DNA from: Acidobacteriota bacterium
GTDB taxonomy: Bacteria > Acidobacteriota > Holophagae > Acanthopleuribacterales > Acanthopleuribacteraceae
Direction: 5' to 3'
DNA length: 64,000 nucleotides
NCBI GenBank assembly: GCA_020439745.1
Contig: JAGQSC010000017.1
Coordinates: 62,001 to 126,000, forward strand
Part shown: positions 1 through 64,000 of the stretch, piece after piece
Layout of the letters: each line of letters starts with the position of its first letter
Position numbering within the stretch: the first letter of the stretch is position 1
Position numbers and translations under genes: made by a program
The notes under the pieces: generated by a model
What the model was told of the DNA's origin: nothing
Database searches by the model: none
Seen by the model: only the letters and a program-made list of their open reading frames with translations

Positions 1-671
1 CTGTTCCGAAGGTAGATCTCCTGTGAAATGCGGTTGAGAATGGGCGCGCCATCAACAACGGGCGTTTCGTTAGCTAAGGTCAAACGTATTTTGATGAGCG
101 AACCATAAATCAGCTCGCGATCTGCAACGGTCACGGGTGGCGTATCAATCCATTCGCCATCGTCTTCGACAATCAGTCCGTCTCCATTCAAGTCCGCGCC
201 AAGTTCAATATGAAACTCCTGGATACCGAATAAAACGGGCACGCCATCCCGTTGTAAGGCATCCCTTTGTTGTCCGGTGACTGGATCGGTTCGCTGCGCC
301 AAATCGTAGCGAACTTGAAACCAGCCCGGGTCTCGATCGGGATCCTGGCTGGCAAGTGTGTCCATATCCGAAGAAGGTCGCCAGTAGGTAATGAAGTTGT
401 TGCCATTGACGTCGGCGTCCAGATCCATGTAGAAGACATTGGCATCGTTAATCACGATGTAGCCCGATTCGTCGGCATAGACACCCAGCTCCATCAATTC
501 GCGGCTGAGTACATACAGGCCCTTCTTGAGGTGGCTGCGGTCTTTGACGATGTTCTTGTGACCCTGGAAATTGTGGCTGGCATTGCCAATGAAGAATGTC
601 ATGGCAGCGGCCAAGAACATACCAATCAAGAGGCCAATCATCAGTTCAATGAGTGTGAACCCTCTGTTCAT
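1..671 (-). CDS. PilW-like minor pilin (prepilin), C-terminus beyond window
   Basis: The reading frame is open from the start at 671 to the window edge (about 223 residues), so the C-terminus is missing. The N-terminus MNRG/FTLIELMIGLLIG is a textbook prepilin signal: a short basic leader, a Gly before the peptidase cut, Glu at +5, then a hydrophobic helix. The body contains an Asp-rich stretch (DLDADVNGNN) and a second one (ELGADLNGDG), as in PilW-like proteins. The start codon overlaps the stop of the upstream PilV-like gene (ATGA), so the two are translationally coupled. A PilW-like minor component of a type IV pilus or type II secretion pseudopilus is inferred from the gene order FimT/GspH-like, PilV-like, PilW-like. 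The exact machine cannot be told from this fragment. Confidence 0.85.
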   Translation of the reverse strand, partial: MNRGFTLIELMIGLLIGMFLAAAMTFFIGNASHNFQGHKNIVKDRSHLKKGLYVLSRELMELGVYADESGYIVINDANVFYMDLDADVNGNNFITYWRPSSDMDTLASQDPDRDPGWFQVRYDLAQRTDPVTGQQRDALQRDGVPVLFGIQEFHIELGADLNGDGLIVEDDGEWIDTPPVTVADRELIYGSLIKIRLTLANETPVVDGAPILNRISQEIYLRN

Positions 672-1069
672 TGTGACCTCACAAATGTCAGTTCTATGGC
701 ATTGTCAAAATCGGCGCCGTATACGTCCCAACTGACAAACAAATCCACGGTTTTGAAGACGGGATCTTCGTTTTCGGTGATGGTCCAATTGACTTCGTAG
801 AAATCATCATCCACGACGGTGGAGAATTCGCCTTCGGATGTGAAGTGCAAGGGGTCTACACTGTCGACCAGTTGGTCAAATGGGATTTGTCTCAAATTAT
901 CGATGGTGGTCTGTCCGACGTGCATGGCCTGGGAAATCAAATGGGATTGTCCCGATTGCTGGGCAAGTGAGGTCTCAAGTGCCAGCCAAGCCACGGAGGC
1001 AATCAGAAAAATGACCAAGGCAATCATGGACTCGATCAGGCTGGATCCGCGTTCTTTCATTGACTCCAT
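668..1069 (-). CDS. PilV-like minor pilin
   Basis: A 133-residue protein with a prepilin signal KERG/SSLIESMIALVIFL: the Gly before the cut, Glu at +5 and a hydrophobic helix of about 20 residues are all visible. The remainder is short and beta-rich, typical of PilV/GspI-sized minor pilins. I chose the start at 1069 because GGGAG lies six bases before it; a second Met three codons in would also keep the signal. The gene overlaps the FimT-like gene upstream by 13 bp and the PilW-like gene downstream by 4 bp. The probable role is as an initiation or tip component of a type IV pilus-like fibre. Confidence 0.8.
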   Translation of the reverse strand: MESMKERGSSLIESMIALVIFLIASVAWLALETSLAQQSGQSHLISQAMHVGQTTIDNLRQIPFDQLVDSVDPLHFTSEGEFSTVVDDDFYEVNWTITENEDPVFKTVDLFVSWDVYGADFDNAIELTFVRSQ

Positions 1070-1590
1070 ATGTCACTCCCTGCGCGTTGGAAATGCGTGA
1101 CAACCATGCCGGTTGGAAGCAGTTCGATCGCCGCTTCGTTGCCTTGGTAATTGAGGAAAAAGACACCACCAGGAGCGACGACCATGCCCATTCCGTTAAT
1201 CGTTGCGGTGTCGTCCGTAAACGACGAGGGGTCCAGATCACTGATGTTCAACCAGGGCGTTTCGTTCGTTTGATTGCGTCCAAATGCGCCAAACACTGGG
1301 GTATGTGAATCCACCAATTCAAATGTCGCATCGGGCAGTTGGACTTCGCCAATAAGTGTGCCGTTTTCAATGCGCAGGCGCCCAGCAGCACCGCGGGCGA
1401 CGCTTTGGCCCATGGTTTTGTGAATCACTAACTCCAGATTGGAGACGTCGTTCCGAATTCGAGACCAGAACACGATGGACTGCAGGGTTGGCGTGATCAT
1501 CAAAGCAATGATGAACACCAGCACTAGCGCCGTCGTCAGCTCAATGATGGAGAAGCCTTGTTTGCGGTGAAGCCGAATAGTTCGCATCAT
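1057..1590 (-). CDS. GspH/FimT-like minor pilin
   Basis: A 177-residue protein whose N-terminus reads HRKQG/FSIIELTTALVLVFIIALMI, a prepilin peptidase site followed by the membrane helix that also packs the fibre core. Length and position (first of three pilin-like genes) fit the FimT/GspH type. AGAGG precedes the ATG at 1590 (the next codon is also ATG). It probably opens the transcription unit, because a terminator for the upstream minus-strand gene lies at 1763-1794 and the roughly 170 bp between can hold the promoter. The C-terminal half (residues ~80-177) shows no motif I recognise, as is usual for minor pilins. Confidence 0.8.
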   Translation of the reverse strand: MMRTIRLHRKQGFSIIELTTALVLVFIIALMITPTLQSIVFWSRIRNDVSNLELVIHKTMGQSVARGAAGRLRIENGTLIGEVQLPDATFELVDSHTPVFGAFGRNQTNETPWLNISDLDPSSFTDDTATINGMGMVVAPGGVFFLNYQGNEAAIELLPTGMVVTHFQRAGSDIWSQ

Positions 1591-1762
1591 GCCTACCTCT
1601 TCAGGTCGTTGGAATCGAAAAATCTCAATTCCCCGCCTACTCTTAGAGTGTTGGTTTGATAGCCGTTTCGTACATTTTTTTTGATGGCACTTGTGGGAAT
1701 CGAAAGGCCATCAACTTGTTATGTCTTATCGGCTCGCGATCACCAAACTCTAAGAAAAAAAA

Positions 1763-1794
1763 GGCCCGCTCGGTGTCATTGCACCGAACGGGCC
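1763..1794 (-). terminator. Rho-independent terminator of the secreted propeller gene
   Basis: A 13-bp GC-rich inverted repeat (GGCCCGCTCGGTG at 1763-1775 and CACCGAACGGGCC at 1782-1794, one mismatch) with a 6-base loop. On the minus strand the stem is followed by a run of T (A-rich at 1752-1762 on the plus strand), the classical intrinsic terminator form. It sits 22 bp after the stop of the minus-strand gene ending at 1817 and separates it from the pilin operon. Confidence 0.9.
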
Positions 1795-1816
1795 CTTGTG
1801 AAAAGGTTCGTGTTAT

Positions 1817-3001
1817 TTACTTGATTTCGTAACCGTAACGAACGAGATCGAACTCACCATCATCATTACGCTCGAACCGATAGATCGATTGGTCTCGAAA
1901 TATGAGACTTGGGGCAAACGGGTTGGGCCCGAGCCCTTTAACCGCCCAATCGCCGATCAGTTGACCTTTGTCGTTGAAGAGATCGAGAAACTGCGTTTGC
2001 TTGGTGTAACTGATGTCGTGAACAACTGCGAATCCACGGTCCATAGGTAACAACCCAAAGATGGGCTGTTTCACTTGAGGGAACTCTGCCAATTCCATAG
2101 CCTTTTTGATGACTGCATGGGTCACGATTCCCTTGAGGTTCGGTGGGAGTTGTTCCACGATGGCGTCCCTGGTGGGTTCAACAAATGCTTCAATCTCCTC
2201 GGGTGCGTTATAGATAGGTTCGTAATCCTTGGTGACGATCAATGCATAATCTGAGCCATTGGGCGTGATCTTGATGTGGTATTGGTTAATAACGGCGTCG
2301 TATCGATTACCTTTGCGGTCAAAGACGACGACCGCCGTGTCTTTGAGAATCCTGAAATTCTCACCCATGTACTCAGACCAATATGCGCCTTCGCCAAAGC
2401 GGGTGAAATCAGGCGTGGACCGAATGGCCTCCGCGGCTGTCGATATCGGCTGAAAAGTGGCGTCTAACGTGCCAGCCACAAATTTCATCTTGGCATTGGC
2501 CTGGTCAAAGGTTACGTAAAGACCTCCGTAGAGGCTGGCATCGTAGTTGGGTTTCACGTTGGTAAAGATCGTGCCAAAAACAGGTTGCTTGGTTTCGATG
2601 TAAGTTCCATCGGGTTGAAAAAAATGGACCTTAGTCGATGGACCGAACACGTCGGTGACCACAATCCGATCGTCGTTGAGTACGCATACGCCGGTGACGA
2701 CCTGGAATTCACCAGGACCAGCACCTTTGGCGCCAATGCTTTGCACGAAAGCCCCGTCCGAACCAATAACGGCGATGCGGGTATTCCCCGGATCGGCCAC
2801 ATACATCGTGCCCTTAGAGTTCACATCCAGGCTGAGCTGGGTACCAAACCATACAAAATCGTCGCCTGAATCCGCGCCTACTCTCAACGTTTCTTGTGTG
2901 TGTATGGTTTTTGGATGAGCGGCTTTTTTTGGATTATTGATGTCGCTGCTGAATGCGCTCGATCCAGCCAACACCAGTATCAGTAGAGTCAATTTCTCCA
3001 T
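1817..3001 (-). CDS. Secreted six-bladed beta-propeller (NHL-like) protein
   Basis: A 394-residue protein with a signal peptide (MEKLTLLILVLAGSSAFS). Residues ~45-120 hold two clear NHL-type blades: a strand, then GTMYVADPGNTRIAVIGSDG, then a Gly-rich GAGPGEFQ turn before the next blade, GVCVLNDDRIVVTDV. Later blades are weaker. The family is often labelled '6-bladed beta-propeller' in bacterial genomes and is exported; its ligand is generally unknown. No catalytic residues stand out. The gene stands alone, with its own terminator downstream and a separate gene 48 bp upstream. Sure of the fold, not of the function. Confidence 0.8.
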   Translation of the reverse strand: MEKLTLLILVLAGSSAFSSDINNPKKAAHPKTIHTQETLRVGADSGDDFVWFGTQLSLDVNSKGTMYVADPGNTRIAVIGSDGAFVQSIGAKGAGPGEFQVVTGVCVLNDDRIVVTDVFGPSTKVHFFQPDGTYIETKQPVFGTIFTNVKPNYDASLYGGLYVTFDQANAKMKFVAGTLDATFQPISTAAEAIRSTPDFTRFGEGAYWSEYMGENFRILKDTAVVVFDRKGNRYDAVINQYHIKITPNGSDYALIVTKDYEPIYNAPEEIEAFVEPTRDAIVEQLPPNLKGIVTHAVIKKAMELAEFPQVKQPIFGLLPMDRGFAVVHDISYTKQTQFLDLFNDKGQLIGDWAVKGLGPNPFAPSLIFRDQSIYRFERNDDGEFDLVRYGYEIK

Positions 3002-3048
3002 AAGTCCCCCAAAGCGTTTTCGTGGTTGTAGATACGTGACGCGTCTAT

Positions 3049-3993
3049 TTATGTTGCTTTGAGGGTTACATGCCTTTCGTTGCGATACAGTTTCTCAATG
3101 TGTGCGGTGGTGATGGGATAAATCTTGCGCCACTGAGAAATCTCGCAGCTCATCGCTTCTGGAATCAACGAGTCGGGTGGTATGGCTGCGGTACATGTGC
3201 CGTTTCCATATTGGATCGGGAAAATCCAGACGCCTGACAATGAGGCCAATGCAATATCGGCCATGGTCAAATGTGTCTCTGCCAAAAAGGGTCCTTTGGC
3301 GAGCACCTCTTCCACGTTTTCTAGATATGCTTCAATGCGTTGTCTGCTTTTGGCCAGCGTGGCTGGTGTCAGGTGGAAGGCCCGTTTCATGAGCATTCGC
3401 AGCAGCGGATAAAGGAGGAGAATAGCCAGGCGTTGGAATAGGGGTACCCGAGGGTCCTTGATGCCCCAAGCCCTTAACGTGAATTTGGGCTTCGCCAGCA
3501 CGTGCCCATAGACCCAGCGTTGTAGATCCACGCCATATTGATCGGTGGCGGATTCCCATTGGCAGACGGCATCGGTCGGTTCCAGAAATCGATAGGTTTG
3601 AGGATCTCGGCAGCCATATTGGCCCCACAAATATCGTATGATCTCGGCTGAATTACCGATATGCGACATGACCGCACCGGTCCGAATCCACAGTCGAGGC
3701 ACGGTACGACCCAGGAAGAACGCTCCAAGGGTTCCCGCATACCGTCGCTCCTCATAAGGTGTACCCAACCGATCGAGACACCAACGGACTTTCTCGACGA
3801 AATGACTGATGGTGATTGACTCCAGCACCAGTTCTGGTCCCTGAGGTCCGCGCATCAGCCCTACGAGCCGTTCAATCCAAACGAACAACAACCAGCCAAC
3901 GGCGATGAGGACTGCGTATGGCCAAGAAAACTTTATGAGACAGGTAACCAGCAGCAGGGGTGGCACCAACCATTTCGACGCATGAATTCCCAT
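3049..3993 (-). CDS. Membrane-anchored glutathione S-transferase-like protein
   Basis: A 314-residue protein. Residues ~8-45 form one long or two short membrane helices. From ~57 a thioredoxin-fold GST N-terminal domain follows (ITISHFVEKVRWCLDRLGTPYEE), including the usual later strand and turn (VPRLWIRTGAVMSHIGNS). The second half is helical and contains a typical GST C-terminal segment (GPFLAETHLTMADIALASL). The catalytic Cys of the CPxC type is absent; a Ser occupies the region, as in many bacterial GST-like proteins. Membrane anchoring before a GST domain is less common. Substrate unknown. It is divergent from the DUF2891 gene 56 bp away. Confidence 0.75.
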   Translation of the reverse strand: MGIHASKWLVPPLLLVTCLIKFSWPYAVLIAVGWLLFVWIERLVGLMRGPQGPELVLESITISHFVEKVRWCLDRLGTPYEERRYAGTLGAFFLGRTVPRLWIRTGAVMSHIGNSAEIIRYLWGQYGCRDPQTYRFLEPTDAVCQWESATDQYGVDLQRWVYGHVLAKPKFTLRAWGIKDPRVPLFQRLAILLLYPLLRMLMKRAFHLTPATLAKSRQRIEAYLENVEEVLAKGPFLAETHLTMADIALASLSGVWIFPIQYGNGTCTAAIPPDSLIPEAMSCEISQWRKIYPITTAHIEKLYRNERHVTLKAT

Positions 3994-4049
3994 TCGGATA
4001 TCTTACTTTGGATCCTTTCACAAATCCCATCCTCTGCTAGACTGACGGA

Positions 4050-5117
4050 ATGAGATGGATGGCGATAATCATGTGTGCTACCTCAATTCGAGCCCAAACC
4101 GTTCAACTGGACGAAACATTGGCAGCGCATCTGAGCGAGCTCGCTCTGGACTGTGTGCATCGGCCCTATCCAAACAAGATCAGTCACATACTGATTGACG
4201 ATAGTGACGCGAAAACACCGCAACAACTGACGCCCGTGTTTTACGGATGTTTTGACTGGCATTCGGCGGTTCATGGTCATTGGCTTCTGGTTCGGCTGTT
4301 GCGGTTGTATCCAGATTCGGCCTTTTCTCAAAATGTGCAGCGTGCACTGGAGGAGAGTTTCCAGCCTGATCGGGTCGCGGCCGAGTGCGCTTACCTAAGC
4401 GTGTCGGAACGGGCAACTTTTGAACGGCCCTATGGGCTCGCCTGGTTGCTACAGCTTATGGCTGATCTGCGCAGCTGGGACGATGCTCGAGGCCAAGCAT
4501 GGGTCGCAATTCTGGCACCACTGGAGAAGATTTCGGCCGACAGGATTCGAGAATGGGTTCCAAAACTGGCATACCCCATCAGGACCGGTGAACATTCCCA
4601 AACCGCATTTGCATTTGGCCTTGCCTACGACTGGGCCGTGGTCTCGGGGGATAAAGCGTTTGCTCAAATGATTCGAGACAAGGCACTTGAATTTCACAGG
4701 TCAGATGTCGGTTGTCCCATGGACTACGAGCCATCTGGCCAGGACTTCTTGTCCCCGTGCCTCGCCGTTGCTGATTTGATGCGGCGGTTCATGAGTCGAA
4801 CAGAATATGCAGCATGGTTAGGTGCCTTCATGCCGAATATGCCCCTTGACGGCAGGGGCGATTGGTTGCCGCTGGGTGTGGTAACGGACCCCAGTGATGG
4901 GAAGTTGGCTCACTTGGACGGTCTTAATCTGTCTCGTGCATGGATGCTAAAGGGCATGGCTGCAGGTCTACCGGAAACGGATCCCAGACGCAGCGTTTTG
5001 TTGACTGAGGCGCAACGACACCTTGTTTCAGGTGTTCAAGCAGTCAGTGCTGAACATTATGAAGGTGGACATTGGTTGGGTAGCTTTGCAGTTTATGCAT
5101 TGTCAACGGGCTTATGA
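4050..5117 (+). CDS. DUF2891 family protein, probably exported
   Basis: A 355-residue protein with a short leader (MRWMAIIMCATSIRA) and the signature of the DUF2891 family at residues ~63-78, FYGCFDWHSAVHGHW, followed by helical repeats. The Asp-Trp-His and His-Gly-His residues recall metal or sugar sites of alpha/alpha-barrel enzymes, but the family has no proven activity that I know of. It is full length. The 3' end overlaps the convergent SnoaL-like gene by 6 bp. Assignment to the family is firm; the function is unknown. Confidence 0.85.
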   Translation: MRWMAIIMCATSIRAQTVQLDETLAAHLSELALDCVHRPYPNKISHILIDDSDAKTPQQLTPVFYGCFDWHSAVHGHWLLVRLLRLYPDSAFSQNVQRALEESFQPDRVAAECAYLSVSERATFERPYGLAWLLQLMADLRSWDDARGQAWVAILAPLEKISADRIREWVPKLAYPIRTGEHSQTAFAFGLAYDWAVVSGDKAFAQMIRDKALEFHRSDVGCPMDYEPSGQDFLSPCLAVADLMRRFMSRTEYAAWLGAFMPNMPLDGRGDWLPLGVVTDPSDGKLAHLDGLNLSRAWMLKGMAAGLPETDPRRSVLLTEAQRHLVSGVQAVSAEHYEGGHWLGSFAVYALSTGL

Positions 5118-5492
5118 GCCGCGGGTGAGTTCCGCTTTCATCGCTGCGTGAACGGCTTCGATAGCCTTAAGGGGTCGGATCATGACGCGGAACTCGTCAA
5201 TTTTGCCCGCATCAGTCCAGTGAATGATATCGACCCCATTGATCATGATGTCGTCTATTTGAGTTTCGAACTCCAACACGGACAGATGGTCGCCGCTGGC
5301 TTCACGCAGATAACGAAATTGGTCAGTACCTAAGACCTTAAGTGCTGCTCGTAGGTATGCCAGCACCACGTTTTTGCCCTTTTGGGGCGTGTGGAGGATT
5401 GGCGAATAAAACACAGCGTGGTGGTCGAGGATCTGTGCCAGACCCTGAACGTCTCGCTGCGTAACAATTCGGTGCCACTCGGCAGTATTCAT
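5112..5492 (-). CDS. SnoaL-like / NTF2-fold protein
   Basis: A 126-residue protein (MNTAEWHRIVTQRDVQGLAQIL...). The layout of an N-terminal helix, then LDHHAVFYSPI, then later GVDIIHWTDAGKIDEFRVMIRPLKAIEAVHAAM, is typical of the SnoaL-like NTF2 fold, a small alpha+beta barrel used by diverse isomerases, cyclases and binding proteins. I prefer the start at 5492 because AGAGG lies just upstream; an in-frame ATG at 5525 would add 11 charged residues without a good ribosome site. No neighbour suggests a substrate. Confidence 0.75.
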   Translation of the reverse strand: MNTAEWHRIVTQRDVQGLAQILDHHAVFYSPILHTPQKGKNVVLAYLRAALKVLGTDQFRYLREASGDHLSVLEFETQIDDIMINGVDIIHWTDAGKIDEFRVMIRPLKAIEAVHAAMKAELTRGS

Positions 5493-5598
5493 AGTACGCC
5501 TCTTATCGTGTGTTCGATCTAACATACTTCAGAACACGTTGAACGAAAAGGAACTCGAAGCTGCCGGTTACGTATGAAATCTCTAAGAGGGGGAACGC

Positions 5599-6021
5599 AT
5601 GGGAAGAAAAAGCATCTGGTTTCGCTGGTTTGGATGGGGGTGCCTGCCCGCCAAGTTCCGTGACGCGTTGGAGCAAGAACACATCCGCGTCATCGATGAA
5701 GGTGTTACGGGCACAGTGACGTTGCGTCAATACCGAGCACCCGGACGCTATTGTTCCTATCGGAAAACGGGGTTCATTGGCGCTTTGGTCATCACAGATC
5801 AAAGCTTTGCGGCATTCAGGTTTCGCACACCCGTTTTGCACCTTCCTTTGGAGCCAGATCAAATGAAGAAGCTCCATGTGGTTCAAATACATGGCCGGTT
5901 ACTAGAGATTAGCTTTCAGGCATCTGAATTCGACTCCAAGACAAGCGGTTCGGTGACTGTGCGATTCAATACCGATAAAGCACAGGCCATAAAACTGGCG
6001 CTGACCAGGGCGGGCAAGTAG
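5599..6021 (+). CDS. Small conserved-looking protein of unknown function
   Basis: A 140-residue protein, not recognised. It has a good ribosome site (AAGAGGGGG, 6 bases before the ATG), no signal peptide and no membrane helix. It is beta-rich (TGTVTLRQYRAPGRYCSYRKTGFIGALVITDQSFAAFRF), with a C-terminal stretch (SGSVTVRFNTDKAQAIKLAL) like the end of a pleckstrin-like or GRAM-type domain that acts on small cytoplasmic ligands. That comparison is only an impression. Codon use is like its neighbours. It lies between the divergent SnoaL-like gene and the propeller gene at 6251. Confidence 0.6.
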   Translation: MGRKSIWFRWFGWGCLPAKFRDALEQEHIRVIDEGVTGTVTLRQYRAPGRYCSYRKTGFIGALVITDQSFAAFRFRTPVLHLPLEPDQMKKLHVVQIHGRLLEISFQASEFDSKTSGSVTVRFNTDKAQAIKLALTRAGK

Positions 6022-6250
6022 TCGTCTCCGCTGTGGAAAACTTTGCAACCCGTGACAGGGTATGGGTCGTCTTTGGAAAGGCGCTGTCACCGGCACAGGT
6101 TCAATTTGTCTTCTTGGCTATGACCCAACCTGATTGACCCATTTTTCGATGATCGTCGATTACATGTAAATACGGGAAAATGAAGGTGTTCTGCCAGCGT
6201 GGCATTGATTTTGCCCTTTTGAGCACATGAGATCACAATTCGGGTGAAGC

Positions 6251-8233
6251 ATGCGCTATTTAACATCGATTCCTCCAGCTTTGTCTCTACTAGCGATGAC
6301 ATTTGTGTCGGTTGATGGTTATGGCCTCGCAGGTGAATTGACGCTATGGAGTAACCAGGCAGGCCCCTACTTTGTCCGAGACGTACAGGGGCTGGCCGTA
6401 GAACGCCAGTTTGGAGATCTCGTTTTTGCCGGGAGCAGGGGTGCATTGTTCAAATCTGTAGACGGGGGGGGTTCTTGGATTACCTACCCATTACCGATCG
6501 ATGTGTCCTGCATTGAGATGGATCCGCTGGATACGGAACGGGTGTACGTGGCAGCCTCCAACGAACCGTTGTTTTACCGTTCATTTGATCAGGGAGCTTC
6601 ATGGGAAATCACGCTTATTCCCATCCCTTCGGTGAGTAGTCTCGCCATTGCGCCCAGTCAGACCACACGACTCTATATCGGCGCCAACGTGCAAGGAGGG
6701 ATGGGTGCGGTTAGCGATGACTACGGTGAAAACTGGATTCAATTCACCATACCGGGCATGGGTCGAATTTTGAGTTTGGCGGTCGACCCAGATGATCCCA
6801 ATCGCGTATTTGCGGGAGGGGATCTGGGCATCTGCACCAGTTCCGATGGCGGTGTGACTTGGGTGCCTTCGAGTGTGCCCGCGAGCTATACCGATATTCA
6901 AATGCTCCAGTTTCATCCCGAAGATCGACAGCAGATTATTTCAGCTAGCGGTTCTGCTATGGGTAGCTACCGCAGTCAGGACGGCGGGGTGTCATGGCAA
7001 TTGACGGAGGGGATCGGTTTCGACCGTTTCTTTGCTGGCGATTTTGCGGCTTGGGACACCAATCAGTTTCTCATTGGCGGGGATCAATTGTCTCTGGCAG
7101 CTGCATGGGATGTGTTCAGTTGGAGTCCCGTCTTTTGGGAGGACAGTGCGGAGGCATTGCGAACATCTGAGAATCACAGAGTGTTTATTGGTACTCGACA
7201 TGACGGCATTTTTCGTAGCCTCGACGCAGGACTGACGTTCGAACCTGTGAACGCCAATTTGCCCTTTGCGGATATGAGAGATGTGGCGCTTGTTCCCAAC
7301 AACCCTCATCGTGCCTTTGCTGTGGGATGGTCGGGGCGAATATCGCGCTCCACGGATGGGGGGCTCAACTGGCAACAAGTCGGTCAATCCGGTCACTGGA
7401 ACTCAGTGGCGGTAAGCCCATCGCAACCGAATGTGGTCTATGTTTGCGGTGACTCGATCCCTGCCATGAAGTCAAGCGATGGCGGAGATACATGGACGTT
7501 TGTCTCTCAAGGGTTTTCCGGCACGACGAATCAGATGATTGAGATTGCCGTGGACCCTCTGAATCCGGATCACGCCTTGGTCATGTCTCATGCTGGATCG
7601 AATCATTTGCTCTATCAAACGCACAATGGCGGGTCCTCGTGGGAACCAGTAGGTATTCCAGTTGGCAGTGCCAATGGGCGCCATGAAATCGTTTTTGACC
7701 CTCAAAATCCTGACCGCATATTGGTGGCCCACGATCTCGGTTCGCTGCGTTCCCTGAATGGCGGTGTATCTTGGCAATTGGCATCTTCAATTAGGGTCAA
7801 GCAGATCAACGGTATCTTTGAACCGGGTGGGAGCCTTCTTTATGGTGTGTTTGGAGAAAACATCGTGATGTCCCCCGATTGGGGGTTGACGTGGCTGCCT
7901 ATCATCGAGTCACCAGCTAATGAGCCGTTGACGTTGCTGCACGTGGCGCCAAGCGACTCAAACGTCATGACCTTGATAAGCAGCTCAGGACGCGTGATGA
8001 TGACCGATGATGGTGGTGTTCAGTGGTTCCAATCGCCAGATGCGGTCTGTAGTGGCGATCTCCGAGCGATATCAGTTGAACCCAACACGGGAATACGCTT
8101 CGTGGCTGCTGCTGATCGCAGCATCTACCGTTTCATGTGTTCCGCATACGATCGCGACCGGGAACGGGCGGCTTGGCCCGACTCGACCGTAACCCAGATG
8201 GTTGAGCGAATTAACTACTGCCCGGCTGATTGA
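6251..8233 (+). CDS. Secreted BNR/Asp-box beta-propeller protein
   Basis: A 660-residue protein with a signal peptide (about the first 27 residues). Asp-box repeats (S-x-D-x-G-x-x-W) recur about every 45-50 residues: KSVDGGGSW, RSFDQGASW, SSDGGVTW, RSQDGGVSW, RSTDGGLNW, KSSDGGDTW, SLNGGVSW, MTDDGGVQW. Between them are dates-of-event style strands (DPDDPNRVFAGG, HPEDRQQII, SPSQPNVVYV). This is the sortilin/sialidase-type propeller found in many secreted bacterial proteins, where no sialidase active-site Arg triad need be present; I see none. The ribosome site is weak (GGTGA). The 3' end overlaps the convergent adenosine deaminase gene by 19 bp. Function unknown; surface or periplasmic binding is likely. 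Confidence 0.85.
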   Translation: MRYLTSIPPALSLLAMTFVSVDGYGLAGELTLWSNQAGPYFVRDVQGLAVERQFGDLVFAGSRGALFKSVDGGGSWITYPLPIDVSCIEMDPLDTERVYVAASNEPLFYRSFDQGASWEITLIPIPSVSSLAIAPSQTTRLYIGANVQGGMGAVSDDYGENWIQFTIPGMGRILSLAVDPDDPNRVFAGGDLGICTSSDGGVTWVPSSVPASYTDIQMLQFHPEDRQQIISASGSAMGSYRSQDGGVSWQLTEGIGFDRFFAGDFAAWDTNQFLIGGDQLSLAAAWDVFSWSPVFWEDSAEALRTSENHRVFIGTRHDGIFRSLDAGLTFEPVNANLPFADMRDVALVPNNPHRAFAVGWSGRISRSTDGGLNWQQVGQSGHWNSVAVSPSQPNVVYVCGDSIPAMKSSDGGDTWTFVSQGFSGTTNQMIEIAVDPLNPDHALVMSHAGSNHLLYQTHNGGSSWEPVGIPVGSANGRHEIVFDPQNPDRILVAHDLGSLRSLNGGVSWQLASSIRVKQINGIFEPGGSLLYGVFGENIVMSPDWGLTWLPIIESPANEPLTLLHVAPSDSNVMTLISSSGRVMMTDDGGVQWFQSPDAVCSGDLRAISVEPNTGIRFVAAADRSIYRFMCSAYDRDRERAAWPDSTVTQMVERINYCPAD

Positions 8234-9201
8234 AGCTGCCCTAGTAGCATCTCCTTGATGTCTGTAGAGGCAAAGCTATGCTTGAGTGCCTGCATATTGG
8301 CGTGTCGAAAATCTGCTTCACGCCATCCAAAGGTCCGCGCTACTTTATCGTACTCAGCTTCAAGTGTGGTGAGCGGCACCGTGCGTCCATCGGTGTTGAT
8401 GGACAGCGAAACACCGCTTTGTCGCAAGCTGTCGATGCTGTGGTGGTTTATGGTCGGAAATACACCTGTCAAGACGTTACTGGTCGGGCAGATCTCCAGA
8501 TGTACCTCAGCCGCTACCAGATCGTCCAAGAGCGTTGGGTCCTCGACAGAACGAACCCCGTGACCAATTCTAAGAGGTTTTAGCCTGTGCAGGGTTTCTC
8601 GAACCGAATCAGAGCCCAATGCTTCGCCTGCGTGGGCCGTACAAGGGATACCGTGCCGTTGTACTTTCTTGAAAGCCGCTACATGGGCATCTAGCGGGTG
8701 TCCGGCCTCATCTGCGGCCAAGTCAAATCCCAACACGCCATGGCTGTTAAATTGGCACGCTAATTCAGCCGTTTCCATGGACTGTTTGTGGTTGAAGTGG
8801 CGCAATGTGCAGAAGATCAGGCTCAGTGGTATCCCATGTGTTTTGCTGGCCTGCTGTACGGCCTGACAAACCGTATCAGCCACCTCCTCTTGGGTGAGAA
8901 CGTGTGTGTGCAGGAGCGGTGCAAGTCTGATTTCAGCATAGATGACATTGTCTTGGCGCAGTTGATTGGCAAGGTCCAAGACGGAGCCTGTCAATTGATT
9001 TCGTGCCTGTAGAAGCGCGAGTGAGCGGGGGATTCTCTTCAGGAATTCTGCAAGTGAACCTACTTTTGCGGTTAATGCATAATCGTTTAAGAAATCAGAA
9101 GGTGAAACATGGGGTAGGTGTGATTGGACAAAGGACATGCTTAGGGAACAATCCAGATGCACGTGCAATTCAACTTTGGGTAATGATGCAAATGATTTCA
9201 T
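8215..9201 (-). CDS. add: Adenosine deaminase family protein
   Basis: A 328-residue amidohydrolase of about the usual adenosine deaminase length. Visible motifs are the metal-binding LPKVELHVHLD (His13, His15), the HAGE motif with the third His and catalytic Glu, GIGHGVRS and EICPTSN. The last metal/catalytic motif reads SINTDGRT, with the second Asp of the usual NTDDP replaced by Gly; I recall the NTDxRT form from a subgroup of bacterial adenosine deaminases with HLDCSLS at the N-terminus, so this is probably normal for the group. The reaction is adenosine to inosine and ammonia in purine salvage. The start at 9201 has GAAAGAGACC before it and gives the normal N-terminus; a start at 9237 would add 12 residues. 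Confidence 0.85.
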   Translation of the reverse strand: MKSFASLPKVELHVHLDCSLSMSFVQSHLPHVSPSDFLNDYALTAKVGSLAEFLKRIPRSLALLQARNQLTGSVLDLANQLRQDNVIYAEIRLAPLLHTHVLTQEEVADTVCQAVQQASKTHGIPLSLIFCTLRHFNHKQSMETAELACQFNSHGVLGFDLAADEAGHPLDAHVAAFKKVQRHGIPCTAHAGEALGSDSVRETLHRLKPLRIGHGVRSVEDPTLLDDLVAAEVHLEICPTSNVLTGVFPTINHHSIDSLRQSGVSLSINTDGRTVPLTTLEAEYDKVARTFGWREADFRHANMQALKHSFASTDIKEMLLGQLQSAGQ

Positions 9202-9282
9202 TAGGTCTCTTTCCATTTCCGCATTGAAACGCGGCAAACTGGTCGATTAGTATGTTTTATAGCCTGGAAGCTGAGGTGCTGG

Positions 9283-9957
9283 TTGAGAATTCTTTTGGTT
9301 GAAGACGACCCCAAGCAAGCATCAGTGATTTGTAACGGACTCCGTCATGCCGGCTACGTGGTGGATCTGGCTGAAGATGGTCAATCCGGCTTAGATCTTG
9401 CCCTTGGTCATCCCTATGACTTGATTGTCATGGATGTCATGTTGCCCAAGTTGAATGGATTTGAGGTGATTGAGGCACTTCGATCCGCGGGAATGCGCTC
9501 ACGTATCTTGGTTTTGAGCGCGCTCCAATCGGTGGATGATCGGGTGACCGGTCTTCTAAAAGGAGGGGACGACTATCTGGTCAAGCCTTTTGCCTTTGCC
9601 GAACTTTTGGCACGCATTCAAGCGCTACTCAGGCGAACAGACGGCTCGGAGCAGATGACCGTCTTGCGCGTCGGTGACTTGGAGCTGGACCTGATGAATC
9701 GGGAAGCGCGCAGGTTTGGCGAGGTCATCCCTCTTCAAACAAAGGAGTTTGAGTTACTTGAGTACCTCATGCGCAACAAAGGACAAATCGTTTCGCGCAA
9801 GATGATCATGGAGTATGTCTGGAATTTTCATTTTGACCCTCAGACCAATGTGGTTGAGGTAAGAATTTCAAAACTACGCGAGAAGGTCGAGCGGCCAGGT
9901 TACCCACCTTTGATTCACACGGTTCGCGGGGCGGGTTATGTCGTGCGTGATCCCTGA
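9283..9957 (+). CDS. OmpR/PhoB-family response regulator
   Basis: A 224-residue protein with a receiver domain (acidic Asp8/Asp9, phospho-acceptor Asp51 in DLIVMDVMLP, Ser in VLSAL, Lys in YLVKPF) followed by a winged-helix DNA-binding domain (EFELLEYLMRNKGQIVSRKMI...VRISKLREKV...IHTVRGAGYVV). It starts with TTG at 9283, with GAGG eight bases upstream; no ATG in frame gives a complete receiver. It is coupled to the kinase gene by TGATG overlap. The sequence type resembles CusR/QseB-like regulators that sense metals or envelope state; the signal here is not known. It is divergent from the deaminase gene. Confidence 0.93.
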   Translation: MRILLVEDDPKQASVICNGLRHAGYVVDLAEDGQSGLDLALGHPYDLIVMDVMLPKLNGFEVIEALRSAGMRSRILVLSALQSVDDRVTGLLKGGDDYLVKPFAFAELLARIQALLRRTDGSEQMTVLRVGDLELDLMNREARRFGEVIPLQTKEFELLEYLMRNKGQIVSRKMIMEYVWNFHFDPQTNVVEVRISKLREKVERPGYPPLIHTVRGAGYVVRDP

Positions 9958-11351
9958 TGTGGCACCGGACGTTGCGGTCCAGATTGTTGGCCAGCCAACT
10001 TGCCGTTTTTGGACTGTTCTCGCTTTTTGCATACGTGGCGCTGGACATGGCATTAGTTCGCATACTCATGCACCGTGTGGACGGCGAGCTGGAAACACAC
10101 CTTTTGTTGCTGGTGGATGAATTTGCCGATTTGAGTGAAGACAATCGAGCTCGCATGCAGGCTCATTTGACCCAGTTTTCTTATGTGAGCGGAACCACTG
10201 AAACTTTTTTCAGGATTCTCAGTGAAGACGGTGACGCGGAACTGACTTCGGATATGAGCTTTTGGGAAGAAGTTACACATAAACCGCTTCCTGGTGCACG
10301 CATTGAACATCAACCCTTCGTTTGGGAAACCTTGAGAGGCGTCGGGAGAGATGGGCAGGACGCAAGGGTAATCTATTACCTAAGCCCTAATCGTAACCTG
10401 TACCAATTCGGCAGGAGCCTTTCAGAGGTCGAGTCCGTTATCACCAATACTCGTCTCGGTTTTGCGCTTACCCTGCTGGTGATCATGCTGGTGGGCGGTT
10501 TTGTCAGTTATGCGTTGACAGTCAAGTCAATCCAAGGTGTTGTTCGAGTCACTGATGCGGCCGTTGCCGTTCGTGAACAGGGTGATCTGAGCCAGAGAGT
10601 GACGCCCGACTATGGCATCGTTGAGGCGGACGCGCTTGCTCAGACTTTTAACGAAATGATGGATCAAATCGAAGCTTTGGTGGCCAATGTCCACTACATG
10701 ACCAACACTATTGCCCATGATATCCGCAGTCCAGTGGCCCGCATGCGTGGCGTTGCCGAATCAGTGGCAAGTGGCCAAACCCATATGAGAAACGACGCCA
10801 TCGCTGAATTGGTGGTCGATCAATGTGACCATATTCTCGGTTTGGTGAACACACTACTCGACATCACTGCGGCAGAATCTGGCACTGTGAAGTGGGAGCC
10901 GGTACCTGTGGACCTTGAACATGAGACTGTTGTAGTACTCGACCTGCTTGAACCCTTGATAGAAACCAAGGATCTGTTGATCAAGCGACATTTCAGTCTC
11001 TCACGCCCCGTCTGGACCGATCAAAAAGCGGTGCAGCGCGTGATCTTCAATCTCATCGACAACGCTGCCAAATATTGTCCAACGACTGGTGGCCAGATCG
11101 ATGTGACCGTCGCGCAGCGAGACGATGAGGTGTACTTTGCGGTTCAAGACAATGGTCCCGGCATTGAAAAAGATGAGCAGGCCTTGGTCTTCAACCGCTT
11201 TTTCCGAGGGGACCGAGCCCGCAGTCATGGCGGTCATGGTCTCGGTCTGAGTTTTTGCAAAGCAGCCATTGAATCGTTGGGTGGTCAGATCGGCATGGAA
11301 AGCCATTCCGGGGGTTCGCTATTTTGGTTCACCCTCCCGAATGCAAACTAA
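9957..11351 (+). CDS. Membrane sensor histidine kinase paired with the regulator
   Basis: A 464-residue protein. TM1 at ~12-36, a periplasmic domain of ~130 residues, TM2 at ~163-185, HAMP, dimerisation domain with phospho-acceptor His254 (IAHDIRSPVARMRG), and an ATPase domain with N box (FNLIDNAAKYCP), G1 (VQDNGPGI), F box (FNRFFRGD) and G2 (HGGHGLGLSF). The periplasmic part has no motif I recognise. The overlapping start shows that it is made together with the upstream regulator. The 3' end overlaps the convergent PstS-like gene by 4 bp; those two minus-strand genes could be targets, but there is no direct evidence. Confidence 0.93.
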   Translation: MWHRTLRSRLLASQLAVFGLFSLFAYVALDMALVRILMHRVDGELETHLLLLVDEFADLSEDNRARMQAHLTQFSYVSGTTETFFRILSEDGDAELTSDMSFWEEVTHKPLPGARIEHQPFVWETLRGVGRDGQDARVIYYLSPNRNLYQFGRSLSEVESVITNTRLGFALTLLVIMLVGGFVSYALTVKSIQGVVRVTDAAVAVREQGDLSQRVTPDYGIVEADALAQTFNEMMDQIEALVANVHYMTNTIAHDIRSPVARMRGVAESVASGQTHMRNDAIAELVVDQCDHILGLVNTLLDITAAESGTVKWEPVPVDLEHETVVVLDLLEPLIETKDLLIKRHFSLSRPVWTDQKAVQRVIFNLIDNAAKYCPTTGGQIDVTVAQRDDEVYFAVQDNGPGIEKDEQALVFNRFFRGDRARSHGGHGLGLSFCKAAIESLGGQIGMESHSGGSLFWFTLPNAN

Positions 11352-11755
11352 TCCTTGATGACAATCTCCTTTAACCGGAATGACTGTAGGTGTTCTCTTT
11401 GGCTGACGTGGACAAAACCTACGAAACCCGGATTACGGGATATGATTGCCATCAGGATAGCCTGATCATGAAAAGTGAGTGGGGGCTTTACCCCGCCTTT
11501 CAATCCTTGGTTAACCCAGTACAGATCGACATCGAAGGACGGCCCAAACACGAGATCTTCGAATTGGTTTCGCAACTCCTTGGGCAGTTTGATCTGGCAT
11601 GGCGTGAGGCGCTCACCCTTGATCTGGTCCGTCTTCCCCAAGTAGAGCGACCTCAGCTGGTAGAGTTGAAGAACATCCAACTGGGTATCCTTGCTTGTGA
11701 TGACGATGATCGCATCGTCACCGGGATACCAAAGGACAAAAAGTAGCCAGATCAT
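11348..11755 (-). CDS. Small PstS-like phosphate-binding domain protein
   Basis: A 135-residue protein, about half the size of a classical PstS. After a short hydrophobic, uncharged leader (MIWLLFVLWYP) it shows the pattern of the small PstS-like group: IIVITSKDT...LQLYQLRSLYLGKT, a strand with PCQIKLPKELRNQFEDLVFG, then VDLYWVNQGLKGGVKPP and the closing NPGFVGFVHV. Such proteins bind oxyanions and are usually encoded near porins. Here the porin gene ends 3 bp before this start, and no Shine-Dalgarno site is visible, so translation is probably coupled to the porin. The exact ligand is inferred. Confidence 0.7.
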   Translation of the reverse strand: MIWLLFVLWYPGDDAIIVITSKDTQLDVLQLYQLRSLYLGKTDQIKGERLTPCQIKLPKELRNQFEDLVFGPSFDVDLYWVNQGLKGGVKPPLTFHDQAILMAIISRNPGFVGFVHVSQREHLQSFRLKEIVIKD

Positions 11756-11758
11756 CGT

Positions 11759-12802
11759 TTAGAAAGTCAGGCCTATCCAAGCGGACCATTCGCGAAAGTC
11801 ATCCAGTGTTGAACCGTCGTAATGGGTTCTTGCCATTTCAGCCTTTATTCGAACGCGTGGATGAGGCCAGTAGCCCAGTGTCAATGCCTCCGTTTGCTGG
11901 CGATCAACGCCCTCTTCGTGGCCCTCAAATGCCGCGTAATCAAACCGGATGTTTGCATAGAGTCGTTCGTGGAAGGACCACTTGAGCTTGACATAGCCCG
12001 TTCGCGCATTAGCGTTATCCGGCTTTTCATAGCTGAGAAACTCGGACCTAGCCATCAACTTTTGGGGAACAATATTCAGCTCTCCATAAAGCATCCATCC
12101 GTATTCCGAAGTCTCAAGTTCGTCGCGATCGTCTTCTAATCGATGATAGGAAAAGCCAAGCATGCCACGTTTTGGAAATCGAAAGCTCACATCGCCACCA
12201 AGTCCGTCGGCGCCATTACGGCCTCGTGTGTTGGATGCTTCGGCTCCATTGGTAAAAATGACCGCATATTCCAAGCTACCCGATGGCGTTTCGCGGGTCC
12301 CGAGAAACTGAAGACCCACGGATTTGTCGGGTATGAATTCGAGCTGTTCCATGATCGGTTCCAAAGTGGCATCCGTGGTTACCGCCCAGTGTTCGGGCTT
12401 CCAAATACCAGCAGGTGTGCTGAATTTGCCCATTTGAAATCGGGCACCTGCATGGTACCGATATTCGATGTAGCCGCGGTCCAGAATAATGCGTCCATCG
12501 TCTTCCTCGCTTGTCCCGGTTTCCGGCAGATTCTCATATTCAATTTCTACGAATGCCAGCCAATGCTGATTGATCGAAATGTCGAAATTGAGATAGACAT
12601 GTTGGACATTGAAGAAATCTTGTTGACCTTTGATATCGTTGTCGGCATAGGCGAAGTCCAACCAGCCTCCGAGTTTGATACGACCTGCCAATGCTTCCAG
12701 TCGGGTGAGTCTGAGTTCCGTGTCCTCTTCTTGGTCTTGGCCGTAACCGTTGAGCGCCAAAATTAAGGCGGAAGCCAATACAGCGATCTTTCTCAATTTC
12801 AT
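11759..12802 (-). CDS. Outer-membrane porin (phosphate-selective/OprO-like type)
   Basis: A 347-residue protein with a signal peptide (MKLRKIAVLASALILALNGYGQ) and alternating beta strands with aromatic residues throughout (IKLGGWLDFAYADND, NVQHVYLNFDISINQHWLAFVEIEYE, GYIEYRYHAGARFQMGKFSTPAGIW), ending in ...WSAWIGLTF, a terminal Phe as in barrel proteins. A short Glu-rich stretch follows the signal peptide (DQEEDTELRLTRLEAL), a probable coiled-coil peptidoglycan anchor. It is upstream of, and coupled to, the small PstS-like gene, suggesting a shared role in anion uptake. It could equally be a general porin. Confidence 0.82.
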   Translation of the reverse strand: MKLRKIAVLASALILALNGYGQDQEEDTELRLTRLEALAGRIKLGGWLDFAYADNDIKGQQDFFNVQHVYLNFDISINQHWLAFVEIEYENLPETGTSEEDDGRIILDRGYIEYRYHAGARFQMGKFSTPAGIWKPEHWAVTTDATLEPIMEQLEFIPDKSVGLQFLGTRETPSGSLEYAVIFTNGAEASNTRGRNGADGLGGDVSFRFPKRGMLGFSYHRLEDDRDELETSEYGWMLYGELNIVPQKLMARSEFLSYEKPDNANARTGYVKLKWSFHERLYANIRFDYAAFEGHEEGVDRQQTEALTLGYWPHPRVRIKAEMARTHYDGSTLDDFREWSAWIGLTF

Positions 12803-12831
12803 AGCGTACCTCGCGTTTACTCTAGCTCAAG

Positions 12832-13497
12832 TCACCTGGGGAAAGGTATCAAGCGGGGTGTGTGTTGTTGGTAATCGTCGTAATGAGTTGAAAAAGCCTC
12901 TTTCAACATGCCTTCCTCTCGGAAGATGCGCCAGGTGATGAGTGGCATCAACACCGTCAGAAACATCCACGCGCCCGATGTTGACCCGGCATAAACGACA
13001 GTTCCCAGGGCCAGCGTTAACGTGCCCAGCTCAGCAGGATTTCTTGTGCGGCTGTAAATACCATCGGTGATCAGTGGATGGTGGTTGAAAAGGCCCAACT
13101 CGCTGATGAAGAAGGCGCGCAACTTGAGAATGGCAGCCAAGCGAAAACAAACACCACAGCTTACGAGACCGATCCCAACAGCTGTGCTGAGGGCCGAAAT
13201 GGTGTTGCAAAGCGCTACAGACATCAGTGATAGCCAAAACACAATCAGCAGTGCAAACCCAATCGAAGGACTCAATGATTCACCAAAAACACGGACAGGC
13301 TGACGAGATGTGCATCTTCGACTGACAATGGATTCAGTCAGCCCGACTAGGACAATGACGCACCACAAAAGAAGCGCTGCCCAGCTGAGTGAGAATTCTG
13401 GGTCCAAGTACCTGGCGATGATCCAAGGTCCTGATAAGACCAGACCGTGAATGGCCATCCCGGTTAGGTGCCAAAGGAACTGCTTAGTCACCGGCAA
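12832..13497 (-). CDS. Isoprenylcysteine methyltransferase-like membrane protein
   Basis: A 221-residue protein with about five membrane helices. The C-terminal third has the pattern of the ICMT/PEMT-like family: HHPLITDGIYSRTRNPAELGTLTLALG followed by a hydrophobic helix and REEGMLKEAFSTHYDDYQQHTPRLIP. In known members the R-x-P-x-Y type segment and the E-E near the end bind S-adenosylmethionine; here it reads RNPAELG. The substrate may be a lipid or an isoprenoid end. Its start lies inside the upstream zinc-ribbon gene (14-bp overlap), so the two are expressed together. Confidence 0.75.
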   Translation of the reverse strand: MPVTKQFLWHLTGMAIHGLVLSGPWIIARYLDPEFSLSWAALLLWCVIVLVGLTESIVSRRCTSRQPVRVFGESLSPSIGFALLIVFWLSLMSVALCNTISALSTAVGIGLVSCGVCFRLAAILKLRAFFISELGLFNHHPLITDGIYSRTRNPAELGTLTLALGTVVYAGSTSGAWMFLTVLMPLITWRIFREEGMLKEAFSTHYDDYQQHTPRLIPFPR

Positions 13498-14092
13498 TAA
13501 CGCCCCTAAAATGAGCAGGTGTCATGCCCAGTGCCATCGCCATTTCGGCGATTTGTTGGTATAGATCTTCGCTGAGATCGCCAGCGATTAATCCGGTTTC
13601 GTAAGCCAGCCGTATGATGATTTCTTTGGCTGGATCTGTGAGGTTCCCGTCCATGCCAGCCACGTGGTTAGCCAAAGGCTCATGGCTGTTTACTTGAGCC
13701 AATGAGTCTCGTAACTCATCCTCATCAATGCCGTCATTGGCATGGTAACGATAGACGGCCACCGCTTGAGCAATCTGGTCCCTGCCGGTTGCTTGTGTTT
13801 TTGATAATACACTTGCGGATATGCGGCGCAGCGCGGTAGCAAAGGCTTCATGGGCTCTGTCGGTAACCATGTTGGGATCAAAGTTAAGGACATCGACCAC
13901 GAAGTCACCTTGGCAACCCTCACAGTGTACATATTCGCCGAGTTTTTGAAGCGGGATCAGGGGGATAAAGTACAGCGTAAAGAAATTGCGAACCCGCTTC
14001 AGTTTGAATGTCTGCGCACTGCGACAATTGGGGCAGAAGAACTCACCTCTTTCCGGTGTGGAAGTGACACTTCGAGTTCCAAAGATGATCAT
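13484..14092 (-). CDS. Zinc-ribbon protein with TerB-like helical domain
   Basis: A 202-residue soluble protein. Residues ~14-70 hold a zinc ribbon: FFCPNCRSAQTFKLKRVRNFFTLYFIPLIPL, then VHCEGCQGDF, that is two CxxC pairs about 40 residues apart around a hydrophobic strand pair. Residues ~100-202 are helical with an acidic pattern (NLTDPAKEIIIRLAYETGLIAGDLSEDLYQQIAEMAMALGMTPAHFRGVI), which looks like a TerB-type helical bundle. The combination is known in bacterial zinc-ribbon proteins of unknown role. It heads a two-gene unit with the methyltransferase-like gene. Paired inverted repeats lie just upstream. Confidence 0.75.
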   Translation of the reverse strand: MIIFGTRSVTSTPERGEFFCPNCRSAQTFKLKRVRNFFTLYFIPLIPLQKLGEYVHCEGCQGDFVVDVLNFDPNMVTDRAHEAFATALRRISASVLSKTQATGRDQIAQAVAVYRYHANDGIDEDELRDSLAQVNSHEPLANHVAGMDGNLTDPAKEIIIRLAYETGLIAGDLSEDLYQQIAEMAMALGMTPAHFRGVIAGD

Positions 14093-14108
14093 GGATGTAT
14101 TCCTCCCA

Positions 14109-14173
14109 AACTATGGCATTCTTGCAGGCGAAAACCCATAGTTCAACCTGAATCATGTGTGGATGTTCAGGTT
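14109..14173. promoter_or_regulatory. Two perfect 8-bp inverted repeats in a divergent promoter region
   Basis: AACTATGG at 14109-14116 pairs with CCATAGTT at 14136-14143, and AACCTGAA at 14145-14152 pairs with TTCAGGTT at 14166-14173. They lie in the 112-bp space between the minus-strand zinc-ribbon gene and the plus-strand gene at 14205. Each could be an operator half-site pair or form a hairpin in the leader. No regulator is identified. Confidence 0.45.
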
Positions 14174-14204
14174 AGGATTGTGTCACTTTTGATAGGAGTA
14201 CGAT

Positions 14205-14648
14205 ATGGAACAGCGATTATCTGATTTAGAGAAACGGAATCGATGGCTGGTCGTGGGGTGGGTGTTGTCAATGGCCATGATCTGGATGTCAGGATGGACA
14301 CCGGACTCGATCAAGGCCAGTGGATTTCAGTTGGTGGATGAGTCGGGTAAGGTACGGGCCGAACTCGGTTTTCAGGAGGGCGAGCCGGTTCTTTTGATCC
14401 GTGACGAGAATGGAGTCGATCGGCTTGTCGCCTTTCACCATCAGGAAGGTACCGGCATTTACATCAATGATGCGAGCAAAACCACGCGCATTGGTGTGGC
14501 TCAATTCGCACATGGTGGTGGGGGTGTCGCTCTGCATGGCCCTGAGTCGAAGGGGGCAGCCGTGTTGTATTTCAAAGATGAAGGCAGTCTTCGGTTCTTT
14601 GATGCCGAGGGGAATGTGACACGACTTGTAAAAGGGGAGGAGCAATAA
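14205..14648 (+). CDS. Small membrane-anchored beta-repeat protein, unknown
   Basis: A 147-residue protein. The charged N-terminus MEQRLSDLEKRNR is a short coiled coil, followed by one membrane helix (WLVVGWVLSMAMIWMSGW). The rest is made of short strands with repeated turns: GFQLVDESGKVRAELGFQEG, PVLLIRDENGVDR, LYFKDEGSLRFFDAEGNV. This strand-turn periodicity (residue pattern L-x-D-x-x-G-x-x-R) resembles small bacterial proteins built as trimeric or right-handed beta structures. GATAGGAG precedes the ATG. It ends one base before the convergent giant kinase gene ends. Function not recognised. Confidence 0.65.
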   Translation: MEQRLSDLEKRNRWLVVGWVLSMAMIWMSGWTPDSIKASGFQLVDESGKVRAELGFQEGEPVLLIRDENGVDRLVAFHHQEGTGIYINDASKTTRIGVAQFAHGGGGVALHGPESKGAAVLYFKDEGSLRFFDAEGNVTRLVKGEEQ

Positions 14649-14649
14649 G

Positions 14650-17600
14650 TCAGTGTGTGGTTGGTTCAGTCAAGGGAACATCCAGTGGAAACAGCAGCGT
14701 AAAGGTCGATCCTTTTCCTTGACCGTCGCTGTAAGCTTCCAAGGAGCCGCCCATCTCCGTAAGCGCATTGGCACAGGTATGTAAGCCGAATCCGTGACCA
14801 TCTCGTTTGGTCGTGAATCCGTGTACAAAGATACGTTTCAGGTGATCGGATTCTATCCCGCAGCCATTGTCACGAACGGCAATGGCTGCCTGATCCTTGC
14901 TGGGTTGTGAGACCCGAATGGTGAGTTGGGGATGTTCGACATCTGCCATGGCATCACGTGCGTTCTTGATGATATTGGTGAGTACATGAACCAGTTTCAC
15001 ACGAGGAACATTTCCTTTGGGATTGGCCTGGAATTGGCGTATCACTTGGATGCCCCGTTTGTGGAGTGACGTCTGCATTAGCTTCAAAGCGTCGTCTACG
15101 ATCTCAGTGACGTCGGTATTTTCTGTGTACAGTCCAGCCGTTGCATAGCTTTGTTGGGTATGAATGACGTCTGTCATCATACGTATGGCTTCGCGTAGTT
15201 CCTCTACTTCCTGGGTGAGCCGTCCATGCTCTGTCTTGAGGCCAGGAAGTAGCGTGTCCAAATATTCGGGGATCAACTTGCCTTTTGGATGTTCCGTGAA
15301 GAACTGTGCCAGATTTTGCCGGTGGCTCGCAAGTAATCCTTCGATGCGAATCAGGTCATGTACCTTGCTGCTGTTGAGGCGTTCGTAAAGCACTTCGGTC
15401 GAAATATTGACACTGTTCAAAATGTTGCCGATGTTGTGTAACACTCCGGCAGCGACTTCGGCCATTCCGGCCCGATGGGCCACGTCGATAAGCCGAGACT
15501 GTGCGTCTCTAAGATCGGACGTTCGTTTCTCGACACGCTCCTCCAGCTCTTCGTTCAGTCGACGAAGTTCCTCTTCGGCGCATTTGTTGGCCGTGATATC
15601 AGTGGTTGTTCCGGCTACTCGAGTGGCTTGTCCGGATCCGTCCCGTTCGACGATTTGTCCGTGTGCCCGCAACCACAGCCACTCACCCGAATCGGCTTGA
15701 ATGCGATAGACGGCTTCGAAATCCTCTGCCTGGCCAGATAGATGGGCCTGTAAGGCGTTCAGCAGAATGTGACTGTCTTCGGGATGCACGCGCGTATCTG
15801 ATGGCGCATCCTTCGGGCCGTCTAATTTGGATGGCCTGTGAATACCTTTGAGCGGATTGATTCGTGCGACTTCCCCAGTTTGCAGATTCCAATCCCAAAG
15901 TTCGTCGCCGCTTCCCCCCAAAGCGAGGCGTAGACGCTCTTCTCGCGTGGCCAGCGATTTCTGAAATGCGCGCCTTTCTGCTTCCTTTTGTAATCGGAAA
16001 CGAATGAATAAGGCACTTGCCAGTAACAACACTGCCGCATAAGTGAGGTACGCCCACCAAGTCTGCCACGGTGGTGGCAGTATCTTAACCCGGAGACTTA
16101 TGGGTTCGCTCCATATGCCGTCCTTGTTAGCTGCCTTCACTTGAAAATCATAGGATCCCTGACTGAGACGGGTAAAGGTAGCCACGCGATGTTTGGCATC
16201 CCCTTCAATCCAGTCTTGATGAACACCTGCCATGCGGTATGCATAGCGGTTACGTTCTGGGGCCGTGTAATGCAAAGCGGCGAATTCAATGGCGAACATC
16301 GTCTCGCGGTAAGACAGGGTAATCGCATCCATGCTCTGAATATGTTTGCTCAGCGGTGTAGGGTGGTCCGCTGTTGAAATGGGTACCGGTTTATTGGAGA
16401 TCAGCAAGTTGGTAAGTGCCACCTGAGGCGGACGGTGGTCTAAAGTGACCAAATGGGGCGTGAAACGGGTAATGCCACCGATTCCACCGACCAACAGATC
16501 TCCATTGGCTGCCTTGTGATAGGAACCCTGGTTGAACTCATTGCTCAGAAGACCGTCCTGGACGTCGAGATTGCGGAAACTGTCATCATTGGGATTGAGC
16601 CGCGAAAGTCCATGGTTGGTTGTGATCCATATCAAACCCCGCTCGTCTTCCAGAAGCCCATAAATCACTTCATTGGGCAAGCCGTCCTTGACGCGGTATC
16701 GTCGCATGGATCCCGATGTTTCAAGTCGGTTCAGTCCGCCATCGGTTCCTATCCAAACGCGACCCGAGGAGTCTTCTAGGACGCATAGCACCCAGTCATT
16801 CGCCAGGCTGTTGGGGTCGTTTTCGTGATGTTGAAAATGCCTCGTTGGGCGTCCCTCCGCAGACAATACGCTGACACCGCCGCGTGTCGTACCGACCCAG
16901 ATATCGCCTTTGTGGTCTTCATACAACGACCTGATTTGGTTGTGTTTGATGGCGTTGGAATCATTTGGGTCCGGCAGAAACACCTGCATCGAACGGCGAT
17001 TCTCATCCATACGAGCCAGTCCATTGTTGGTGCCCACCCAAAGTTGCCCATACCGGTCTTCAAGTAATGCAAATACGCGGTCGTTGGGCAAACTGTTCGG
17101 ATCGTCTGGCACGTGTATCCAGCGATCAAATGTTCCGGTGGCTCTGTTCAGTCGATTGAGACCACCACCCGAGGTGCCGACCCAAATAAAACCCAGACGA
17201 TCTTCTTCTACCGCAAATACCCAGTCGGAACCGATACTGGCGGGATTGTTTGGATCGTGTTGGTAATGTGTGAAGTGGTCTGTTTTTGGATCGACCACAT
17301 TGAGACCGCCCGTTTTGGTGCCTATCCAAACCAAGCCATCACGACTCTCGAAGATTTCCCAAACCAGGGAATCATTAAGATTCTGCTTTTGGTTGACATC
17401 GGCCACGTAGTGCCGAAACCAGGGCGTGGGTTGCGCCAGTTTGTTGATACCTGTGCCACGAGTGGCGATCCAGATGACACCCGTACGGTCCTGCATCATG
17501 GCGCGTACATCAGCGTTGCCCAGACTGCTCTGGTTGTGTGGGTTGTGTGTGAGCAGGTCATAGTTCGTACGGTCGCTGTTCAGAACCCACAGACCGCTTT

Positions 17601-18417
17601 CTGTGCCCACCCAAAGTTTATGGTCGCTGTCCTCCAAGAGGCACCAGACATGGTTACTAATGGGTGGAAACCACTCGAATTCGTGATCGCTTTGTCGATA
17701 CAGCCCACGCCTAGTGCCAAGCCAAAGCACACGGGTGGCATCTCGTTTCAATGCATGAACGGGCGTCCCTTCAAGCCACGATCCCTTAGGTTCATAGTTG
17801 GCTGCGTCAATGGCCACGACGCCGGATTGAGTACCCACCCACATCGTCCCATCTAAATCACCAAGGAGACTCAGAATATGCGCTTCAGATGATGGCAAAG
17901 GGACTTGTTTCAATTGATGGGATTCAATCACATGCAGGCCACCACGTTCGGAGCCTATCCACAATCGGCCGCGCCAATCCAATTCCAAAGCTGTGATTAG
18001 ACTATCGCCCAAATGTCCGTCTACAAATGCTGAAACCTCTGCAAAGGTCTGGCTCGCCTGATCGAAGCGAAACAGTCCGTTTCGCGTGCCCACCCAGAGC
18101 ATACCCTCCGTATCGATCATCAATGCATTGACGAAATCATTGGTGAGTGTGCCAACCACGTCGGGATCTGATCGAAAAATCTTAAAACTGACGCCATCAT
18201 GAAGGTTCAGGCCGTCTTGGCTGCCAAACCACAAGAATCCGTCGTTGTCTTGGGCCATGGCATAGATGTCACTTTGTGACAGGCCTTCGTTCACGGACAA
18301 CCGCTGGAATCGATAGTGGACGCGTTGGGCAGAACATACGCATACCACCGATATGATGGTCAGCACACGAAGCCATGACACAGCGGATCCCATATGTGGT
18401 TCCAATTGAATATTCAC
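14650..18417 (-). CDS. Giant propeller-sensor histidine kinase
   Basis: A 1255-residue protein. After a signal peptide come about fourteen two-component-regulator propeller repeats (for example FLWFGSQDGLNLHDG, MLWVGTRNGLFRFD, QLWVGTNNGLARMD, LIWITTNHGLSRLN), making two seven-bladed periplasmic propellers, then a Y_Y_Y domain (AYRMAGVHQDWIEGD...TRLSQGSYDFQVKAANKDGIWS), one membrane helix (~795-815), a PAS domain (~845-965), a coiled coil, and a kinase core. The H box is GVLHNIGNILNS (His994), and the ATPase has NIIKNARDAM, DNGCGI and GHGFGLHTCANAL. There is no receiver or output domain, and no response regulator gene next to it. By analogy with Bacteroides hybrid systems it could sense glycans or breakdown products; this is inferred. 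Confidence 0.9.
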   Translation of the reverse strand: MNIQLEPHMGSAVSWLRVLTIISVVCVCSAQRVHYRFQRLSVNEGLSQSDIYAMAQDNDGFLWFGSQDGLNLHDGVSFKIFRSDPDVVGTLTNDFVNALMIDTEGMLWVGTRNGLFRFDQASQTFAEVSAFVDGHLGDSLITALELDWRGRLWIGSERGGLHVIESHQLKQVPLPSSEAHILSLLGDLDGTMWVGTQSGVVAIDAANYEPKGSWLEGTPVHALKRDATRVLWLGTRRGLYRQSDHEFEWFPPISNHVWCLLEDSDHKLWVGTESGLWVLNSDRTNYDLLTHNPHNQSSLGNADVRAMMQDRTGVIWIATRGTGINKLAQPTPWFRHYVADVNQKQNLNDSLVWEIFESRDGLVWIGTKTGGLNVVDPKTDHFTHYQHDPNNPASIGSDWVFAVEEDRLGFIWVGTSGGGLNRLNRATGTFDRWIHVPDDPNSLPNDRVFALLEDRYGQLWVGTNNGLARMDENRRSMQVFLPDPNDSNAIKHNQIRSLYEDHKGDIWVGTTRGGVSVLSAEGRPTRHFQHHENDPNSLANDWVLCVLEDSSGRVWIGTDGGLNRLETSGSMRRYRVKDGLPNEVIYGLLEDERGLIWITTNHGLSRLNPNDDSFRNLDVQDGLLSNEFNQGSYHKAANGDLLVGGIGGITRFTPHLVTLDHRPPQVALTNLLISNKPVPISTADHPTPLSKHIQSMDAITLSYRETMFAIEFAALHYTAPERNRYAYRMAGVHQDWIEGDAKHRVATFTRLSQGSYDFQVKAANKDGIWSEPISLRVKILPPPWQTWWAYLTYAAVLLLASALFIRFRLQKEAERRAFQKSLATREERLRLALGGSGDELWDWNLQTGEVARINPLKGIHRPSKLDGPKDAPSDTRVHPEDSHILLNALQAHLSGQAEDFEAVYRIQADSGEWLWLRAHGQIVERDGSGQATRVAGTTTDITANKCAEEELRRLNEELEERVEKRTSDLRDAQSRLIDVAHRAGMAEVAAGVLHNIGNILNSVNISTEVLYERLNSSKVHDLIRIEGLLASHRQNLAQFFTEHPKGKLIPEYLDTLLPGLKTEHGRLTQEVEELREAIRMMTDVIHTQQSYATAGLYTENTDVTEIVDDALKLMQTSLHKRGIQVIRQFQANPKGNVPRVKLVHVLTNIIKNARDAMADVEHPQLTIRVSQPSKDQAAIAVRDNGCGIESDHLKRIFVHGFTTKRDGHGFGLHTCANALTEMGGSLEAYSDGQGKGSTFTLLFPLDVPLTEPTTH

Positions 18418-18472
18418 TCAAACTTAAGCAATTACGGCCGATTTGTCGAGCCATTGATAAGGCATTCGCCAC

Positions 18473-19393
18473 TTAGAAGTCTTCGGAGAACTTAAATTTG
18501 TCCAATTCTCGCTTCAGGCTGCGGAAAAAAAGTGCGGGTGCCACCCAGGTGTAGGCGCATAAGCCGAGCCATATCAATTGCCCTAGACCTCGGGCGCTTG
18601 CCAGTTCATGATAGGCCAAATATCCGTCCACCATTCGAAAAAACGCATAGGCTACGACCAGGATCAATATGGCTCGATTTGCGCCGTAACGGCTGATCCA
18701 ACTCTGAAATCGCCACCACGCTCCTAAGAACCAGTTTCGACGGGTTTTGATGGCAATGAGTAACCGCTGCCCCTGACGGTGTTCTGCGTTTTCGATCAAT
18801 ATCGATCGGGCAATGGACTCTGCCAATTCGGTTTCGCCGCGGCTCAGGTGGATCAAGCCCATTAGTGCCAGTCCATCGGCATGGTCTGACTGTTGTTCAA
18901 GGACCGTCTTGGCAACCTCTTCTGCTTTGTTCCAGTCGCCATTTTGAAACAGGTTCTCAGCCAAATCCGTCCGTACATCGATGTTATCTGGATCCATGCT
19001 CAGCGCACGTTCCAGATGCACCATGGCCTCCTTGTGTCGATCCTGTAACTGGCACAATTGTGCGCGCATTTGGTGGCTGTGTGGCAGAGCGGGCTCTAAC
19101 GCCTCAAGTTCATTAATGCGTTGAGAGACCTGGTTGAATTTGCGTCGCAGCAGCAGTGTTTGAATTTCGACAATTCGGCCCATTACCTGGTTGGGGTCCA
19201 GTTGCAGTGCCAATTTGGCTTCGTGCGCCGCTGCGTGCGTTCGCTCTTGAGCCAACAGCACGGCTGCCAGCAAAGCGTGGGCCTCGGCTTGTTCTGGGTC
19301 CTCGGTTAAAGCCTGTTTCAGGCGATGGATGGCCGCATCGGGATTGCCCGCTCGCAACAGATGTTCTGCTTCAAAAATCAGTCGGGTAGTCAT
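18473..19393 (-). CDS. TPR protein with C-terminal membrane helices
   Basis: A 306-residue protein. Residues ~1-195 contain about five tetratricopeptide repeats (AEHLLRAGNPDAAIHRLKQALTEDPEQAEAHALLAAVLL; HLERALSMDPDNIDVRTDLAENLFQNGDWNKAEEVAKTVL). Residues ~235-295 hold two membrane helices, followed by a charged tail (LKRELDKFKFSEDF). There is no signal peptide, so the TPR part is cytoplasmic. It is the third gene of an operon with the AAA ATPase and the small membrane protein, 4 bp after the latter. It probably acts as a scaffold that recruits the ATPase or its substrate to the membrane. Confidence 0.8.
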   Translation of the reverse strand: MTTRLIFEAEHLLRAGNPDAAIHRLKQALTEDPEQAEAHALLAAVLLAQERTHAAAHEAKLALQLDPNQVMGRIVEIQTLLLRRKFNQVSQRINELEALEPALPHSHQMRAQLCQLQDRHKEAMVHLERALSMDPDNIDVRTDLAENLFQNGDWNKAEEVAKTVLEQQSDHADGLALMGLIHLSRGETELAESIARSILIENAEHRQGQRLLIAIKTRRNWFLGAWWRFQSWISRYGANRAILILVVAYAFFRMVDGYLAYHELASARGLGQLIWLGLCAYTWVAPALFFRSLKRELDKFKFSEDF

Positions 19394-19397
19394 TATG

Positions 19398-19865
19398 TCA
19401 ACGCCCGAATACAGCCACGATGAATGCGGGTGCTACGTGCGCTATTTTTTGGCTGACGAAGTAGCTGACGACGACCGCAAACAAGCCGTTGCGTAGCTTG
19501 CCGCCCGTGTACTGGAACAACTCGATGGTTCGGGTCTGAGTGGTGAAGATCCAGTAGGATACAGTGATGATCCAGATGTCCTTGGTGATCAAAAAAACCC
19601 AGCGGCCCACATCCGATGTAAGGAGTTTGCTATGCTCCGCGAATATGATGGCAAACAGGATCACCACGCTGCATAGCCATCCAATGATTACGGCCGTCAA
19701 CTCACGCCACTTGGTGGGGGAGCCTACGGCGAATCCGTTGAACGCAAACCAGGGCCAAGCCAACCAGGTACCGGCGAACATCACGCCGAACAGAGGCCAT
19801 AGCGGATGAACGGCCAGGTGCGCCAGGCCGGATGGTTTGGGTTCGTCAGCGATGTGATAGGTCAT
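19398..19865 (-). CDS. Four-helix membrane protein of unknown function
   Basis: A 155-residue protein with about four hydrophobic helices (HPLWPLFGVMFAGTWLAWPWFAFN; LTAVIIGWLCSVVILFAIIFAEH; WVFLITKDIWIITVSYWIFTT; GLFAVVVSYFVSQKIAHVAPAFIVAVFG). It is not recognised. Its start overlaps the stop of the AAA ATPase gene (ATGA), and its stop is 4 bp from the TPR gene, so the three proteins are very likely made in step and act together at the inner membrane. Confidence 0.7.
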   Translation of the reverse strand: MTYHIADEPKPSGLAHLAVHPLWPLFGVMFAGTWLAWPWFAFNGFAVGSPTKWRELTAVIIGWLCSVVILFAIIFAEHSKLLTSDVGRWVFLITKDIWIITVSYWIFTTQTRTIELFQYTGGKLRNGLFAVVVSYFVSQKIAHVAPAFIVAVFGR

Positions 19866-21193
19866 TTGCCGTGTTTCTGGATGAAGGCGAGAACGTCGTC
19901 ATATTGGCCCCCTTCGTTCGCATAGCGCGCATAGTTTCGCGCCGTGTTCAACCATTCCACCGTGGTGGACTTCACTTCGCCGGTGGCACGTATGAGGTGG
20001 GCCTGACCGATATCCACCTCTTTTCCAGCATCCAGAGAGGCATCAATCGCCATATCTGCTGCGGTCTCGACGATCTGTTCCAGGTCAGCGCCCGAGTAGC
20101 CCGATGTTTTCTGAGCGATGATGTCCAGGCGAACGTCCGCTTCTTGGGGTCGTCCCATCATATGGATCTCGAGGATGGCACGGCGTGCCTCTCGATCAGG
20201 GGGTGGTATGAACACAACCCGGTCAAATCGGCCCGGTCTGCGAAAAGCGGGATCAACGGCCCAAGGCACGTTGGTGGCACCCATCAATAGGATTCCCTCA
20301 TTGTGACTAGACATGCTGTCCATTTCGGCAAGGAATTGACTGACCAATTTGGAGGAAGTCGATTCGCGGGTGTACTGGCGTTTGCCCGCAAGCGCTTCGA
20401 TTTCGTCGAAGAAGAGTACGGCCGGCTTGTGATTTCGTGCATTCTCAAAGAGCGCATGCAGCTTGCTCTCTGACTCTCCGATGTACATGTCCAACACATC
20501 GTTGATGGCCACGTTAAAAAACGAGGCGCGACATTCGCCTGCCGTTGCTCGAGCCAATAGTGTTTTGCCACATCCCGGAGGTCCGTAAAGTAGAATGCCT
20601 CCGCCAACCCTTTTTTTGAATTTCACGAACAGAGAAGGTTTTTCAAAAGGCGTGATGATACGCTTGCGAATCTGCTTTTTGACATCTTCCAGCCCGCCCA
20701 CATCCTCAAATACAACCCGACGTTGATCGGGTTCCAAGAGCCGTCGGATCTCGGTCTCATCCGTTTGATCATTGGAAAAAACCCTAAGTTTAGTCCCTGC
20801 TACTTCGCGCTCTCGAGGCGAAACGGATCCCCATGTATCTGGATCTTCCAAGGTGGGGTTGGCCTCAACCGCCTCTCGGTAGCGATCTTTGGCCGCCTCT
20901 GCCTGATCCAAGGCTTTCAGCGCAAGGGCCTGCTCCAATTTGAGTTCTGCGGTGTCGAGTGTACAGTGATCCATGAGGATTTGGTGTTCACCGATGCGAT
21001 TAAGTAGTTTGGCTAGAACCAATTGCGTCTTCGCATCTGCGATGTTCAAGTCGATATCTTTACGCGTCAGCAGAGCTCTTGCCTCGGGCCAGGCTTCCTC
21101 GCGCAGGCAGGTCTCAAGAACGAGTCCTAAAAGTGGTGCATTATCGGGCGAAGCGTTTAAGGCTGTAATCAAGCCGTCAATGGTTCGTGTCAT
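19862..21193 (-). CDS. AAA+ ATPase (Cdc48/katanin-like) with helical N-terminal region
   Basis: A 443-residue protein. The first ~150 residues are TPR-like helices (LAKLLNRIGEHQILMDHC; ALALKALDQAEAAKDRYREAVEANPTLEDP). Then comes a single classical AAA module: DVGGLEDVKKQIRKRI, Walker A YGPPGCGKTLLARA (~200-210), Walker B AVLFFDEIEAL (~256), sensor 1 GATNVPWAVD, the arginine-finger region RRPGRFDRVVFIP and a C-terminal lid (TSGYSGADLEQIVETAADMA). There is no zinc-protease domain, so it is not FtsH. The start at 21193 is preceded by TTGGGGG; a start 8 codons earlier is less likely. It heads the operon with two membrane proteins. Role inferred as a membrane-linked remodelling ATPase. Confidence 0.88.
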   Translation of the reverse strand: MTRTIDGLITALNASPDNAPLLGLVLETCLREEAWPEARALLTRKDIDLNIADAKTQLVLAKLLNRIGEHQILMDHCTLDTAELKLEQALALKALDQAEAAKDRYREAVEANPTLEDPDTWGSVSPREREVAGTKLRVFSNDQTDETEIRRLLEPDQRRVVFEDVGGLEDVKKQIRKRIITPFEKPSLFVKFKKRVGGGILLYGPPGCGKTLLARATAGECRASFFNVAINDVLDMYIGESESKLHALFENARNHKPAVLFFDEIEALAGKRQYTRESTSSKLVSQFLAEMDSMSSHNEGILLMGATNVPWAVDPAFRRPGRFDRVVFIPPPDREARRAILEIHMMGRPQEADVRLDIIAQKTSGYSGADLEQIVETAADMAIDASLDAGKEVDIGQAHLIRATGEVKSTTVEWLNTARNYARYANEGGQYDDVLAFIQKHGK

Positions 21194-21298
21194 GTTCGGG
21201 CCCCCAAGCCTGCACACTGTAGCAGAAAACGAGGGATGTAAACTTTTTTGCGCCAGTCAACGACATAACATGTACATGAACGTTTTTGGAGGCTCTCA

Positions 21299-21715
21299 AT
21301 GTGGATAATGTGGTTGCTCATGATGGGTGGTCCTGGTGTAACGATCTACGTATCTCAAGACGTTGATCAAGACGAAGTGGCCGATGTGGTTGCTGATGCC
21401 ATGGATGACATATTCGATGAGTTTGAAGATGCACTTAACGAGATGCGTCGCGAATTATCTGATGCTATGGAAGAAATTGAAGATTTGGATGTGTCGGCCC
21501 TGAATCAGGAAGTGGCTGATGCACTGGATGAACTGGATGCAAACGACCTCGACGAGGTTCGGGCTGAGCTGGAGGCAGCGATGCAAGAGATAGCCCAAGT
21601 TCGGGCGGATTTGAGCCAGCTACCGTTGCTGGATATTCAGCGCGCCATTGAAGATTCTTTGAGTGAACTGCGCACGATCACTGAAGATCTGCGTATCGAA
21701 GGCACGGTTTATTGA
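21299..21715 (+). CDS. Exported acidic coiled-coil protein
   Basis: A 138-residue protein. After a short uncharged hydrophobic leader (MWIMWLLMMGG) almost the whole protein is an acidic heptad-rich coiled coil: VADAMDDIFDEFEDALNEMR, DALDELDANDLDEVRAELE, with very many Asp and Glu and few Lys. The closing segment (IQRAIEDSLSELRTITEDLRIEG) is also helical. TTGGAGG precedes the ATG. It is divergent from the AAA ATPase gene. It is not recognised; it could be a periplasmic spacer, a metal (Ca) buffer, or part of a complex with the neighbouring operon. Confidence 0.65.
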   Translation: MWIMWLLMMGGPGVTIYVSQDVDQDEVADVVADAMDDIFDEFEDALNEMRRELSDAMEEIEDLDVSALNQEVADALDELDANDLDEVRAELEAAMQEIAQVRADLSQLPLLDIQRAIEDSLSELRTITEDLRIEGTVY

Positions 21716-21782
21716 ATTAACTTAATGACCTCCGTTTTCGTATGCATTTGCTGATGCCGACGATCAGAACAGGATAACTTCG

Positions 21783-21840
21783 CAACTTTTTAGGACCAGA
21801 TCTGCGCCTTTGATGATTGCCGTTCTGGTCCCTTAAGTTG
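21783..21840. repeat. Imperfect 18-bp inverted repeat in the gap before the PQQ genes
   Basis: CAACTT (21783-21788) plus GGACCAGA (21793-21800) pair with TCTGGTCC (21824-21831) plus AAGTTG (21835-21840), with a 23-base loop. Pairing covers 14 of about 18 positions. There is no T-run after the stem, so it is not a convincing terminator; it may be an operator or a folded RNA leader for the genes from 21911. Nothing else stands out in 21716-21910. Confidence 0.45.
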
Positions 21841-21910
21841 AACTGCACTGCCGTCGACATCCCTAAAGCAAGGTAGAATAGCGAATCGCTTCACTCTAGG
21901 GAGGTCATAG

Positions 21911-24103
21911 ATGCACAGATTGGTGTGGTTTTTTGTCGCGGCAGTTTTGAGTGTGGCTGGTGATTGGACCCATTGGCGTGGGCCTCAGCAGAATGGCTTT
22001 GCCAAAGCAGAATCTCTTCCCGAGACATGGTCGGCAGAGGGTGAGAACTTGTTGTGGAAAGCGCCTTACGGAACGCGATCGGCTCCGGTTGTCCATAATG
22101 GGCGTGTGTTCATGATCAACGCGGCTGGTGAGGGCGAGCGGCTCCAGGAACGCGTGGTCGCCCTCGATTTGGAAAGCGGAAAGTTAATTTGGGAACATCG
22201 TTTTAACGTTTTTCTGACTGATATTGTCGCTCACAGGTTGGGCTGGGCCAATCCCTGCGTGGATCCCGAGACCGGATATGTTTTTGCCCATGGCGTTCAA
22301 GGCCTATTCTTTTGTTTCGATCGCGATGGCAAGATCATCTGGCACCGCTCATTGACCGAAGAGTTTGGTCGCGTTTCGGGTTATGGTGGGCGGACCCATT
22401 CACCGATTGTGTATGGTGACCTTGTCATCGTCAGCTTCCTCAATTCAAGCTGGGGTCCTCAAGGCAAGGGCCTACATCGCTATTTGGCGATGAACAAGAA
22501 TACCGGTGAGGTCGTGTGGTGGACCGCTGCGGACGGAACGCCTTTGGATACGACCTATTCCACACCCGTCATTGCGACCATTCAAGGCGTGGACTTGTTG
22601 ATTGCTGGCGCTGCAGATGGAACCGTTCAGGCATTTAAGGCCGCTACAGGTGAACCTGTTTGGAAGTTTGTGCTTTCCAAGCGCGGACTCAATACCTCAG
22701 TTGTCGTGATGGGTCACAACGTTTACGCCGCACATTCCGAAGAAAATATCGACACTTCGGTGATGGGGCGCTTGGTATGCATTGATGCAACTGGCAAAGG
22801 TGATGTGACTGCGACTCATGAACGCTGGCGTATTGACGGGTTGGGGGATGGCTACGCGTCTTTGGCGCTGGGTGACGGAATGTTGTTTGCCTGTGACAAC
22901 GCCGCCAATTTGTATGCGATTGACCCTGACAGTGGCCAGCAGTTCTGGCAATTTAATTATGGCAACGCGGCCAAAGGCTCCCCGGTTTACGGTGACGGAA
23001 AGATTTACGTAGGCGAGGAAGCCGGAAAGTGGCACGTGCTTCAAGTCGACAAAAAGGGTTGCCGAGAATTGGATAACGATGCTTTTCACCTTGAAAACGG
23101 TGCACCGATCGAAATACACGCATCTCCTGCCATCGTGGACGGTCGCGTGTTACTACCGAACCGAACCGAACTGTTTTGCATCGGAAAGGGCAAAAAACAA
23201 GAAAGTGAAACCATGCCTTCGCTGGTAAGCAAAGGTGAAGTGGGACCGCCCACGCATTTGCAAGTGGTTCCTGCTGAAACTGTGCTTTCGGTGGGCGAGA
23301 AGCAAACATTCCATGCGCGCCAATTTGATGCGAATGGCCATTTGATAGGAGAAGTAGATGCGACTTGGTCCGTCAAAGGTCTTCCAGGTAGTGTCGAAGC
23401 AGGCGCGTATACGGCCACTGGCGGTATGTCTGCCGGTATGGTGATAGCCAAAGTGGGTGAGATGAGCGCTGAGGCCCGAGTTCGAGTGGTTCCGGCACTT
23501 CCATATCATCAGGACTTTGAGAGCTTACCCGTGGATGGGAATCCGTCTGGGTGGATCACGTCCAAAATGAAGACTGCGGTCACGGACGTTAACGGCAATA
23601 AGGTCTTGCGGAAGCTAGCCGATAAACCCGACCCAAAGTTCGCTCGGCTGCGTTCCTACATCATGCCACCCATACCCGGCAACTACACCGTGCAAGCCGA
23701 TATGAGCGGCGCCAAGAAAAAGCGTTTTTATCCCGATATGGGGTTGATTCATTCGGGCTACATGTTGATTTTGATGGGCACGACGCGATCACCTGTCGTG
23801 AGATTGGTGACCTGGGACCCCATACCGAGACTACAGGTTGATGTGCCTTTCGACTGGAAACCTGACATGTGGTATACCGCCAAGCTTTCAATTGACCATC
23901 ATGCAGACGGAACCGCAACGGTTCACGGCAAGGTTTGGCCTCAAGGTGAAGCGGAACCGGAGGCATGGACCGTCGAAATGACCGACCCCATTGCAAGGGC
24001 CGACGGAAGTCCTGGCCTTTATGCCTACTCGGTAGGTATTTCGGAAAATTCACCTGGAACCGAAGTGTTCTTTGACAACGTGAAAGTGTTTCAGAATCCA
24101 TGA
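21911..24103 (+). CDS. Secreted PQQ-type beta-propeller with C-terminal jelly-roll domain
   Basis: A 730-residue protein with a signal peptide (MHRLVWFFVAAVLSVAG). Residues ~18-430 form a PQQ-like (BamB/quinoprotein-like) propeller with repeats such as DWTHWRGPQQNGFAKAESLP, RVVALDLESGKLIWEHRF, AFKAATGEPVWKFVL, LYAIDPDSGQQFWQF. From ~460 an Ig-like domain follows (VVPAETVLSVGEKQTFHARQFD), and from ~535 a LamG-like region (YHQDFESLPVDGNPSGWI ... GLYAYSVGISENSPGTEVFFDNVKVF). The Trp-docking positions of the propeller are kept, but no quinone-binding Cys pair or catalytic Asp of alcohol dehydrogenases is clear, so it is likely a binding or scaffold protein. It is followed at 12 bp by a second, shorter propeller. 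Confidence 0.85.
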   Translation: MHRLVWFFVAAVLSVAGDWTHWRGPQQNGFAKAESLPETWSAEGENLLWKAPYGTRSAPVVHNGRVFMINAAGEGERLQERVVALDLESGKLIWEHRFNVFLTDIVAHRLGWANPCVDPETGYVFAHGVQGLFFCFDRDGKIIWHRSLTEEFGRVSGYGGRTHSPIVYGDLVIVSFLNSSWGPQGKGLHRYLAMNKNTGEVVWWTAADGTPLDTTYSTPVIATIQGVDLLIAGAADGTVQAFKAATGEPVWKFVLSKRGLNTSVVVMGHNVYAAHSEENIDTSVMGRLVCIDATGKGDVTATHERWRIDGLGDGYASLALGDGMLFACDNAANLYAIDPDSGQQFWQFNYGNAAKGSPVYGDGKIYVGEEAGKWHVLQVDKKGCRELDNDAFHLENGAPIEIHASPAIVDGRVLLPNRTELFCIGKGKKQESETMPSLVSKGEVGPPTHLQVVPAETVLSVGEKQTFHARQFDANGHLIGEVDATWSVKGLPGSVEAGAYTATGGMSAGMVIAKVGEMSAEARVRVVPALPYHQDFESLPVDGNPSGWITSKMKTAVTDVNGNKVLRKLADKPDPKFARLRSYIMPPIPGNYTVQADMSGAKKKRFYPDMGLIHSGYMLILMGTTRSPVVRLVTWDPIPRLQVDVPFDWKPDMWYTAKLSIDHHADGTATVHGKVWPQGEAEPEAWTVEMTDPIARADGSPGLYAYSVGISENSPGTEVFFDNVKVFQNP

Positions 24104-24114
24104 GGAGATCGACA

Positions 24115-25521
24115 ATGATTAGATTATTGGTTTTTTGTCCGTTGGTGGCTATGGCCGGAGACTGGCCAACCTGGGGTGGTAACAACCAACGCAACATGGT
24201 CAACCAGACGGAAAAGAACATGCCTATCACTTGGGATGTAGAAAGCGGGACTGGGATCAAATGGACCGCAGATTTGGGATCTCAGAGCTACGGAAACCCT
24301 GTGATTTACAAGGGAAAGATACTGGTTGGCACCAACAATGAGGGCCTTCGTGACCCAGAGGTAGCTGGCGACAAAGGCAACGTCATGTGTTTCAGTGAGG
24401 CGGATGGCAGCTTTCTCTGGCAAGCCATACATGACAAGTTGAGTGCGGGCAGGGTTAACGATTGGCCTCTCCAAGGTGTCTGTTCCACGCCATTCATGGA
24501 TGGTGACCGAGCTTACTATGTGTCCAATCGATGTGAATTGGTATGTGTTGATCTGGAAGGCTTCGCGGATGGTGAGAACGACGGACCCTACACCCAGGAG
24601 AAGTACACGGGTAAACAACATGCCGATATCGTTTGGGTTTACGACATGATCGAAGAGCTCGGCGTGTTTCCTCATAACCTGGCCACATCCTCACCCGCCT
24701 TGGAAGATGGTGTGATCTATTTGGTGACCGGGAATGGTGTGGATGAAGGTCACTTGAATCTCCCTTCGCCACGGTCTCCCAGTTTCATCGCTGTCGATGC
24801 AAAAACCGGCGAATTGAAATGGGAATATGGTGATTTGGGGACCATCCTCCATGGGCAATGGTCCACGCCATCATTTGGGGTGTTGGGCGGTAAGAAGCAA
24901 GCCGTATTCCCCGGTGGTGACGGTTGGGTGTACGCGTTGAATCCCGATGACGGGAAACTGTTGTGGAAGTTTGACTGCAACCCCAAGGACTCCAAATGGG
25001 AGCTGGGCGGATTTGGTACGCGTAACAATCTGATTTCGACGCCCGTTATTTTTGATAACCAGGTGTTCATTGGAGTAGGGCAAGATCCCGAACACGGAAC
25101 GGGTATTGGACATTTCTATGCCATTGATGGCACGAAGACCGGTGACGTGACGGCCACAGCCGCTAAGTGGCATCGCGGTAACGACGACTTTGGACGTACC
25201 ATGTCAACTGCTGCGATTGCCGATGGTCTGCTGTATATCACGGATCTGGACGGCTTCTTGTACTGCCTGGATGTAAAGACCGGCAATTTGTTTTGGAAGC
25301 ACGATCTCTTTTCAGCCGTTTGGGGTTCTCCTGTCATCATCGACGGCAAAGTCTACATCGGTGATGAAGATGGTGACGTCTGTATCCTGAAACACAGCAA
25401 AGAGCTGAAAGTGCTGAATGAAATCAACATGGGTTCCGCCGTGTACACCACGCCTTCAGCCGCCAATGGCGTGTTGTACATCGCAACGCGCAACAAGCTA
25501 TTTGCCATAACGGGTGGCTGA
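24115..25521 (+). CDS. Secreted PQQ-type beta-propeller protein
   Basis: A 468-residue protein with a signal peptide (MIRLLVFCPLVAMAG) and an eight-bladed quinoprotein-like propeller: DWPTWGGNNQRNMVNQTE, VMCFSEADGSFLWQAIHD, FIAVDAKTGELKWEYGD, VYALNPDDGKLLWKFD, LYCLDVKTGNLFWKHDL, VCILKHSKELKVLNE. I place the start at 24115, after TGAGGAG; an in-frame ATG at 24100 overlaps the previous stop but lacks a ribosome site. It is a shorter relative of the upstream propeller without the extra C-terminal domains. It overlaps the HupE-like gene by 8 bp. Outer surface or periplasmic role; enzymatic activity uncertain. Confidence 0.85.
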   Translation: MIRLLVFCPLVAMAGDWPTWGGNNQRNMVNQTEKNMPITWDVESGTGIKWTADLGSQSYGNPVIYKGKILVGTNNEGLRDPEVAGDKGNVMCFSEADGSFLWQAIHDKLSAGRVNDWPLQGVCSTPFMDGDRAYYVSNRCELVCVDLEGFADGENDGPYTQEKYTGKQHADIVWVYDMIEELGVFPHNLATSSPALEDGVIYLVTGNGVDEGHLNLPSPRSPSFIAVDAKTGELKWEYGDLGTILHGQWSTPSFGVLGGKKQAVFPGGDGWVYALNPDDGKLLWKFDCNPKDSKWELGGFGTRNNLISTPVIFDNQVFIGVGQDPEHGTGIGHFYAIDGTKTGDVTATAAKWHRGNDDFGRTMSTAAIADGLLYITDLDGFLYCLDVKTGNLFWKHDLFSAVWGSPVIIDGKVYIGDEDGDVCILKHSKELKVLNEINMGSAVYTTPSAANGVLYIATRNKLFAITGG

Positions 25522-26566
25522 CACCTTTAAGTGGTGGGTGGCGTTGTTCGCAGCGCCACTCATCGCCCACGATTTCCAACAAACTCAAGCAACATTGGTG
25601 GTCCGAGGCAACCAGGTGGTGGTGCAACTGGTTTGTGATTTGGACGCTTATGCTTTGGGCGTGAGCCCCCAGACACCTTCCGAAGAGTGCCGTGACCGTT
25701 TGGAATCGATGGAGCTGGATGCCCGGGAAAAGGCATGGTCGCAGGCCAAGCGATTTCTCGAACGGCGCATCAAATTGCGTGTGGATGGTGAACCTCTCAT
25801 CCTGCAGTTGATGCCAGCGAAGGCGCCCGGCGATCAGGGCTATTTTGGCGTTAAGGCAGAATTGGTAGGTGCGTTGCCCGAGGATTGGCGTGAATTCACG
25901 CTGTTTTCATCTCGCGCCCTACCACCCCTGATGCTGGAGGTGTTCATCGATGACAAGATCACGTACAAGGGCCTCGTAGGGCAGGGCCTTGAAAGTCCTC
26001 CCATCGGCAGGGGCTCAACCCGGCAGCTTCAAGTGTTTTACTATTTGACCATGGGCTACATGCATATCCTGCCCTTGGGCCTTGACCACATCTTGTTCGT
26101 GTTGGGACTATTTCTGTTTTCTCGAAAGCCAAAAGACCTGCTTTGGCAGGTCAGCGCGTTTACTTTGGCGCATACGACCACGTTGGCTTTGTCTGCCTAT
26201 GGTGTAGTTCGATTGCCTAGCCAACTGGTCGAATCGCTGATTGCATTGAGCCTTGTCTATGTAGGTGTGGAAAACCTTCTGGCCACCCAAATCAAGACCC
26301 GTCGACTGCTTGTAGTTTTTGGATTTGGACTGCTTCATGGCCTCGGATTCGCTTCGGTGGTTATGGATCTCGATTCGTGGCAAAGGGGCGCATGGCATCT
26401 AATTTCATTCAATGTGGGCGTCGAATTGGGTCAATTATCGGTTATTGGGATTGCATTCTTAGTTTTTATGTTGTTCCACAGTGAACTGCAGAAACACCTT
26501 TCGAATTGGGGTTCGTTGGCTGTGGCGTTGACGGGCTGTGTCTTGCTGATCTCGCGCATGATGTGA
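25514..26566 (+). CDS. HupE/UreJ-like membrane protein
   Basis: A 350-residue protein starting with GTG inside the end of the propeller gene. The N-terminal ~160 residues, after a hydrophobic leader, form an extracytoplasmic domain (ATLVVRGNQVVVQLVCDLDAYALG ... RIKLRVDGEPLILQLMP). The C-terminal half has about six membrane helices with the HupE/UreJ_2 signatures: MHILPLGLDHILFVLGLFLFSR, SAFTLAHTTTLALSAYG, FGLLHGLGFASVV. The family includes nickel/cobalt permease-like proteins, and the conserved His and Asp of GLDH and LAHT suggest metal binding. The coupling with PQQ propellers is of interest, but no function is proven. Confidence 0.8.
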   Translation: MADTFKWWVALFAAPLIAHDFQQTQATLVVRGNQVVVQLVCDLDAYALGVSPQTPSEECRDRLESMELDAREKAWSQAKRFLERRIKLRVDGEPLILQLMPAKAPGDQGYFGVKAELVGALPEDWREFTLFSSRALPPLMLEVFIDDKITYKGLVGQGLESPPIGRGSTRQLQVFYYLTMGYMHILPLGLDHILFVLGLFLFSRKPKDLLWQVSAFTLAHTTTLALSAYGVVRLPSQLVESLIALSLVYVGVENLLATQIKTRRLLVVFGFGLLHGLGFASVVMDLDSWQRGAWHLISFNVGVELGQLSVIGIAFLVFMLFHSELQKHLSNWGSLAVALTGCVLLISRMM

Positions 26567-26575
26567 CTTTATCAC

Positions 26576-26604
26576 TTGACAACAAAGTAAGTGTTCACTA
26601 ACTT
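26576..26604 (+). promoter_or_regulatory. Promoter with TetR operator (site 1)
   Basis: TTGACA (26576-26581) and TAACTT (26599-26604) are 17 bp apart, a plausible sigma-70 promoter. Between and over them lies the 20-bp palindrome AAGTAAGTGTTCACTAACTT (26585-26604), 8 of 10 positions symmetric. The same sequence, 19 of 20 in reverse complement, recurs at 27358-27377 before the downstream operon. Binding here would block the promoter, so autorepression by the TetR protein at 26621 is inferred. Confidence 0.8.
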
Positions 26605-26620
26605 ATCTGTAGGAGGTCGT

Positions 26621-27337
26621 GTGAACCCACCCAGACTGAGTGCTGACGAACGTAGAGCCGCGATTTTGGCTGCCGCTATGCCACTGTTCGCTGTCCATGG
26701 ATTTGCGGCTACAACTACCAGACAAATCGCCGATTCAGCAGGCGTTTCAGAGGCATTGCTGTATCGGCATTTTCCAAGCAAGGAAGATCTGTACATGGCA
26801 CTCCACGAATTTTGCTGTGTCCATGCCGAGGTGTTTTCTCGCTTTATTGACGAAATCAAGCCAAGCACTTCGACCCTTGTGCACTCGGTTTACTACATCA
26901 TGAATTCTATTTTTCTACACAAACAAAACCATCCGGACGATCCCGTGAACAATGAACATTTTTGCCGCCTAATGATCAACAGTTTGCTGGATGATGGCCG
27001 GTTTGCGCGGATGTTCATCAAGGATCAAGTCATGCCGTGGATGGATTTGTGGGCCGCCAGCGCCAAGTCTGCGGAAGCGGCTGGAGACATGAATCCAGGA
27101 ATAGCCATTGAAAACCGATTGTGGTTTACACACCATCTGGCCGTCATGTTAGCGGTCAATCATTTGCCAGAGACCTGTGTTATCCCCTACGCGTGCAACG
27201 CCCAGAACCTGTGCGATGAGGCAGTTCTCTTCAGTCTACGTGGCATGGGCCTCACCGAGTCCGCCATTGCCACCCACTACAATCCAAGTGCTATTCAACT
27301 TTTTACAAAAAAGATCTTCGAGGCACTAAACCCTTAA
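26621..27337 (+). CDS. TetR/AcrR-family transcriptional repressor
   Basis: A 238-residue protein. The N-terminal ~55 residues hold the TetR helix-turn-helix: ERRAAILAAAMPLFAVHGFAATTTRQIADSAGVSEALLYRHFPSKEDLYMA. The ligand-binding C-terminal part is not recognised. The GTG at 26621 follows AGGAGG (26611-26616); an upstream GTG at 26591 lies within the operator and is unlikely. Matching palindromes before this gene and before 27410 indicate that it represses itself and the export operon that follows. The ligand is unknown, probably a lipid or hydrophobic compound moved by the RND protein. Confidence 0.92.
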   Translation: MNPPRLSADERRAAILAAAMPLFAVHGFAATTTRQIADSAGVSEALLYRHFPSKEDLYMALHEFCCVHAEVFSRFIDEIKPSTSTLVHSVYYIMNSIFLHKQNHPDDPVNNEHFCRLMINSLLDDGRFARMFIKDQVMPWMDLWAASAKSAEAAGDMNPGIAIENRLWFTHHLAVMLAVNHLPETCVIPYACNAQNLCDEAVLFSLRGMGLTESAIATHYNPSAIQLFTKKIFEALNP

Positions 27338-27354
27338 CCTTTTTTTGCGTATCA

Positions 27355-27380
27355 CTGAAGTTAGTGAACGCTTACTTCAG
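27355..27380 (+). promoter_or_regulatory. TetR operator before the RND export operon (site 2)
   Basis: The 26-bp palindrome from CTGAAG (27355-27360) to CTTCAG (27375-27380). Its inner 20 bp, AAGTTAGTGAACGCTTACTT (27358-27377), match the operator at 26585-26604 in reverse complement at 19 of 20 bases. It lies 30 bp before the start at 27410. Clear -35 and -10 boxes are not evident. Confidence 0.8.
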
Positions 27381-27409
27381 TAAGTTGACCTGTTTGTTAG
27401 GAGTCGTAT

Positions 27410-28153
27410 ATGTGGTTCTTTTTGTTGTTGATTTTGAATGAGGATGCCGCCCGTCGGGGATTGGAGATCGCCCAAGAGTCGGATCGCGCGAATGCGGGCT
27501 TTGTGTCTGAGTACTCCGAGATGGAGATGGTTTTGATCAATGCGCACGGCGACCAAACGGTGCGAAAGCTCACAACTGAAACCATGGAGATGGAAGACGA
27601 TGGCGACAAGTCAGTTTCTATGTTCCTATGGCCCGCGGATGTGAAGGGTACCAAGATGCTCACTTGGAGCCACAAGGTGGACGATGATGATCAATGGTTG
27701 TACCTGCCGGCATTGAAACGCGTGAAACGCATTAGTTCGAAGAACAAGTCGGGATCTTTTATGGGTAGTGAATTCGCCTACGAGGATTTGGGAAGCCAGG
27801 AAGTAGAGAAATATAGCTACACCTATTTAGGTGATGAGTCCGCTGAGGCCCGTGAGTGCTACAAGCTGGAACGCATTCCGGTCAGCACACGAAGTGGTTA
27901 TAGCAAGCAAATCGTTTGGATGGCTAAGGACCTGATGAACCCCGTGCGAATTGAGTACTACGACCGAAAGGGTGAATTACTCAAGGTCGGTGTCTTCAAG
28001 GATTACCGACAAGTAAATGGATTCTGGCGCGTCCACGAGATTGAGATGAAGAATGTACAGACATTGAAATCGTCGTTGATCAAGTGGGAAAGCCGGCAAC
28101 TTGGCCAAGAGATCGCGGAAGATCAATTTACGTCGGAATCACTGACAGAATAA
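27410..28153 (+). CDS. LolA-like outer-membrane lipoprotein-sorting family protein
   Basis: A 247-residue exported protein with a short uncharged leader (MWFFLLLILNEDA). The order of strands fits the LolA-like family associated with RND transporters: SEYSEMEMVLINAHGDQTVRKL, SVSMFLWPADVKGTKMLTW, DDQWLYLPALKRVKRISSKNKSGSFMGSEFAYEDLG, then KLERIPVSTRSGYSKQIVWM and PVRIEYYDRKGELLKVG. The fold is a half-closed beta barrel that carries hydrophobic ligands across the periplasm. TTAGGAG precedes the ATG. It is the first gene of the unit with the barrel protein and MMPL transporter, so it probably passes a lipid-like substrate between them. Confidence 0.87.
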   Translation: MWFFLLLILNEDAARRGLEIAQESDRANAGFVSEYSEMEMVLINAHGDQTVRKLTTETMEMEDDGDKSVSMFLWPADVKGTKMLTWSHKVDDDDQWLYLPALKRVKRISSKNKSGSFMGSEFAYEDLGSQEVEKYSYTYLGDESAEARECYKLERIPVSTRSGYSKQIVWMAKDLMNPVRIEYYDRKGELLKVGVFKDYRQVNGFWRVHEIEMKNVQTLKSSLIKWESRQLGQEIAEDQFTSESLTE

Positions 28154-28163
28154 AGGGATATTC

Positions 28164-29372
28164 ATGATCGGGACGCTTGTTTTTGCGCTCAGCCTGTGCG
28201 CTGGGGAGTGGGACGTCTATTTCAAGGCCGAAATAGCAACGGAACTGCGACAATTTGAGTCAGATGATGACATGCGCACCATCGACAGCGGGACGGCTGG
28301 GTTTGTGCGTTTGGAGACTTCGTTGAAACGCGGTGCCTTCAGCGTCGCTGCTCGGGGATTTGGACGGGTCGACCCCAAGGACCACGATCGGGATAACGCT
28401 TCATTTGAGGAACTTTTCTTGTCGATTGATGATCGCGGTTGGCGCGTACGGGCGGGCTATCAAATGCTGAATTGGACCGCTACTGAAGCTTTTCACCCCG
28501 CCGACGTGATGAATGCGCGCAATTTTGACAGTGATATTGAGAACCCGGAAAAGAAGGGTGAACTCATGCTGTCGGTGCGACGCCGATTACCTGTGGGTTC
28601 CATCGAAGCCTTCTACATGCCACGCATGGAGCGCCCCGAGCTTCCGGGCAGCCGTTCAAGATTGTCGTTTGCCCCACCTGGGTTTTCTACCTCTGAGCCT
28701 CTTTGGCTTGACGATAATGGGAATTTGGATACATCAGATTCGCGGTTCCAGTGGGGTTTGCGTTGGAATGCAGTGCTTGGGGACGCCGATCTGTCCCTAC
28801 ACTACCTGGACCATCAAGACCGACTGCAACCTGTCGTGGACGTGGACGTCACATCTGCCCTAGTACAGCCCTATTACCTGCCAGTCCACGAGTATGGAGG
28901 CACTTACTCACAAGTAGTGGGCGCTTCGATTGCGAAACTGGAAGTGGGGCACAAGGATTTTCAGTGGGATGCGGTACCTGATCACACCCAAGTCGCCATC
29001 GGATGGGAATACGGTTGGATTTCTGCCAATGGCGCCGCCCCAACACTGATTATGGAAGCACAGAACTATTTCGGGGTGAACGAATCAGAGCGTGCCGCCT
29101 TGGGGACCTTCCAGCGTGATCTACTGGTGGGGTATCGCCATGCGTTCAATGACATCGCGGGACGTGAACTATTGGTAACTGTGATTACTGACCTCGAACG
29201 AAGCCACGAATGGCTGGCCAATCTGCGTTACAGCCAAAGACTGAGTGATACCTGGTCGGTTTCGGCCGGACTGAGATACATCGACGCACCGCCGAAACGT
29301 ACGTTGGCCCAGGGGCTGGAACTGCTCGATGGTGCCAATCAGATTTTTTTGACTTTGAAGCGATTTTTCTAA
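28164..29372 (+). CDS. Outer-membrane beta-barrel protein of the export operon
   Basis: A 402-residue protein with a short leader (MIGTLVFALSLCAG) and amphipathic strands throughout (GFVRLETSLKRGAFSVAARGFGRVD; GWRVRAGYQMLNWTAT; TQVAIGWEYGWISANG; WSVSAGLRYIDAP), ending in ANQIFLTLKRFF, a C-terminal Phe as barrel-assembly signal. The Asn/Asp-containing early segment FHPADVMNARNFDSDIENPEKKGELM resembles the DUF1302-type barrels that accompany LolA-like and MMPL genes. The Cys near the end of the leader has Leu before it, so a lipobox is unlikely. It is probably the outer-membrane part of the transport route. Confidence 0.75.
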   Translation: MIGTLVFALSLCAGEWDVYFKAEIATELRQFESDDDMRTIDSGTAGFVRLETSLKRGAFSVAARGFGRVDPKDHDRDNASFEELFLSIDDRGWRVRAGYQMLNWTATEAFHPADVMNARNFDSDIENPEKKGELMLSVRRRLPVGSIEAFYMPRMERPELPGSRSRLSFAPPGFSTSEPLWLDDNGNLDTSDSRFQWGLRWNAVLGDADLSLHYLDHQDRLQPVVDVDVTSALVQPYYLPVHEYGGTYSQVVGASIAKLEVGHKDFQWDAVPDHTQVAIGWEYGWISANGAAPTLIMEAQNYFGVNESERAALGTFQRDLLVGYRHAFNDIAGRELLVTVITDLERSHEWLANLRYSQRLSDTWSVSAGLRYIDAPPKRTLAQGLELLDGANQIFLTLKRFF

Positions 29373-29384
29373 GGAGCTTTTGCC

Positions 29385-31751
29385 ATGACGCCACAAATGG
29401 AAAAGAAAACGTTATCGATGAAGACTGCAGACTTGATTCTGCGATTCCCAAAATCAGCGATGTTGCTGGGACTTGTTATGGCTGTACTCGCCATTCCTGG
29501 CGTGACGCGCCTGCAATCCGATTTCACATATAGAATCTGGTTCCGCGATGGCGATCCATTGTTGGAGACCTTTGACCGCTTCGAGCGTCGATTCGGCAAT
29601 GACGAAGCCGTGGCTGTAGTCATTCATAGTCCGTCGGGGATATTTGATACCGAGTCCACCACTTTGCTGCAAAACCTGACGAAGGACATGTGGCAAGTGG
29701 CTGAAATCATTCGTGTGGATTCATTGACGAACTACAACTGGACTCACGCCGAAGTGGTCGATGGGGAAGACGAACTCTTTGTGGATCCCTTGATACCCGA
29801 CCCGGATGATCAGGCATTGACGGAAGAGGTGCTCAAGGAGCGGGAATCCGTGGCCGTCAACCATGAGGTCATTCCCGGTTATCTTGTGAGTCAGGATGGC
29901 AAGACGGCAGTGATATTTGCGCGACTCAAACCTGCGATAGGCGGGTCTCCAGACTTCGAAAAAGTGATCCAAGGCACGCGAGAGAAAATCAAGGCGTACG
30001 AAGGTTTGGGTGATCATGAGTTCTATCTGACTGGCAATGCGGCTGTGACGCAGACGTTTAAAGAAGTGACCCAACAAGATATGCAAGTCATGGTTCCGGC
30101 ACTACTAGGTGCCATCGTGCTGTTCCTGTTGTTCTTCTTCAGACGTTTGTCGGGGATGCTGATGCCGTTAATCGTAATCGTGGCCAGCATATCCATCACC
30201 ATGGGTCTGTCTGGTTGGTTGGGCATCAAGATTAACAACTTGACGGCGATTGTCCCTCACATTCTCATCGCCATCGCCATCGCAGATGCCGTGCACATCA
30301 TGGTGACCTTTTTTCAGTTCCGCCAGAAAGGGTTGGAGCGCCTCGAAGCAATTCGTGGCACGTTGGTGAAGAACCTGCAACCTACGTTGTTGACCTCCAT
30401 TTCCACGGCGATTGGGTTCTTTTCGTTTGCCACCGCTAAAATTACACCTATTATGTCCATGGGGGTTCTGGCGGGCGTCGGCACCCTAATCGCTTGGGTC
30501 GTTACAATATTGGTTCTCAGCCCCATGTTGGCTTTGATCCCCATCAACATCAAACAAAAGCCGGAAGAGAAAAGAACGTTTGAGCCTTCGACTTGGAGCC
30601 TTTCCTACACTCGGTGGCTTCAACAGTGGCGTACGCCAGTCTTGATATTGTTTGCCGTGTTTAGCGTCATTTCGCTTTACGTAGCCTCCCGCAATGTGGT
30701 CAATTCCGACCCTTTCAAATACTTTGCGCCAAGCGTGCCCACCCGCGTGGCCAACGAATTCATTGAGGAGAACCTCGGCGGATCCATGGGCCTGGAAATT
30801 GTGGTTAACAGTGGGGAGAAAGACGGCATTTACGAGCCGGAATTCTTGAATAAGGTCGATGTGTTTCAGGATTGGTTGAACGAATTGCCCTATGTCACCA
30901 AAACCGTTTCGCTGGTGGATATCGTCAAGCAAATCAACCGCTCGTTACACAACGAAGCACAAGAGGCCTACGTGATTCCTGACGACCGGGGCTTAATTGC
31001 GCAGGAGTTGTTGCTCTACACCATGGGTTTGCCCCAGGGCATGGAACTCACTGACCGCATGACTTTGGACTACGACATGATCCGCCTGACCGCCATGTGG
31101 ACGCTACACGAGTCGCGTACCTCACTGGTCGAGATGAAGCGCATTGAAGCCAAAGCCGCGGAACTGGGTCTGAATGCGTATGTGACCGGCAAAACACCAC
31201 TTTGGCATGGACTGAACCCCTACGTGGTGGGTACCTTTATCGTTTCTATTAGTCTGGCGCTGGTTTTGGTTTCCATCTTGATGGTCGTCGTGTTTCGGTC
31301 GGTCCGTTTGGGACTTCTGTCCATGATTCCAAACACCGTTCCACTGATATTCGGTGGCGCCATCATGACGATCTTGAATAAGCCCCTTGATATTGGAACG
31401 GTGATCGTGGCCAGTGTGTGCTTGGGTATTGCCGTGGACGACACCATTCACTTCCTGTCGAACTTCAATCGGTGGCGCCAATCCGGGGCGGATACATCCT
31501 ATGCCGTGGCACAGGTGATTACCCATACAGGACCCGCATTGCTTGTGACCACAGTCATTCTGGTTGCCGGATTCGGGACCTTCGCTTTTGCATCATTCGT
31601 GCCCAATATCAACTTTGGCATTATGACGGCGATCATTCTCACGACCGCTCTCATCGCCGATTTCACTTTGCTTCCAGCGATGTTGTTACGAAGCCAGCCG
31701 CAGGAATCCGAATCGTCGGTATTACTGGATGCTGAAGGTCAAACGGCCTAA
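29385..31751 (+). CDS. RND/MMPL-family transporter
   Basis: A 788-residue inner-membrane protein of the MMPL/SSD type. TM1 at ~22-40 is followed by a large periplasmic domain, five helices (~235-400: VPALLGAIVLFLLFFFRRL, LMPLIVIVASISITMGLSGW, IVPHILIAIAIADAVHIMV, PIMSMGVLAGVGTLIAWVV), then TM7 at ~425, a second periplasmic domain, and five helices at the end. IAIADAVHIM and GIAVDDTIHFLSN carry the Asp-Asp/His proton-relay residues of the two halves. TAAGGAG precedes the start. This family moves lipids, hopanoids or other hydrophobic compounds, driven by protons. It is regulated with its two partner genes by the TetR protein. Confidence 0.92.
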   Translation: MTPQMEKKTLSMKTADLILRFPKSAMLLGLVMAVLAIPGVTRLQSDFTYRIWFRDGDPLLETFDRFERRFGNDEAVAVVIHSPSGIFDTESTTLLQNLTKDMWQVAEIIRVDSLTNYNWTHAEVVDGEDELFVDPLIPDPDDQALTEEVLKERESVAVNHEVIPGYLVSQDGKTAVIFARLKPAIGGSPDFEKVIQGTREKIKAYEGLGDHEFYLTGNAAVTQTFKEVTQQDMQVMVPALLGAIVLFLLFFFRRLSGMLMPLIVIVASISITMGLSGWLGIKINNLTAIVPHILIAIAIADAVHIMVTFFQFRQKGLERLEAIRGTLVKNLQPTLLTSISTAIGFFSFATAKITPIMSMGVLAGVGTLIAWVVTILVLSPMLALIPINIKQKPEEKRTFEPSTWSLSYTRWLQQWRTPVLILFAVFSVISLYVASRNVVNSDPFKYFAPSVPTRVANEFIEENLGGSMGLEIVVNSGEKDGIYEPEFLNKVDVFQDWLNELPYVTKTVSLVDIVKQINRSLHNEAQEAYVIPDDRGLIAQELLLYTMGLPQGMELTDRMTLDYDMIRLTAMWTLHESRTSLVEMKRIEAKAAELGLNAYVTGKTPLWHGLNPYVVGTFIVSISLALVLVSILMVVVFRSVRLGLLSMIPNTVPLIFGGAIMTILNKPLDIGTVIVASVCLGIAVDDTIHFLSNFNRWRQSGADTSYAVAQVITHTGPALLVTTVILVAGFGTFAFASFVPNINFGIMTAIILTTALIADFTLLPAMLLRSQPQESESSVLLDAEGQTA

Positions 31752-31756
31752 TCGAA

Positions 31757-34372
31757 TCAGGGGACGGCCGTGACCGACACGGCCGTCGCTTTGTACTGCG
31801 GACATTTCGATTGAGGATCTGTATGGGGTCCCGTCACTTTGTTGATCCCTGTTTCGGGGTGATGGAAGGAACAAAACACGGTGCCAGGAGCGACACGGTC
31901 GGCTCGTTTCATGACCAATGACGTGGTGCCCCATTGACTTCTGAGGGTCACCATGGTGCCGTCCTCCAGCAGACCTGCATCGGCTGGATTCATCTCAAGT
32001 ACATCCGCGCTTGCCATGGCAAGCTGAGGGGTCCTACGGGTCATGGACCCTACGTTGTAATGGTGTAACACCCTTCCTGTGATTAGCATCAATGGGAATT
32101 GCTCGTTTGTTTGTTCAGGGGATGGTAGGTAGCGCAAGGCTGTGAGCAGACCCTTGCCTCGCAGAAATCCGGACGCATGGACGGTAGCAGTGCCTGGATG
32201 ATCCTTATGAGGGCAGGGCCACTGTAACCCGTCGCCTTCCAACCGTTGATAAGAGACTCCTCCAAATAGTCGAGGCACGGCTTTGGCAATTTCGTCCATC
32301 ACCTCGGAGGGGTGTTCATAATGCCAATCTGCGCCTAACGCTCTAGCCGTTTCTTGAAAGATCCACCAATCCGATTTTGCATCGCCCGGTGGGGCCACTG
32401 AGGCGCGAACTCGTTGGATGCGCCGCTCGCCGTTGGTAAAGGTGCCGTCTTCCTCGTGTACACAGGATGCGGGCAGAACCAGATTCGCCCAAGGGGTCGT
32501 TTCGTTCAGGAACAGGTCTTGAACCACAAGGAAATCGAGCTGTTCCAACGACTCAATCACGTCCCTTGTGTTGGGGTCACTTTGCACCGCGTCCTCGCCT
32601 TGTAACCAAAGGAATTTGAGGGTACCCATCTTCGCGGCAGTAAACATCTCAGGTGACTTCAAACCGGGCTGTGCGGGCGGAAGGCTGCCCCATAGGTTTG
32701 CTAGTCGATGTCGTACCTCCGGGTCATCCATGGGTTGGTATCCGGTAAACAAATTGGGCATGCCCCCCATGTCGGCATTGCCCTGAACGTTGTTTTGCCC
32801 ACGCAGCGGCAGCATGCCCGCACCTGACCGCCCGATGCTTCCGGTTAACATGCCAAGGTTACATAGAGCCATCACCGATTCCGTTCCCTGGGTGAGCTCA
32901 GATAATCCCAATCCGTGTACAAAGAGAGTCGGACCTTTGAGCAATGCCGCAGCGCTGTGAAGATCATCAAGAGACACGCCAGTTGTTTGGGCGACATCGC
33001 TCAGGTCAACAGAATCCAGGTGGGCGCTGAATGCTTCGGTTCCTTCAACTTTTTCGTCGAGGTAGGCTTGATCCACCTGCTGCGCGTCCCAAAGGATTTT
33101 CGCCAAAACGTTCAACAGAGACACATTGGTTCCTGGCTTCAACCACAAATGGACATCTGCAAATTGAGTTAACTCGATGGCTCGAGGGTCGATGACAATC
33201 AAACGGGCGCCTCTTTTGACCGCTTGCTTGATGCGAGCGCCCACCACTGGGTGTGCTTCGGTGGGATTAGCGCCGGCAACTACAATGCAGGTGGCACGCT
33301 CGATGTCTTGATAGGAGGCGGACGCCGCGCCCGTTCCGGTAACCGTCCGCAGTGCCAGTGCTGTAGATGAATGACAAACCCTGGCACAGCAGTCCACGTT
33401 GTTGGTACCGATGATCGAGCGAAACAGTTTTTGGGCTAAGTAGGCAGACTCGTTCGTGGCACGAGAAGACGTGAGTATGGCTAGGCTGTTTGGACCATGC
33501 TCGGATTTTGCCTTCCGGATCTCATCGGCTAGCACTTCAATGGCGCGTGTCCAACTGATGGGTTTAAAGTCGTCACCATCCCGTAGGAGTGGGGTCGTTA
33601 AGCGATCTGGACTCGAAACATACTGACGGGCATAGTGGCCCTTCGCACAAAGATGACCTCTATTGACCATTGCGTCTGTAATGCCATCAATAGCCGCAAT
33701 CTGTCCGTCATTCACACCGACGCGAACCCGACAACCTACGCCGCAATAGCCACATACTGAATCGACGCTCACGTCATGCGGAAGATTGATGTCTACGATG
33801 GCACCAGTGGGGCAAAGCGGTGCGCAGGCGCCACAATAGGTGCAAGGACTGCCTGTGAAGCCGTCATTCACACCCAGTGCCAGCTGCGTTAGACCGCCAC
33901 GGTTCTGGACTGAGTAACAGTTCTGTCCCTGGATCAAATCACAGGCCACCATACACTTTCGGCAGACAATGCAAGCCTTCGGGTCGAAACCTAGATAACC
34001 ATCGAAATGGCGCCGATCCGTGGTCGTGATATTGATCCCATGCTCATGACACAGGCGTGCAAAGACAGAATCGGAAAGGACGTCGGACACATTTCTTTGC
34101 TCCAGCAACAACTCCAGAATCCACCTTCGCATTTGTCTGAGTTCCTGCGTTTGCGTGACAATGACGGAATCAGGACTAATGGGGGTGTGGCATGCTGCTT
34201 TCAAGCCCAACTGTTTCACGTCGACCAGGCATAACCGGCAACCGCCTTCTGGTCTGAGACCTTCAACATGACACAACGTAGGTATGTCAATCCCTGAACG
34301 CCTTGCTGCCGCAAGAATCGTGTCATCTTGATGAAAGCTGATTCGTTTTCCGTTGATGGTGGCTTCAGGCAT
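31757..34372 (-). CDS. Formate dehydrogenase, catalytic alpha subunit (Mo-bis-MGD)
   Basis: A 871-residue protein with the domain order of NAD-linked formate dehydrogenases: a plant-type [2Fe-2S] domain (Cys34, Cys45, Cys48 and a fourth in AACHTP), a His-Cys-type segment, two 4Fe-4S clusters (CIVCRKCMVACDLIQGQNCY and CTYCGACAPLCPTG), the CGYCGVGCRVRVGV cluster at the head of the molybdopterin part, and a bis-MGD domain ending in LVLPASCVHEEDGTFTNGERRIQ. The metal ligand is Cys (ARVCHSSTAL), not selenocysteine. It oxidises formate to CO2, electrons passing to the diaphorase subunit. The start at 34372 follows GGAGGCCATC; 34387 is an alternative. It overlaps the beta gene by 8 bp. Confidence 0.93.
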   Translation of the reverse strand: MPEATINGKRISFHQDDTILAAARRSGIDIPTLCHVEGLRPEGGCRLCLVDVKQLGLKAACHTPISPDSVIVTQTQELRQMRRWILELLLEQRNVSDVLSDSVFARLCHEHGINITTTDRRHFDGYLGFDPKACIVCRKCMVACDLIQGQNCYSVQNRGGLTQLALGVNDGFTGSPCTYCGACAPLCPTGAIVDINLPHDVSVDSVCGYCGVGCRVRVGVNDGQIAAIDGITDAMVNRGHLCAKGHYARQYVSSPDRLTTPLLRDGDDFKPISWTRAIEVLADEIRKAKSEHGPNSLAILTSSRATNESAYLAQKLFRSIIGTNNVDCCARVCHSSTALALRTVTGTGAASASYQDIERATCIVVAGANPTEAHPVVGARIKQAVKRGARLIVIDPRAIELTQFADVHLWLKPGTNVSLLNVLAKILWDAQQVDQAYLDEKVEGTEAFSAHLDSVDLSDVAQTTGVSLDDLHSAAALLKGPTLFVHGLGLSELTQGTESVMALCNLGMLTGSIGRSGAGMLPLRGQNNVQGNADMGGMPNLFTGYQPMDDPEVRHRLANLWGSLPPAQPGLKSPEMFTAAKMGTLKFLWLQGEDAVQSDPNTRDVIESLEQLDFLVVQDLFLNETTPWANLVLPASCVHEEDGTFTNGERRIQRVRASVAPPGDAKSDWWIFQETARALGADWHYEHPSEVMDEIAKAVPRLFGGVSYQRLEGDGLQWPCPHKDHPGTATVHASGFLRGKGLLTALRYLPSPEQTNEQFPLMLITGRVLHHYNVGSMTRRTPQLAMASADVLEMNPADAGLLEDGTMVTLRSQWGTTSLVMKRADRVAPGTVFCSFHHPETGINKVTGPHTDPQSKCPQYKATAVSVTAVP

Positions 34373-35948
34373 GATGGCCTCCGACACGGTCCAGAACCTG
34401 AACGAGATTCTGGGGAATCAACTGGCCGAACGCACAAAGGCTTGATTTAGAAATCCATAGCGCCTGCTCCTTCAATGCCAAAGGAGCGATTTTTCCCTTT
34501 TCGATCCATGAAAGTAGTCGGCGAGACCCCAGGCTACATGGCATACACTTGCCGCACGATTCTGCGGCCATGAACTGGACGAGATGATGAAACAGGGCTT
34601 CATAGTCTGTTCCATCCAGCAAGGCAACCACACCACCGTGGCCAAGTTGTATGCCGCGTTTTTGCATGGATTCAAATCCAATAGGCACATCAAAATCCGA
34701 TTTTTCGACCAGGGACCCCATGGGGCCGCCCAACAAAACACCTTCGAGAGATCGTCCCGCCCTGGCGCCACCAGCCGCATCGATCACTTCCTGGAGTGTT
34801 GTGCCAAATTCAACCTCGTAGATGCCAGGTCGGGCAAAGCCGTGATTGAGACACATGGCTTTGGTTCCTTTTGAGGTCTCCGTGCCCAATGACGAGAAAC
34901 GATCCGCACCCCAAAGTATGATCTGTGGCACGACGATGATCGTCTCCACGTTGTTGACCACTGTAGGTTTGCCAAATAGGCCACATTCCGTAGGATAGGG
35001 TGGGCGCAATCTTACTTCTCCCCGTTGGCCTTCGATGGATTGCAACATCGCGGTTTCTTCACCACACACGTAGCTTCCCATACCCGAAACGACTTCAACC
35101 TGCAGGCTGAACTCGCTGCCCATGACCGAATCGCCTAGGATGCCGGCTTGTTGTGCTTCAAGGATCGCTTGCTCCAAGCGAATGCGTGCCAATGGATATT
35201 CGGACCGAACATAAATCAGACCATGATGGGCACCAATCGCATACGCACACAAGGCCAAACCCTCTAGCACGGCATGTGGATCCTGTTCCATCAAGACCCG
35301 ATCGACGAAGGACCCGGGATCACCTTCGTCGCCGTTGACCACCGCAAATCTCTTGTCTGAACGGAACGCCGCGCAGGCTGCCCACTTTTGGCCCACGCGG
35401 AATCCTGCGCCGCCTCTGCCTCTAAGATCAGCCTGACTGAGCTGATCGATGATCTGTGACGGCGTCGATTGCAGTGATCGCTTCAAAGCCGTGTAAACCT
35501 CTGCATTCAAGGCCTGCTTCAGCGTTGCATGATCGCCATTCATGATTCGTCGGGTCACTGCAGGTGTGGAAGCCAGGCAAAATACGGGGCAAGGTGGTGC
35601 CTCTTCAGGATCTCGAAACCCATCATGGCCATTGGCAAGAACCGTCCGATCGAGGATCTGACCATTGGCCGCCAATGCGTTAGGCGCTTCGTAACAACGT
35701 CCCAGACAATAGACATGTCTTCCTAGATCGCGTTTTCCCTGCCTGGCCAGCCTACAGGATGTACCCTCACATATGCGCACGGCATTCGGGTCCTGGTGTA
35801 AGTCATCATAAAAGGAAACCAGACCGCGAATGTGTGCCCCTGACACGTTAAATTCGAGGGCTAACTCTTGCAGCGCCTTTTCGTCTAGGGAACCGTCTTG
35901 AATCAACCTCGCCTTGATGGCTGGTAGGATCGCCTGTTGCACGTGCAT
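34365..35948 (-). CDS. NAD-dependent formate dehydrogenase diaphorase subunit (NuoE-NuoF fusion)
   Basis: A 527-residue protein. The N-terminal ~130 residues are a NuoE-like thioredoxin-fold [2Fe-2S] domain (ICEGTSCRLARQGKRDLG, then YCLGRCYEAPNAL). A NuoF-like part follows with the NADH/FMN sites GRGGAGFRVGQKWAAC and FAVVNGDEGDPGSFVDRVLMEQDPH, an SLBB segment, and a C-terminal 4Fe-4S site ESCGKCMPCSLGSRRLL. In Cupriavidus-type enzymes these are separate FdsG and FdsB; here they are one protein. It passes electrons from formate to NAD+. The start at 35948 has AGAGGTGATCCAC before it; an ATG 13 codons earlier has no ribosome site. No fdhD-type sulfurtransferase gene lies in the window. Confidence 0.92.
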   Translation of the reverse strand: MHVQQAILPAIKARLIQDGSLDEKALQELALEFNVSGAHIRGLVSFYDDLHQDPNAVRICEGTSCRLARQGKRDLGRHVYCLGRCYEAPNALAANGQILDRTVLANGHDGFRDPEEAPPCPVFCLASTPAVTRRIMNGDHATLKQALNAEVYTALKRSLQSTPSQIIDQLSQADLRGRGGAGFRVGQKWAACAAFRSDKRFAVVNGDEGDPGSFVDRVLMEQDPHAVLEGLALCAYAIGAHHGLIYVRSEYPLARIRLEQAILEAQQAGILGDSVMGSEFSLQVEVVSGMGSYVCGEETAMLQSIEGQRGEVRLRPPYPTECGLFGKPTVVNNVETIIVVPQIILWGADRFSSLGTETSKGTKAMCLNHGFARPGIYEVEFGTTLQEVIDAAGGARAGRSLEGVLLGGPMGSLVEKSDFDVPIGFESMQKRGIQLGHGGVVALLDGTDYEALFHHLVQFMAAESCGKCMPCSLGSRRLLSWIEKGKIAPLALKEQALWISKSSLCAFGQLIPQNLVQVLDRVGGHHA

Positions 35949-36007
35949 GTGGATCACCTCTATTGGTACACCTAAAACATGAGTCATGAGTCATGCTTTT
36001 GCAAGTG

Positions 36008-37342
36008 TTAGTGATCGAACGCCAACTCGACTGCTTCGGCGACATTACGCGCCATCCTCAAGTCCTCGCCCTGCAAATCGTCGCGCTGCGGACAGATCAT
36101 CCGCTTGAAGCCCAATTGGCGACATTCCTTGATTCTCAATTCGGTTTGACGCACGGCCCGCAATTCGCCTACCAAACCCACCTCACCAAAAGCCACAAGG
36201 TCGCTGGGCAGGGGTGTCCCGCGAATGGCGGATACCAAGGCAAGGGCCAGGCCCAGATCAAGTGCAGGTTCTCGCACACTGATGCCACCGACGACCGATG
36301 CAAAGAGATCGAGACCGGCACAATGGAGTCCAAGGTGTTTTTCGAGCACGGCAAACAACATAGCTGCCCGATTACTGTCCAGTCCGGTGGTGAGTCTTCG
36401 AGGTGTTCCGTATGCGGAATGACTGGCTAATACTTGGAGCTCAATCAGGAGCGGACGTGTGCCTTCCATACACGGAACTACGGCGCTTCCCGGTGCGTTC
36501 AGTGGTCGATGTGCCAGCAAAACCGCACTGGGGTTCTTCACTTCGATCAGTCCCATATCTGTCATGCGCCATATGCCCAATTCGCCAGTGGGACCAAACC
36601 GGTTCTTCTGAGCGCGAATTAGCCTCAGATCTTGCATCTTGTCACCTTCAAAATAAAACACACCATCGACCATGTGTTCCAGTGACTTGGGCCCTGCGAT
36701 GGATCCGTCCTTGGTGATATGACCGACTAAGACCGCTGTGATGTTGTTGGGTTTGCACAATTGCAACATGCGGGTCGTGATTTCGCGTATCTGTGCGAGT
36801 GAACCTGCTGGAGAATCACTTTCCATGACTGCCACTGTTTGCACGCTATCGATAATGATCAACTTGGGACGCATGTCGTTTGCAGTCTGTTCGATGGCTT
36901 CGAATCGGGTTTCAACCAATATTTGAAAACTGTTCCGCAGGTTCAAACGGTCACTTCTCAACTTAAGTTGAGGTGCCGATTCTTCGGCAGATACATACAA
37001 GACTCTGTGTTGAAGAGCCATGGCATCGGCCAGTTGCAACAAAATAGTGCTCTTGCCAATTCCGGGCTCACCGCCCAACAAGATGATGGAGCCTTCCATC
37101 AATCCGCCCCCCATGACCCGATCGAACTCGGCTATGCCACTGATAATCCGCTGCCCACCTGTCGATGGAAGTGACTGTATTGAAAGGGGTTCTGCTGATA
37201 CGTGGCCCAATGCAGCTGTTTTGGGCAAACTGCGTTGCTCACTGAGCGAGCCCCAACTCCCACATTCTGGGCACTGACCCATCCATTTGGGGTTCTCGTA
37301 TCCACATTGCTCGCATAAGAAACGGCTCTTTTGTTTTGCCAT
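36008..37342 (-). CDS. radA: DNA repair protein RadA (Sms)
   Basis: A 444-residue protein of the usual length. It has the N-terminal zinc finger Cys10-x2-Cys13...Cys24-x2-Cys27 (CEQCGYENPKWMGQCPECG), a RecA-like ATPase with Walker A GGEPGIGKST, Walker B LIIIDSVQTV, the RadA-specific KNRFGPTGELG motif, and the C-terminal Lon-like domain (LGLALALVSAIRGTPLPSDLVAFGEVGLVGELRAV). It is a DnaB-type helicase that extends D-loops during recombination repair. It stands alone, facing away from the lipoprotein gene at 37484. Confidence 0.97.
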   Translation of the reverse strand: MAKQKSRFLCEQCGYENPKWMGQCPECGSWGSLSEQRSLPKTAALGHVSAEPLSIQSLPSTGGQRIISGIAEFDRVMGGGLMEGSIILLGGEPGIGKSTILLQLADAMALQHRVLYVSAEESAPQLKLRSDRLNLRNSFQILVETRFEAIEQTANDMRPKLIIIDSVQTVAVMESDSPAGSLAQIREITTRMLQLCKPNNITAVLVGHITKDGSIAGPKSLEHMVDGVFYFEGDKMQDLRLIRAQKNRFGPTGELGIWRMTDMGLIEVKNPSAVLLAHRPLNAPGSAVVPCMEGTRPLLIELQVLASHSAYGTPRRLTTGLDSNRAAMLFAVLEKHLGLHCAGLDLFASVVGGISVREPALDLGLALALVSAIRGTPLPSDLVAFGEVGLVGELRAVRQTELRIKECRQLGFKRMICPQRDDLQGEDLRMARNVAEAVELAFDH

Positions 37343-37483
37343 AAAACTACCGATAAGATGAGTGGACGCCGTTGGTCTTTTTTGAATTGGTATTCGAGGG
37401 ATTGATGATTGGTCTGAAGTTCGCGTTGCGAATTATAGTACAATTAGTTAAGTAACCACAGTTTTTCATGAGGAGGGAAACGC

Positions 37484-38071
37484 GTGAAAAAAACGCTGTT
37501 GGGTTTGTTAGCAGGAATTGCGTTGTTCATTGGCTGCGGATCTGAAAACAAATTAGCCAAAATCAACGAACTGCAAGCAGCGGGCAACCTCCGCGATGCT
37601 GCAAAAGTATATAAGGAATGGGTCGATTCATCGAAGAATCCAAATATAGAACGTGACTATATTAAGTTCCTTTTCGATAATAAGCTTTTTTTGGATTTCA
37701 GCAAGGAAGTGCGTTCTTATTTGGAGCGGTTCCCCCAGGACACGGATGTTAAAGAACTGCAGTTTGAATATTATGCGCGTCTTGCGCGTGACGCTGAAAG
37801 AACCAACAACTATGAGGCCGCACTGGATTACATCGCTGCAAATCTTTTAGATCAGAATTATTCGGAATATAGAAAGTGGGAGTCACGCCAGACCACCATA
37901 TTGAGGAAGTGGTATCAAGAAGCTGCCGACAAAGGCGATATTTCAGAGCAGAAAAGCATTGTGACCAAAATGATCTCAAGGGGTTTTGACAACTTAGCGT
38001 CGTCTATTGCGCCTGAAATCTATCAAGAGATGCAGCAGCAAGTGCAAGATGCGCAAAGTGGAGCACAATAG
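37484..38071 (+). CDS. Lipoprotein of unknown function
   Basis: A 195-residue protein with a clear lipoprotein signal: MKKTLLGLLAGIALFIGC, with Cys18 as lipidation site. The mature part is helical with two TPR-like pairs (NELQAAGNLRDAAKVYKEWVDSSKNPN; ARDAERTNNYEAALDYIAANL) and a Gln-rich end (EMQQQVQDAQSGAQ). GAGGAGGG precedes the start, and an AT-rich stretch with TACAAT (37439-37444) upstream may be the -10 box. It is lower in GC than its neighbours. It could be an assembly or scaffold lipoprotein; no motif tells more. The last base abuts the convergent acyltransferase gene. Confidence 0.8.
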   Translation: MKKTLLGLLAGIALFIGCGSENKLAKINELQAAGNLRDAAKVYKEWVDSSKNPNIERDYIKFLFDNKLFLDFSKEVRSYLERFPQDTDVKELQFEYYARLARDAERTNNYEAALDYIAANLLDQNYSEYRKWESRQTTILRKWYQEAADKGDISEQKSIVTKMISRGFDNLASSIAPEIYQEMQQQVQDAQSGAQ

Positions 38072-39019
38072 TCAACTGGCTTGACTGTGGGTTGGTTTGG
38101 TGACTTCTTGTTCAAAGAAGGGATAAAACGAATACCATTGTTCGGGGTACTGTTTTACAACATCTTCCAGACACCGCAAATATTGATTGAGTAGGTGTCG
38201 TGCACGTTGTTCTCTTGGTCCCGTACGCGTCACATCTAAAGCGGGATAGGTGATGATGCGATATTTTCCCGGTTGCTTGTCAAACACAAAAAACACGGGG
38301 ATCACCGGTGCGCGAGCTGAAAGGGCCAACTGATAAGGTCCCAGCGGGAAGGGACATTGACGCCCGAAGAACTCGGCAGTAATTCCTCGGTCGTTGAAAT
38401 CACGATCGCCCTGAAGGGCAATCAATTCGCCTTCCTCCAAGGCCCGCAAGACTGGGAGCGCCGAAAACAGACTGCGGTCGACTGGCACTTCATTGACGCG
38501 TCCAAATCCGCGAAACTTGGATCGGTAATGTTCCACGATGTTAAATCGATCACGGACATAAACAATGTTGGTGGGACGTCCAATCTGGCTGACAAATAAG
38601 CCGCCCAATTCCCAATTCCCCATATGGCCAGTGATTAGGATGGCGCCCTGTTTGCCAATCTGCTCGAAGACGCGGTAATAGGCATCGTGATTGACGATGT
38701 GGTCCCATATTTCTTCAGGCGCTAATTTGGCATAGCGAAAGAATTCAATCCAATAACGGCTGTGGTAATCCATCATCCGTTTGGCCATGGCGCGGTATTC
38801 CTTTTTCTTCCTTCCTGGAACAATAATTTCGTAGTTTCCTGCAATAGCGTCGAAGTATCGAGGTTTGACGAGCGCAAACAAACGCATAAAGAAACGCGCA
38901 ACAGGGTCGATGAGCCAAGGCACACGCACCAACACCAAGAAGATGGGAAACCAGAAATCGAAAAACTTTTGATAAAAGGCCAGCAAGCGGGGTCCCGCCA
39001 CAGCCATCTTGTCTTGCAA
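38072..39019 (-). CDS. LpxL/HtrB-family lipid A type acyltransferase
   Basis: A 315-residue protein with an N-terminal hydrophobic segment (FFDFWFPIFLVLVRVPWLIDP) and the family motif GHMGNWELGG at ~134-143 (His-x4-Glu catalytic pair), then NIVYVRDRFN..., ALQGDRDFNDRGITAEFFGR and PVIPVFFVFD. These are the blocks of the LpxL/LpxM acyltransferases that add secondary acyl chains to lipid A at the inner face of the inner membrane. It starts with TTG at 39019 (GGGGGCG upstream); an ATG at 39007 is possible. No lpx neighbours are visible. It could also acylate another glycolipid. Confidence 0.85.
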   Translation of the reverse strand: MQDKMAVAGPRLLAFYQKFFDFWFPIFLVLVRVPWLIDPVARFFMRLFALVKPRYFDAIAGNYEIIVPGRKKKEYRAMAKRMMDYHSRYWIEFFRYAKLAPEEIWDHIVNHDAYYRVFEQIGKQGAILITGHMGNWELGGLFVSQIGRPTNIVYVRDRFNIVEHYRSKFRGFGRVNEVPVDRSLFSALPVLRALEEGELIALQGDRDFNDRGITAEFFGRQCPFPLGPYQLALSARAPVIPVFFVFDKQPGKYRIITYPALDVTRTGPREQRARHLLNQYLRCLEDVVKQYPEQWYSFYPFFEQEVTKPTHSQAS

Positions 39020-39139
39020 GTCCAGCGCCCCCAGCTGCTCAAGTGCTAAGTCCCATTATAACGCGCATTAAACCCGGCGCGACGTGCGATTGTCTTTCCA
39101 ATGACTGGGTCATCATCGACCAAATCAAAGGAGATCCCC

Positions 39140-39691
39140 ATGAGAGGAATCATTGTTGTGTTCATCGGATCCATCATCACATTTGCATTCACCAACACCG
39201 TGCAACCGGGCGACGAATCACTTCGCGAAAACCCGGATGTCGTTTTTATTAAACAGTGGCACATGGAACAAAAAGCCGCGGAGGTTGCGGGGCAGTTACA
39301 TCTTAGCCAGGCACAAATACAAACCTTGCGAGACGTAAAGGCGCAAATGGAGCAGATCAAAGCAGAATCTGAGTCACAGAAAAAGCAGACAGAGGCTCAA
39401 TTGGCTCAGCTTGCGAAACAGATTCGTGGTCAGATTGAGCAGAACGGTGAGGTGGACGATAACCTGGAAAAGCAGATGCGCGGGTTGAGACATGATTTGA
39501 GGCAACTACGCGAGGCGACGCGGCTGAGGATTCGTTTGGCGGGAATGCCCCTCAAAGATCTGCTCTCAGATGATCAACGAGCCGCCCTCGAGGAGCATCG
39601 AGGAAGTCAGCGCGAACATCGAGGGAAGCGGGAACATGTTCGGGTTGCCCGATTTCTTCTGAGCGATGCGTTTCTAAACCAATTTCAGTGA
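39140..39691 (+). CDS. Spy/CpxP-like periplasmic helical protein
   Basis: A 183-residue exported protein (MRGIIVVFIGSIITFAFTNT leader). The mature part is charged and helical: LSQAQIQTLRDVKAQMEQIK recalls the LTxxQ motif of Spy/CpxP-like chaperones, a long coiled-coil follows (ESQKKQTEAQLAQLAKQIRG), and a second LSDDQRAALEEHRGSQREH box occurs near the end. The start at 39140 follows AAAGGAG; an earlier in-frame ATG at 39101 would put charged residues before the leader. A periplasmic chaperone or metal-stress sensor is inferred. Confidence 0.7.
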   Translation: MRGIIVVFIGSIITFAFTNTVQPGDESLRENPDVVFIKQWHMEQKAAEVAGQLHLSQAQIQTLRDVKAQMEQIKAESESQKKQTEAQLAQLAKQIRGQIEQNGEVDDNLEKQMRGLRHDLRQLREATRLRIRLAGMPLKDLLSDDQRAALEEHRGSQREHRGKREHVRVARFLLSDAFLNQFQ

Positions 39692-39700
39692 TCCCATAGC

Positions 39701-39727
39701 AAACGCCCCAAGAACAATGGGGCGTTT
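39701..39727. terminator. Hairpin between convergent genes, probable bidirectional terminator
   Basis: AAACGCCCCA (39701-39710) pairs perfectly with TGGGGCGTTT (39718-39727) over a 7-base loop. The A-rich left arm and T-rich right arm give a U-tract in both directions. It lies between the stop at 39691 (plus) and the stop at 39732 (minus). Confidence 0.8.
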
Positions 39728-39731
39728 GCGT

Positions 39732-41030
39732 TTAGGGTGCGAGGGATGCATTGAAAAGGCTCAACAGGCTGGCTATGTTTAGGCCTGGCCAGTTCGCAAC
39801 CTCCTCACGAAACGTATGATACGCATCTGTTTCAAAAACCAATGCTGTGCCGGGGGAAAGAGAGCCCATGTAAAGCCTCTGATTATGGGGGCCAATCGTG
39901 ACTCGAGTCGTACTGATTAGATCGATGATTGCATTGGGATCGGATAGATCGGCACAAAGGTCACTGAACGGAGTCAGCATGCCGTTTGATGAGTTGCGGT
40001 CCATTTGAACGATGGCGGCATGCCAAGGTACGGTTGCGTAGAGGTACTGACCATCCAGACTGACACCTACCCCTGCGTCACTGGCCACACCGCCACAATT
40101 GATCGGGAAGTTGAAGTCTACCGGTGAGATGGTTTCCAAATAGGTGAGCGCGCCAGTTGCGGGGTTTCGCGAGAAGACGGCAAGCCAGTCGTCAAATCCG
40201 GAAGTGCAAAATGGGGCTGACGGTGCACCGTATTGACCGACCGCATAGACATTGAGTCCATCGGGACTGATGGCCAGTTCGTTGGCACATCCCAAGCCGT
40301 CAATGCCTCCCACGCCATCAAAATATGATGCTACGAACGCCAACGCACCGGTGATGGGATCTCTTGAAAAGGCTGCCAATGCTTGGTCTGTTTCTGCGGC
40401 TGCATAGACGTGGTTGCCATCTGGCGACACACAGATGTCCTCCACGCCATCCAGACCCGTAATGATTCCGCTCAAATTGGTATAGACCCCTATCAGGGCC
40501 AAAGCGCCTGTCATCGTATCTCGTGAAAAAGCGACGATGGAATCGTCGCTCCGGGCACCTACGTATACATGATTGCCGTCAGGACTGATATCCACCGACA
40601 TGGCGCCACCCAAGCCATTAAAGGACCCTCCGGTGTCCAGATCGAAGATGGCTTGTACCAGTGTCAAGGCGCCCGATACACTGTCCCGGGAAAACACCGT
40701 CACCGCGCTATCTGTGAGTGCTGCGGTGTAGACGTGTTTGCCGTCAGGACTTACTACAACACCGCGAACTGATGCGAGGCTGGTTATGGGTGCCATGCCG
40801 TCCTGGTGGGCTTCCACAAAAGTGAGCTCTCCCGAAAAGTGATCGATGGCAAAGACCGTCAATCCATGATCCAAAGAACCAGGCACGTAACAATGTCTTC
40901 CGTCGGGGCTCACGGCTAGGCCATGGGCCCCGCGCATCCATTCTAGTCCTGGGTCTCCATCTGCTTTGCGATCTGCGAGGTGGATCTGTCCAAATAACAA
41001 CGGACTCAAAAGTAAAGATAGATATTTCAT
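39732..41030 (-). CDS. Secreted lactonase-type (YVTN) beta-propeller protein
   Basis: A 432-residue protein with a signal peptide (MKYLSLLLSPLLFGQIHLA). At least five nearly identical blades of about 55 residues follow the pattern GVVVSPDGKHVYTAALTDSAV / VFSRDSVSGALTLVQ; DISPDGNHVYVGARSDDSIV / AFSRDTMTGALALIG; CVSPDGNHVYAAAETDQAL / AFSRDPITGALAFVA. This is the 7-bladed lactonase/YVTN fold. The close similarity between blades suggests recent internal duplication. No lactonase residues are evident. The protein probably binds or displays something at the surface. It has its own hairpin terminator and a 219-bp AT-rich region upstream (41031-41249) with TATAAA repeats. Confidence 0.85.
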   Translation of the reverse strand: MKYLSLLLSPLLFGQIHLADRKADGDPGLEWMRGAHGLAVSPDGRHCYVPGSLDHGLTVFAIDHFSGELTFVEAHQDGMAPITSLASVRGVVVSPDGKHVYTAALTDSAVTVFSRDSVSGALTLVQAIFDLDTGGSFNGLGGAMSVDISPDGNHVYVGARSDDSIVAFSRDTMTGALALIGVYTNLSGIITGLDGVEDICVSPDGNHVYAAAETDQALAAFSRDPITGALAFVASYFDGVGGIDGLGCANELAISPDGLNVYAVGQYGAPSAPFCTSGFDDWLAVFSRNPATGALTYLETISPVDFNFPINCGGVASDAGVGVSLDGQYLYATVPWHAAIVQMDRNSSNGMLTPFSDLCADLSDPNAIIDLISTTRVTIGPHNQRLYMGSLSPGTALVFETDAYHTFREEVANWPGLNIASLLSLFNASLAP

Positions 41031-41249
41031 TCCTTCACCTCAGGTGTGGTTGACAATCGTGTTTTTTGTTGAACGCCGTCAAACCATGCTGCCTCAGTTG
41101 TCCCTATTTTCGATAGGCATGTATGTTTCATCGGCAGGGTTCGATTTGCCATTAGTCACCCAAATGCATGACTTTTGTCACTCGGCAACAATTGTGTTGC
41201 GTGTTAGTTTTTATAAAATTTAATAAAATTTGGTTAAGGCTGGCAGCAC

Positions 41250-42548
41250 ATGACTTGTCTAATCATTGGTCATGTTGACCACAATCACGCGCGGATCTGG
41301 GTGCGTGGTGGCCAACGGGAGCCTTTTGCGTACCTCAACATTCGGATGCACGGTGCGCCGTGGCGACGGGCCCTGATCATGAACCTCGAGGAGCGTCACT
41401 TCTTTACGGGGGTCTTTGAGGTGGATGGGTTGGATCCGGACACATCGTTTCACTGTCGTGTGCGATTCGGAAATGCGCCCAAGCTCGACGAGTCCCAACT
41501 CACTGTGCCTGAAGATGGGGAAGGATCGTTCACGACAAAGCCGGTGCCCGGACATCACAAGCCATTTTCCTTTTTGCTTGGCAGCTGTAATCTGCACAGT
41601 TTGGGTTCTGTGTCCAAGCCAGGGCCGGCGTTTGCCCGAATTCAAGAGCTGGTCGAGGAGCGAGATCCAGCGTTCGTCATGTATTGCGGTGATCAGATCT
41701 ACGCCGATATTCCCCGTGACCCCTTTCCCGATGATGGTCACTTCCGGCGCAAGTATCTGGACGCCTGGGATGACTGCCGCGAGATGAGACGGTTATTGAC
41801 TCGTTTGCCGCATTACATGATTCTGGATGACCACGAGATATTCAATGATTTCGCCAATGATGTGGCTCATGAGCAGTGTGATGCCGTGAGGGATGTGGCG
41901 ATTAAGGTCTATCGCGAGTTCCAGCACATTCACAATCCACAAACCTACGGTTCTGAGTTTCTGCATTATGCGTTTCAGCATGGGCAAGCCCACTTCTTCG
42001 TGATGGACACGCGCAGTGAACGTTATCTGGCATCAGGACCCCAGATGATAGACCGAGAACAAATGGATCATTTCAAGCAGTGGCTGGTGGGCGTTGGCCC
42101 AAATGCTTACAAGTTTGTCGTTTCAAGTGTGCCGTTCGTCATGGATGTGGTGCGCTCCGAAGATAAGTGGTGCGGTGCCTCATATGTAAGACAACGCAAC
42201 GAGGTCATCGATTTCATTGCACAGAACCAGCTGCATCAGGTCGTATTCTTGACTGGCGACATGCACTGCTCTTATCAGGCGCACATGAATGTGACGAGTC
42301 CCGCTGGCGATCTGGTGATCCATGAGCTCATGTCCAGCCCGGTCAACCAACTAGGTAAGAGCAAAATCAGTAAATTTGAAGAAGACAACCCACATACAAC
42401 ACCGGGCGGCGTTTCTTATCAATCGCGATTCGATCAGTTCTATTCCGGCCACTCCAACGTGATGTTGGTGCAGGTCGATCAAACTGTGCGTTATGAGATT
42501 TACCGAACCAAGAAACGACGGGCGGCCGAGTGCGTGGGTCGTATCTGA
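41250..42548 (+). CDS. PhoD-like alkaline phosphatase/phosphodiesterase family protein
   Basis: A 432-residue protein. An N-terminal Ig-like domain (VDHNHARIWVRGG ... HFFTGVFEVDGLDPDTSFHCRVRF) is followed by the metallophosphatase domain: SFLLGSCNLHSLGSV, VMYCGDQIYADIP, YMILDDHEIFNDF, FLTGDMHCSYQAHM, in the order seen in PhoD. These carry the Asp, His and Cys metal ligands. No signal peptide is visible, so it may be cytoplasmic or use another route; many PhoD proteins are Tat-exported. TATAAA with AT-rich sequence lies upstream. It hydrolyses phosphate esters, by family. Confidence 0.85.
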   Translation: MTCLIIGHVDHNHARIWVRGGQREPFAYLNIRMHGAPWRRALIMNLEERHFFTGVFEVDGLDPDTSFHCRVRFGNAPKLDESQLTVPEDGEGSFTTKPVPGHHKPFSFLLGSCNLHSLGSVSKPGPAFARIQELVEERDPAFVMYCGDQIYADIPRDPFPDDGHFRRKYLDAWDDCREMRRLLTRLPHYMILDDHEIFNDFANDVAHEQCDAVRDVAIKVYREFQHIHNPQTYGSEFLHYAFQHGQAHFFVMDTRSERYLASGPQMIDREQMDHFKQWLVGVGPNAYKFVVSSVPFVMDVVRSEDKWCGASYVRQRNEVIDFIAQNQLHQVVFLTGDMHCSYQAHMNVTSPAGDLVIHELMSSPVNQLGKSKISKFEEDNPHTTPGGVSYQSRFDQFYSGHSNVMLVQVDQTVRYEIYRTKKRRAAECVGRI

Positions 42549-42569
42549 TGAATGGACCGAGGAGGAAAC

Positions 42570-43400
42570 ATGTGGATATTGTGGATGGCCTTTTTGGCCC
42601 AGGTTGATTTGAGCACTCTGGCTGCAAAGACGAATCTCGAAGCGAAGGACTTGGCCAGTTTGAATATGACCGACATGGCCAAGCTACGCGGCATGTTGGA
42701 CGGAACAAAATCGGAAGCCTTTAAGTTGGTCGATACGCGTCTGTTAGAAATGGTGAAGGACGAGGCCGATATCAAAAAGATCATCAAACTCAAGCAGGCT
42801 TTGGACGAGCACCAAGTCAAGCCCCAGGATGATCTGGTCAAGGCCATGAACAAAAAGATTGAAAGCGGCCAGGACCAATTGGTGGCTGATCTGATCAAAG
42901 GTGCCAAGCCGCTGACGGCTGTTTTGTTCTCGACCCAATCTCAAAATGAGTTTGAAGTGGTCAAAGGACCGTCTGGCGATGGCGTGATTAATCAGAAGAC
43001 TTCGGGCAAGACGGCGGGTCTTCTGCTTGCTTTTGAAGCACCCTTTGCTTATCCCAGAATACCTTTTAGCAAGGGTCGCATGCCCATCGGTGCCTGGTTC
43101 GGCGTGAGCTTGACCGATGGGCAAGGCAACGCAAACTCGAATTTCGGTTTGGCGGCAGGCCTATCTGTTGCCGTGCTTTCCAAAGGCAAGATCGATCAAC
43201 TGAAGAACGACTTCACTTTCAGTACCATCGATTCGGCTCGACTGCTGTTAGGTGCCATCTATAGTGATGTCCAGGTCTTGGGGTTCAAGCAATCTGGTGA
43301 ACGTTACCAGTTGGGGGATCGTTTCCCGCTGGGTGAGACTGTACCTACCGAACGGAGTAAAGACATCGCGTTCACGTTGGGGCTTGGATTCAGATTCTAA
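42570..43400 (+). CDS. Exported protein of unknown function
   Basis: A 276-residue protein, not recognised. It has a short uncharged leader (MWILWMAFLAQ) and a helical Lys/Asp-rich part (LEAKDLASLNMTDMAKLRGMLDGTKSEAFKLVDTRLLEMVKDEADIKKIIKLKQAL), then a beta-rich C-terminal half (GAWFGVSLTDGQGNANSNFGLAAGLSVAV ... IAFTLGLGFRF), ending in Phe like an outer-membrane barrel. GAGGAGG lies before the ATG at 42570; an ATG at 42552 lacks one. The C-terminal half could be a small barrel or membrane-linked domain. It lies 7 bp from the convergent sigma factor gene. Confidence 0.6.
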   Translation: MWILWMAFLAQVDLSTLAAKTNLEAKDLASLNMTDMAKLRGMLDGTKSEAFKLVDTRLLEMVKDEADIKKIIKLKQALDEHQVKPQDDLVKAMNKKIESGQDQLVADLIKGAKPLTAVLFSTQSQNEFEVVKGPSGDGVINQKTSGKTAGLLLAFEAPFAYPRIPFSKGRMPIGAWFGVSLTDGQGNANSNFGLAAGLSVAVLSKGKIDQLKNDFTFSTIDSARLLLGAIYSDVQVLGFKQSGERYQLGDRFPLGETVPTERSKDIAFTLGLGFRF

Positions 43401-43407
43401 GAATTTC

Positions 43408-43938
43408 CTACGGAGCCCTGTCGGGGAACAAATCGCTGACCAGGTTCTGGATTTTCTTGCGTGCGATCATCCAGTGGTTGCGGAGTGTGGACGGATTCAT
43501 TCCAGCCATCTCTGCGGCTTCACTTGGTGTGAGTCCTTCAACGGCACACAGATAAAAGACCAAACGCTGTTGCGCCGGCAAGGCTTCGAGGCAAATGTGT
43601 TTCAACTGCTTGTAATCTAACGATTCGTTGAACGCATATTCGATCATGGATTCGACGATTGGAACTTCAACCTTATGCCTGCGAAAGGCATCAATAACCA
43701 GTCTCGAAGCGATGGTGTAGAGCCAATTCGTGCTGCCCTTTGCCGGATTGTAACGACTGCGATTAGACCAAACCTTAATCCAAAAGTCTTGCAATCGATC
43801 GTCTACATCGGTGGTGGACGTGCCTTGAGACAGAAAAAAGCGCTCAAAGCGGCTGGATTCCTGCTGAATCAGAGTCGCTAATGCATCGCGATCACCGCGC
43901 TTTAAGGCTATGAGCAGGTCTTGGATGGTTGGGTTCAT
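43408..43938 (-). CDS. ECF-type sigma factor
   Basis: A 176-residue protein with region 2 (VDDRLQDFWIKVWSNRSRYNPAKGSTNWLYTIASRLVIDAFRRHK) and region 4 (LEALPAQQRLVFYLCAVEGLTPSEAAEMAGMNPSTLRNHWMIARKKI), as in extracytoplasmic-function sigma factors. No anti-sigma gene follows. Its start overlaps the stop of an upstream thioredoxin-like lipoprotein gene (ATGA), so the two are made together. The promoters it uses cannot be told from the window. Confidence 0.92.
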   Translation of the reverse strand: MNPTIQDLLIALKRGDRDALATLIQQESSRFERFFLSQGTSTTDVDDRLQDFWIKVWSNRSRYNPAKGSTNWLYTIASRLVIDAFRRHKVEVPIVESMIEYAFNESLDYKQLKHICLEALPAQQRLVFYLCAVEGLTPSEAAEMAGMNPSTLRNHWMIARKKIQNLVSDLFPDRAP

Positions 43939-44345
43939 TGATTGAGATATCGCAACAGCTGAGGGAGTACCTGGTTGGACGGGCCACTATTGAGCATTTG
44001 TTGCTGTTCATTATAGACGATCATATAGGGTAGGTCTTTGATATTCATGCTTTTGGCCAAGTTGGAATCAAACGAGACCAGGTCGAGTTTGTGAACGGTG
44101 ATACGGGGTCCATAGGTCCGCTCCAAGTCCTGCAGGCTCAGGTCGAGTACTTTGCAGGGGGCACACCAATCCGCAAACACTTCGAACACGGTGACTTGCC
44201 CAGCAACAATGTGTGGCCCCAAATCGATGGATTCGCCATGGGACAGCACCTGAAAGGAAATGGCCTCGCGTTTTTGGGCAGTTGGAGGTCCGCACGCCAC
44301 AAAGAAGCAAGTCATCCCCAAGATGCAAACCGTGAAACGCAACAA
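43935..44345 (-). CDS. Thioredoxin-like lipoprotein
   Basis: A 136-residue protein with a lipobox (FVAC, Cys18) and a thioredoxin domain: VTVFEVFADWCAPCKVLDLSLQ with active-site WCAPC, and LPYMIVYNEQQQM with the cis-Pro after KD-L. CAPC is between the thioredoxin CGPC and other periplasmic types. It starts with TTG at 44345 (an adjacent TTG at 44348 is also possible); GGAGG precedes. It is periplasmic, tethered to a membrane, and co-encoded with the ECF sigma factor; a role in thiol stress signalling is inferred. Confidence 0.87.
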   Translation of the reverse strand: MLRFTVCILGMTCFFVACGPPTAQKREAISFQVLSHGESIDLGPHIVAGQVTVFEVFADWCAPCKVLDLSLQDLERTYGPRITVHKLDLVSFDSNLAKSMNIKDLPYMIVYNEQQQMLNSGPSNQVLPQLLRYLNQ

Positions 44346-44403
44346 GCCAACCTCCGTAATCTCAACTATAATAGTCTAGTCATCACGACACGCTGAAGGA
44401 TAC

Positions 44404-45036
44404 ATGGATAGCGGCATTTACGTCTCAAAGAAATTGATTTTCCAACTAATCGTGGCATCGATTGTAGTCAACGTCTTGTTCTTACTGTTGGGTATGGTCA
44501 TCGGTAAGGATGATGGCAAGTGGCAGGCTCCAGTGGAAGAGGTTGCAGCAACGGATCAACCTCAAGACGATGATGCGCCCAACCCAATCGAGATGGAGAT
44601 GACCATTTTCGAGCGTGACCGTGAAGCCGAACGAGCCAAACCCATTGATGTGGCCTACCTGGACGACAAGAAACCTGACACGACCACGACCACAGCGAGT
44701 CAAGATCCCGCCAAAGAGCAGGCGCCAGAGCCCGTGGTTGAACGCACAAAACCGGATCCAAAACCTCCGGTTACCCAGGCTACGGACGGACCCATAGGGT
44801 CAACAGGTGGAAGTTATTTCATCCAAGTTGTGGCTTCCAAGGACCGAGCCAAGATTGAACCGCTTCGTGAGCAACTGGCGAAGTTGGGTTATCGCGTGTT
44901 CCTGGACCAGGAAAGTGACTGGACACGGCTCTTGGTCGGTTATTTTCCCGACCACACCTCAGCGACCAAAGAAAAAGGCAAAATCGACAGGGCACTGTCG
45001 GCTGCCAAAGTGAACTGCTGGGTGCGTAGCCGCTGA
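44404..45036 (+). CDS. SPOR-domain membrane protein
   Basis: A 210-residue protein: one N-terminal membrane helix (LIFQLIVASIVVNVLFLLLGMVIG), a disordered Pro/Thr/Asp-rich linker of about 90 residues (DTTTTTASQDPAKEQAPEP), and a C-terminal SPOR domain (GGSYFIQVVASKDRAKIEPLREQLAKLGYRVFL ... WTRLLVGYFPDHTSATKEKGKI). SPOR domains bind denuded peptidoglycan at division sites. Likely a FtsN/DedD-like envelope protein. TATAAT at 44367-44372 may serve as its -10 box. Confidence 0.87.
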   Translation: MDSGIYVSKKLIFQLIVASIVVNVLFLLLGMVIGKDDGKWQAPVEEVAATDQPQDDDAPNPIEMEMTIFERDREAERAKPIDVAYLDDKKPDTTTTTASQDPAKEQAPEPVVERTKPDPKPPVTQATDGPIGSTGGSYFIQVVASKDRAKIEPLREQLAKLGYRVFLDQESDWTRLLVGYFPDHTSATKEKGKIDRALSAAKVNCWVRSR

Positions 45037-45104
45037 ACCCTGACCGAATAATTGTGGATGTTTCAGCGTTTATCCAAAGTCAATTTCAGTCCAGGGACGA
45101 CCTA

Positions 45105-45240
45105 ATAAATGCAGGGGGATTTTGGCCGAAGGCCAAGCCCTCAATAGCCTAGGGTCGAGATCTGCGAAGCAGATTGAAAACCCTAGGTCCAAAGCATTTA
45201 TGAGCCAAGCGCTGAAAGCGCGAAACTCATAGATTGCCAC
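45105..45240 (+). repeat. Hairpin-rich element, left copy
   Basis: Nested inverted repeats: ATAAATGC (45105-45112) with GCATTTAT (45194-45201) as outer stem; inside, TTGGCC-GAA-GGCCAA (45122-45136) and CCTAGGG (45148-45154) with CCCTAGG (45181-45187) enclosing ATCTGC-GAA-GCAGAT (45160-45174). Then TATGAG (45199-45204) with CTCATA (45226-45231) encloses GCGCT-GAA-AGCGC (45209-45221). All three tips have GAA loops. In single-stranded form it would fold into a multi-branched structure. It is not coding. Confidence 0.8.
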
Positions 45241-45299
45241 CCGGAGATGAATCGTTGGTGTTCATAGTTACCCCGGGCTTGGTGTGATGTTATTGGGAT

Positions 45300-45416
45300 G
45301 AGATTTGGCGTCGCGCTTACAGCGCTCGGACTATGCGACTCCATACCTAGGGTCCGGTTTGCTGCGCAAACCTTGACTCTGGGCTACTCAGGGATTGGCC
45401 CTTGGCCAAACAATGC
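45300..45416 (-). repeat. Hairpin-rich element, right copy in inverse orientation
   Basis: Read on the minus strand, 45416 back to 45300 follows the left copy block by block: TTGGCC hairpin (45395-45409), a TAGCC..AGTC link, a GTTTGC/GCAAAC hairpin (45356-45372) in place of the ATCTGC one, CCCTAGG (45346-45352), then the GCGCT/AGCGC hairpin (45313-45325). Base identity is partial but the order and spacing agree, and the stems keep pairing despite changed bases, which suggests selection on structure. The two copies face each other across ~60 bp that repeats TCATAG (45227 and 45262). Confidence 0.7.
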
Positions 45417-45658
45417 AAAGGTCCGTGCATGATGAATCACCCAGTTGTACCTTGGTGCCATTCATCTTCGAGACACCTGCAGCTCTAAGCGAGACTCACG
45501 CTAAGGCCCGAGTCTGCAAAATGAGTCAGCCATCCCTAGCTGACGCGTTCGGTTTCGAGCCCTGAAATACGCCTCCGCCTGGCAGTTGAAGGCACGTTCG
45601 CCAGACTTGGCATTGGCATTGCCCTTTCTCTGATAAATCGTTAGCGAGGAGGGTTAGC

Positions 45659-47479
45659 TTGAAGAGCTCCATTCAGTTGTCTTGGTTTTTTGTGACAGCT
45701 ATAGAAACTATTGCGGGAGGCTGGATTCCACATATCCCGCCACCTGAGTCTCCCTATGAAATGACACTGTCGCTGGTCAATGAGTCCGACACGACCCAAG
45801 TCTTTCATTTCTTTCCTTTTGATGAACAGGGTGTGGCCTTGACGTCATTTCAGATGGCCTTGGCGCCGCATACCTTTCAGACACAACCAGCTCATCCATT
45901 TTTTGAACCCATCACCAGCCATGTGCGCGTGGGCAGTACCAATGGCCAAGTCCTTTGGTCTTATGACCTTAAAGGCCGTGGTAAGGGCCAACCCCTGTTT
46001 CGACTGCACCCGGGGACTACGTACCGAGCCTTGACGGATTGGCGTCATGGGGTGGACGGTGCGTTTGGACTGTCGCTGGTCAATACATCAGATGAGTTGG
46101 CGATGGTCGACGTCCGCGTGATGTCTGCGGAAAAATCAGTCCAGCGCCTCGAGATTCAACCGCGTGCCAAGGCGCTAATACGGGATGAGCAGTTTGATGA
46201 CTATGATCAGGTCGTGATTGAGATTGAATCCAGCCAGAGATTAGCGATTACGGCGGCTCAGCGTTCCTGGTCAGGCGAAAACAGTCATTTCTTCCCGCGC
46301 GACCTACTTTTGGAACAGCAAATTCCGTCACAAGACCTGGTGGATATTCGTGACGGCGTCTTGAGACAGATGCTCCTCAGCTTACTGGACAATCAACCCG
46401 AAGATGGTCAGCTCACGCGATTCGAGATGGAGAAACTGGAATCACTTAATTGCGCAAAACGAGGGATTCGTTCACTTGAAGGGCTTCAGGCGGCCACGAA
46501 TCTGAAAGTACTGCATTGCGACCGCAATATCATCACGGATGCTCGGCCTATTGATGCGCTTTTGAATCTGGAATCGTTGGATCTTAGCGACAATCCAGTG
46601 ATTCACTTGCCTCGGTTGGCCGAGTCTCATGTTTTGTCGGTGCTGATTGCGAATCGCTTGGGCTTGACTGAATTTATCCCAGACTGGTACCAGCTTCCGT
46701 TGAAGGAACTGTCTCTAGTGAGGAACCAAATAGACGCCTTTGATTTTCAAGGGTTCACGGATATTGAGACGGTCAATTTGGAGCAAAACCCGGGCTTGCA
46801 GTTACTGTCGACAAACTTTCCACAGTCCTTGAGGTCGCTCGACTTGCGGTACTGCGGTCTGACAGAGAATGACTTCTCAAACTCGAGCATCGAAACGCTA
46901 GACCTGGGTGTTAACCCCGGTTTGTCCGGCAAACAACTCCTGTTACCGCAAACGCTCCACGTGCTCGAACTCGACTACTGCGGCATGGATTCGTTTTTTT
47001 ACGAGTTGCCCCAGCTCGAAACACTTGATTTGAGCGGTAATCAGATGCTGACAAGCCAGAACCTCTCGCTTCCTGAAACGTTGAGATCGCTTGAATTGCG
47101 AGCATGCGATGGAATCGTTCGGCTTGACCATCACTTGCCTCGTCTTTCAGCGCTAGATATTTCAGATTCGGACATCATCCTTTCACCAGCTCAATACGAA
47201 AGTTTGAAGGTGCTTAAGATGAACTATGCCAAACAGACGTCGTTTCCCATGCAAATCCAGTCCTTAGGCAACCTTGAGGAAGTCTATGCATCCCGCGGAA
47301 GACTCGAGAAATGTGACGCCCTACTTGCCCTCCCCAATCTCAAGATTGTGGACGTCGTGGGCAATTATCTGGGTGCGGATCAATGCACGGTGATCGAGAC
47401 GCTCATCAATCGGGGGGTCGAGGTTTCCTATCGATATCAGAACCACGAATATCTCAACTGCCCTGGAGGTACACCATGA
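45659..47479 (+). CDS. Secreted leucine-rich-repeat protein, LRR-A of the five-gene operon
   Basis: A 606-residue protein with TTG start at 45659 after GAGGAGGG. After a leader come two beta-sandwich-like segments (residues ~35-215: YEMTLSLVNESDTTQVFHFFPFDE ... FGLSLVNTSDELAMVDVRVMSAE), then an EF-hand-like loop (NQPEDGQLTRFE, ~244-255) with the usual GIRSLEGLQAATNL linker, then about 13 leucine-rich repeats (LKVLHCDRNIITDARPI; LESLDLSDNPVIHLPRL) and a capping segment VVGNYLGADQC...YRYQNHEYLNC. The LRR part is of the bacterial internalin-like type that binds proteins or glycans. Its stop overlaps the next gene. Confidence 0.85.
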   Translation: MKSSIQLSWFFVTAIETIAGGWIPHIPPPESPYEMTLSLVNESDTTQVFHFFPFDEQGVALTSFQMALAPHTFQTQPAHPFFEPITSHVRVGSTNGQVLWSYDLKGRGKGQPLFRLHPGTTYRALTDWRHGVDGAFGLSLVNTSDELAMVDVRVMSAEKSVQRLEIQPRAKALIRDEQFDDYDQVVIEIESSQRLAITAAQRSWSGENSHFFPRDLLLEQQIPSQDLVDIRDGVLRQMLLSLLDNQPEDGQLTRFEMEKLESLNCAKRGIRSLEGLQAATNLKVLHCDRNIITDARPIDALLNLESLDLSDNPVIHLPRLAESHVLSVLIANRLGLTEFIPDWYQLPLKELSLVRNQIDAFDFQGFTDIETVNLEQNPGLQLLSTNFPQSLRSLDLRYCGLTENDFSNSSIETLDLGVNPGLSGKQLLLPQTLHVLELDYCGMDSFFYELPQLETLDLSGNQMLTSQNLSLPETLRSLELRACDGIVRLDHHLPRLSALDISDSDIILSPAQYESLKVLKMNYAKQTSFPMQIQSLGNLEEVYASRGRLEKCDALLALPNLKIVDVVGNYLGADQCTVIETLINRGVEVSYRYQNHEYLNCPGGTP

Positions 47480-48813
47480 TTTTTGTCGCCCTTTTTGTAC
47501 TGGCCAACGTGGAACTCACATCAACCGTTCCCGAAGTAAATGTCAGGTCGTTGGGCCAGCGAGCGGGCACCATCACGATGACCGTCAACGGTAACGACTT
47601 TTTTGAAGCCTCTCCCGAAACCCCAGTGTTTATTCGCATCAGACTGGACAAAGGGGTTCGGCTCAGCGAAACGTTGGTGGATGTCGAAACGGCGCTTAGT
47701 CGTAATGACCCCATTTTGCTGGCTATGTCCTTGTTGGCCAGTAATGGCTCGGTTTTGCGTGCCCCGCCACACACGGTGAGCATTGTGCGTTGGCACAAGG
47801 ATGAAGGTGAGTTTTGGCTCAAGGTTCAGGCTACATCCTCAAGATGGATCGAATCTCCAGATGGGACTCTATTACCTCCAGACGTGAACCGGCGAGTGCA
47901 GTGGACCATTGGACAAGCAGTCGAAGGGGATCGAGCTCAAAACGAACCTTTGTTTGCGATGGGGCTTGCGAACCTCACCGCAAACACGCGAAATGAGGGT
48001 GCAGTATCCACCTTCATATTGGTGAATACACAACCGTCGATTGTGGAGGCCAATCAAGGTACGCAATCAGAGCTGAACTTCGACACCATCGCTTTTGATC
48101 GTCAAACAATAGGTGTCACAACTGAAGACCACAGCTCGGGAATTCGAACGGGCGACGACACGTCTGCCAACTTCAGTGGACATGACACCGTGGGCATCGC
48201 AGTTGAAGAGGTTCGCGAACAGGTACTCTGGCCCGAGACCACGCTTCAACCGACCCTTCGTGTGTTTAATCCAACCACAGAACATAGACCCATCATTGTT
48301 CGGGGAAACGATGAGGCGACGTGGGTGCGTGAAATTGGGCCAGGCGTCAATTTCTTTTCACTCGAAGACCTCGCGATATCTGGTCGGTCGCTCATCTTCG
48401 ACGAACATGATGAACTGGTGACGCACTTGATGCTTCAAAACAGTTCGGACCACCTGCTGAGTATGGACACATCCACCAGGAACACCGACCATCGTTTCCT
48501 CATTCGTGCGCAGGGGGAGACCGTGCTACTTCTGGTTAACCCCAACCATGGAGCCGCTACCCAGATTACGTTCGCCATATCCGACCCGTCGGGCGAGGTT
48601 CTATTCGCCGAGGTCCTGGAAATTGGCCCAGGCGAAAAACTGGAGCACCCGTTGAATACCTACCTGACCGCAGAGGAGGTACTCGTTCGCATCCAGGGAA
48701 TAGACCCAGTTCATGCAAGCATCACGCAGTTTGTGGACAGGGGTGATGGGGTCGGCTGGATCAGGTCCATACCTCCTTTGCCCGATATCGATGATCAGGT
48801 AGCGTCACCATGA
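47476..48813 (+). CDS. Secreted protein of unknown family, X1
   Basis: A 445-residue protein, not recognised. It has a short uncharged leader (MIFVALFVLANVEL). The N-terminal ~160 residues are shared with the next gene and, less, with 52388: RAGTITMTVNGNDFFEASPETPVFIRIRLDKGVRLSETLVDVETAL, then HTVSIVRWHKDEGEFWLKVQATSSRWIESPDG. The C-terminal half has repeated beta-sandwich-like units (LRVFNPTTEHRPIIVRG; LLLVNPNHGAATQITFAISDPSG; ASITQFVDRGDGVGWIRSIPPLP) like the N-terminal segments of the LRR proteins. GGAGG precedes the start; the ATG overlaps the stop of the LRR gene. Confidence 0.8.
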   Translation: MIFVALFVLANVELTSTVPEVNVRSLGQRAGTITMTVNGNDFFEASPETPVFIRIRLDKGVRLSETLVDVETALSRNDPILLAMSLLASNGSVLRAPPHTVSIVRWHKDEGEFWLKVQATSSRWIESPDGTLLPPDVNRRVQWTIGQAVEGDRAQNEPLFAMGLANLTANTRNEGAVSTFILVNTQPSIVEANQGTQSELNFDTIAFDRQTIGVTTEDHSSGIRTGDDTSANFSGHDTVGIAVEEVREQVLWPETTLQPTLRVFNPTTEHRPIIVRGNDEATWVREIGPGVNFFSLEDLAISGRSLIFDEHDELVTHLMLQNSSDHLLSMDTSTRNTDHRFLIRAQGETVLLLVNPNHGAATQITFAISDPSGEVLFAEVLEIGPGEKLEHPLNTYLTAEEVLVRIQGIDPVHASITQFVDRGDGVGWIRSIPPLPDIDDQVASP

Positions 48814-50144
48814 GTTGGTTACCCCTCTTGATCCTGGCAAACATCGACTTGGACACAACCACACCCTTTATGAACAATGATTCGTTTGGTCAGCATGCTG
48901 GCAAGATCACCATGACCATCAACGGAAATGATTTCTATGAGGCATCACCTGATACCCCTGTATTCCTCAGGTTTCGCTTGGACAAAAACACCCGACTTGC
49001 GGAGACCTTGGTAGATGTGGAGACTGCACTTAGGCGTAATACCCCCATCAATCTGGCTATGTCGCTCTTATCCAGTGATGATTCTAAGCTCAGGGCCCCC
49101 AGCCATTCCTTGAGCATCGTCAGATGGCAAAGAGGAGAAGGTGAGTTTTGGCTCAGGGTCCTAACGTCATCCAACCTATGGGTAGAGTCTCCTCAAGGAA
49201 AATTGAGTCCCCCAGACCTCTATCACCGCGTGCAGTGGACCTTGGGACAGTCTGTGGATCTAGATATGGCACACAATGAGCCACTTTATGCCCTCGGTAA
49301 AGCCAACCTTGAGGCCAATTACCGCCAGGACGAAGCGGTTCCCACCTTCCTGATATTGGACACCAGCTACTCTTATTTGGAGTCATTCCCTGATCTCAAC
49401 GCCAAACAGCGTTTCGATACGATTGCGTTCAATTATTTGACAACAGGCGTGTTAACTGAGGAATTCAGCACCGGGATACGATTAGGCGATGCTACTTCGG
49501 CTAATTTCAACGGTAGTGACACTGTTGCAATCGGGATTGAAGAAAGCAGACCCTTCTTCTTTTGGCAGAATGCATACCTGAAACCAGTGCTTAGGGTCTT
49601 TAATCCGACCTCTGAACAAAAGCCTGTGGTGGTTGTAGGCCGACTCAGTGTTTCCGTATGTGTGACCTATCCAGGATCCAACCTCTTTTCTTTGGAAGAC
49701 ATCGTTTCATCCGAACCGTGGATATCTTTGGAAGAAGCAGATGAAGTAATCGCCCAGTTTGCATTTCAGAACGTCTCTGGTCAGGTGTTCAGCCTTCAGG
49801 AATCGCAATTAGGCGCGGAACAGACCTACCTGCTGCATGCTGGATCTCGGGGTGAAGCAACGATCAATTTGGCAAATTGGAATCCCGAATCGGCTCAGGT
49901 GGTCGTGGAAACCGTAACTGAGAGTGGAGAAATCAATACGGTCATGGAACTCTCGTTGGCGCTGATTAGGATGGTGCATGTACCGCTCGATGTGCACCTC
50001 ACAGAAGAACCAACTCTGATTCGGTTGAGAAGCACCCAAGCCATACTTGCGTCAGTCACACAACAATACGGCGATGGTGAAGGCAAGGGGTGGGTAAGAA
50101 ACATCGCGCCACTTCCAAAGTTGACCGAGGAGGTGACGTTTTGA
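48810..50144 (+). CDS. Secreted protein of unknown family, X2 (paralogue of X1)
   Basis: A 444-residue protein closely related to X1 over its whole length: AGKITMTINGNDFYEASPDTPVFLRFRLDKNTRLAETLVDVETAL, then HSLSIVRWQRGEGEFWLRVLTSSNLWVESPQG, VQWTLGQSV, the TANF..SDTVAIGIEE block, LRVFNPTSEQKPVVVVG and the ending ASVTQQYGDGEGKGWVRNIAPLP. The leader is MSWLPLLILAN. The start overlaps the stop of X1 by 4 bp. X1 and X2 are probably a local duplication. The well kept TRP and acidic positions suggest that a binding function is selected for. Function unknown. Confidence 0.8.
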   Translation: MSWLPLLILANIDLDTTTPFMNNDSFGQHAGKITMTINGNDFYEASPDTPVFLRFRLDKNTRLAETLVDVETALRRNTPINLAMSLLSSDDSKLRAPSHSLSIVRWQRGEGEFWLRVLTSSNLWVESPQGKLSPPDLYHRVQWTLGQSVDLDMAHNEPLYALGKANLEANYRQDEAVPTFLILDTSYSYLESFPDLNAKQRFDTIAFNYLTTGVLTEEFSTGIRLGDATSANFNGSDTVAIGIEESRPFFFWQNAYLKPVLRVFNPTSEQKPVVVVGRLSVSVCVTYPGSNLFSLEDIVSSEPWISLEEADEVIAQFAFQNVSGQVFSLQESQLGAEQTYLLHAGSRGEATINLANWNPESAQVVVETVTESGEINTVMELSLALIRMVHVPLDVHLTEEPTLIRLRSTQAILASVTQQYGDGEGKGWVRNIAPLPKLTEEVTF

Positions 50145-52375
50145 TGTTGATGGTTTTGATCACCTGCTATTCGTTTGCCGATTCGGGGCAACGACTTTGG
50201 ATCGGGCACGTACCAACACAGGGTTCCTCGGTCGACATGACGCTTTACCTGGTTAATCGGTCCGAACGGCCAGAAGAAATGGTCTTTGACGTCTATTCTC
50301 AGTCAGGCAGTGCGGTGGATCCTGTGCACATTACCGTACCGGCAAACGAGACACTGGCCGTCGCGTCCGAAGATCTGTTTGGGCCTGAGGCAAGTCATGC
50401 TGCTTTTTCGAGCGGATCTGTCTCGGTAAGATGGAGCTACGCACTGTCAGGCGCACTCAACCAACAGCCGCTGTTTGAACCCAGCGATGGGTTGAGCCAG
50501 AAAATGTTGGTTGATTGGCATCCCGTGGATTCGGGTACCTTTGGCGTAGCGATTGTCAATACTTCGGATCAACCTGCACAGTTAGTCTGGTCAACAAGTG
50601 GTGCCGTGTTGAACCAAATGAGTCTCGGCCCATATGAAAAAAGGGTGCTTGATTTCAGCGGTGTCGACGCGAGTTCGCTTTCACTTGATTCTGATCAAAC
50701 GTTCGCCTTTGTGGCGGCCCAAGTGAGTCAATCCGGCACGGACAGTAGTTATATCCCCAAGCCAGGAGCAGAGTTGAAGCGGGCCCAAGTCGACTTGGTT
50801 GACGACAATCTTCGTGCCCTGGTGATGCAGATCGCGGACAATTCGCCGCGCGATGGCCACATCAGCCTTTATGAGGCCAAGCAAATTCAGTGCATCAACG
50901 CACAGGGTCTAGCCATTAGATCAATAGGCGGATTGGAATTGTTCACTGAGCTTCGGAAGTTAGACTTGAGCGATAACTTCATACATCAATTGACGTCAGA
51001 ATCTTTACCCGTGTCGCTTGAGGAGTTGACGCTATCAGGTAATCCCTTGACCGAGGTTCCTGATTTGTCGGCCTTGCCAGAACTCCTGCGACTAGACTTA
51101 GCCAATTGTTCGTTCTCAAACGTGCCGCGCCTCGTTCATGCTCGATTGGAGTCGATTGACCTTACGAGATCAGGCATAGTTGTCATTGATCTTTCGGGGA
51201 TGCCTATGCTGAAAGAGCTTCGGCTGGGGTTTAACCCACTCGACCCAAGTCAACTCACTTTGCCTGGGCGACTGACCCACCTCGCTTTGAATGGATGCTT
51301 GATCCGCAGTATCCAACTCGACCTTCCTGAACTGGTTGATTTGGACCTGTCCGACAACGTGCTCAGCCACGTCACATTGGAAACCCCGCGCCTGACCTAT
51401 CTCAACTTGGCAAAAGCTCAGCTAACCACTGTCCCGGTTGCGCCTCTTCCGCGTTTGCGTGATCTAATCATCGACGACAACCCAATCAGGTCGCTCGATT
51501 CCATTTCGAGCTTCACGACACTAGAGCATTTATGCGCCGAGCGGATCAAGGAAACGCCACTAGCTTTCACCAACGAAATGCCCTTTCTCAGGACCCTAGA
51601 TTTCAGCGATGGGCGGCACACAACGGCCAATTTTTACAATTGTCCCAGTTTGGAAGAAGTTGATCTGAGCGGGAACAACCTTCACGAAATTCCCGCAGTG
51701 CATCCATTAGCACCTCTACGCATCTTGAACTTGAGTCGCAACAGTATCTTGTCGCTCACACCGGCCACTCACTTAAATCAACTCCAACAGCTCAATCTCA
51801 GTTTCAACCGAATCGAGGCAATCCCATCTGTTTGGCGAAATCCGGAACTTGAACACTTGGATCTAAGTTGGAATCGTCTTGCCCGAATACCTGGCGAGTG
51901 GACCTTGTTGGGTCTGAAATGGCTGGACGTTTCATATAACTATGTTGAGGATTTTGATGTCTTTTTTAGACTCGACCAAATGACGGATCTCAATTTGACC
52001 TCGAACAGATTATCGGTGTTGCCCCCCCTGCATGCCGTGAATCTCGTGAATTTGAAAGTGGCGCAAAATAGACTCACCCACGTCCCCTCCTTTTCGTATG
52101 TACCTTCTCTTCGGTTGCTGGACCTTAACTTCAACAAGATCGAAGGTTTTGGGGACCTAACTCAACTTCAAAGACTGAAACACTTAGAACTCTTGGTGAA
52201 TGAGCTTAGTGACATTCAACCGCTGCTCATATTGCGTCAACTTGAATACCTGCGGCTCACAGGCAATCGTCTCGGACCCGATCAATGCCCTTATTTGCTG
52301 GAGATCGCCAGCCATGCGGACGTTCAGTTTCGCAACCAAACAGGTTACCAACTGCAATGCGAAATGGATCTGTAG
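50144..52375 (+). CDS. Secreted leucine-rich-repeat protein, LRR-B
   Basis: A 743-residue protein, the larger relative of LRR-A. Leader MLMVLITCYSFA, then the same two sandwich-like segments (VDMTLYLVNRSERPEEMVFDVYS; FGVAIVNTSDQPAQLVWST), the EF-hand-like loop NSPRDGHISLYE (~232-243) with AIRSIGGLELFTEL, and about 18-20 repeats (LRKLDLSDNFIHQLT; LEELTLSGNPLTEVPDLS; LRILNLSRNSILSLTPA), ending in the shared cap LTGNRLGPDQC...FRNQTGYQLQC. The start at 50144 overlaps the X2 stop (TGATG) and follows GAGGAGGTGA; an earlier frame start at 50090 is unlikely. It is probably exposed outside the cell. Confidence 0.85.
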   Translation: MLMVLITCYSFADSGQRLWIGHVPTQGSSVDMTLYLVNRSERPEEMVFDVYSQSGSAVDPVHITVPANETLAVASEDLFGPEASHAAFSSGSVSVRWSYALSGALNQQPLFEPSDGLSQKMLVDWHPVDSGTFGVAIVNTSDQPAQLVWSTSGAVLNQMSLGPYEKRVLDFSGVDASSLSLDSDQTFAFVAAQVSQSGTDSSYIPKPGAELKRAQVDLVDDNLRALVMQIADNSPRDGHISLYEAKQIQCINAQGLAIRSIGGLELFTELRKLDLSDNFIHQLTSESLPVSLEELTLSGNPLTEVPDLSALPELLRLDLANCSFSNVPRLVHARLESIDLTRSGIVVIDLSGMPMLKELRLGFNPLDPSQLTLPGRLTHLALNGCLIRSIQLDLPELVDLDLSDNVLSHVTLETPRLTYLNLAKAQLTTVPVAPLPRLRDLIIDDNPIRSLDSISSFTTLEHLCAERIKETPLAFTNEMPFLRTLDFSDGRHTTANFYNCPSLEEVDLSGNNLHEIPAVHPLAPLRILNLSRNSILSLTPATHLNQLQQLNLSFNRIEAIPSVWRNPELEHLDLSWNRLARIPGEWTLLGLKWLDVSYNYVEDFDVFFRLDQMTDLNLTSNRLSVLPPLHAVNLVNLKVAQNRLTHVPSFSYVPSLRLLDLNFNKIEGFGDLTQLQRLKHLELLVNELSDIQPLLILRQLEYLRLTGNRLGPDQCPYLLEIASHADVQFRNQTGYQLQCEMDL

Positions 52376-52387
52376 GAAGGAGGCCCT

Positions 52388-53656
52388 ATGCATATAGCTC
52401 TTTTTTGGTTGCTCGCTCAGATCACGCTCCAACCGGAACCTCGCGCTGTATTGACATCAGGAAATCAACAGCAACTGGGTTCGTGGACCTTTACGCTGCA
52501 CGGTAACGCCTTGTATGAAGTGGATCAGAGCCACATCATTCACTTGGAATTGCGATTACCTGAGTCTCTGGTGCTGTCTCAAACACTGGTTGATTTCGAA
52601 TATGCTGCCTCCAACAGCGAGCCGATTTACTTACCGCTCTTACTAGAGGGCGATCAGCCAGGAAGAATGGCTGCACCCGCTAACAGCTTGCGTATTGCAC
52701 GTTGGCGACGCGGTGAACAGTCTATCTGGCTACAGGTGCTGGCGTCGTCAAGCTATTGGGTAGAATCGGAAGGTGTGAATCGGCCGCCAAGTGCCGAGTT
52801 TCCCGTTAGTTTCACCTTGGGTGGATCATCAGAGCGGAGCCGAGATAGGTATCAGTCCGCATTTGATCGTGGCAGGGCATCCTTGCCCTATACACAACGT
52901 GATGGGACTCCACAACACGTCTTTCTTCTGGTGGACGTGAAGGAACCCCTGCAGCCAGGTGAACGCCTCACGTTAAAGGTTCATGCCACCACAAACAATG
53001 ACGGTTGCAACATTCGCAACGAATCAACAGGATATTGGTGCTCCTTTGCAACGTCCTCCGCATTGTTTGATGGATCAGGTACACTGGGCTTCGCTGTGGA
53101 CTCTCACCCAAGTTATTGGATGTTTCGTAGCCACGCGCAGCAATCATCACTCGAAATCATTAATTTGGGTCGTGACACCACTCCGTTGCTGCTGCAATGG
53201 TTAGGAGAAAACGGGCTGCCGTTCATGGAGACTGTCGAAGCGCCACCGGGCAGGACATCCATTTCGCAGCCGATGGATCGGTCACTATTGCTCATTGACG
53301 GTGGACCGGACGAGTTGCGCATTTTCATGCGAACCACCAATGAACCGGGCCAAAGCTTCGACTTTGATGCGGCGAGTTATGGTCATCTACATCGGTTTTT
53401 GCTTCCTTCACACGACCTTGAACTTCAACTTTACAATGCCCAGCTTGACGTTCTGAACGTTGCTGGATTTATGGACGGACAAATTCTGGATATCGCCCTC
53501 GAGCCGCGAGAATTGCGGCGTGTCCCATTAACTGCAAACACCCCTGGCTCGTTGCTTGTAATTGAATCGAATGAGCCTTTCGTGTGCCAACTGATCGCGG
53601 TGGAATCGGACGCTGACACCTTTCATTGGCAATACACGGTGCCTACGCTTGATTGA
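52388..53656 (+). CDS. Secreted protein of unknown family, X3 (divergent paralogue)
   Basis: A 422-residue protein with leader MHIALFWLLAQ. It keeps the X-family N-terminal pattern: LGSWTFTLHGNALYEVDQS, LRLPESLVLSQTLVDFEYA, NSLRIARWRRGEQSIWLQVLASSSYWVESEG, but is clearly more distant than X1 and X2. The C-terminal half differs more and carries extra Cys (NNDGCNIRNESTGYWCSF), perhaps a disulfide. GGAAGGAGG lies upstream of the ATG. It is the last gene of the operon and is followed by a terminator. Confidence 0.78.
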   Translation: MHIALFWLLAQITLQPEPRAVLTSGNQQQLGSWTFTLHGNALYEVDQSHIIHLELRLPESLVLSQTLVDFEYAASNSEPIYLPLLLEGDQPGRMAAPANSLRIARWRRGEQSIWLQVLASSSYWVESEGVNRPPSAEFPVSFTLGGSSERSRDRYQSAFDRGRASLPYTQRDGTPQHVFLLVDVKEPLQPGERLTLKVHATTNNDGCNIRNESTGYWCSFATSSALFDGSGTLGFAVDSHPSYWMFRSHAQQSSLEIINLGRDTTPLLLQWLGENGLPFMETVEAPPGRTSISQPMDRSLLLIDGGPDELRIFMRTTNEPGQSFDFDAASYGHLHRFLLPSHDLELQLYNAQLDVLNVAGFMDGQILDIALEPRELRRVPLTANTPGSLLVIESNEPFVCQLIAVESDADTFHWQYTVPTLD

Positions 53657-53678
53657 CGTATCACTATTGTCATTTCAT

Positions 53679-53723
53679 AGCGAGTGAGCCTAGTCCTCCA
53701 ACCAACTTAGCTGACTCGCTTTT
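53679..53723 (+). terminator. Probable terminator of the LRR/X operon
   Basis: AGCGAGT (53679-53685) pairs with ACTCGCT (53714-53720), with further imperfect pairing of AGC and CTAG inside, followed by TTTT (53720-53723). The stem is GC-rich but the loop is large and the T-run short, so the call is moderate. It lies 23 bp after the stop of X3 and 45 bp before the next gene. Confidence 0.55.
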
Positions 53724-53767
53724 GTGCAATGCGTTAAGATACCCGCATCTATTCACGGAGGATTCGG

Positions 53768-56700
53768 ATGGTGCGCTGTTGTGTGGCTCTTTTGCTTGTG
53801 GTAACTGGCTTTGCCGACGATTCAAAGCTGAAAGCGGAGACATTTAAAGGGCTCGCATGGCGATCGATTGGGCCTGCGCTCATGAGCGGGCGCATCGCTG
53901 ACATTGCTATCCATCCAAATCATGAAAACACCTGGTATGTGGCCGCAGGCTCGGGAGGCGTCTGGAAGACCGAAAACGCCGGCACCACTTGGACACCAGT
54001 ATTCGACGACCAGACCTCCTATTCCATAGGTTGTGTGGCCATCGATCCGCAAGCGCCTGAGACCGTATGGGTAGGTAGCGGCGAGAACGTCAGTGGCCGT
54101 CATGTAGGCTTCGGAGACGGCGTCTACCGCAGCCAAGACGGTGGCAAGACCTGGACCAACATGGGCCTGAAACAGTCTGAGCACATTGGATCTATCCGCA
54201 TTGATCCCAAAAACTCCAACGTGGTGTATGTGGCCGCTCAAGGTCCGCTCTGGTCCGCTGGCGGCCAACGGGGCCTGTTCAAAACCACGGATGGCGGCGC
54301 CAACTGGACCAAGATCCTCGGTGAAGGCGAATACGTCGGCTGCAATGAAGTACACCTAGACCCTTTCGACCCGGCAGTGGTGTACGCCTCCATGCATCAG
54401 CGCATGCGCAATGTGGCTGTGGTTATGAATGGCGGTCCAGGCTCCGGAATCTACAAGTCAACTGATGGTGGCGCCACTTGGGCACAGCTCAAAACAGGGT
54501 TGCCAGAAGGGGACATGGGCAAGATTGGCTTGGCTCTGTCACCCATCAAGGTGGGTCTTGTCTATGCCACGATTGAAGAGGGTGCACGTAAAGGCGGTTT
54601 CTATCGATCCGCCGACGGCGGTGCTTCCTGGGAGAAACGCAGCGACTACATTTCCGGGGGTACGGGTCCTCATTACTATCAGGAAATCCATGCCAGTCCT
54701 CACGTGGTCGATCGCATCTATCAAATGGACGTGTGGATTCATATCAGCAATGATGGCGGGAAGACGTTTCAAAAACTGGGTGAAACCAACAAACACAGCG
54801 ACAACCATGCGTTGGCATTCCGAAAAGACAATCCCAACTACCTGCTTTCTGGCTGTGATGGCGGTCTCTACGAGACCTATGACCACGGAGCCACCTGGCG
54901 GTTTTTCAATAACATGCCCATTACACAGTTCTATAAGGTGGCTGTAGACAACGGCGTGCCGTTTTATAACTTGTACGGCGGCACGCAAGACAACAACACG
55001 CAAGGCGGTCCCAACCAGACGGACAACAACATCGGCATTCGCAACAGTGACTGGTTCATCACGTTGTTTGGGGATGGTCATCAACCGGCCGTGGATCCCG
55101 AGAATCCCGACATCGTCTATGCTGAATGGCAGCAAGGGAATTTAGTCCGTTACGATCGCAAGAACGGTGAAATCGTCTACGTGAAACCTCAGCCAAGTCC
55201 CGAAGATCCCCCTGAACGTTGGAACTGGGATGCACCCATACTCATCAGTCCGCACCATCCTGCTCGTCTTTACTACGCCAGCCAGCGGGTTTGGCGCAGT
55301 GACAATCGTGGGGATTCCTGGGTGGCCCTTTCCAGTGACCTGTCCCGCGGCCAACAGAGACTGCAGCAACCCATCATGGGTCGCACCTGGGGCATCGATG
55401 CGGCTTGGGACTTGTACGCGATGTCTTTTTTCGGAAATGTTACGTCACTTTCCGAGTCGCCTGTTCAGGAAGGTCTACTTTACGCAGGCACCGACGATGG
55501 GTTGATCCAGATATCCGAAGACTCGGGGACTTACTGGCGGAAGGTAGACCTGCAATCCATCACAAAAGCACCCGTGTTTGTGAACGACATCAAGGCCGAC
55601 CTTCATGACGCGAACACCGTCTATGTGGCCGCCGACAACCACAAGAACGGTGATTTTAGACCGTTCTTGCTCAGGTCCACCGACCGGGGGAAAACGTGGA
55701 CGTCGATCACCGGCAATTTGCCAGAAAGGCACCTGGTATGGCGCGTGGTCCAAGATCACGTGAACCCCAAGCTACTTTTTGCCGCCACCGAGTTTGGCGT
55801 GTTCTTTACCTTGGATCAGAAGAACTGGATTGAATTGACAGGTGGAATGCCGACGATTTCTGTGCGCGACCTCGCCTTACAGAAACGTGAGAACGATCTG
55901 GTGGCGGCCACATTTGGGCGTAGTTTCTATGTGTTAGACGACATATCACCTTTGCGGCAGGCAACCGCAGAACAACTCAACAACGAAGCTACGTTGTTTG
56001 ATGTGCCGGATGCTTATTGGTACATCCAGCGCAGACCTTTGGCCATGCAACCCAAAGCCTATCAAGGTGATGGATTCTTCAGGGCCGACAACCCACCATT
56101 TGGCGCGGTGTTTACCTATTACCTGTCCGAGGGTTACCAGTCGGCGCGTAAGCAGCGTCAGGAAGCTGAAAAGAAGGGGAAGGCATCTATTGGCCCGTTT
56201 GAGCGGTACCACGAGGAAGAGCAGGAAGGTGAACCGGCTGTAATCTTGACGGTCAAGGACGAAAGTGGACAGATCGTCAGACACTTGTCGGGTTCAGCAG
56301 AAGCGGGTTATCACCGGGTTGCGTGGGATTTGCGGTACCCTAAGCTTGATGCTTGGAAACCACAAGCAGGAGATGACGACTATTTCCTGGGGAATCAAGG
56401 TTGGCTGGCTGCACCCGGAACCTACACGGTGGAGATGTCCAAACGCGTCAAGGGCGTCACCACACTGATTTCGAGTTGTTCGTTCCATGTGGTCCCGTTA
56501 CCGGGTTATGAGCACAATTTACCGGCCTCTGACCCCGTTCAAGTGACGCGCTTCTACCGCCAGATCGAACAGTTGCAACGAACGTCCACCGCCTTGGCCG
56601 AACGACTCAAAGAGACTCGCACGCGCGTAGGTGCCATTGAAGAGGCTTTAATGCGTTCCACCGCTGCGGTTGAAGTGATGGACCGAATCCTTGACATCAA

Positions 56701-57001
56701 ATCGAATCTTTACAACTTAGAGGACCGCATGAATGGTGATCGGATTGTGGCTCGTCTGGGTGAACCCGGTAAGCCCTCTCTAAATGACCGCATTTTCGCC
56801 ATTTCTTTGGGGAACCTATTCTCCACAAAAGGTCCCACGCCGAACCATCTTCAGAACTATGAGTGGGCCGTGCACGGTATCTCTGACGTGTCACAGATGC
56901 TTGACGATTTGATTGGCCAACAGCTGGAGCCTTTGGAAGATGAGCTCAATCAGTTGGGTGTACCTTGGACACCCGGAAGGGACGTACAACCGCCGAAATG
57001 A
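53768..57001 (+). CDS. Secreted sortilin/BNR-type beta-propeller protein, 1077 residues
   Basis: Leader MVRCCVALLLVVTGFA. The first ~700 residues form one or two large propellers with Asp boxes (KTENAGTTW, RSQDGGKTW, KTTDGGANW, KSTDGGATW, RSADGGASW, RSTDRGKTW) and event strands (DPKNSNVVYVAAQG). Typical of the widespread WD40/YVTN/BNR-like secreted family of ~1050 residues, including ISNDGGKTFQ and TQDNNTQGGP. After ~740 come an Ig-like region (PAVILTVKDESGQIVRHLSG) and a helical coiled-coil end (QIEQLQRTSTALAERLKETRTRVGAIEEAL). CGGAGGATTCGG precedes the start. It is coupled to the TPR gene by ATGA. Enzyme activity is not established. Confidence 0.88.
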   Translation: MVRCCVALLLVVTGFADDSKLKAETFKGLAWRSIGPALMSGRIADIAIHPNHENTWYVAAGSGGVWKTENAGTTWTPVFDDQTSYSIGCVAIDPQAPETVWVGSGENVSGRHVGFGDGVYRSQDGGKTWTNMGLKQSEHIGSIRIDPKNSNVVYVAAQGPLWSAGGQRGLFKTTDGGANWTKILGEGEYVGCNEVHLDPFDPAVVYASMHQRMRNVAVVMNGGPGSGIYKSTDGGATWAQLKTGLPEGDMGKIGLALSPIKVGLVYATIEEGARKGGFYRSADGGASWEKRSDYISGGTGPHYYQEIHASPHVVDRIYQMDVWIHISNDGGKTFQKLGETNKHSDNHALAFRKDNPNYLLSGCDGGLYETYDHGATWRFFNNMPITQFYKVAVDNGVPFYNLYGGTQDNNTQGGPNQTDNNIGIRNSDWFITLFGDGHQPAVDPENPDIVYAEWQQGNLVRYDRKNGEIVYVKPQPSPEDPPERWNWDAPILISPHHPARLYYASQRVWRSDNRGDSWVALSSDLSRGQQRLQQPIMGRTWGIDAAWDLYAMSFFGNVTSLSESPVQEGLLYAGTDDGLIQISEDSGTYWRKVDLQSITKAPVFVNDIKADLHDANTVYVAADNHKNGDFRPFLLRSTDRGKTWTSITGNLPERHLVWRVVQDHVNPKLLFAATEFGVFFTLDQKNWIELTGGMPTISVRDLALQKRENDLVAATFGRSFYVLDDISPLRQATAEQLNNEATLFDVPDAYWYIQRRPLAMQPKAYQGDGFFRADNPPFGAVFTYYLSEGYQSARKQRQEAEKKGKASIGPFERYHEEEQEGEPAVILTVKDESGQIVRHLSGSAEAGYHRVAWDLRYPKLDAWKPQAGDDDYFLGNQGWLAAPGTYTVEMSKRVKGVTTLISSCSFHVVPLPGYEHNLPASDPVQVTRFYRQIEQLQRTSTALAERLKETRTRVGAIEEALMRSTAAVEVMDRILDIKSNLYNLEDRMNGDRIVARLGEPGKPSLNDRIFAISLGNLFSTKGPTPNHLQNYEWAVHGISDVSQMLDDLIGQQLEPLEDELNQLGVPWTPGRDVQPPK

Positions 57002-58317
57002 AGTATCTCGCTTGGTTTTACCGGGTCCCAGAAACCGCTATTGGCCGGATACTGGACCAGCAATCTGTGTGGTTGACGGTGGGTCTGTTTCTGGGCGCTG
57101 CTGTTTTGGTGCATCTCGGGTTAAACAAGCATTTGTTGCACCATCAGCTGGTCATCAACCCCGAGTATCAGACCATGTTGGAAGAATGGCACCGATTGGC
57201 AGAAAGTGAAGGCGTTGATCCTGAAACTTTGGATGCATCGTTGCTGCCACTTTCGCCCTACCGAGCGGACCCCTTACCGCTGATTGGCGATAAAGGCTGG
57301 TGGTTACTGGATTTCCGTCTGGGCGCGACCCTTGCCAAAGTGATCACAGTTCCCTTTTGTTTGGTACCGATTCTGATGTTCTTGTGCTGGATTGCCAGTC
57401 GCTCTGGTCGGGCTGAGACACTCTCGTTTATGCCGACGGCCATGTGCGCCAGTTCCGCTTGGATTGCGGCCCATGTTCCGCTCGCGTTGATTGGCTTGGC
57501 AGCCTATGCGCTCCCGATGAGCGAGACCATCGCAGTGGCTGCGGTCGTAATTGCCAAGGCCCTTTTTGGTTGGTTCTTGCTGCCTGTGGTGCGAGTCTTG
57601 GCTAAAACCACCCAGGTCGTGGCGGGCGTCATCGTCGTGGCTAGCCTGGCGAGTGTGGGTCCAGCCAGTTTCATGGCTGAGAACGTGTTCTTTCTGTTCT
57701 CTCCCATGGTGTTCATCCTCTTTTTCGTGTACTTGGGTGGTGGACTGAGCGAAGCCAAACGCGGATTCGAAAATGCTCAGTCACTAAAAAAGTATCTGGA
57801 AGCCGCTACCGTCAATCCCGCCGATGCTGATGCACAACTGCAACTCGGACTTATCTATCACTCCCGGCAGCAATGGGAAGAGGCCGAATCCAGGTACCGC
57901 AAGGCTTTGGACATCGATAGCCGAGAAATTGATGCATTGCTCCATTTGGGTCGCTTGAGGTCCGAACGCGGTGATCACGCTGAAGCCATTTCGCTGCTTG
58001 CTCAAGTGGTTGAACAGAACCCGCGCCACAGCCAGTGGGAAGGTCTCAGAGACCTGGGGCATAACCATTTCCTTGCGGGCGATTTGGATGCCGCCGAAGA
58101 CCATCTTTCGCGTTTTGTCGGTCAACGCGAATTCGATCCGCAGGGTCTCATTTACCTCGCCGAAGTAAAACAGGCCAGAGGGCTATCTGAAGAAGCCAAG
58201 GAGTTGGTTGCAAACGCTTTGGAGGCGGTTCGAACGTCGCCTAGTTACCGCAAATCGGAATTACAGCGTTGGGAGCGGCTGGCTAAGCAGAAGGCCGCGG
58301 AATGGAGTCGTTCATGA
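56998..58317 (+). CDS. TPR membrane protein
   Basis: A 439-residue protein. The N-terminal ~250 residues have about six membrane helices (VWLTVGLFLGAAVLVHLGL; LAKVITVPFCLVPILMFLCWIA; TIAVAAVVIAKALFGWFLLPVV; VVAGVIVVASLASVGPASFMA; FLFSPMVFILFFVYLGGGL), similar in arrangement to Yip1-type domains. From ~265 five tetratricopeptide repeats follow (DADAQLQLGLIYHSRQQWEEAESRYRKALDID; DLGHNHFLAGDLDAAEDHLSRFV), cytoplasmic. The start at 56998 overlaps the stop of the propeller gene. It overlaps the hydrolase gene by 4 bp. Partner unknown. Confidence 0.8.
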   Translation: MKYLAWFYRVPETAIGRILDQQSVWLTVGLFLGAAVLVHLGLNKHLLHHQLVINPEYQTMLEEWHRLAESEGVDPETLDASLLPLSPYRADPLPLIGDKGWWLLDFRLGATLAKVITVPFCLVPILMFLCWIASRSGRAETLSFMPTAMCASSAWIAAHVPLALIGLAAYALPMSETIAVAAVVIAKALFGWFLLPVVRVLAKTTQVVAGVIVVASLASVGPASFMAENVFFLFSPMVFILFFVYLGGGLSEAKRGFENAQSLKKYLEAATVNPADADAQLQLGLIYHSRQQWEEAESRYRKALDIDSREIDALLHLGRLRSERGDHAEAISLLAQVVEQNPRHSQWEGLRDLGHNHFLAGDLDAAEDHLSRFVGQREFDPQGLIYLAEVKQARGLSEEAKELVANALEAVRTSPSYRKSELQRWERLAKQKAAEWSRS

Positions 58318-59114
58318 CTGAAGGCATCTTTAATGGCGTCAAACTTCACTACATCGAGCGAGGATCCGGCAACGAGACAGTGCTCTTTCTACACGGCCTG
58401 TTGTGGGATACCCGTCTTTATGAGCCGCAGTATGAGGCGTTAAAGGATCGGTACCGCTGTGTGGCGTTTGATTTTCGCGGGCAGGGTCAGAGCGAAGTGA
58501 CCATGACCGGGTTTGACATGGACACGCTTTATGAAGATTGTGTCGCCTTCATCGAAACACTGGGAATAGGGGCCTGTCACGTGGTGGGCCTATCCATGGG
58601 CGGCTTTGTGGCTATGCGTTTAGCGGCCAGGCGGCCTGATTTGGTCAAGTCACTGATCTTGTTGGAAACCTCTTGTGAGGTGGAACCAAAGGTTGTCAGT
58701 TATCGGATGCTCAATTTCATCGCGCGCTGGTTCGGTTTTGGCCCCGTGATCAACCGCGTGATGCCCATCATGTTTGGCAAGACGTTTATGAGCGATCCAG
58801 AACGGGAAGCCCTACGTAAAGAATTGGCACAACGCATCATGAACAACCATCGGGTGGGGATTACTCGAGCCGTTCGGGGTGTGATCGACAGGTTGGGTAT
58901 CGAATCAGAGTTGGCGCTGATTAAGGCACCCACCTTGATCATGGTGGGTGATGAGGACGTGGGTACCGTCCCCCAGAAGGCTCAGCACATCCATCATCTG
59001 GTTCAGGGCTCCCAACTGGAGATCATCAAAAGAGCTGGTCACACGTCCACTCTGGAGGAACCGGAACAGGTGAACCAACACCTCACCACCTTCCTAAGCC
59101 AACATGCTGGCTAG
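58314..59114 (+). CDS. Alpha/beta hydrolase
   Basis: A 266-residue protein of the usual size, with the fold's landmarks: oxyanion segment ETVLFLHGLLWD, nucleophile elbow VVGLSMGGFVAM (Ser), the acid strand APTLIMVGDEDVGTVP and the catalytic His in RAGHTSTLEEPEQV. Close in type to the 3-oxoadipate enol-lactonase/haloperoxidase-like group, but the substrate is not given by the neighbours. I use 58314 as start (GGAG nine bases before, ATGA overlap); 58302 would add four residues. Confidence 0.87.
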   Translation: MTEGIFNGVKLHYIERGSGNETVLFLHGLLWDTRLYEPQYEALKDRYRCVAFDFRGQGQSEVTMTGFDMDTLYEDCVAFIETLGIGACHVVGLSMGGFVAMRLAARRPDLVKSLILLETSCEVEPKVVSYRMLNFIARWFGFGPVINRVMPIMFGKTFMSDPEREALRKELAQRIMNNHRVGITRAVRGVIDRLGIESELALIKAPTLIMVGDEDVGTVPQKAQHIHHLVQGSQLEIIKRAGHTSTLEEPEQVNQHLTTFLSQHAG

Positions 59115-59126
59115 TGTCGCTACTGT

Positions 59127-60386
59127 ATGATTGAGCTCGGCGTTGCGGCACTGGTGGGGGGTGGTGTCCTTACCGGGCGCGTCCTTTGGAATCGCACTAA
59201 GTATAAGAGCCAGGCAGAAGCACTAGGTTTCGAGCCCCGTCGCATGGGGACGGCCATGACCCTCAGTCAGCTCGATTACGAGTTGGAACTGGATTTCGTC
59301 GTTGGGAAATTGACTTTGGCGCCCGGAGCCTTCGCCTATCCGTTTCAGGTCCGTCGCAAGAAAGAAAAGACCATCATGGATTGGTTCAAGGACGGGACAG
59401 GGGACAAAAGGTTGGACCAGCTCTACACATTCAAAGGGCCGGGGATGCATACCATTCTGGCCTATTTGACCCGCCGTATGCGTGCCGTGATGTTGCTGGA
59501 ACAGGTCTCTTTTCGAATGAAGGGCCAGGAGATCAGCGCTCATGTGAAAGCGTTTGTTACCCTGGGTCAAGCGGTATCTGCATTGGCTGAAATCCATCAG
59601 AATCTGACATCCAAAGCGAGCGTTACAGACCGACTGATTGACAATTTTCTGCAGGATCCTTCGCCTCGAGTACGGCAACTGAATCTCCAGGCGCTTGGCG
59701 AGAAATCACTTAGCCATGATCAAGCTGTACGGCTTGGGAAGTGCCTTGTTTCCAGCGACGAAGCCACCACCAAGACCGTCATACAGATGATGGGATCGAC
59801 CGCGGTCCCTTTTTTGATCGAACGTGCGAACGCTTCCGAGGCAGATTATCGCAAAAGGTGGGTCTTGCTCTTGGCGGGACTCAGTCGCAGTCACGCCTTG
59901 CCGTATCTGATGGAAGGGCTCAGTGATCCCGAAACGGCGTACGCCTATGCGCTTACTTTGTGTCAATGGCGTGAGGTGAATGCAATTGCTCCGGTCCTCG
60001 AAGTGATGGACGCCATCGTGGACATGTCAGATGCAGGACCTCTGGTGGAGGCCTTGGCCAGTTGGGGCCGCCCTGAATTCGAGCCTCCGCTCCTCCAGAT
60101 TGTCCGCGATGAACGTGTGGCCTTGGAGGTTCGCTGCGATGCGGCCTCTGGTTTGGCTCGTTGTGGCTCGACCCAATCTCTGGAGGCGTTGCACCGCATC
60201 ATCGAACAAAAGCCAAAGCGCAAATTGAAGAGTGCGATTGAACATGCCATCGCAGCTGTGCGAAGCCGACGCCAAGGTGAGCACGGCGGCTTTATCAGTC
60301 CCGCAGAACCGGGAGAGCCAGGTGCCATCAGTCCCTTGTCTCAAGGAGAACACGGGGAGATCAGTTCGCAGGGGCGGGCAGATTAG
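59127..60386 (+). CDS. HEAT-repeat protein with N-terminal membrane segment
   Basis: A 419-residue protein. A short hydrophobic N-terminus (MIELGVAALVGGGVLTGRVLW) is followed by a ~145-residue domain with mixed strands (DYELELDFVVGKLTLAPGAFAYPFQVRRKKEK) not recognised, then HEAT-like repeats (PSPRVRQLNLQALGEK; LASWGRPEFEPPLLQIVRDERVALEVRCDAASGLARCGSTQSLEAL), and a low-complexity tail with three imperfect Gly-Glu repeats (GEHGGFISP, GEPGAISP, GEHGEISS). HEAT repeats serve as binding surfaces. Function unknown; it probably sits on the inner face of the membrane. Confidence 0.7.
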   Translation: MIELGVAALVGGGVLTGRVLWNRTKYKSQAEALGFEPRRMGTAMTLSQLDYELELDFVVGKLTLAPGAFAYPFQVRRKKEKTIMDWFKDGTGDKRLDQLYTFKGPGMHTILAYLTRRMRAVMLLEQVSFRMKGQEISAHVKAFVTLGQAVSALAEIHQNLTSKASVTDRLIDNFLQDPSPRVRQLNLQALGEKSLSHDQAVRLGKCLVSSDEATTKTVIQMMGSTAVPFLIERANASEADYRKRWVLLLAGLSRSHALPYLMEGLSDPETAYAYALTLCQWREVNAIAPVLEVMDAIVDMSDAGPLVEALASWGRPEFEPPLLQIVRDERVALEVRCDAASGLARCGSTQSLEALHRIIEQKPKRKLKSAIEHAIAAVRSRRQGEHGGFISPAEPGEPGAISPLSQGEHGEISSQGRAD

Positions 60387-60451
60387 ATTCCCCTTGACGG
60401 CCGCCAGATAAGGGCTGATGATGCTGCGCTGACAGGTTGCGAGGCGCCTCC

Positions 60452-62137
60452 ATGTTCACCCCTAAATTGGTCTCCGAACTTAAGACCTACTCCAAAGACA
60501 AAGCCGTAGCCGATTTGTTTGCAGGCCTTACGGTTGGGGTTGTGGCACTGCCCTTGGCCATGGCTTTTGCCATTGCATCGGGTCTCCCGCCGGAACGGGG
60601 ACTGTACACGGCCATCGTGGCTGGCTTCCTCATCTCGGCGCTTGGCGGGAGCAAAGTTCAGATCGGTGGGCCCACGGGTGCTTTTGTCGTGATTGTGTCG
60701 GCCATATTGCTAGAGCACGGCACAGCGGGCTTGGCCGTGGCCACCCTGATGGCCGGCGTGATGCTCATTCTGTTTGGCGCTTTCAAATTTGGTGGCCTCA
60801 TCAAGTTCATCCCTTTCCCGGTCACTACGGGTTTCACCACCGGAATAGCCGTGGTGATCTTTTCGACCCAGGTCCGCGACCTGTTTGGTTTGGACATCGA
60901 GCATGTACCCGCAGAGTTCATTCCAAAATGGAGGGCTTTGGTGGGTCACTTTTCGACGCTAGACGCCACGACGACACTGCTCGGACTCTCGACAATTGTC
61001 ATCGTGGTTGTGTGTCGTACCTACTGGCCCAAACTGCCTGCCATGCTCATCGGCATGTTGGCCACCACAACCGTTGCGGTTGCGTTTGATCTGAACGTGG
61101 CGACCATCGGGTCTCGATTCGGCGAACTGCCGCGTTCTCTACCTGGGTTATCCATGCCTGACTTTGCTTGGGATCAGTTGCCAAAACTGGTGAATCCGGC
61201 GTTCACCATCGCGTTGCTGGCTGCCATTGAGTCGTTACTTTCGGCAACCGTAGCCGATGGCATGATCGGTGGACGGCATCGTCCCAACATCGAGCTGATC
61301 GGACAGGGGGTGGCCAACATTGCCAGTGTCCTGTTCGGTGGGATCCCCGCTACCGGTGCGATTGCTCGAACGGCCACCAACGTCAAGAGTGGGGCTCGAA
61401 CGCCTGTGGCCGGTATGATCCATGCCCTGGTGCTGTTAATTCTGCTTTTGTTGGTGGGACCCTGGGCCAAGTTGATTCCCTTGTCTGCGTTGGCGGGCAT
61501 ATTAGTAGTCGTTGCCTATAACATGAGTGAACGCCACCATTTTGTCGCCATGTTGCGCGGTCCACGCAGCGATGCGTTTGTGCTCGTACTCACGTTCATG
61601 TTGACCGTGCTTGTGGACCTGACTGTGGCCGTCGAAGTGGGTGTGGTACTCGCTTCGCTGTTGTTCATTCGGCGGATGGCGGAGATTTCCCATGTCAACA
61701 TGATCACCCGTGAACTCCGCGGCGACCAATCGTTTGTCGAAGATCCCCAGGCCCTGGCCCTGAAAGAGGTTCCACCAGATGTGGAAGTGTTTGAGGTGAA
61801 TGGACCCTTTTTCTTCGGCATGATCGACACCTTCAAGAATGCCATGCGAACTATTGAGAAGCCGCCGCGCGTGTTGATCGTACGTATTCGCAATGTGCCT
61901 GCCGTGGATGGAACCGCCATTCACGTACTCACGGAACTGGCCCATCGCTGCCAACGAGATCACACGCATCTGGTATTTTCGGGGGTCCATGCCCAACCCT
62001 TGAAGGCGTTCACCAAGGCTGGACTGGTGTCGTTACTCGGCCCTGATCACTTCAAGGAAGATATCGACGAGGCACTCGCGTTCTCAAAAGTGCTCGTCCA
62101 GCACATCGAAGACGGTCAAAAGCGACCGCTGCGATAG
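60452..62137 (+). CDS. SulP-family inorganic anion transporter with STAS domain
   Basis: A 561-residue protein. About 12 membrane helices carry the SulP landmarks: DLFAGLTVGVVALPLAMAFAIASGLPPERGLYTAIVAGFL, GGSKVQIGGPTGAFVVI, GVANIASVLFGGIPATGAIARTATNVKSGARTPVAGMIHAL. The C-terminal ~110 residues are a STAS domain (EVFEVNGPFFFGMIDTFKNAM ... VLIVRIRNVPAVDGTAIHVL). It moves sulfate, bicarbonate or another anion across the inner membrane; which one cannot be told. The start at 60452 follows GCGAGG. It overlaps the convergent pirin gene by 22 bp. Confidence 0.92.
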   Translation: MFTPKLVSELKTYSKDKAVADLFAGLTVGVVALPLAMAFAIASGLPPERGLYTAIVAGFLISALGGSKVQIGGPTGAFVVIVSAILLEHGTAGLAVATLMAGVMLILFGAFKFGGLIKFIPFPVTTGFTTGIAVVIFSTQVRDLFGLDIEHVPAEFIPKWRALVGHFSTLDATTTLLGLSTIVIVVVCRTYWPKLPAMLIGMLATTTVAVAFDLNVATIGSRFGELPRSLPGLSMPDFAWDQLPKLVNPAFTIALLAAIESLLSATVADGMIGGRHRPNIELIGQGVANIASVLFGGIPATGAIARTATNVKSGARTPVAGMIHALVLLILLLLVGPWAKLIPLSALAGILVVVAYNMSERHHFVAMLRGPRSDAFVLVLTFMLTVLVDLTVAVEVGVVLASLLFIRRMAEISHVNMITRELRGDQSFVEDPQALALKEVPPDVEVFEVNGPFFFGMIDTFKNAMRTIEKPPRVLIVRIRNVPAVDGTAIHVLTELAHRCQRDHTHLVFSGVHAQPLKAFTKAGLVSLLGPDHFKEDIDEALAFSKVLVQHIEDGQKRPLR

Positions 62138-62946
62138 TCATCGAACGCCTGTTTGAGTTCGGCCTCGGTGTTCATCACAAAGGGGCCGTAACGGGCAATG
62201 GGTTCGTCGATCGGTTTTCCGGCTACAAGTAGTGCGCCCGCCTTTCCGTGGCTTGTCAAAACCACGCGATCCCCGTCACCTAGCTGAGCCAACTGCGTGG
62301 GTTGCAGGGATGTCCCGTCAATGCTGAACGTACCTTCGTAGACCACCAGAAATGCTTGATGCGATTGGGGCACATCAATCTGAACGTCAGTGGAATCAGA
62401 TGCGATCAGGTCGACAAACAAGGGCTGGGTGGCGGGTTGATGGATCGGTCCGTTGGTCTGGCCCAGCTTGCCAGCTACCAGTCGTGCAGTGAGGCGCTCG
62501 TTTAGCACAACGTCTGGGATATCTGCAGGTCCCATTTCCTGGTATTGGGGTGCTGTCATCTTAAGCGCTGCAGGCAGGTTCACCCATAATTGAAAACCCC
62601 ACATGAGTCCGTCTAACTGTTCCGGCATTTCGGAATGAATGATGCCGCGGCCGGCCGTCATCCATTGTGCCGAACCCGGTTCCATCAGACCCTCATTGCC
62701 CAAATGGTCCTTGTGCCTCATCCGACCTGCTTTCATGTAGGTAACAGTCTCGAAACCGCGATGAGGGTGGTTGGGAAATCCGGCAATGTAATCCTGGGCA
62801 TTATCGGAACGAAACACGTCCAGCATGAGGAACGGATCGAGTAAGGGCAACTGGCGCGTGCCAATCATCCTGGTCAGTTGGACACCTGCTCCATCTTGAG
62901 TGGGTGTACCATGAAAAATGTGGACAATCTTGCGAACTCGGGACAT
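62116..62946 (-). CDS. Pirin family protein
   Basis: A 276-residue bicupin. The first cupin has the pirin iron-site motif: NHPHRGFETVTYMKAGRMRHKDHLGNEGLMEPGSAQWMTAGRGIIHSEMP, with His residues and a Glu as expected, and GFQLWVNLPAALKM. The second cupin (SHQAFLVVYEGTFSIDGTSL) is degenerate. The C-terminal PIDEPIARYGPFVMNTEAELKQAFDDYRSGRF is typical of the family. Members include quercetinase-like enzymes and redox-sensing regulators. Length is normal. Confidence 0.93.
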   Translation of the reverse strand: MSRVRKIVHIFHGTPTQDGAGVQLTRMIGTRQLPLLDPFLMLDVFRSDNAQDYIAGFPNHPHRGFETVTYMKAGRMRHKDHLGNEGLMEPGSAQWMTAGRGIIHSEMPEQLDGLMWGFQLWVNLPAALKMTAPQYQEMGPADIPDVVLNERLTARLVAGKLGQTNGPIHQPATQPLFVDLIASDSTDVQIDVPQSHQAFLVVYEGTFSIDGTSLQPTQLAQLGDGDRVVLTSHGKAGALLVAGKPIDEPIARYGPFVMNTEAELKQAFDDYRSGRF

Positions 62947-63004
62947 GTCGCCTCCTTGTCATGCTAACGCTTATTTTCCTCAATTCGTTTCAAATGCCGC
63001 TCAG

Positions 63005-63033
63005 TGGATTGCAAATGGATTGCGGACTATAAT
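63005..63033 (+). promoter_or_regulatory. Candidate promoter for the methylmalonate-semialdehyde dehydrogenase gene
   Basis: A perfect -10 box TATAAT at 63028-63033, with TGGATT (63005-63010) at 17 bp as a poor -35. The start codon at 63091 is about 50 bases past the expected transcription start. The divergent pirin gene starts at 62946. Confidence 0.45.
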
Positions 63034-63090
63034 CAAAGTTCTCTTTTCGAGTTTTTACAACGAGGGCTGGCGAATGGCCAGGAGGTACCC

Positions 63091-64000
63091 ATGACCGTAC
63101 TAAGTAATTGGATTGGCGGCAGTTTCATGTCGGCAGGTAACGTGGAGAAACTGGATGTGTATTGTCCTTTGGATGGACAAGTGATCGCTCAAGTGCCCTT
63201 GTGCCACGAAACTCATGTCGATCAGGCTGTTCAGGCGGCACGCGCAGCTTTTCCCGCCTGGTCGGCCTTGCCCATCAAAGAGCGCGCCCAAGTCTTTTAC
63301 GCTTATCGCAATTTGCTCATGGAGCACGAAGAAGAACTGGCTGATCTGGTCCGCCAGGAAAATGGCAAGACCCTGGACGAGGCGCGAGCGGAGGTCAAGA
63401 AGTCCATTGAGGTCACCGAGTTTGCCTGCGCTTTGCCGCAACTTGCTGCAGGTGAGGTGATGGAGGTCAGTCGCGGTGTGGAATGTCGCACCGATCATCT
63501 GCCTTTGGGTGTGGTGGCCTGTATCACGCCATTCAATTTCCCCAACATGGTGCCCAATTGGACCATTCCCAACGCACTTTGCCTTGGCAACACCATGGTA
63601 CTCAAACCTTCGGAGTTGGTGCCTCTAAGCGCATTGCGTTTGGCAGATTTGCTACATCAGGCTGGGCTCCCAGACGGTGTGTTTAATGTGGTTCATGGCG
63701 GCAGAGCCGTGGTGGAATCCATTTGTGATCATCCGGGTATTGATGCGGTGACCTTTGTGGGCTCCACGAAGGTGGCTAAGCTTGTATATGCGCGAGCGAC
63801 CAGCCATCTGAAACGGGCATTGGCCTTGGGCGGCGCCAAGAACCATCTGATTGTTTTGCCCGATGCGCACCCAGAAATGACTGCGACCAACGTGGCGGCC
63901 TCCATGTCAGGATGTGCTGGCCAGCGATGCATGGCCGCATCGGCCATGGTGGGGGTAGGTGACGTGGAACACATCGTAGATGGAGTGGTTCAAGAAGCTC
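63091..64000 (+). CDS. mmsA: CoA-acylating methylmalonate-semialdehyde dehydrogenase, 3' end beyond window
   Basis: 303 residues are visible of ~490 expected. The N-terminus NWIGGSFMSAGNVEKLDVYCPLDGQVIAQVPL, the Rossmann part with PLGVVACITPFNFPNMVPNW, KPSELVPLSALRLADLLHQAGLPDGVFNVVHGG and FVGSTKVAKLVYARAT, and the catalytic Cys280 in SGCAGQRCMA are those of MmsA. The N-P-N-M stretch and GGAKNHLIV distinguish it from general aldehyde dehydrogenases. It converts methylmalonate semialdehyde to propionyl-CoA in valine and inositol catabolism. AGGAGG lies five bases before the ATG. The gene runs off the window edge. Confidence 0.9.
   Translation, partial: MTVLSNWIGGSFMSAGNVEKLDVYCPLDGQVIAQVPLCHETHVDQAVQAARAAFPAWSALPIKERAQVFYAYRNLLMEHEEELADLVRQENGKTLDEARAEVKKSIEVTEFACALPQLAAGEVMEVSRGVECRTDHLPLGVVACITPFNFPNMVPNWTIPNALCLGNTMVLKPSELVPLSALRLADLLHQAGLPDGVFNVVHGGRAVVESICDHPGIDAVTFVGSTKVAKLVYARATSHLKRALALGGAKNHLIVLPDAHPEMTATNVAASMSGCAGQRCMAASAMVGVGDVEHIVDGVVQEA

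What the first reader, a model, noticed from the sequence alone, without database searches (positions are those of the whole stretch)
26585..27380. Paired, almost identical operators define a TetR regulon
AAGTAAGTGTTCACTAACTT at 26585-26604 and AAGTTAGTGAACGCTTACTT at 27358-27377 are reverse complements at 19 of 20 bases. One overlaps the probable promoter of the TetR gene, the other lies 30 bp before the LolA-like/barrel/MMPL genes. This predicts autorepression and repression of the export operon, and gives a searchable motif for other members of the regulon.
Basis: partly seen in the sequence, partly recalled or inferred. Interest (0 to 1): 0.5.

Follow-up and report, generated by a model that had tools for sequence, protein, structure and literature searches.

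The report
Two operators of a TetR-controlled exporter
Two near-identical 20-base palindromes, one in the promoter of a TetR-type repressor gene and one just before the exporter genes it sits beside, look like genuine repressor binding sites kept across related bacteria: an ordinary self-regulated pump switch, documented in a poorly studied lineage.

Summary
Each is itself a near-palindrome. In the 5.1-Mb genome the core pattern occurs at three places: these two, and one inside a coding frame.

Comparative evidence supports the operator reading. All five family relatives with this TetR carry the palindrome upstream of tetR. Four share tetR-lolA-barrel-MMPL and also carry it before lolA. In the fifth, G004, tetR heads a different RND-pump operon, yet the lolA-barrel-MMPL genes on another contig still carry the site, within a TTGACC-17-TAGCTT promoter-like sequence. 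In other families of the phylum, one clade of TetRs beside MMPL/LolA-like modules has the same kind of site; TetRs with other recognition helices do not.

Best reading: a local TetR repressor controls itself and the export operon. Binding, repression and ligand are inferred; how the second site acts is unclear. The predicted wider regulon was not found in this genome. It is a new member of a known kind; no printed motif was found.

The parts
26576..26604 (+). promoter-like sequence of tetR: TTGACA (26576-26581), 17-bp spacer, TAACTT (26599-26604)
   Evidence: TTGnnn-17-TAnnnT in 6 of 6 family genomes; not reported by the stricter scan
26585..26604 (.). O1, near-palindromic operator AAGTAAGTGTTCACTAACTT in the spacer and -10 of the tetR promoter
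26621..27337 (+). tetR: TetR-family regulator, 238 aa, GTG start
   Evidence: PF00440 70.1 bits against a cut-off of 24; orthologues at 42-72% identity in five relatives
27358..27377 (.). O2, near-palindromic operator AAGTTAGTGAACGCTTACTT, 32 bp before the lolA-like gene
27410..28153 (+). LolA-like protein gene ('outer membrane lipoprotein-sorting protein')
   Evidence: PF17131 216.9 bits against 30; conserved in the operon of four relatives and in G004 on another contig
28164..29372 (+). outer-membrane barrel-like protein gene (weak DUF1302 match)
   Evidence: PF06980 18.0 bits, below its cut-off of 23.2; conserved with the module
29385..31751 (+). MMPL/RND-type transporter gene
   Evidence: PF03176 108.8 bits against 20.5; TIGR00921 (HAE3) 176.8, below its cut-off of 351.9

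Best explanation
The two palindromes are operators of the TetR protein encoded between them. A TetR dimer on O1 sits in the spacer and -10 of the tetR promoter and shuts off its own gene. A dimer on O2 blocks initiation at, or read-through into, lolA-barrel-MMPL. When a small, probably hydrophobic ligand (unknown; likely related to what the MMPL/LolA-like/barrel system moves across the envelope) binds the TetR, both sites are released and regulator and exporter are made together. Shown: the sites, their rarity in the genome, their conservation with gene order, their position in a promoter-like sequence at tetR, and their presence before the module when it lies apart from tetR. Inferred: TetR binding, repression rather than activation, how O2 acts, and the ligand.
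For: Near-identity beyond chance. Only two genomic places match exactly; of three matching the relaxed core, two are these and one is coding. With a pattern taken only from the window, the site is found upstream of tetR in 5 of 5 relatives that have this TetR and before lolA in 4 of 4 that have the operon, shuffle p 0.000-0.013 each. In the six 3.7-kb tetR loci every match within 5 mismatches lies at or overlaps these two positions, except one inside the window's tetR gene. O1 fills the 17-bp spacer in 6 of 6. In G004 the module lies on another contig with no TetR found in the 11.5 kb fetched, and keeps the site in a promoter-like sequence. In other families of the phylum, 10 of 11 module TetRs with an ALYRHF recognition helix have such a site against 0 of 12 with other helices, plus one more found later (L172).
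Against: No binding data. Around O2 the best promoter-like pair in the window matches only 6 of 12, and none of the four relatives has a convincing pair there, so control of lolA from O2 itself is less certain than control of tetR from O1. The window's TetR family and the other motif-bearing TetRs are separate clades in the tree, so their shared motif may be convergence through a similar helix. The helix classes were drawn after seeing the sites, and 5 of the 11 come from one genus.
Confidence: 0.82

Rival explanations
1. Only O1 is a true repression site (autoregulation). O2 is a roadblock or secondary site, and lolA-barrel-MMPL is mainly expressed by read-through from the tetR promoter, so one promoter effectively controls a four-gene transcript.
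For: All four genes lie on the same strand with short gaps. O1 sits in a clear promoter-like sequence while O2 does not. In the 23 phylum loci with TetR directly upstream of MMPL the TetR gene comes first.
Against: O2 is conserved in 4 of 4 relatives with the operon. When the module lies apart from tetR (G004) its site is in a promoter-like sequence, showing that the module can have its own controlled promoter.
Confidence: 0.3
2. The sites belong to another regulator (a TetR paralogue elsewhere in the genome), and the neighbouring TetR is one of its targets.
For: The own genome has further TetR genes (9 TetR matches in all), and TetR motifs can overlap between paralogues (general knowledge).
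Against: In the family the site occurs upstream of every tetR orthologue examined. In the phylum it tracks the helix type of the adjacent TetR. The five other own-genome TetR genes examined have 8-9 mismatches at best.
Confidence: 0.06
3. The regulator is an activator at one or both sites.
For: A few TetR-family members activate; AtrA did so in PMC3511530 (passages).
Against: O1 overlaps spacer and -10, where a bound protein would exclude polymerase (mechanism from general knowledge).
Confidence: 0.06
4. The pair are terminal inverted repeats of a small mobile element carrying tetR.
For: They are in inverted orientation and flank one gene.
Against: No other copy in the genome. Each arm is itself palindromic. 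Both positions are kept with drift in relatives, and the site occurs before the module in G004 without tetR. No flanking target duplication was seen by eye.
Confidence: 0.02

Closest known systems
TetR/AcrR-type local efflux repressors with operators at their own and the pump promoter (TetR-TetA type, general knowledge; PMC3511530, passages)
   Same: Small TetR protein, palindromic operators at its own promoter and before the exporter genes, dedicated to a neighbouring pump.
   Different: Here tetR and the pump genes are in tandem, not divergent; the pump is an MMPL/LolA-like/barrel set; ligand and binding untested.
AmeABCD of Castellaniella defragrans (PMC6394551, abstract and passages)
   Same: DUF1302 outer-membrane protein, LolA-superfamily periplasmic protein and HAE3-type RND transporter made together; deletion lowers tolerance to monoterpenes.
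   Different: Four proteins including AmeC, which has no counterpart in this operon; different gene order; the window's transporter falls below the HAE3 cut-off. No regulator is described in the passages seen.
Porphyromonas gingivalis PG1175-PG1181 and the similar Prevotella operons (PMC10434189, PMC10470040, passages)
   Same: TetR/AcrR regulator with MMPL transporter and outer membrane lipoprotein-sorting protein; the whole set, TetR included, changes together (13- to 136-fold up in low iron).
   Different: Prevotella operons also hold ABC transporter genes. The one Prevotella TetR examined here (P. nigrescens plasmid) has another recognition helix and no such operator.
Thalassolituus oleivorans TOL_3187/TOL_3188 (PMC6304351, passages)
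   Same: A protein with MMPL and LolA-like domains next to a predicted porin, induced by long-chain alkane.
   Different: MMPL and LolA-like are in one protein there; the passages read name no TetR for it.
SlmA (nucleoid occlusion factor, TetR family; site GTGAGTACTCAC, PMC3116907, passage)
   Same: Half-site GTnAGT; a SlmA model is among the better NCBIfam matches of the window's TetR (44.8 bits). The similarity of the recognition helices (SEAALYRHFPSK) is recalled.
   Different: Spacing between half-sites differs, the model cut-off (120) is not met, and the genomic sites are two at one locus, not dozens.

Membership tests
TetR family of transcriptional regulators | N-terminal TetR_N helix-turn-helix domain | tested here: met
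   PF00440 70.1 bits against 24
TetR family of transcriptional regulators | binds a palindromic operator as a dimer | not testable with these tools
   palindromes present and conserved; binding not measured
TetR family of transcriptional regulators | ligand-binding all-helical C-terminal domain | tested here: inconclusive
   single-sequence model all-helical but pLDDT 46; no Pfam match for the C-terminal part
SlmA | NCBIfam SlmA model above its cut-off | tested here: not met
   44.8 bits against 120
MMPL family | Pfam MMPL model above its cut-off | tested here: met
   PF03176 108.8 bits against 20.5
HAE3 subfamily of RND transporters | TIGR00921 above its cut-off | tested here: not met
   176.8 bits against 351.9
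AmeABCD-type exporter | four-gene cassette with two periplasmic proteins | tested here: not met
   three genes in the order lolA-barrel-MMPL, no AmeC counterpart between them
LolA_like (PF17131) | model above its cut-off | tested here: met
   216.9 bits against 30
DUF1302 (PF06980) | model above its cut-off | tested here: not met
   18.0 bits against 23.2

The most novel reading that the evidence does not exclude
One operator class (roughly RTNAGTGnnCACTNAY) together with one recognition-helix type marks a phylum-wide group of TetRs devoted to MMPL/LolA-like envelope exporters. The operator stays on the exporter even where the regulator gene sits with another pump (G004), so the regulon is defined by a shared, unidentified envelope-active ligand and not by gene neighbourhood. 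The module has elsewhere recruited unrelated TetRs with other operators.
Probability: 0.4. Interest if true: 0.45.

Novelty: new member of a known kind. Interest (0 to 1): 0.35.

Why it matters
MMPL/LolA-like/barrel modules are common (the LolA-like profile matches in 65 of 297 sampled genomes of the phylum; relatives also lie on plasmids of other phyla), but what they carry is mostly unknown. A well-supported operator gives a ready reporter for finding the inducing compound, and so a lead to the exported or sensed molecule.

Tried and rejected
A more degenerate pattern gave 21-46 places per genome, fewer than its own reversed control (49-89), so it cannot resolve weak sites. The genome-contig scan with the TetR found one distant protein (L037, 25%), with no module match nearby. 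Single-sequence structure prediction of the TetR was too poor for a fold search (pLDDT 46). Plasmid relatives of the lolA-like gene: six regions opened and one extended upstream. The two TetRs found (Photobacterium, Prevotella) have other helices and no such operator. Literature searches for a printed form of the motif gave no regulator paper; a DesT search was read only as a listing. The mobile-element idea was rejected (see rivals). The strict promoter scan reported no promoter; the -35/-10 assignment rests and on conservation.

Rows left out or moved: of the 80 places other than the window's listed, 51 were fetched and 29 were not examined. Of the 24 TetRs found in those 51, L140 was dropped as too short and re-fetched as L172, and L139 is not beside an MMPL gene but was counted among the 12 without the motif. 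L110 (ALYRHF helix) misses the 5-mismatch limit with a decayed-looking site (6 mismatches). The 13 control TetRs were taken as not beside a module without a check of their wider surroundings; one of them (L181) reaches 5 mismatches.

The window's lineage is not named by any search. From genome sizes and class mates I guess Acanthopleuribacteraceae (Acidobacteriota, Holophagae); this is recall and unverified.

Full report
OBSERVATION. The two 20-mers are at the stated places and agree at 19 of 20 bases on opposite strands. No other place in the window matches within 3 mismatches, and 0 of 100 shuffles gave such a pair. Each is a near-palindrome with GTnAG half-sites. The tetR frame allows an earlier GTG at 26591, but the start with a ribosome-binding site is GTG 26621; the aligned relatives begin at about the same point. 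O1 then lies 16 bp before the start, within TTGACA-17-TAACTT (26576-26604). O2 lies in the 72-bp gap between tetR and the lolA-like gene, 32 bp before its start.

GENES. 26621-27337 is a TetR-family regulator (PF00440 70.1 bits). 27410-28153 is LolA_like (PF17131 216.9 bits). 28164-29372 is a barrel-like protein with a sub-threshold DUF1302 match. 29385-31751 is an MMPL/RND transporter (PF03176 108.8 bits). TIGR00921 (HAE3) is the best NCBIfam match of the transporter, below its cut-off; the TetR matches no named NCBIfam model above cut-off.

RARITY. In the 5.1-Mb genome the exact pattern is found only at O1 and O2. Allowing 3 mismatches adds four places, all inside long open frames, fewer than the reversed control. 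The core GTNAGYRNNYRCTNAC occurs at three places: O1, O2 and one inside a coding frame. The genome is about 97% complete, in 65 contigs.

FAMILY FOOTPRINT. Of six family relatives searched, five (G001, G003, G004, G005, G006) have the TetR at 42-72% identity; G002 has only weak matches. Four have the same operon beside it. A pattern taken only from the window's sites finds palindromes at all five tetR-upstream and all four tetR-lolA positions, with 3-5 mismatches and shuffle p 0.000-0.013 each. The near-identity of O1 and O2 is special to the window; what is conserved is the palindromic core (positions 4, 6, 7 and 8 of each half are nearly fixed in 12 family sites). In all six genomes O1 lies in a TTGnnn-17-TAnnnT sequence: in three it covers the whole -10, and in three it runs from the last 2 bp of the -35 to the first base of the -10.

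A NATURAL TEST. In G004 the tetR gene is first in a different operon: an outer-membrane-factor-like protein, a fusion-protein-like protein and an RND pump (these names are my reading of the translations, no family search was run). Its lolA-barrel-MMPL genes lie on another contig with no TetR found within the 11.5 kb fetched, yet they carry AGGTGAGTGCTCACTAGCTT (3 mismatches; the next best place in that 3.7-kb locus has 6) in a TTGACC-17-TAGCTT promoter-like sequence. A search of G004 with a pattern shaped on these sites finds only them and one place inside a coding frame; that pattern was chosen after seeing the sites.

BEYOND THE FAMILY. The LolA-like profile matches in 65 of 297 sampled genomes of the phylum. 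I fetched 51 of the 80 places other than the window's. A TetR gene was found in 24 of 51, in 23 directly upstream of MMPL. Of those with enough upstream sequence, 10 of 11 with an ALYRHF helix have the window-type site (up to 5 mismatches) just upstream; 0 of 12 with other helices (SKG..YYYF, GRQSLYDTF and others) do. Fisher p is 9.6e-6, which ignores relatedness and the post hoc classes. One further TetR (L172, SLYRH) has it at 3 mismatches; of 13 other TetRs, 1 reaches 5 mismatches. In a tree the motif-bearing TetRs form one supported group (95/94) that also holds L110 and L140, both labelled 'no' when the tree was built; the window's family is a separate, well-supported group (100/99). Whether their common operator is inherited or follows from the similar recognition helix is open. 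SlmA's site GTGAGTACTCAC (PMC3116907, passage) shares the half-site; the similarity of its helix is recalled.

MECHANISM. Most likely a TetR dimer on O1 and O2 represses tetR and the exporter genes until a ligand releases it. How O2 acts is the weakest link: no convincing promoter was found around O2 in the window or in the four relatives. It may cover an unusual promoter or block read-through from the tetR promoter. The cargo is unknown. Related sets are tied to tolerance of monoterpenes (PMC6394551, abstract and passages), long-chain alkane growth (PMC6304351, passages) and low iron or hemin (PMC10434189, PMC10470040, passages), so it may differ between lineages.

VERDICT. A real, conserved pair of operators for a local TetR/exporter switch: ordinary in kind, well supported by comparison, useful as a reporter for an unknown ligand. 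No printed form of the motif was found in the held library.

Noticed in passing
L168 (G001:C22:221825-221842): A close match, GTTAGTGTACACTAGCCT, lies between two divergent genes of the sister species, one pseudouridine-synthase-like and one small lipoprotein-like by eye: a possible extra site or chance.
   Followed up: partly
L096-L146: MMPL/LolA-like modules across the phylum carry TetRs of at least three recognition-helix types directly upstream, as if the module recruited its repressor repeatedly.
   Followed up: partly
L100, L103 upstream of the TetR gene: Another palindrome, TTGACCGATCGGTC or near it, lies upstream of the GRQSLYDTF/GRQSMYDTF-type TetRs.
   Followed up: no
L173, L176 (own genome): Other TetR genes of this genome have their own palindromes upstream, such as ATTTTGAACATGTTCAAAAC and CATACATTCGTGAATGTATA.
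   Followed up: no
L160, L161, L162: Paralogous modules in G005, G006 and G003 run MMPL-lolA-barrel with a different TetR after the barrel and no window-type site.
   Followed up: no
window 31757-35987, - strand: Two genes that read like a formate-dehydrogenase catalytic subunit and a NuoF-like subunit lie on the opposite strand just beyond the exporter (by eye).
   Followed up: no

Follow-up and report, generated by a model that had tools for sequence, protein, structure and literature searches.

What is the hairpin-dense DNA that lies between a SPOR-like gene, which ends at 45036, and an LRR gene, which starts at 45659? The window (the whole 64-kb stretch that we analyzed) comes from contig C60; the draft genome to which it belongs spans 5.1 Mb and is 97% complete. 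A first-pass annotation of this DNA proposed two facing copies of an element at this site, with the same order of hairpins in each half. Both claims hold, and the copies could be given tighter limits: 45119-45229 on the plus strand and 45305-45412 on the minus strand.

Two facing three-hairpin blocks

Each block is a unit of about 108 bp that consists of hairpin A (TTGGCC...GGCCAA), a long, CCTAGG-footed central hairpin with the AGCC..GGG foot motif, and hairpin C (GCGCT...AGCGC). Bit scores below are from R1, a covariance model that was built from the five copies of the window's family alone, with no information about transposases.

45119-45229, plus strand: left three-hairpin block, with A outermost and C innermost (125 bits; used in building R1)
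45122-45136, plus strand: hairpin A of the left block, TTGGCC-GAA-GGCCAA
45147-45188, plus strand: central hairpin of the left block, with foot GCCTAGGGT...ACCCTAGGT (the AGCC..GGG motif) and inner stem ATCTGC-GAA-GCAGAT
45209-45221, plus strand: hairpin C of the left block, GCGCT-GAA-AGCGC
45230-45307, no strand: spacer of about 78 bp; in gene-bearing relatives, a transposase gene occupies this position
45305-45412, minus strand: right three-hairpin block, an inverted and diverged copy (98 bits; also among the copies from which R1 was built)
45313-45325, minus strand: hairpin C of the right block
45345-45384, minus strand: central hairpin of the right block, with inner stem GGTTTGC-GCA-GCAAACC and two broken foot pairs (C.A and A.C)
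45395-45409, minus strand: hairpin A of the right block, TTGGCC-AAG-GGCCAA

This is the layout of a REPIN: two palindromic units in inverse orientation, a short distance apart, with no gene between them. The local alignment of the left block to the reverse complement of the right block scored 56, while the maximum from 2,000 dinucleotide shuffles was 27. Elsewhere in the window, no score exceeded 28. R1 had a third match in the window (22848-22976, E = 0.93), which we attribute to chance: its fold is no better than those of shuffled sequences (z = -0.03).

The inner stems differ between the copies (ATCTGC/GCAGAT on the left and GTTTGC/GCAAAC on the right), with two pairs changed on both sides and the pairing intact, as the annotation had described, but the right copy has two broken pairs in the foot of its central hairpin. 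Taken alone, two compensated pairs from a single left/right comparison are weak evidence. Stronger evidence comes from G001, another genome of the same family, where a related block occurs in seven dispersed copies. Across these copies, 12 of the 36 pairs have two-sided changes and 99.6% of the cells are paired; none of 500 shuffles reached this level. The annotation took the changed stems as the mark of selection on structure. Selection on the structure of these blocks is plausible, but palindrome-templated mutation, or templated repair in quasi-palindromes, can likewise maintain perfect stems, and covariation is therefore no proof of function by itself.

Copies within the genome and beyond

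The annotation's suggestion of a search for further copies was borne out. The element is neither single-copy nor without covarying pairs, the outcome by which the annotation's reading would have failed. A DNA search identified three more window-type copies in the same genome, all of them on contig C43 (82-93% identity), and R1 added diverged copies on C33, C26, C10, C2, and C6. (The matches on C2 and C6 are weak, at 26 bits, although their layout is alike by eye.) These whole-genome copy numbers are lower bounds. The copies adjoin unrelated genes, in either orientation. The paired form of the exact window family was seen just once, and its remaining copies stand alone; a block of different sequence forms convergent pairs on C26 and C6, and its pair unit of about 215 bp is present in three copies at two unrelated places in the genome. 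In G004, which belongs to the same genus, the element is absent beside the syntenic gene; because the right flank is not syntenic in G004, this empty-site comparison gave no clean joint.

Several of these regions have a more complex makeup. After each window-type block on C43 (2720-2975, 4170-4400, and 8200-8550 in locus L008, which is C43:1-18000) comes a similarly oriented block that belongs to the C27 transposase family. The C27-family blocks have GCCC-GGGC side hairpins, and the result is composite arrays of two block families. A lone block in locus L008 (6034-6136) and the end of a G004 transposase element (L060, 1920-2060) are 75% similar. In G001, a tandem repeat of about 400 bp (tgccgccggtcgtttcggtttttt) lies inside a convergent block pair (L045, 1640-2010). 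A short repeat, gcttccagccggaggtgtcta, is found beside blocks at two unrelated sites in the window's genome (L029 near 1635, on the minus strand, and L030 near 1405). Two G001 loci, L051 and L052, resembled a recent duplication, but their 98% identity extends over the whole 3 kb, which indicates assembly redundancy or a segmental duplication; we counted them once.

Pairs that lack a gene also occur in other genomes. In Terriglobus albidus, a block that adjoins a transposase gene is present in at least 53 copies. All 14 of its neighboring pairs are convergent, and in seven of them the gap is 78-83 bp (the gap in the window is 78 bp). When six of these pairs were aligned, homology began at the outer hairpin, and the spacer was far less conserved. 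Two Verrucomicrobium genomes have at least 41 block matches with 7 transposase genes (BvORR106) and at least 44 block matches with 6 transposase genes (BvORR034). Across the phylum of the window's genome, R1 matched 19 of 297 genomes, including the window's own. In other acidobacteria (27 loci), eight of the nine close pairs were convergent, and one block adjoins a transposase gene.

Linkage to a subclass of Y1 transposases

The annotation also suggested looking for a REP-associated tyrosine transposase. The window's genome has six matches to Y1_Tnp. Three of these genes (L018, L019, and L020) have inverted hairpin blocks on both sides, which differ from the window's in sequence but are alike in layout; in this 97% complete draft, we did not find a transposase gene between window-type blocks. 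Two of the Y1 genes, L020 (C56:116296-116625) and L022 (C49:73489-73656), contain internal stops and are probably decayed copies. In G001, a Y1 match is followed after 27 bp by an R1 match, and both flanks of this Y1 gene are inverted blocks, with A outermost and C nearest the gene, which is the order in the window. Upstream of a transposase in G001 (L057, 1000-1280), a unit of about 70 bp that ends in the A hairpin is present in about four tandem copies.

The flanked Y1 proteins from the two genomes share the motifs DH.H, WQ.GY..FS.S, and Y...Q..HH. They fit the signature of TnpA_Y1 subclass 1.2 (DH[IV]H, WQ, and Y---Q--HH), to which we assign them by signature only. The link to a Y1 HUH transposase stands, but the signature is Y...Q..HH, which NCBIfam places with the IS200/IS605 transposases (NF033573, transpos_IS200), and not the Y...NP of REP-associated transposases; matches to NF047646 (REP_Tyr_transpos) were under the cut-off. 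Of 17 other Y1 genes from the window's family, most of which carry the Y...NP motif, 2 have inverted-repeat flanks.

We then considered 80 loci with subclass-1.2-like Y1 genes, from GTDB genomes of many phyla; the flanks of 71 could be tested. R1 had 57 matches in the 80 loci (E ≤ 0.01), of which 44, from 31 loci, point inward and lie within 350 bp of the gene, a zone that makes up about 14% of the searched sequence. As in the window, A is outermost, and C is beside the gene. Inverted-repeat flanks were present at 53 of the 71 loci, as compared to 24 of 355 mismatched pairs of flanks. Direct repeats were present too, at 33 of the 71 loci, so the flanks are often arrays. The annotation had placed similar blocks in planctomycetes and related phyla, and this is supported: inverted flanks were found at 10 of 12 loci from Planctomycetota, 14 of 17 from Verrucomicrobiota, and 7 of 7 from Acidobacteriota. 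They are rarer in Bacteroidota (12 of 24).

Two descriptors gave a similar picture. The AGCC..GGG foot, a descriptor that was designed after related blocks had been seen and that was tested mostly on unseen loci, points inward in 29 of 71 upstream flanks and 31 of 71 downstream flanks, and outward in 5 and 3. The three-hairpin descriptor matched 48 of 142 flanks in the inward orientation, 5 in the outward orientation, and none after shuffling. It had 50 matches in 42.6 kb of flanks versus 4 in 159 kb of distal ends, and its single match in the whole window is the left block.

We considered whether the blocks might instead be sites for the host, such as gyrase sites, nucleoid-protein sites, or bidirectional terminators, next to which transposases sit or insert by chance. 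Host proteins bind REPs in other systems, and convergent hairpins could stop transcription from both sides. This explanation does not predict that the blocks on both sides of one subclass of transposase would face inward, with A outside and C inside, nor that the left and right flanks would match within a locus and rarely between loci, and we consider it unlikely. It is more doubtful still that the pair is a classical BIME, with GTAG REPs that are moved by a class-2 RAYT (Y...NP). The annotation's comparison to REP/BIME doublets does capture the inverted doublet, the dispersed intergenic copies, the covariation, and the link to a Y1 HUH transposase, but not the REP itself: the unit has three hairpins over about 108 bp rather than one palindrome of 20-40 nt, and the left block lacks a GTAG or GTGG foot (the right block has one GT[AG]G, which the left does not share). 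Both the signature of the linked proteins and the rarity of inverted flanks around the other Y1 genes of the family also argue against this. Just as improbable is an RNA element (a leader or a terminator complex) that controls the LRR operon downstream: the region does fold strongly as RNA (-141 kcal/mol, z = -9.8), but the inverted repeat by itself accounts for this fold, no Rfam family matched the region at its gathering score, and the copies are beside unrelated genes, in both orientations, in convergent pairs, and adjacent to transposases in many phyla. Finally, these are not integron attC sites, as the core sites (RYYYAAC and GTTRRRY) are absent.

Overall, we believe that the pair in the window represents the non-autonomous, REPIN-like ends of a subclass-1.2 Y1 transposase element, with a probability of roughly 80%, and that it would be mobilized in trans. 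In its complete form, the element would have two inverted three-hairpin blocks around a Y1 HUH transposase that has a single domain and belongs to the IS200-like subclass 1.2; in the window, a spacer of about 78 bp would have replaced the gene. During replication, the strand with the pair would become single-stranded, and the hairpins would fold. A Y1 transposase would bind the folded ends in a strand-specific manner, its catalytic tyrosine would cut next to the outer hairpins, and the unit would be moved or copied to other single-stranded intergenic sites. Blocks without a partner may be relics or partial copies. The architecture, the dispersal to unrelated sites, the convergent pairing, the inward linkage to the transposase gene, and the covariation are direct observations; the proposed recognition, cleavage, and transfer are modeled on what is known of the chemistry of IS200/IS605 and TnpA_REP (PMC8266576).

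These dispersed repeats probably have a recognizable source, as ends with the same three hairpins lie on both sides of a neglected kind of single-strand transposase across many bacteria. We also lean slightly toward a broader proposal: that subclass-1.2 Y1 proteins drive a large and previously unlinked superfamily of three-hairpin, REPIN-like elements, which would account for many of the hairpin-dense intergenic blocks in Acidobacteriota, Verrucomicrobiota, and Planctomycetota, and that each end is recognized via several hairpins, unlike the ends of the Y1 transposases that have been studied. Hairpin-dense intergenic repeats, which are common outside of Proteobacteria, would then gain both a source and a testable enzyme. 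With a fixed order of hairpins (A, central, C), a spacing of about 80 bp that recurs, and the AGCC..GGG foot, recognition of multi-hairpin ends is directly testable in a cultured strain, for instance Terriglobus albidus.

Comparison with known systems

The ends of IS200/IS605 elements are small subterminal hairpins. The elements described here share a transposase family and hairpin ends with them, but the ends are inverted three-hairpin blocks, and copies of the ends outnumber the gene-bearing copies. REPINs and their RAYTs, or REPtrons (PMC3116915; PMC2817692), also form gene-free inverted pairs of palindromes that are dispersed between genes, and their linked Y1 HUH transposase is likewise low in copy number and flanked by the same units. 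The differences are the three-hairpin unit of about 108 bp, the absence of the GTAG foot, and the transposase, which is IS200-like (Y...Q..HH) while RAYTs have Y...NP.

TIRYTs and TIRtrons, with their double palindromic TIRs (PMC3733652), resemble our elements in that the inverted repeats around the Y1 gene are long and in part palindromic, and some of them recur in the genome; Acidobacteria are included. Their TIR motif is different (GGGGWSAS). According to the classification of Quentin 2018 (PMC6006769), TIRYT proteins are mainly of subclass 2.1, with Y...NP and an HTH tail. The entry for class 3 in that classification includes Planctomycetes and Acidobacteria, mentions "several atypical secondary structures" beside the gene, and gives a high copy number (about 600 in Solibacter usitatus). 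The class 3 motifs (NHVH, W[TA], and Y----Q) set those proteins apart from the ones linked to our blocks; this separation is by protein motifs, and the DNA structures may overlap.

Searches of the open-access literature for PATEs and for Verrucomicrobia REPINs turned up no account of these blocks. The novelty of the association rests on this and on the table for subclass 1.2 (Quentin 2018, PMC6006769), which gives the signature DH[IV]H, WQ, and Y---Q--HH, places the proteins mostly in Cyanobacteria and Bacteroidetes, and lists them without REP structures and without IS properties. The protein signature is the same here, with one to seven diverged copies per genome, but the members from Acidobacteriota, Planctomycetota, and Verrucomicrobiota have inverted multi-hairpin ends and dispersed copies of them. 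For our sample, the 53 flanked loci among 71 contradict the published table. Rather than exclude these proteins from subclass 1.2, we take this as a revision of its description, so that the published view of subclass-1.2 Y1 proteins as lacking flanking structures would change.
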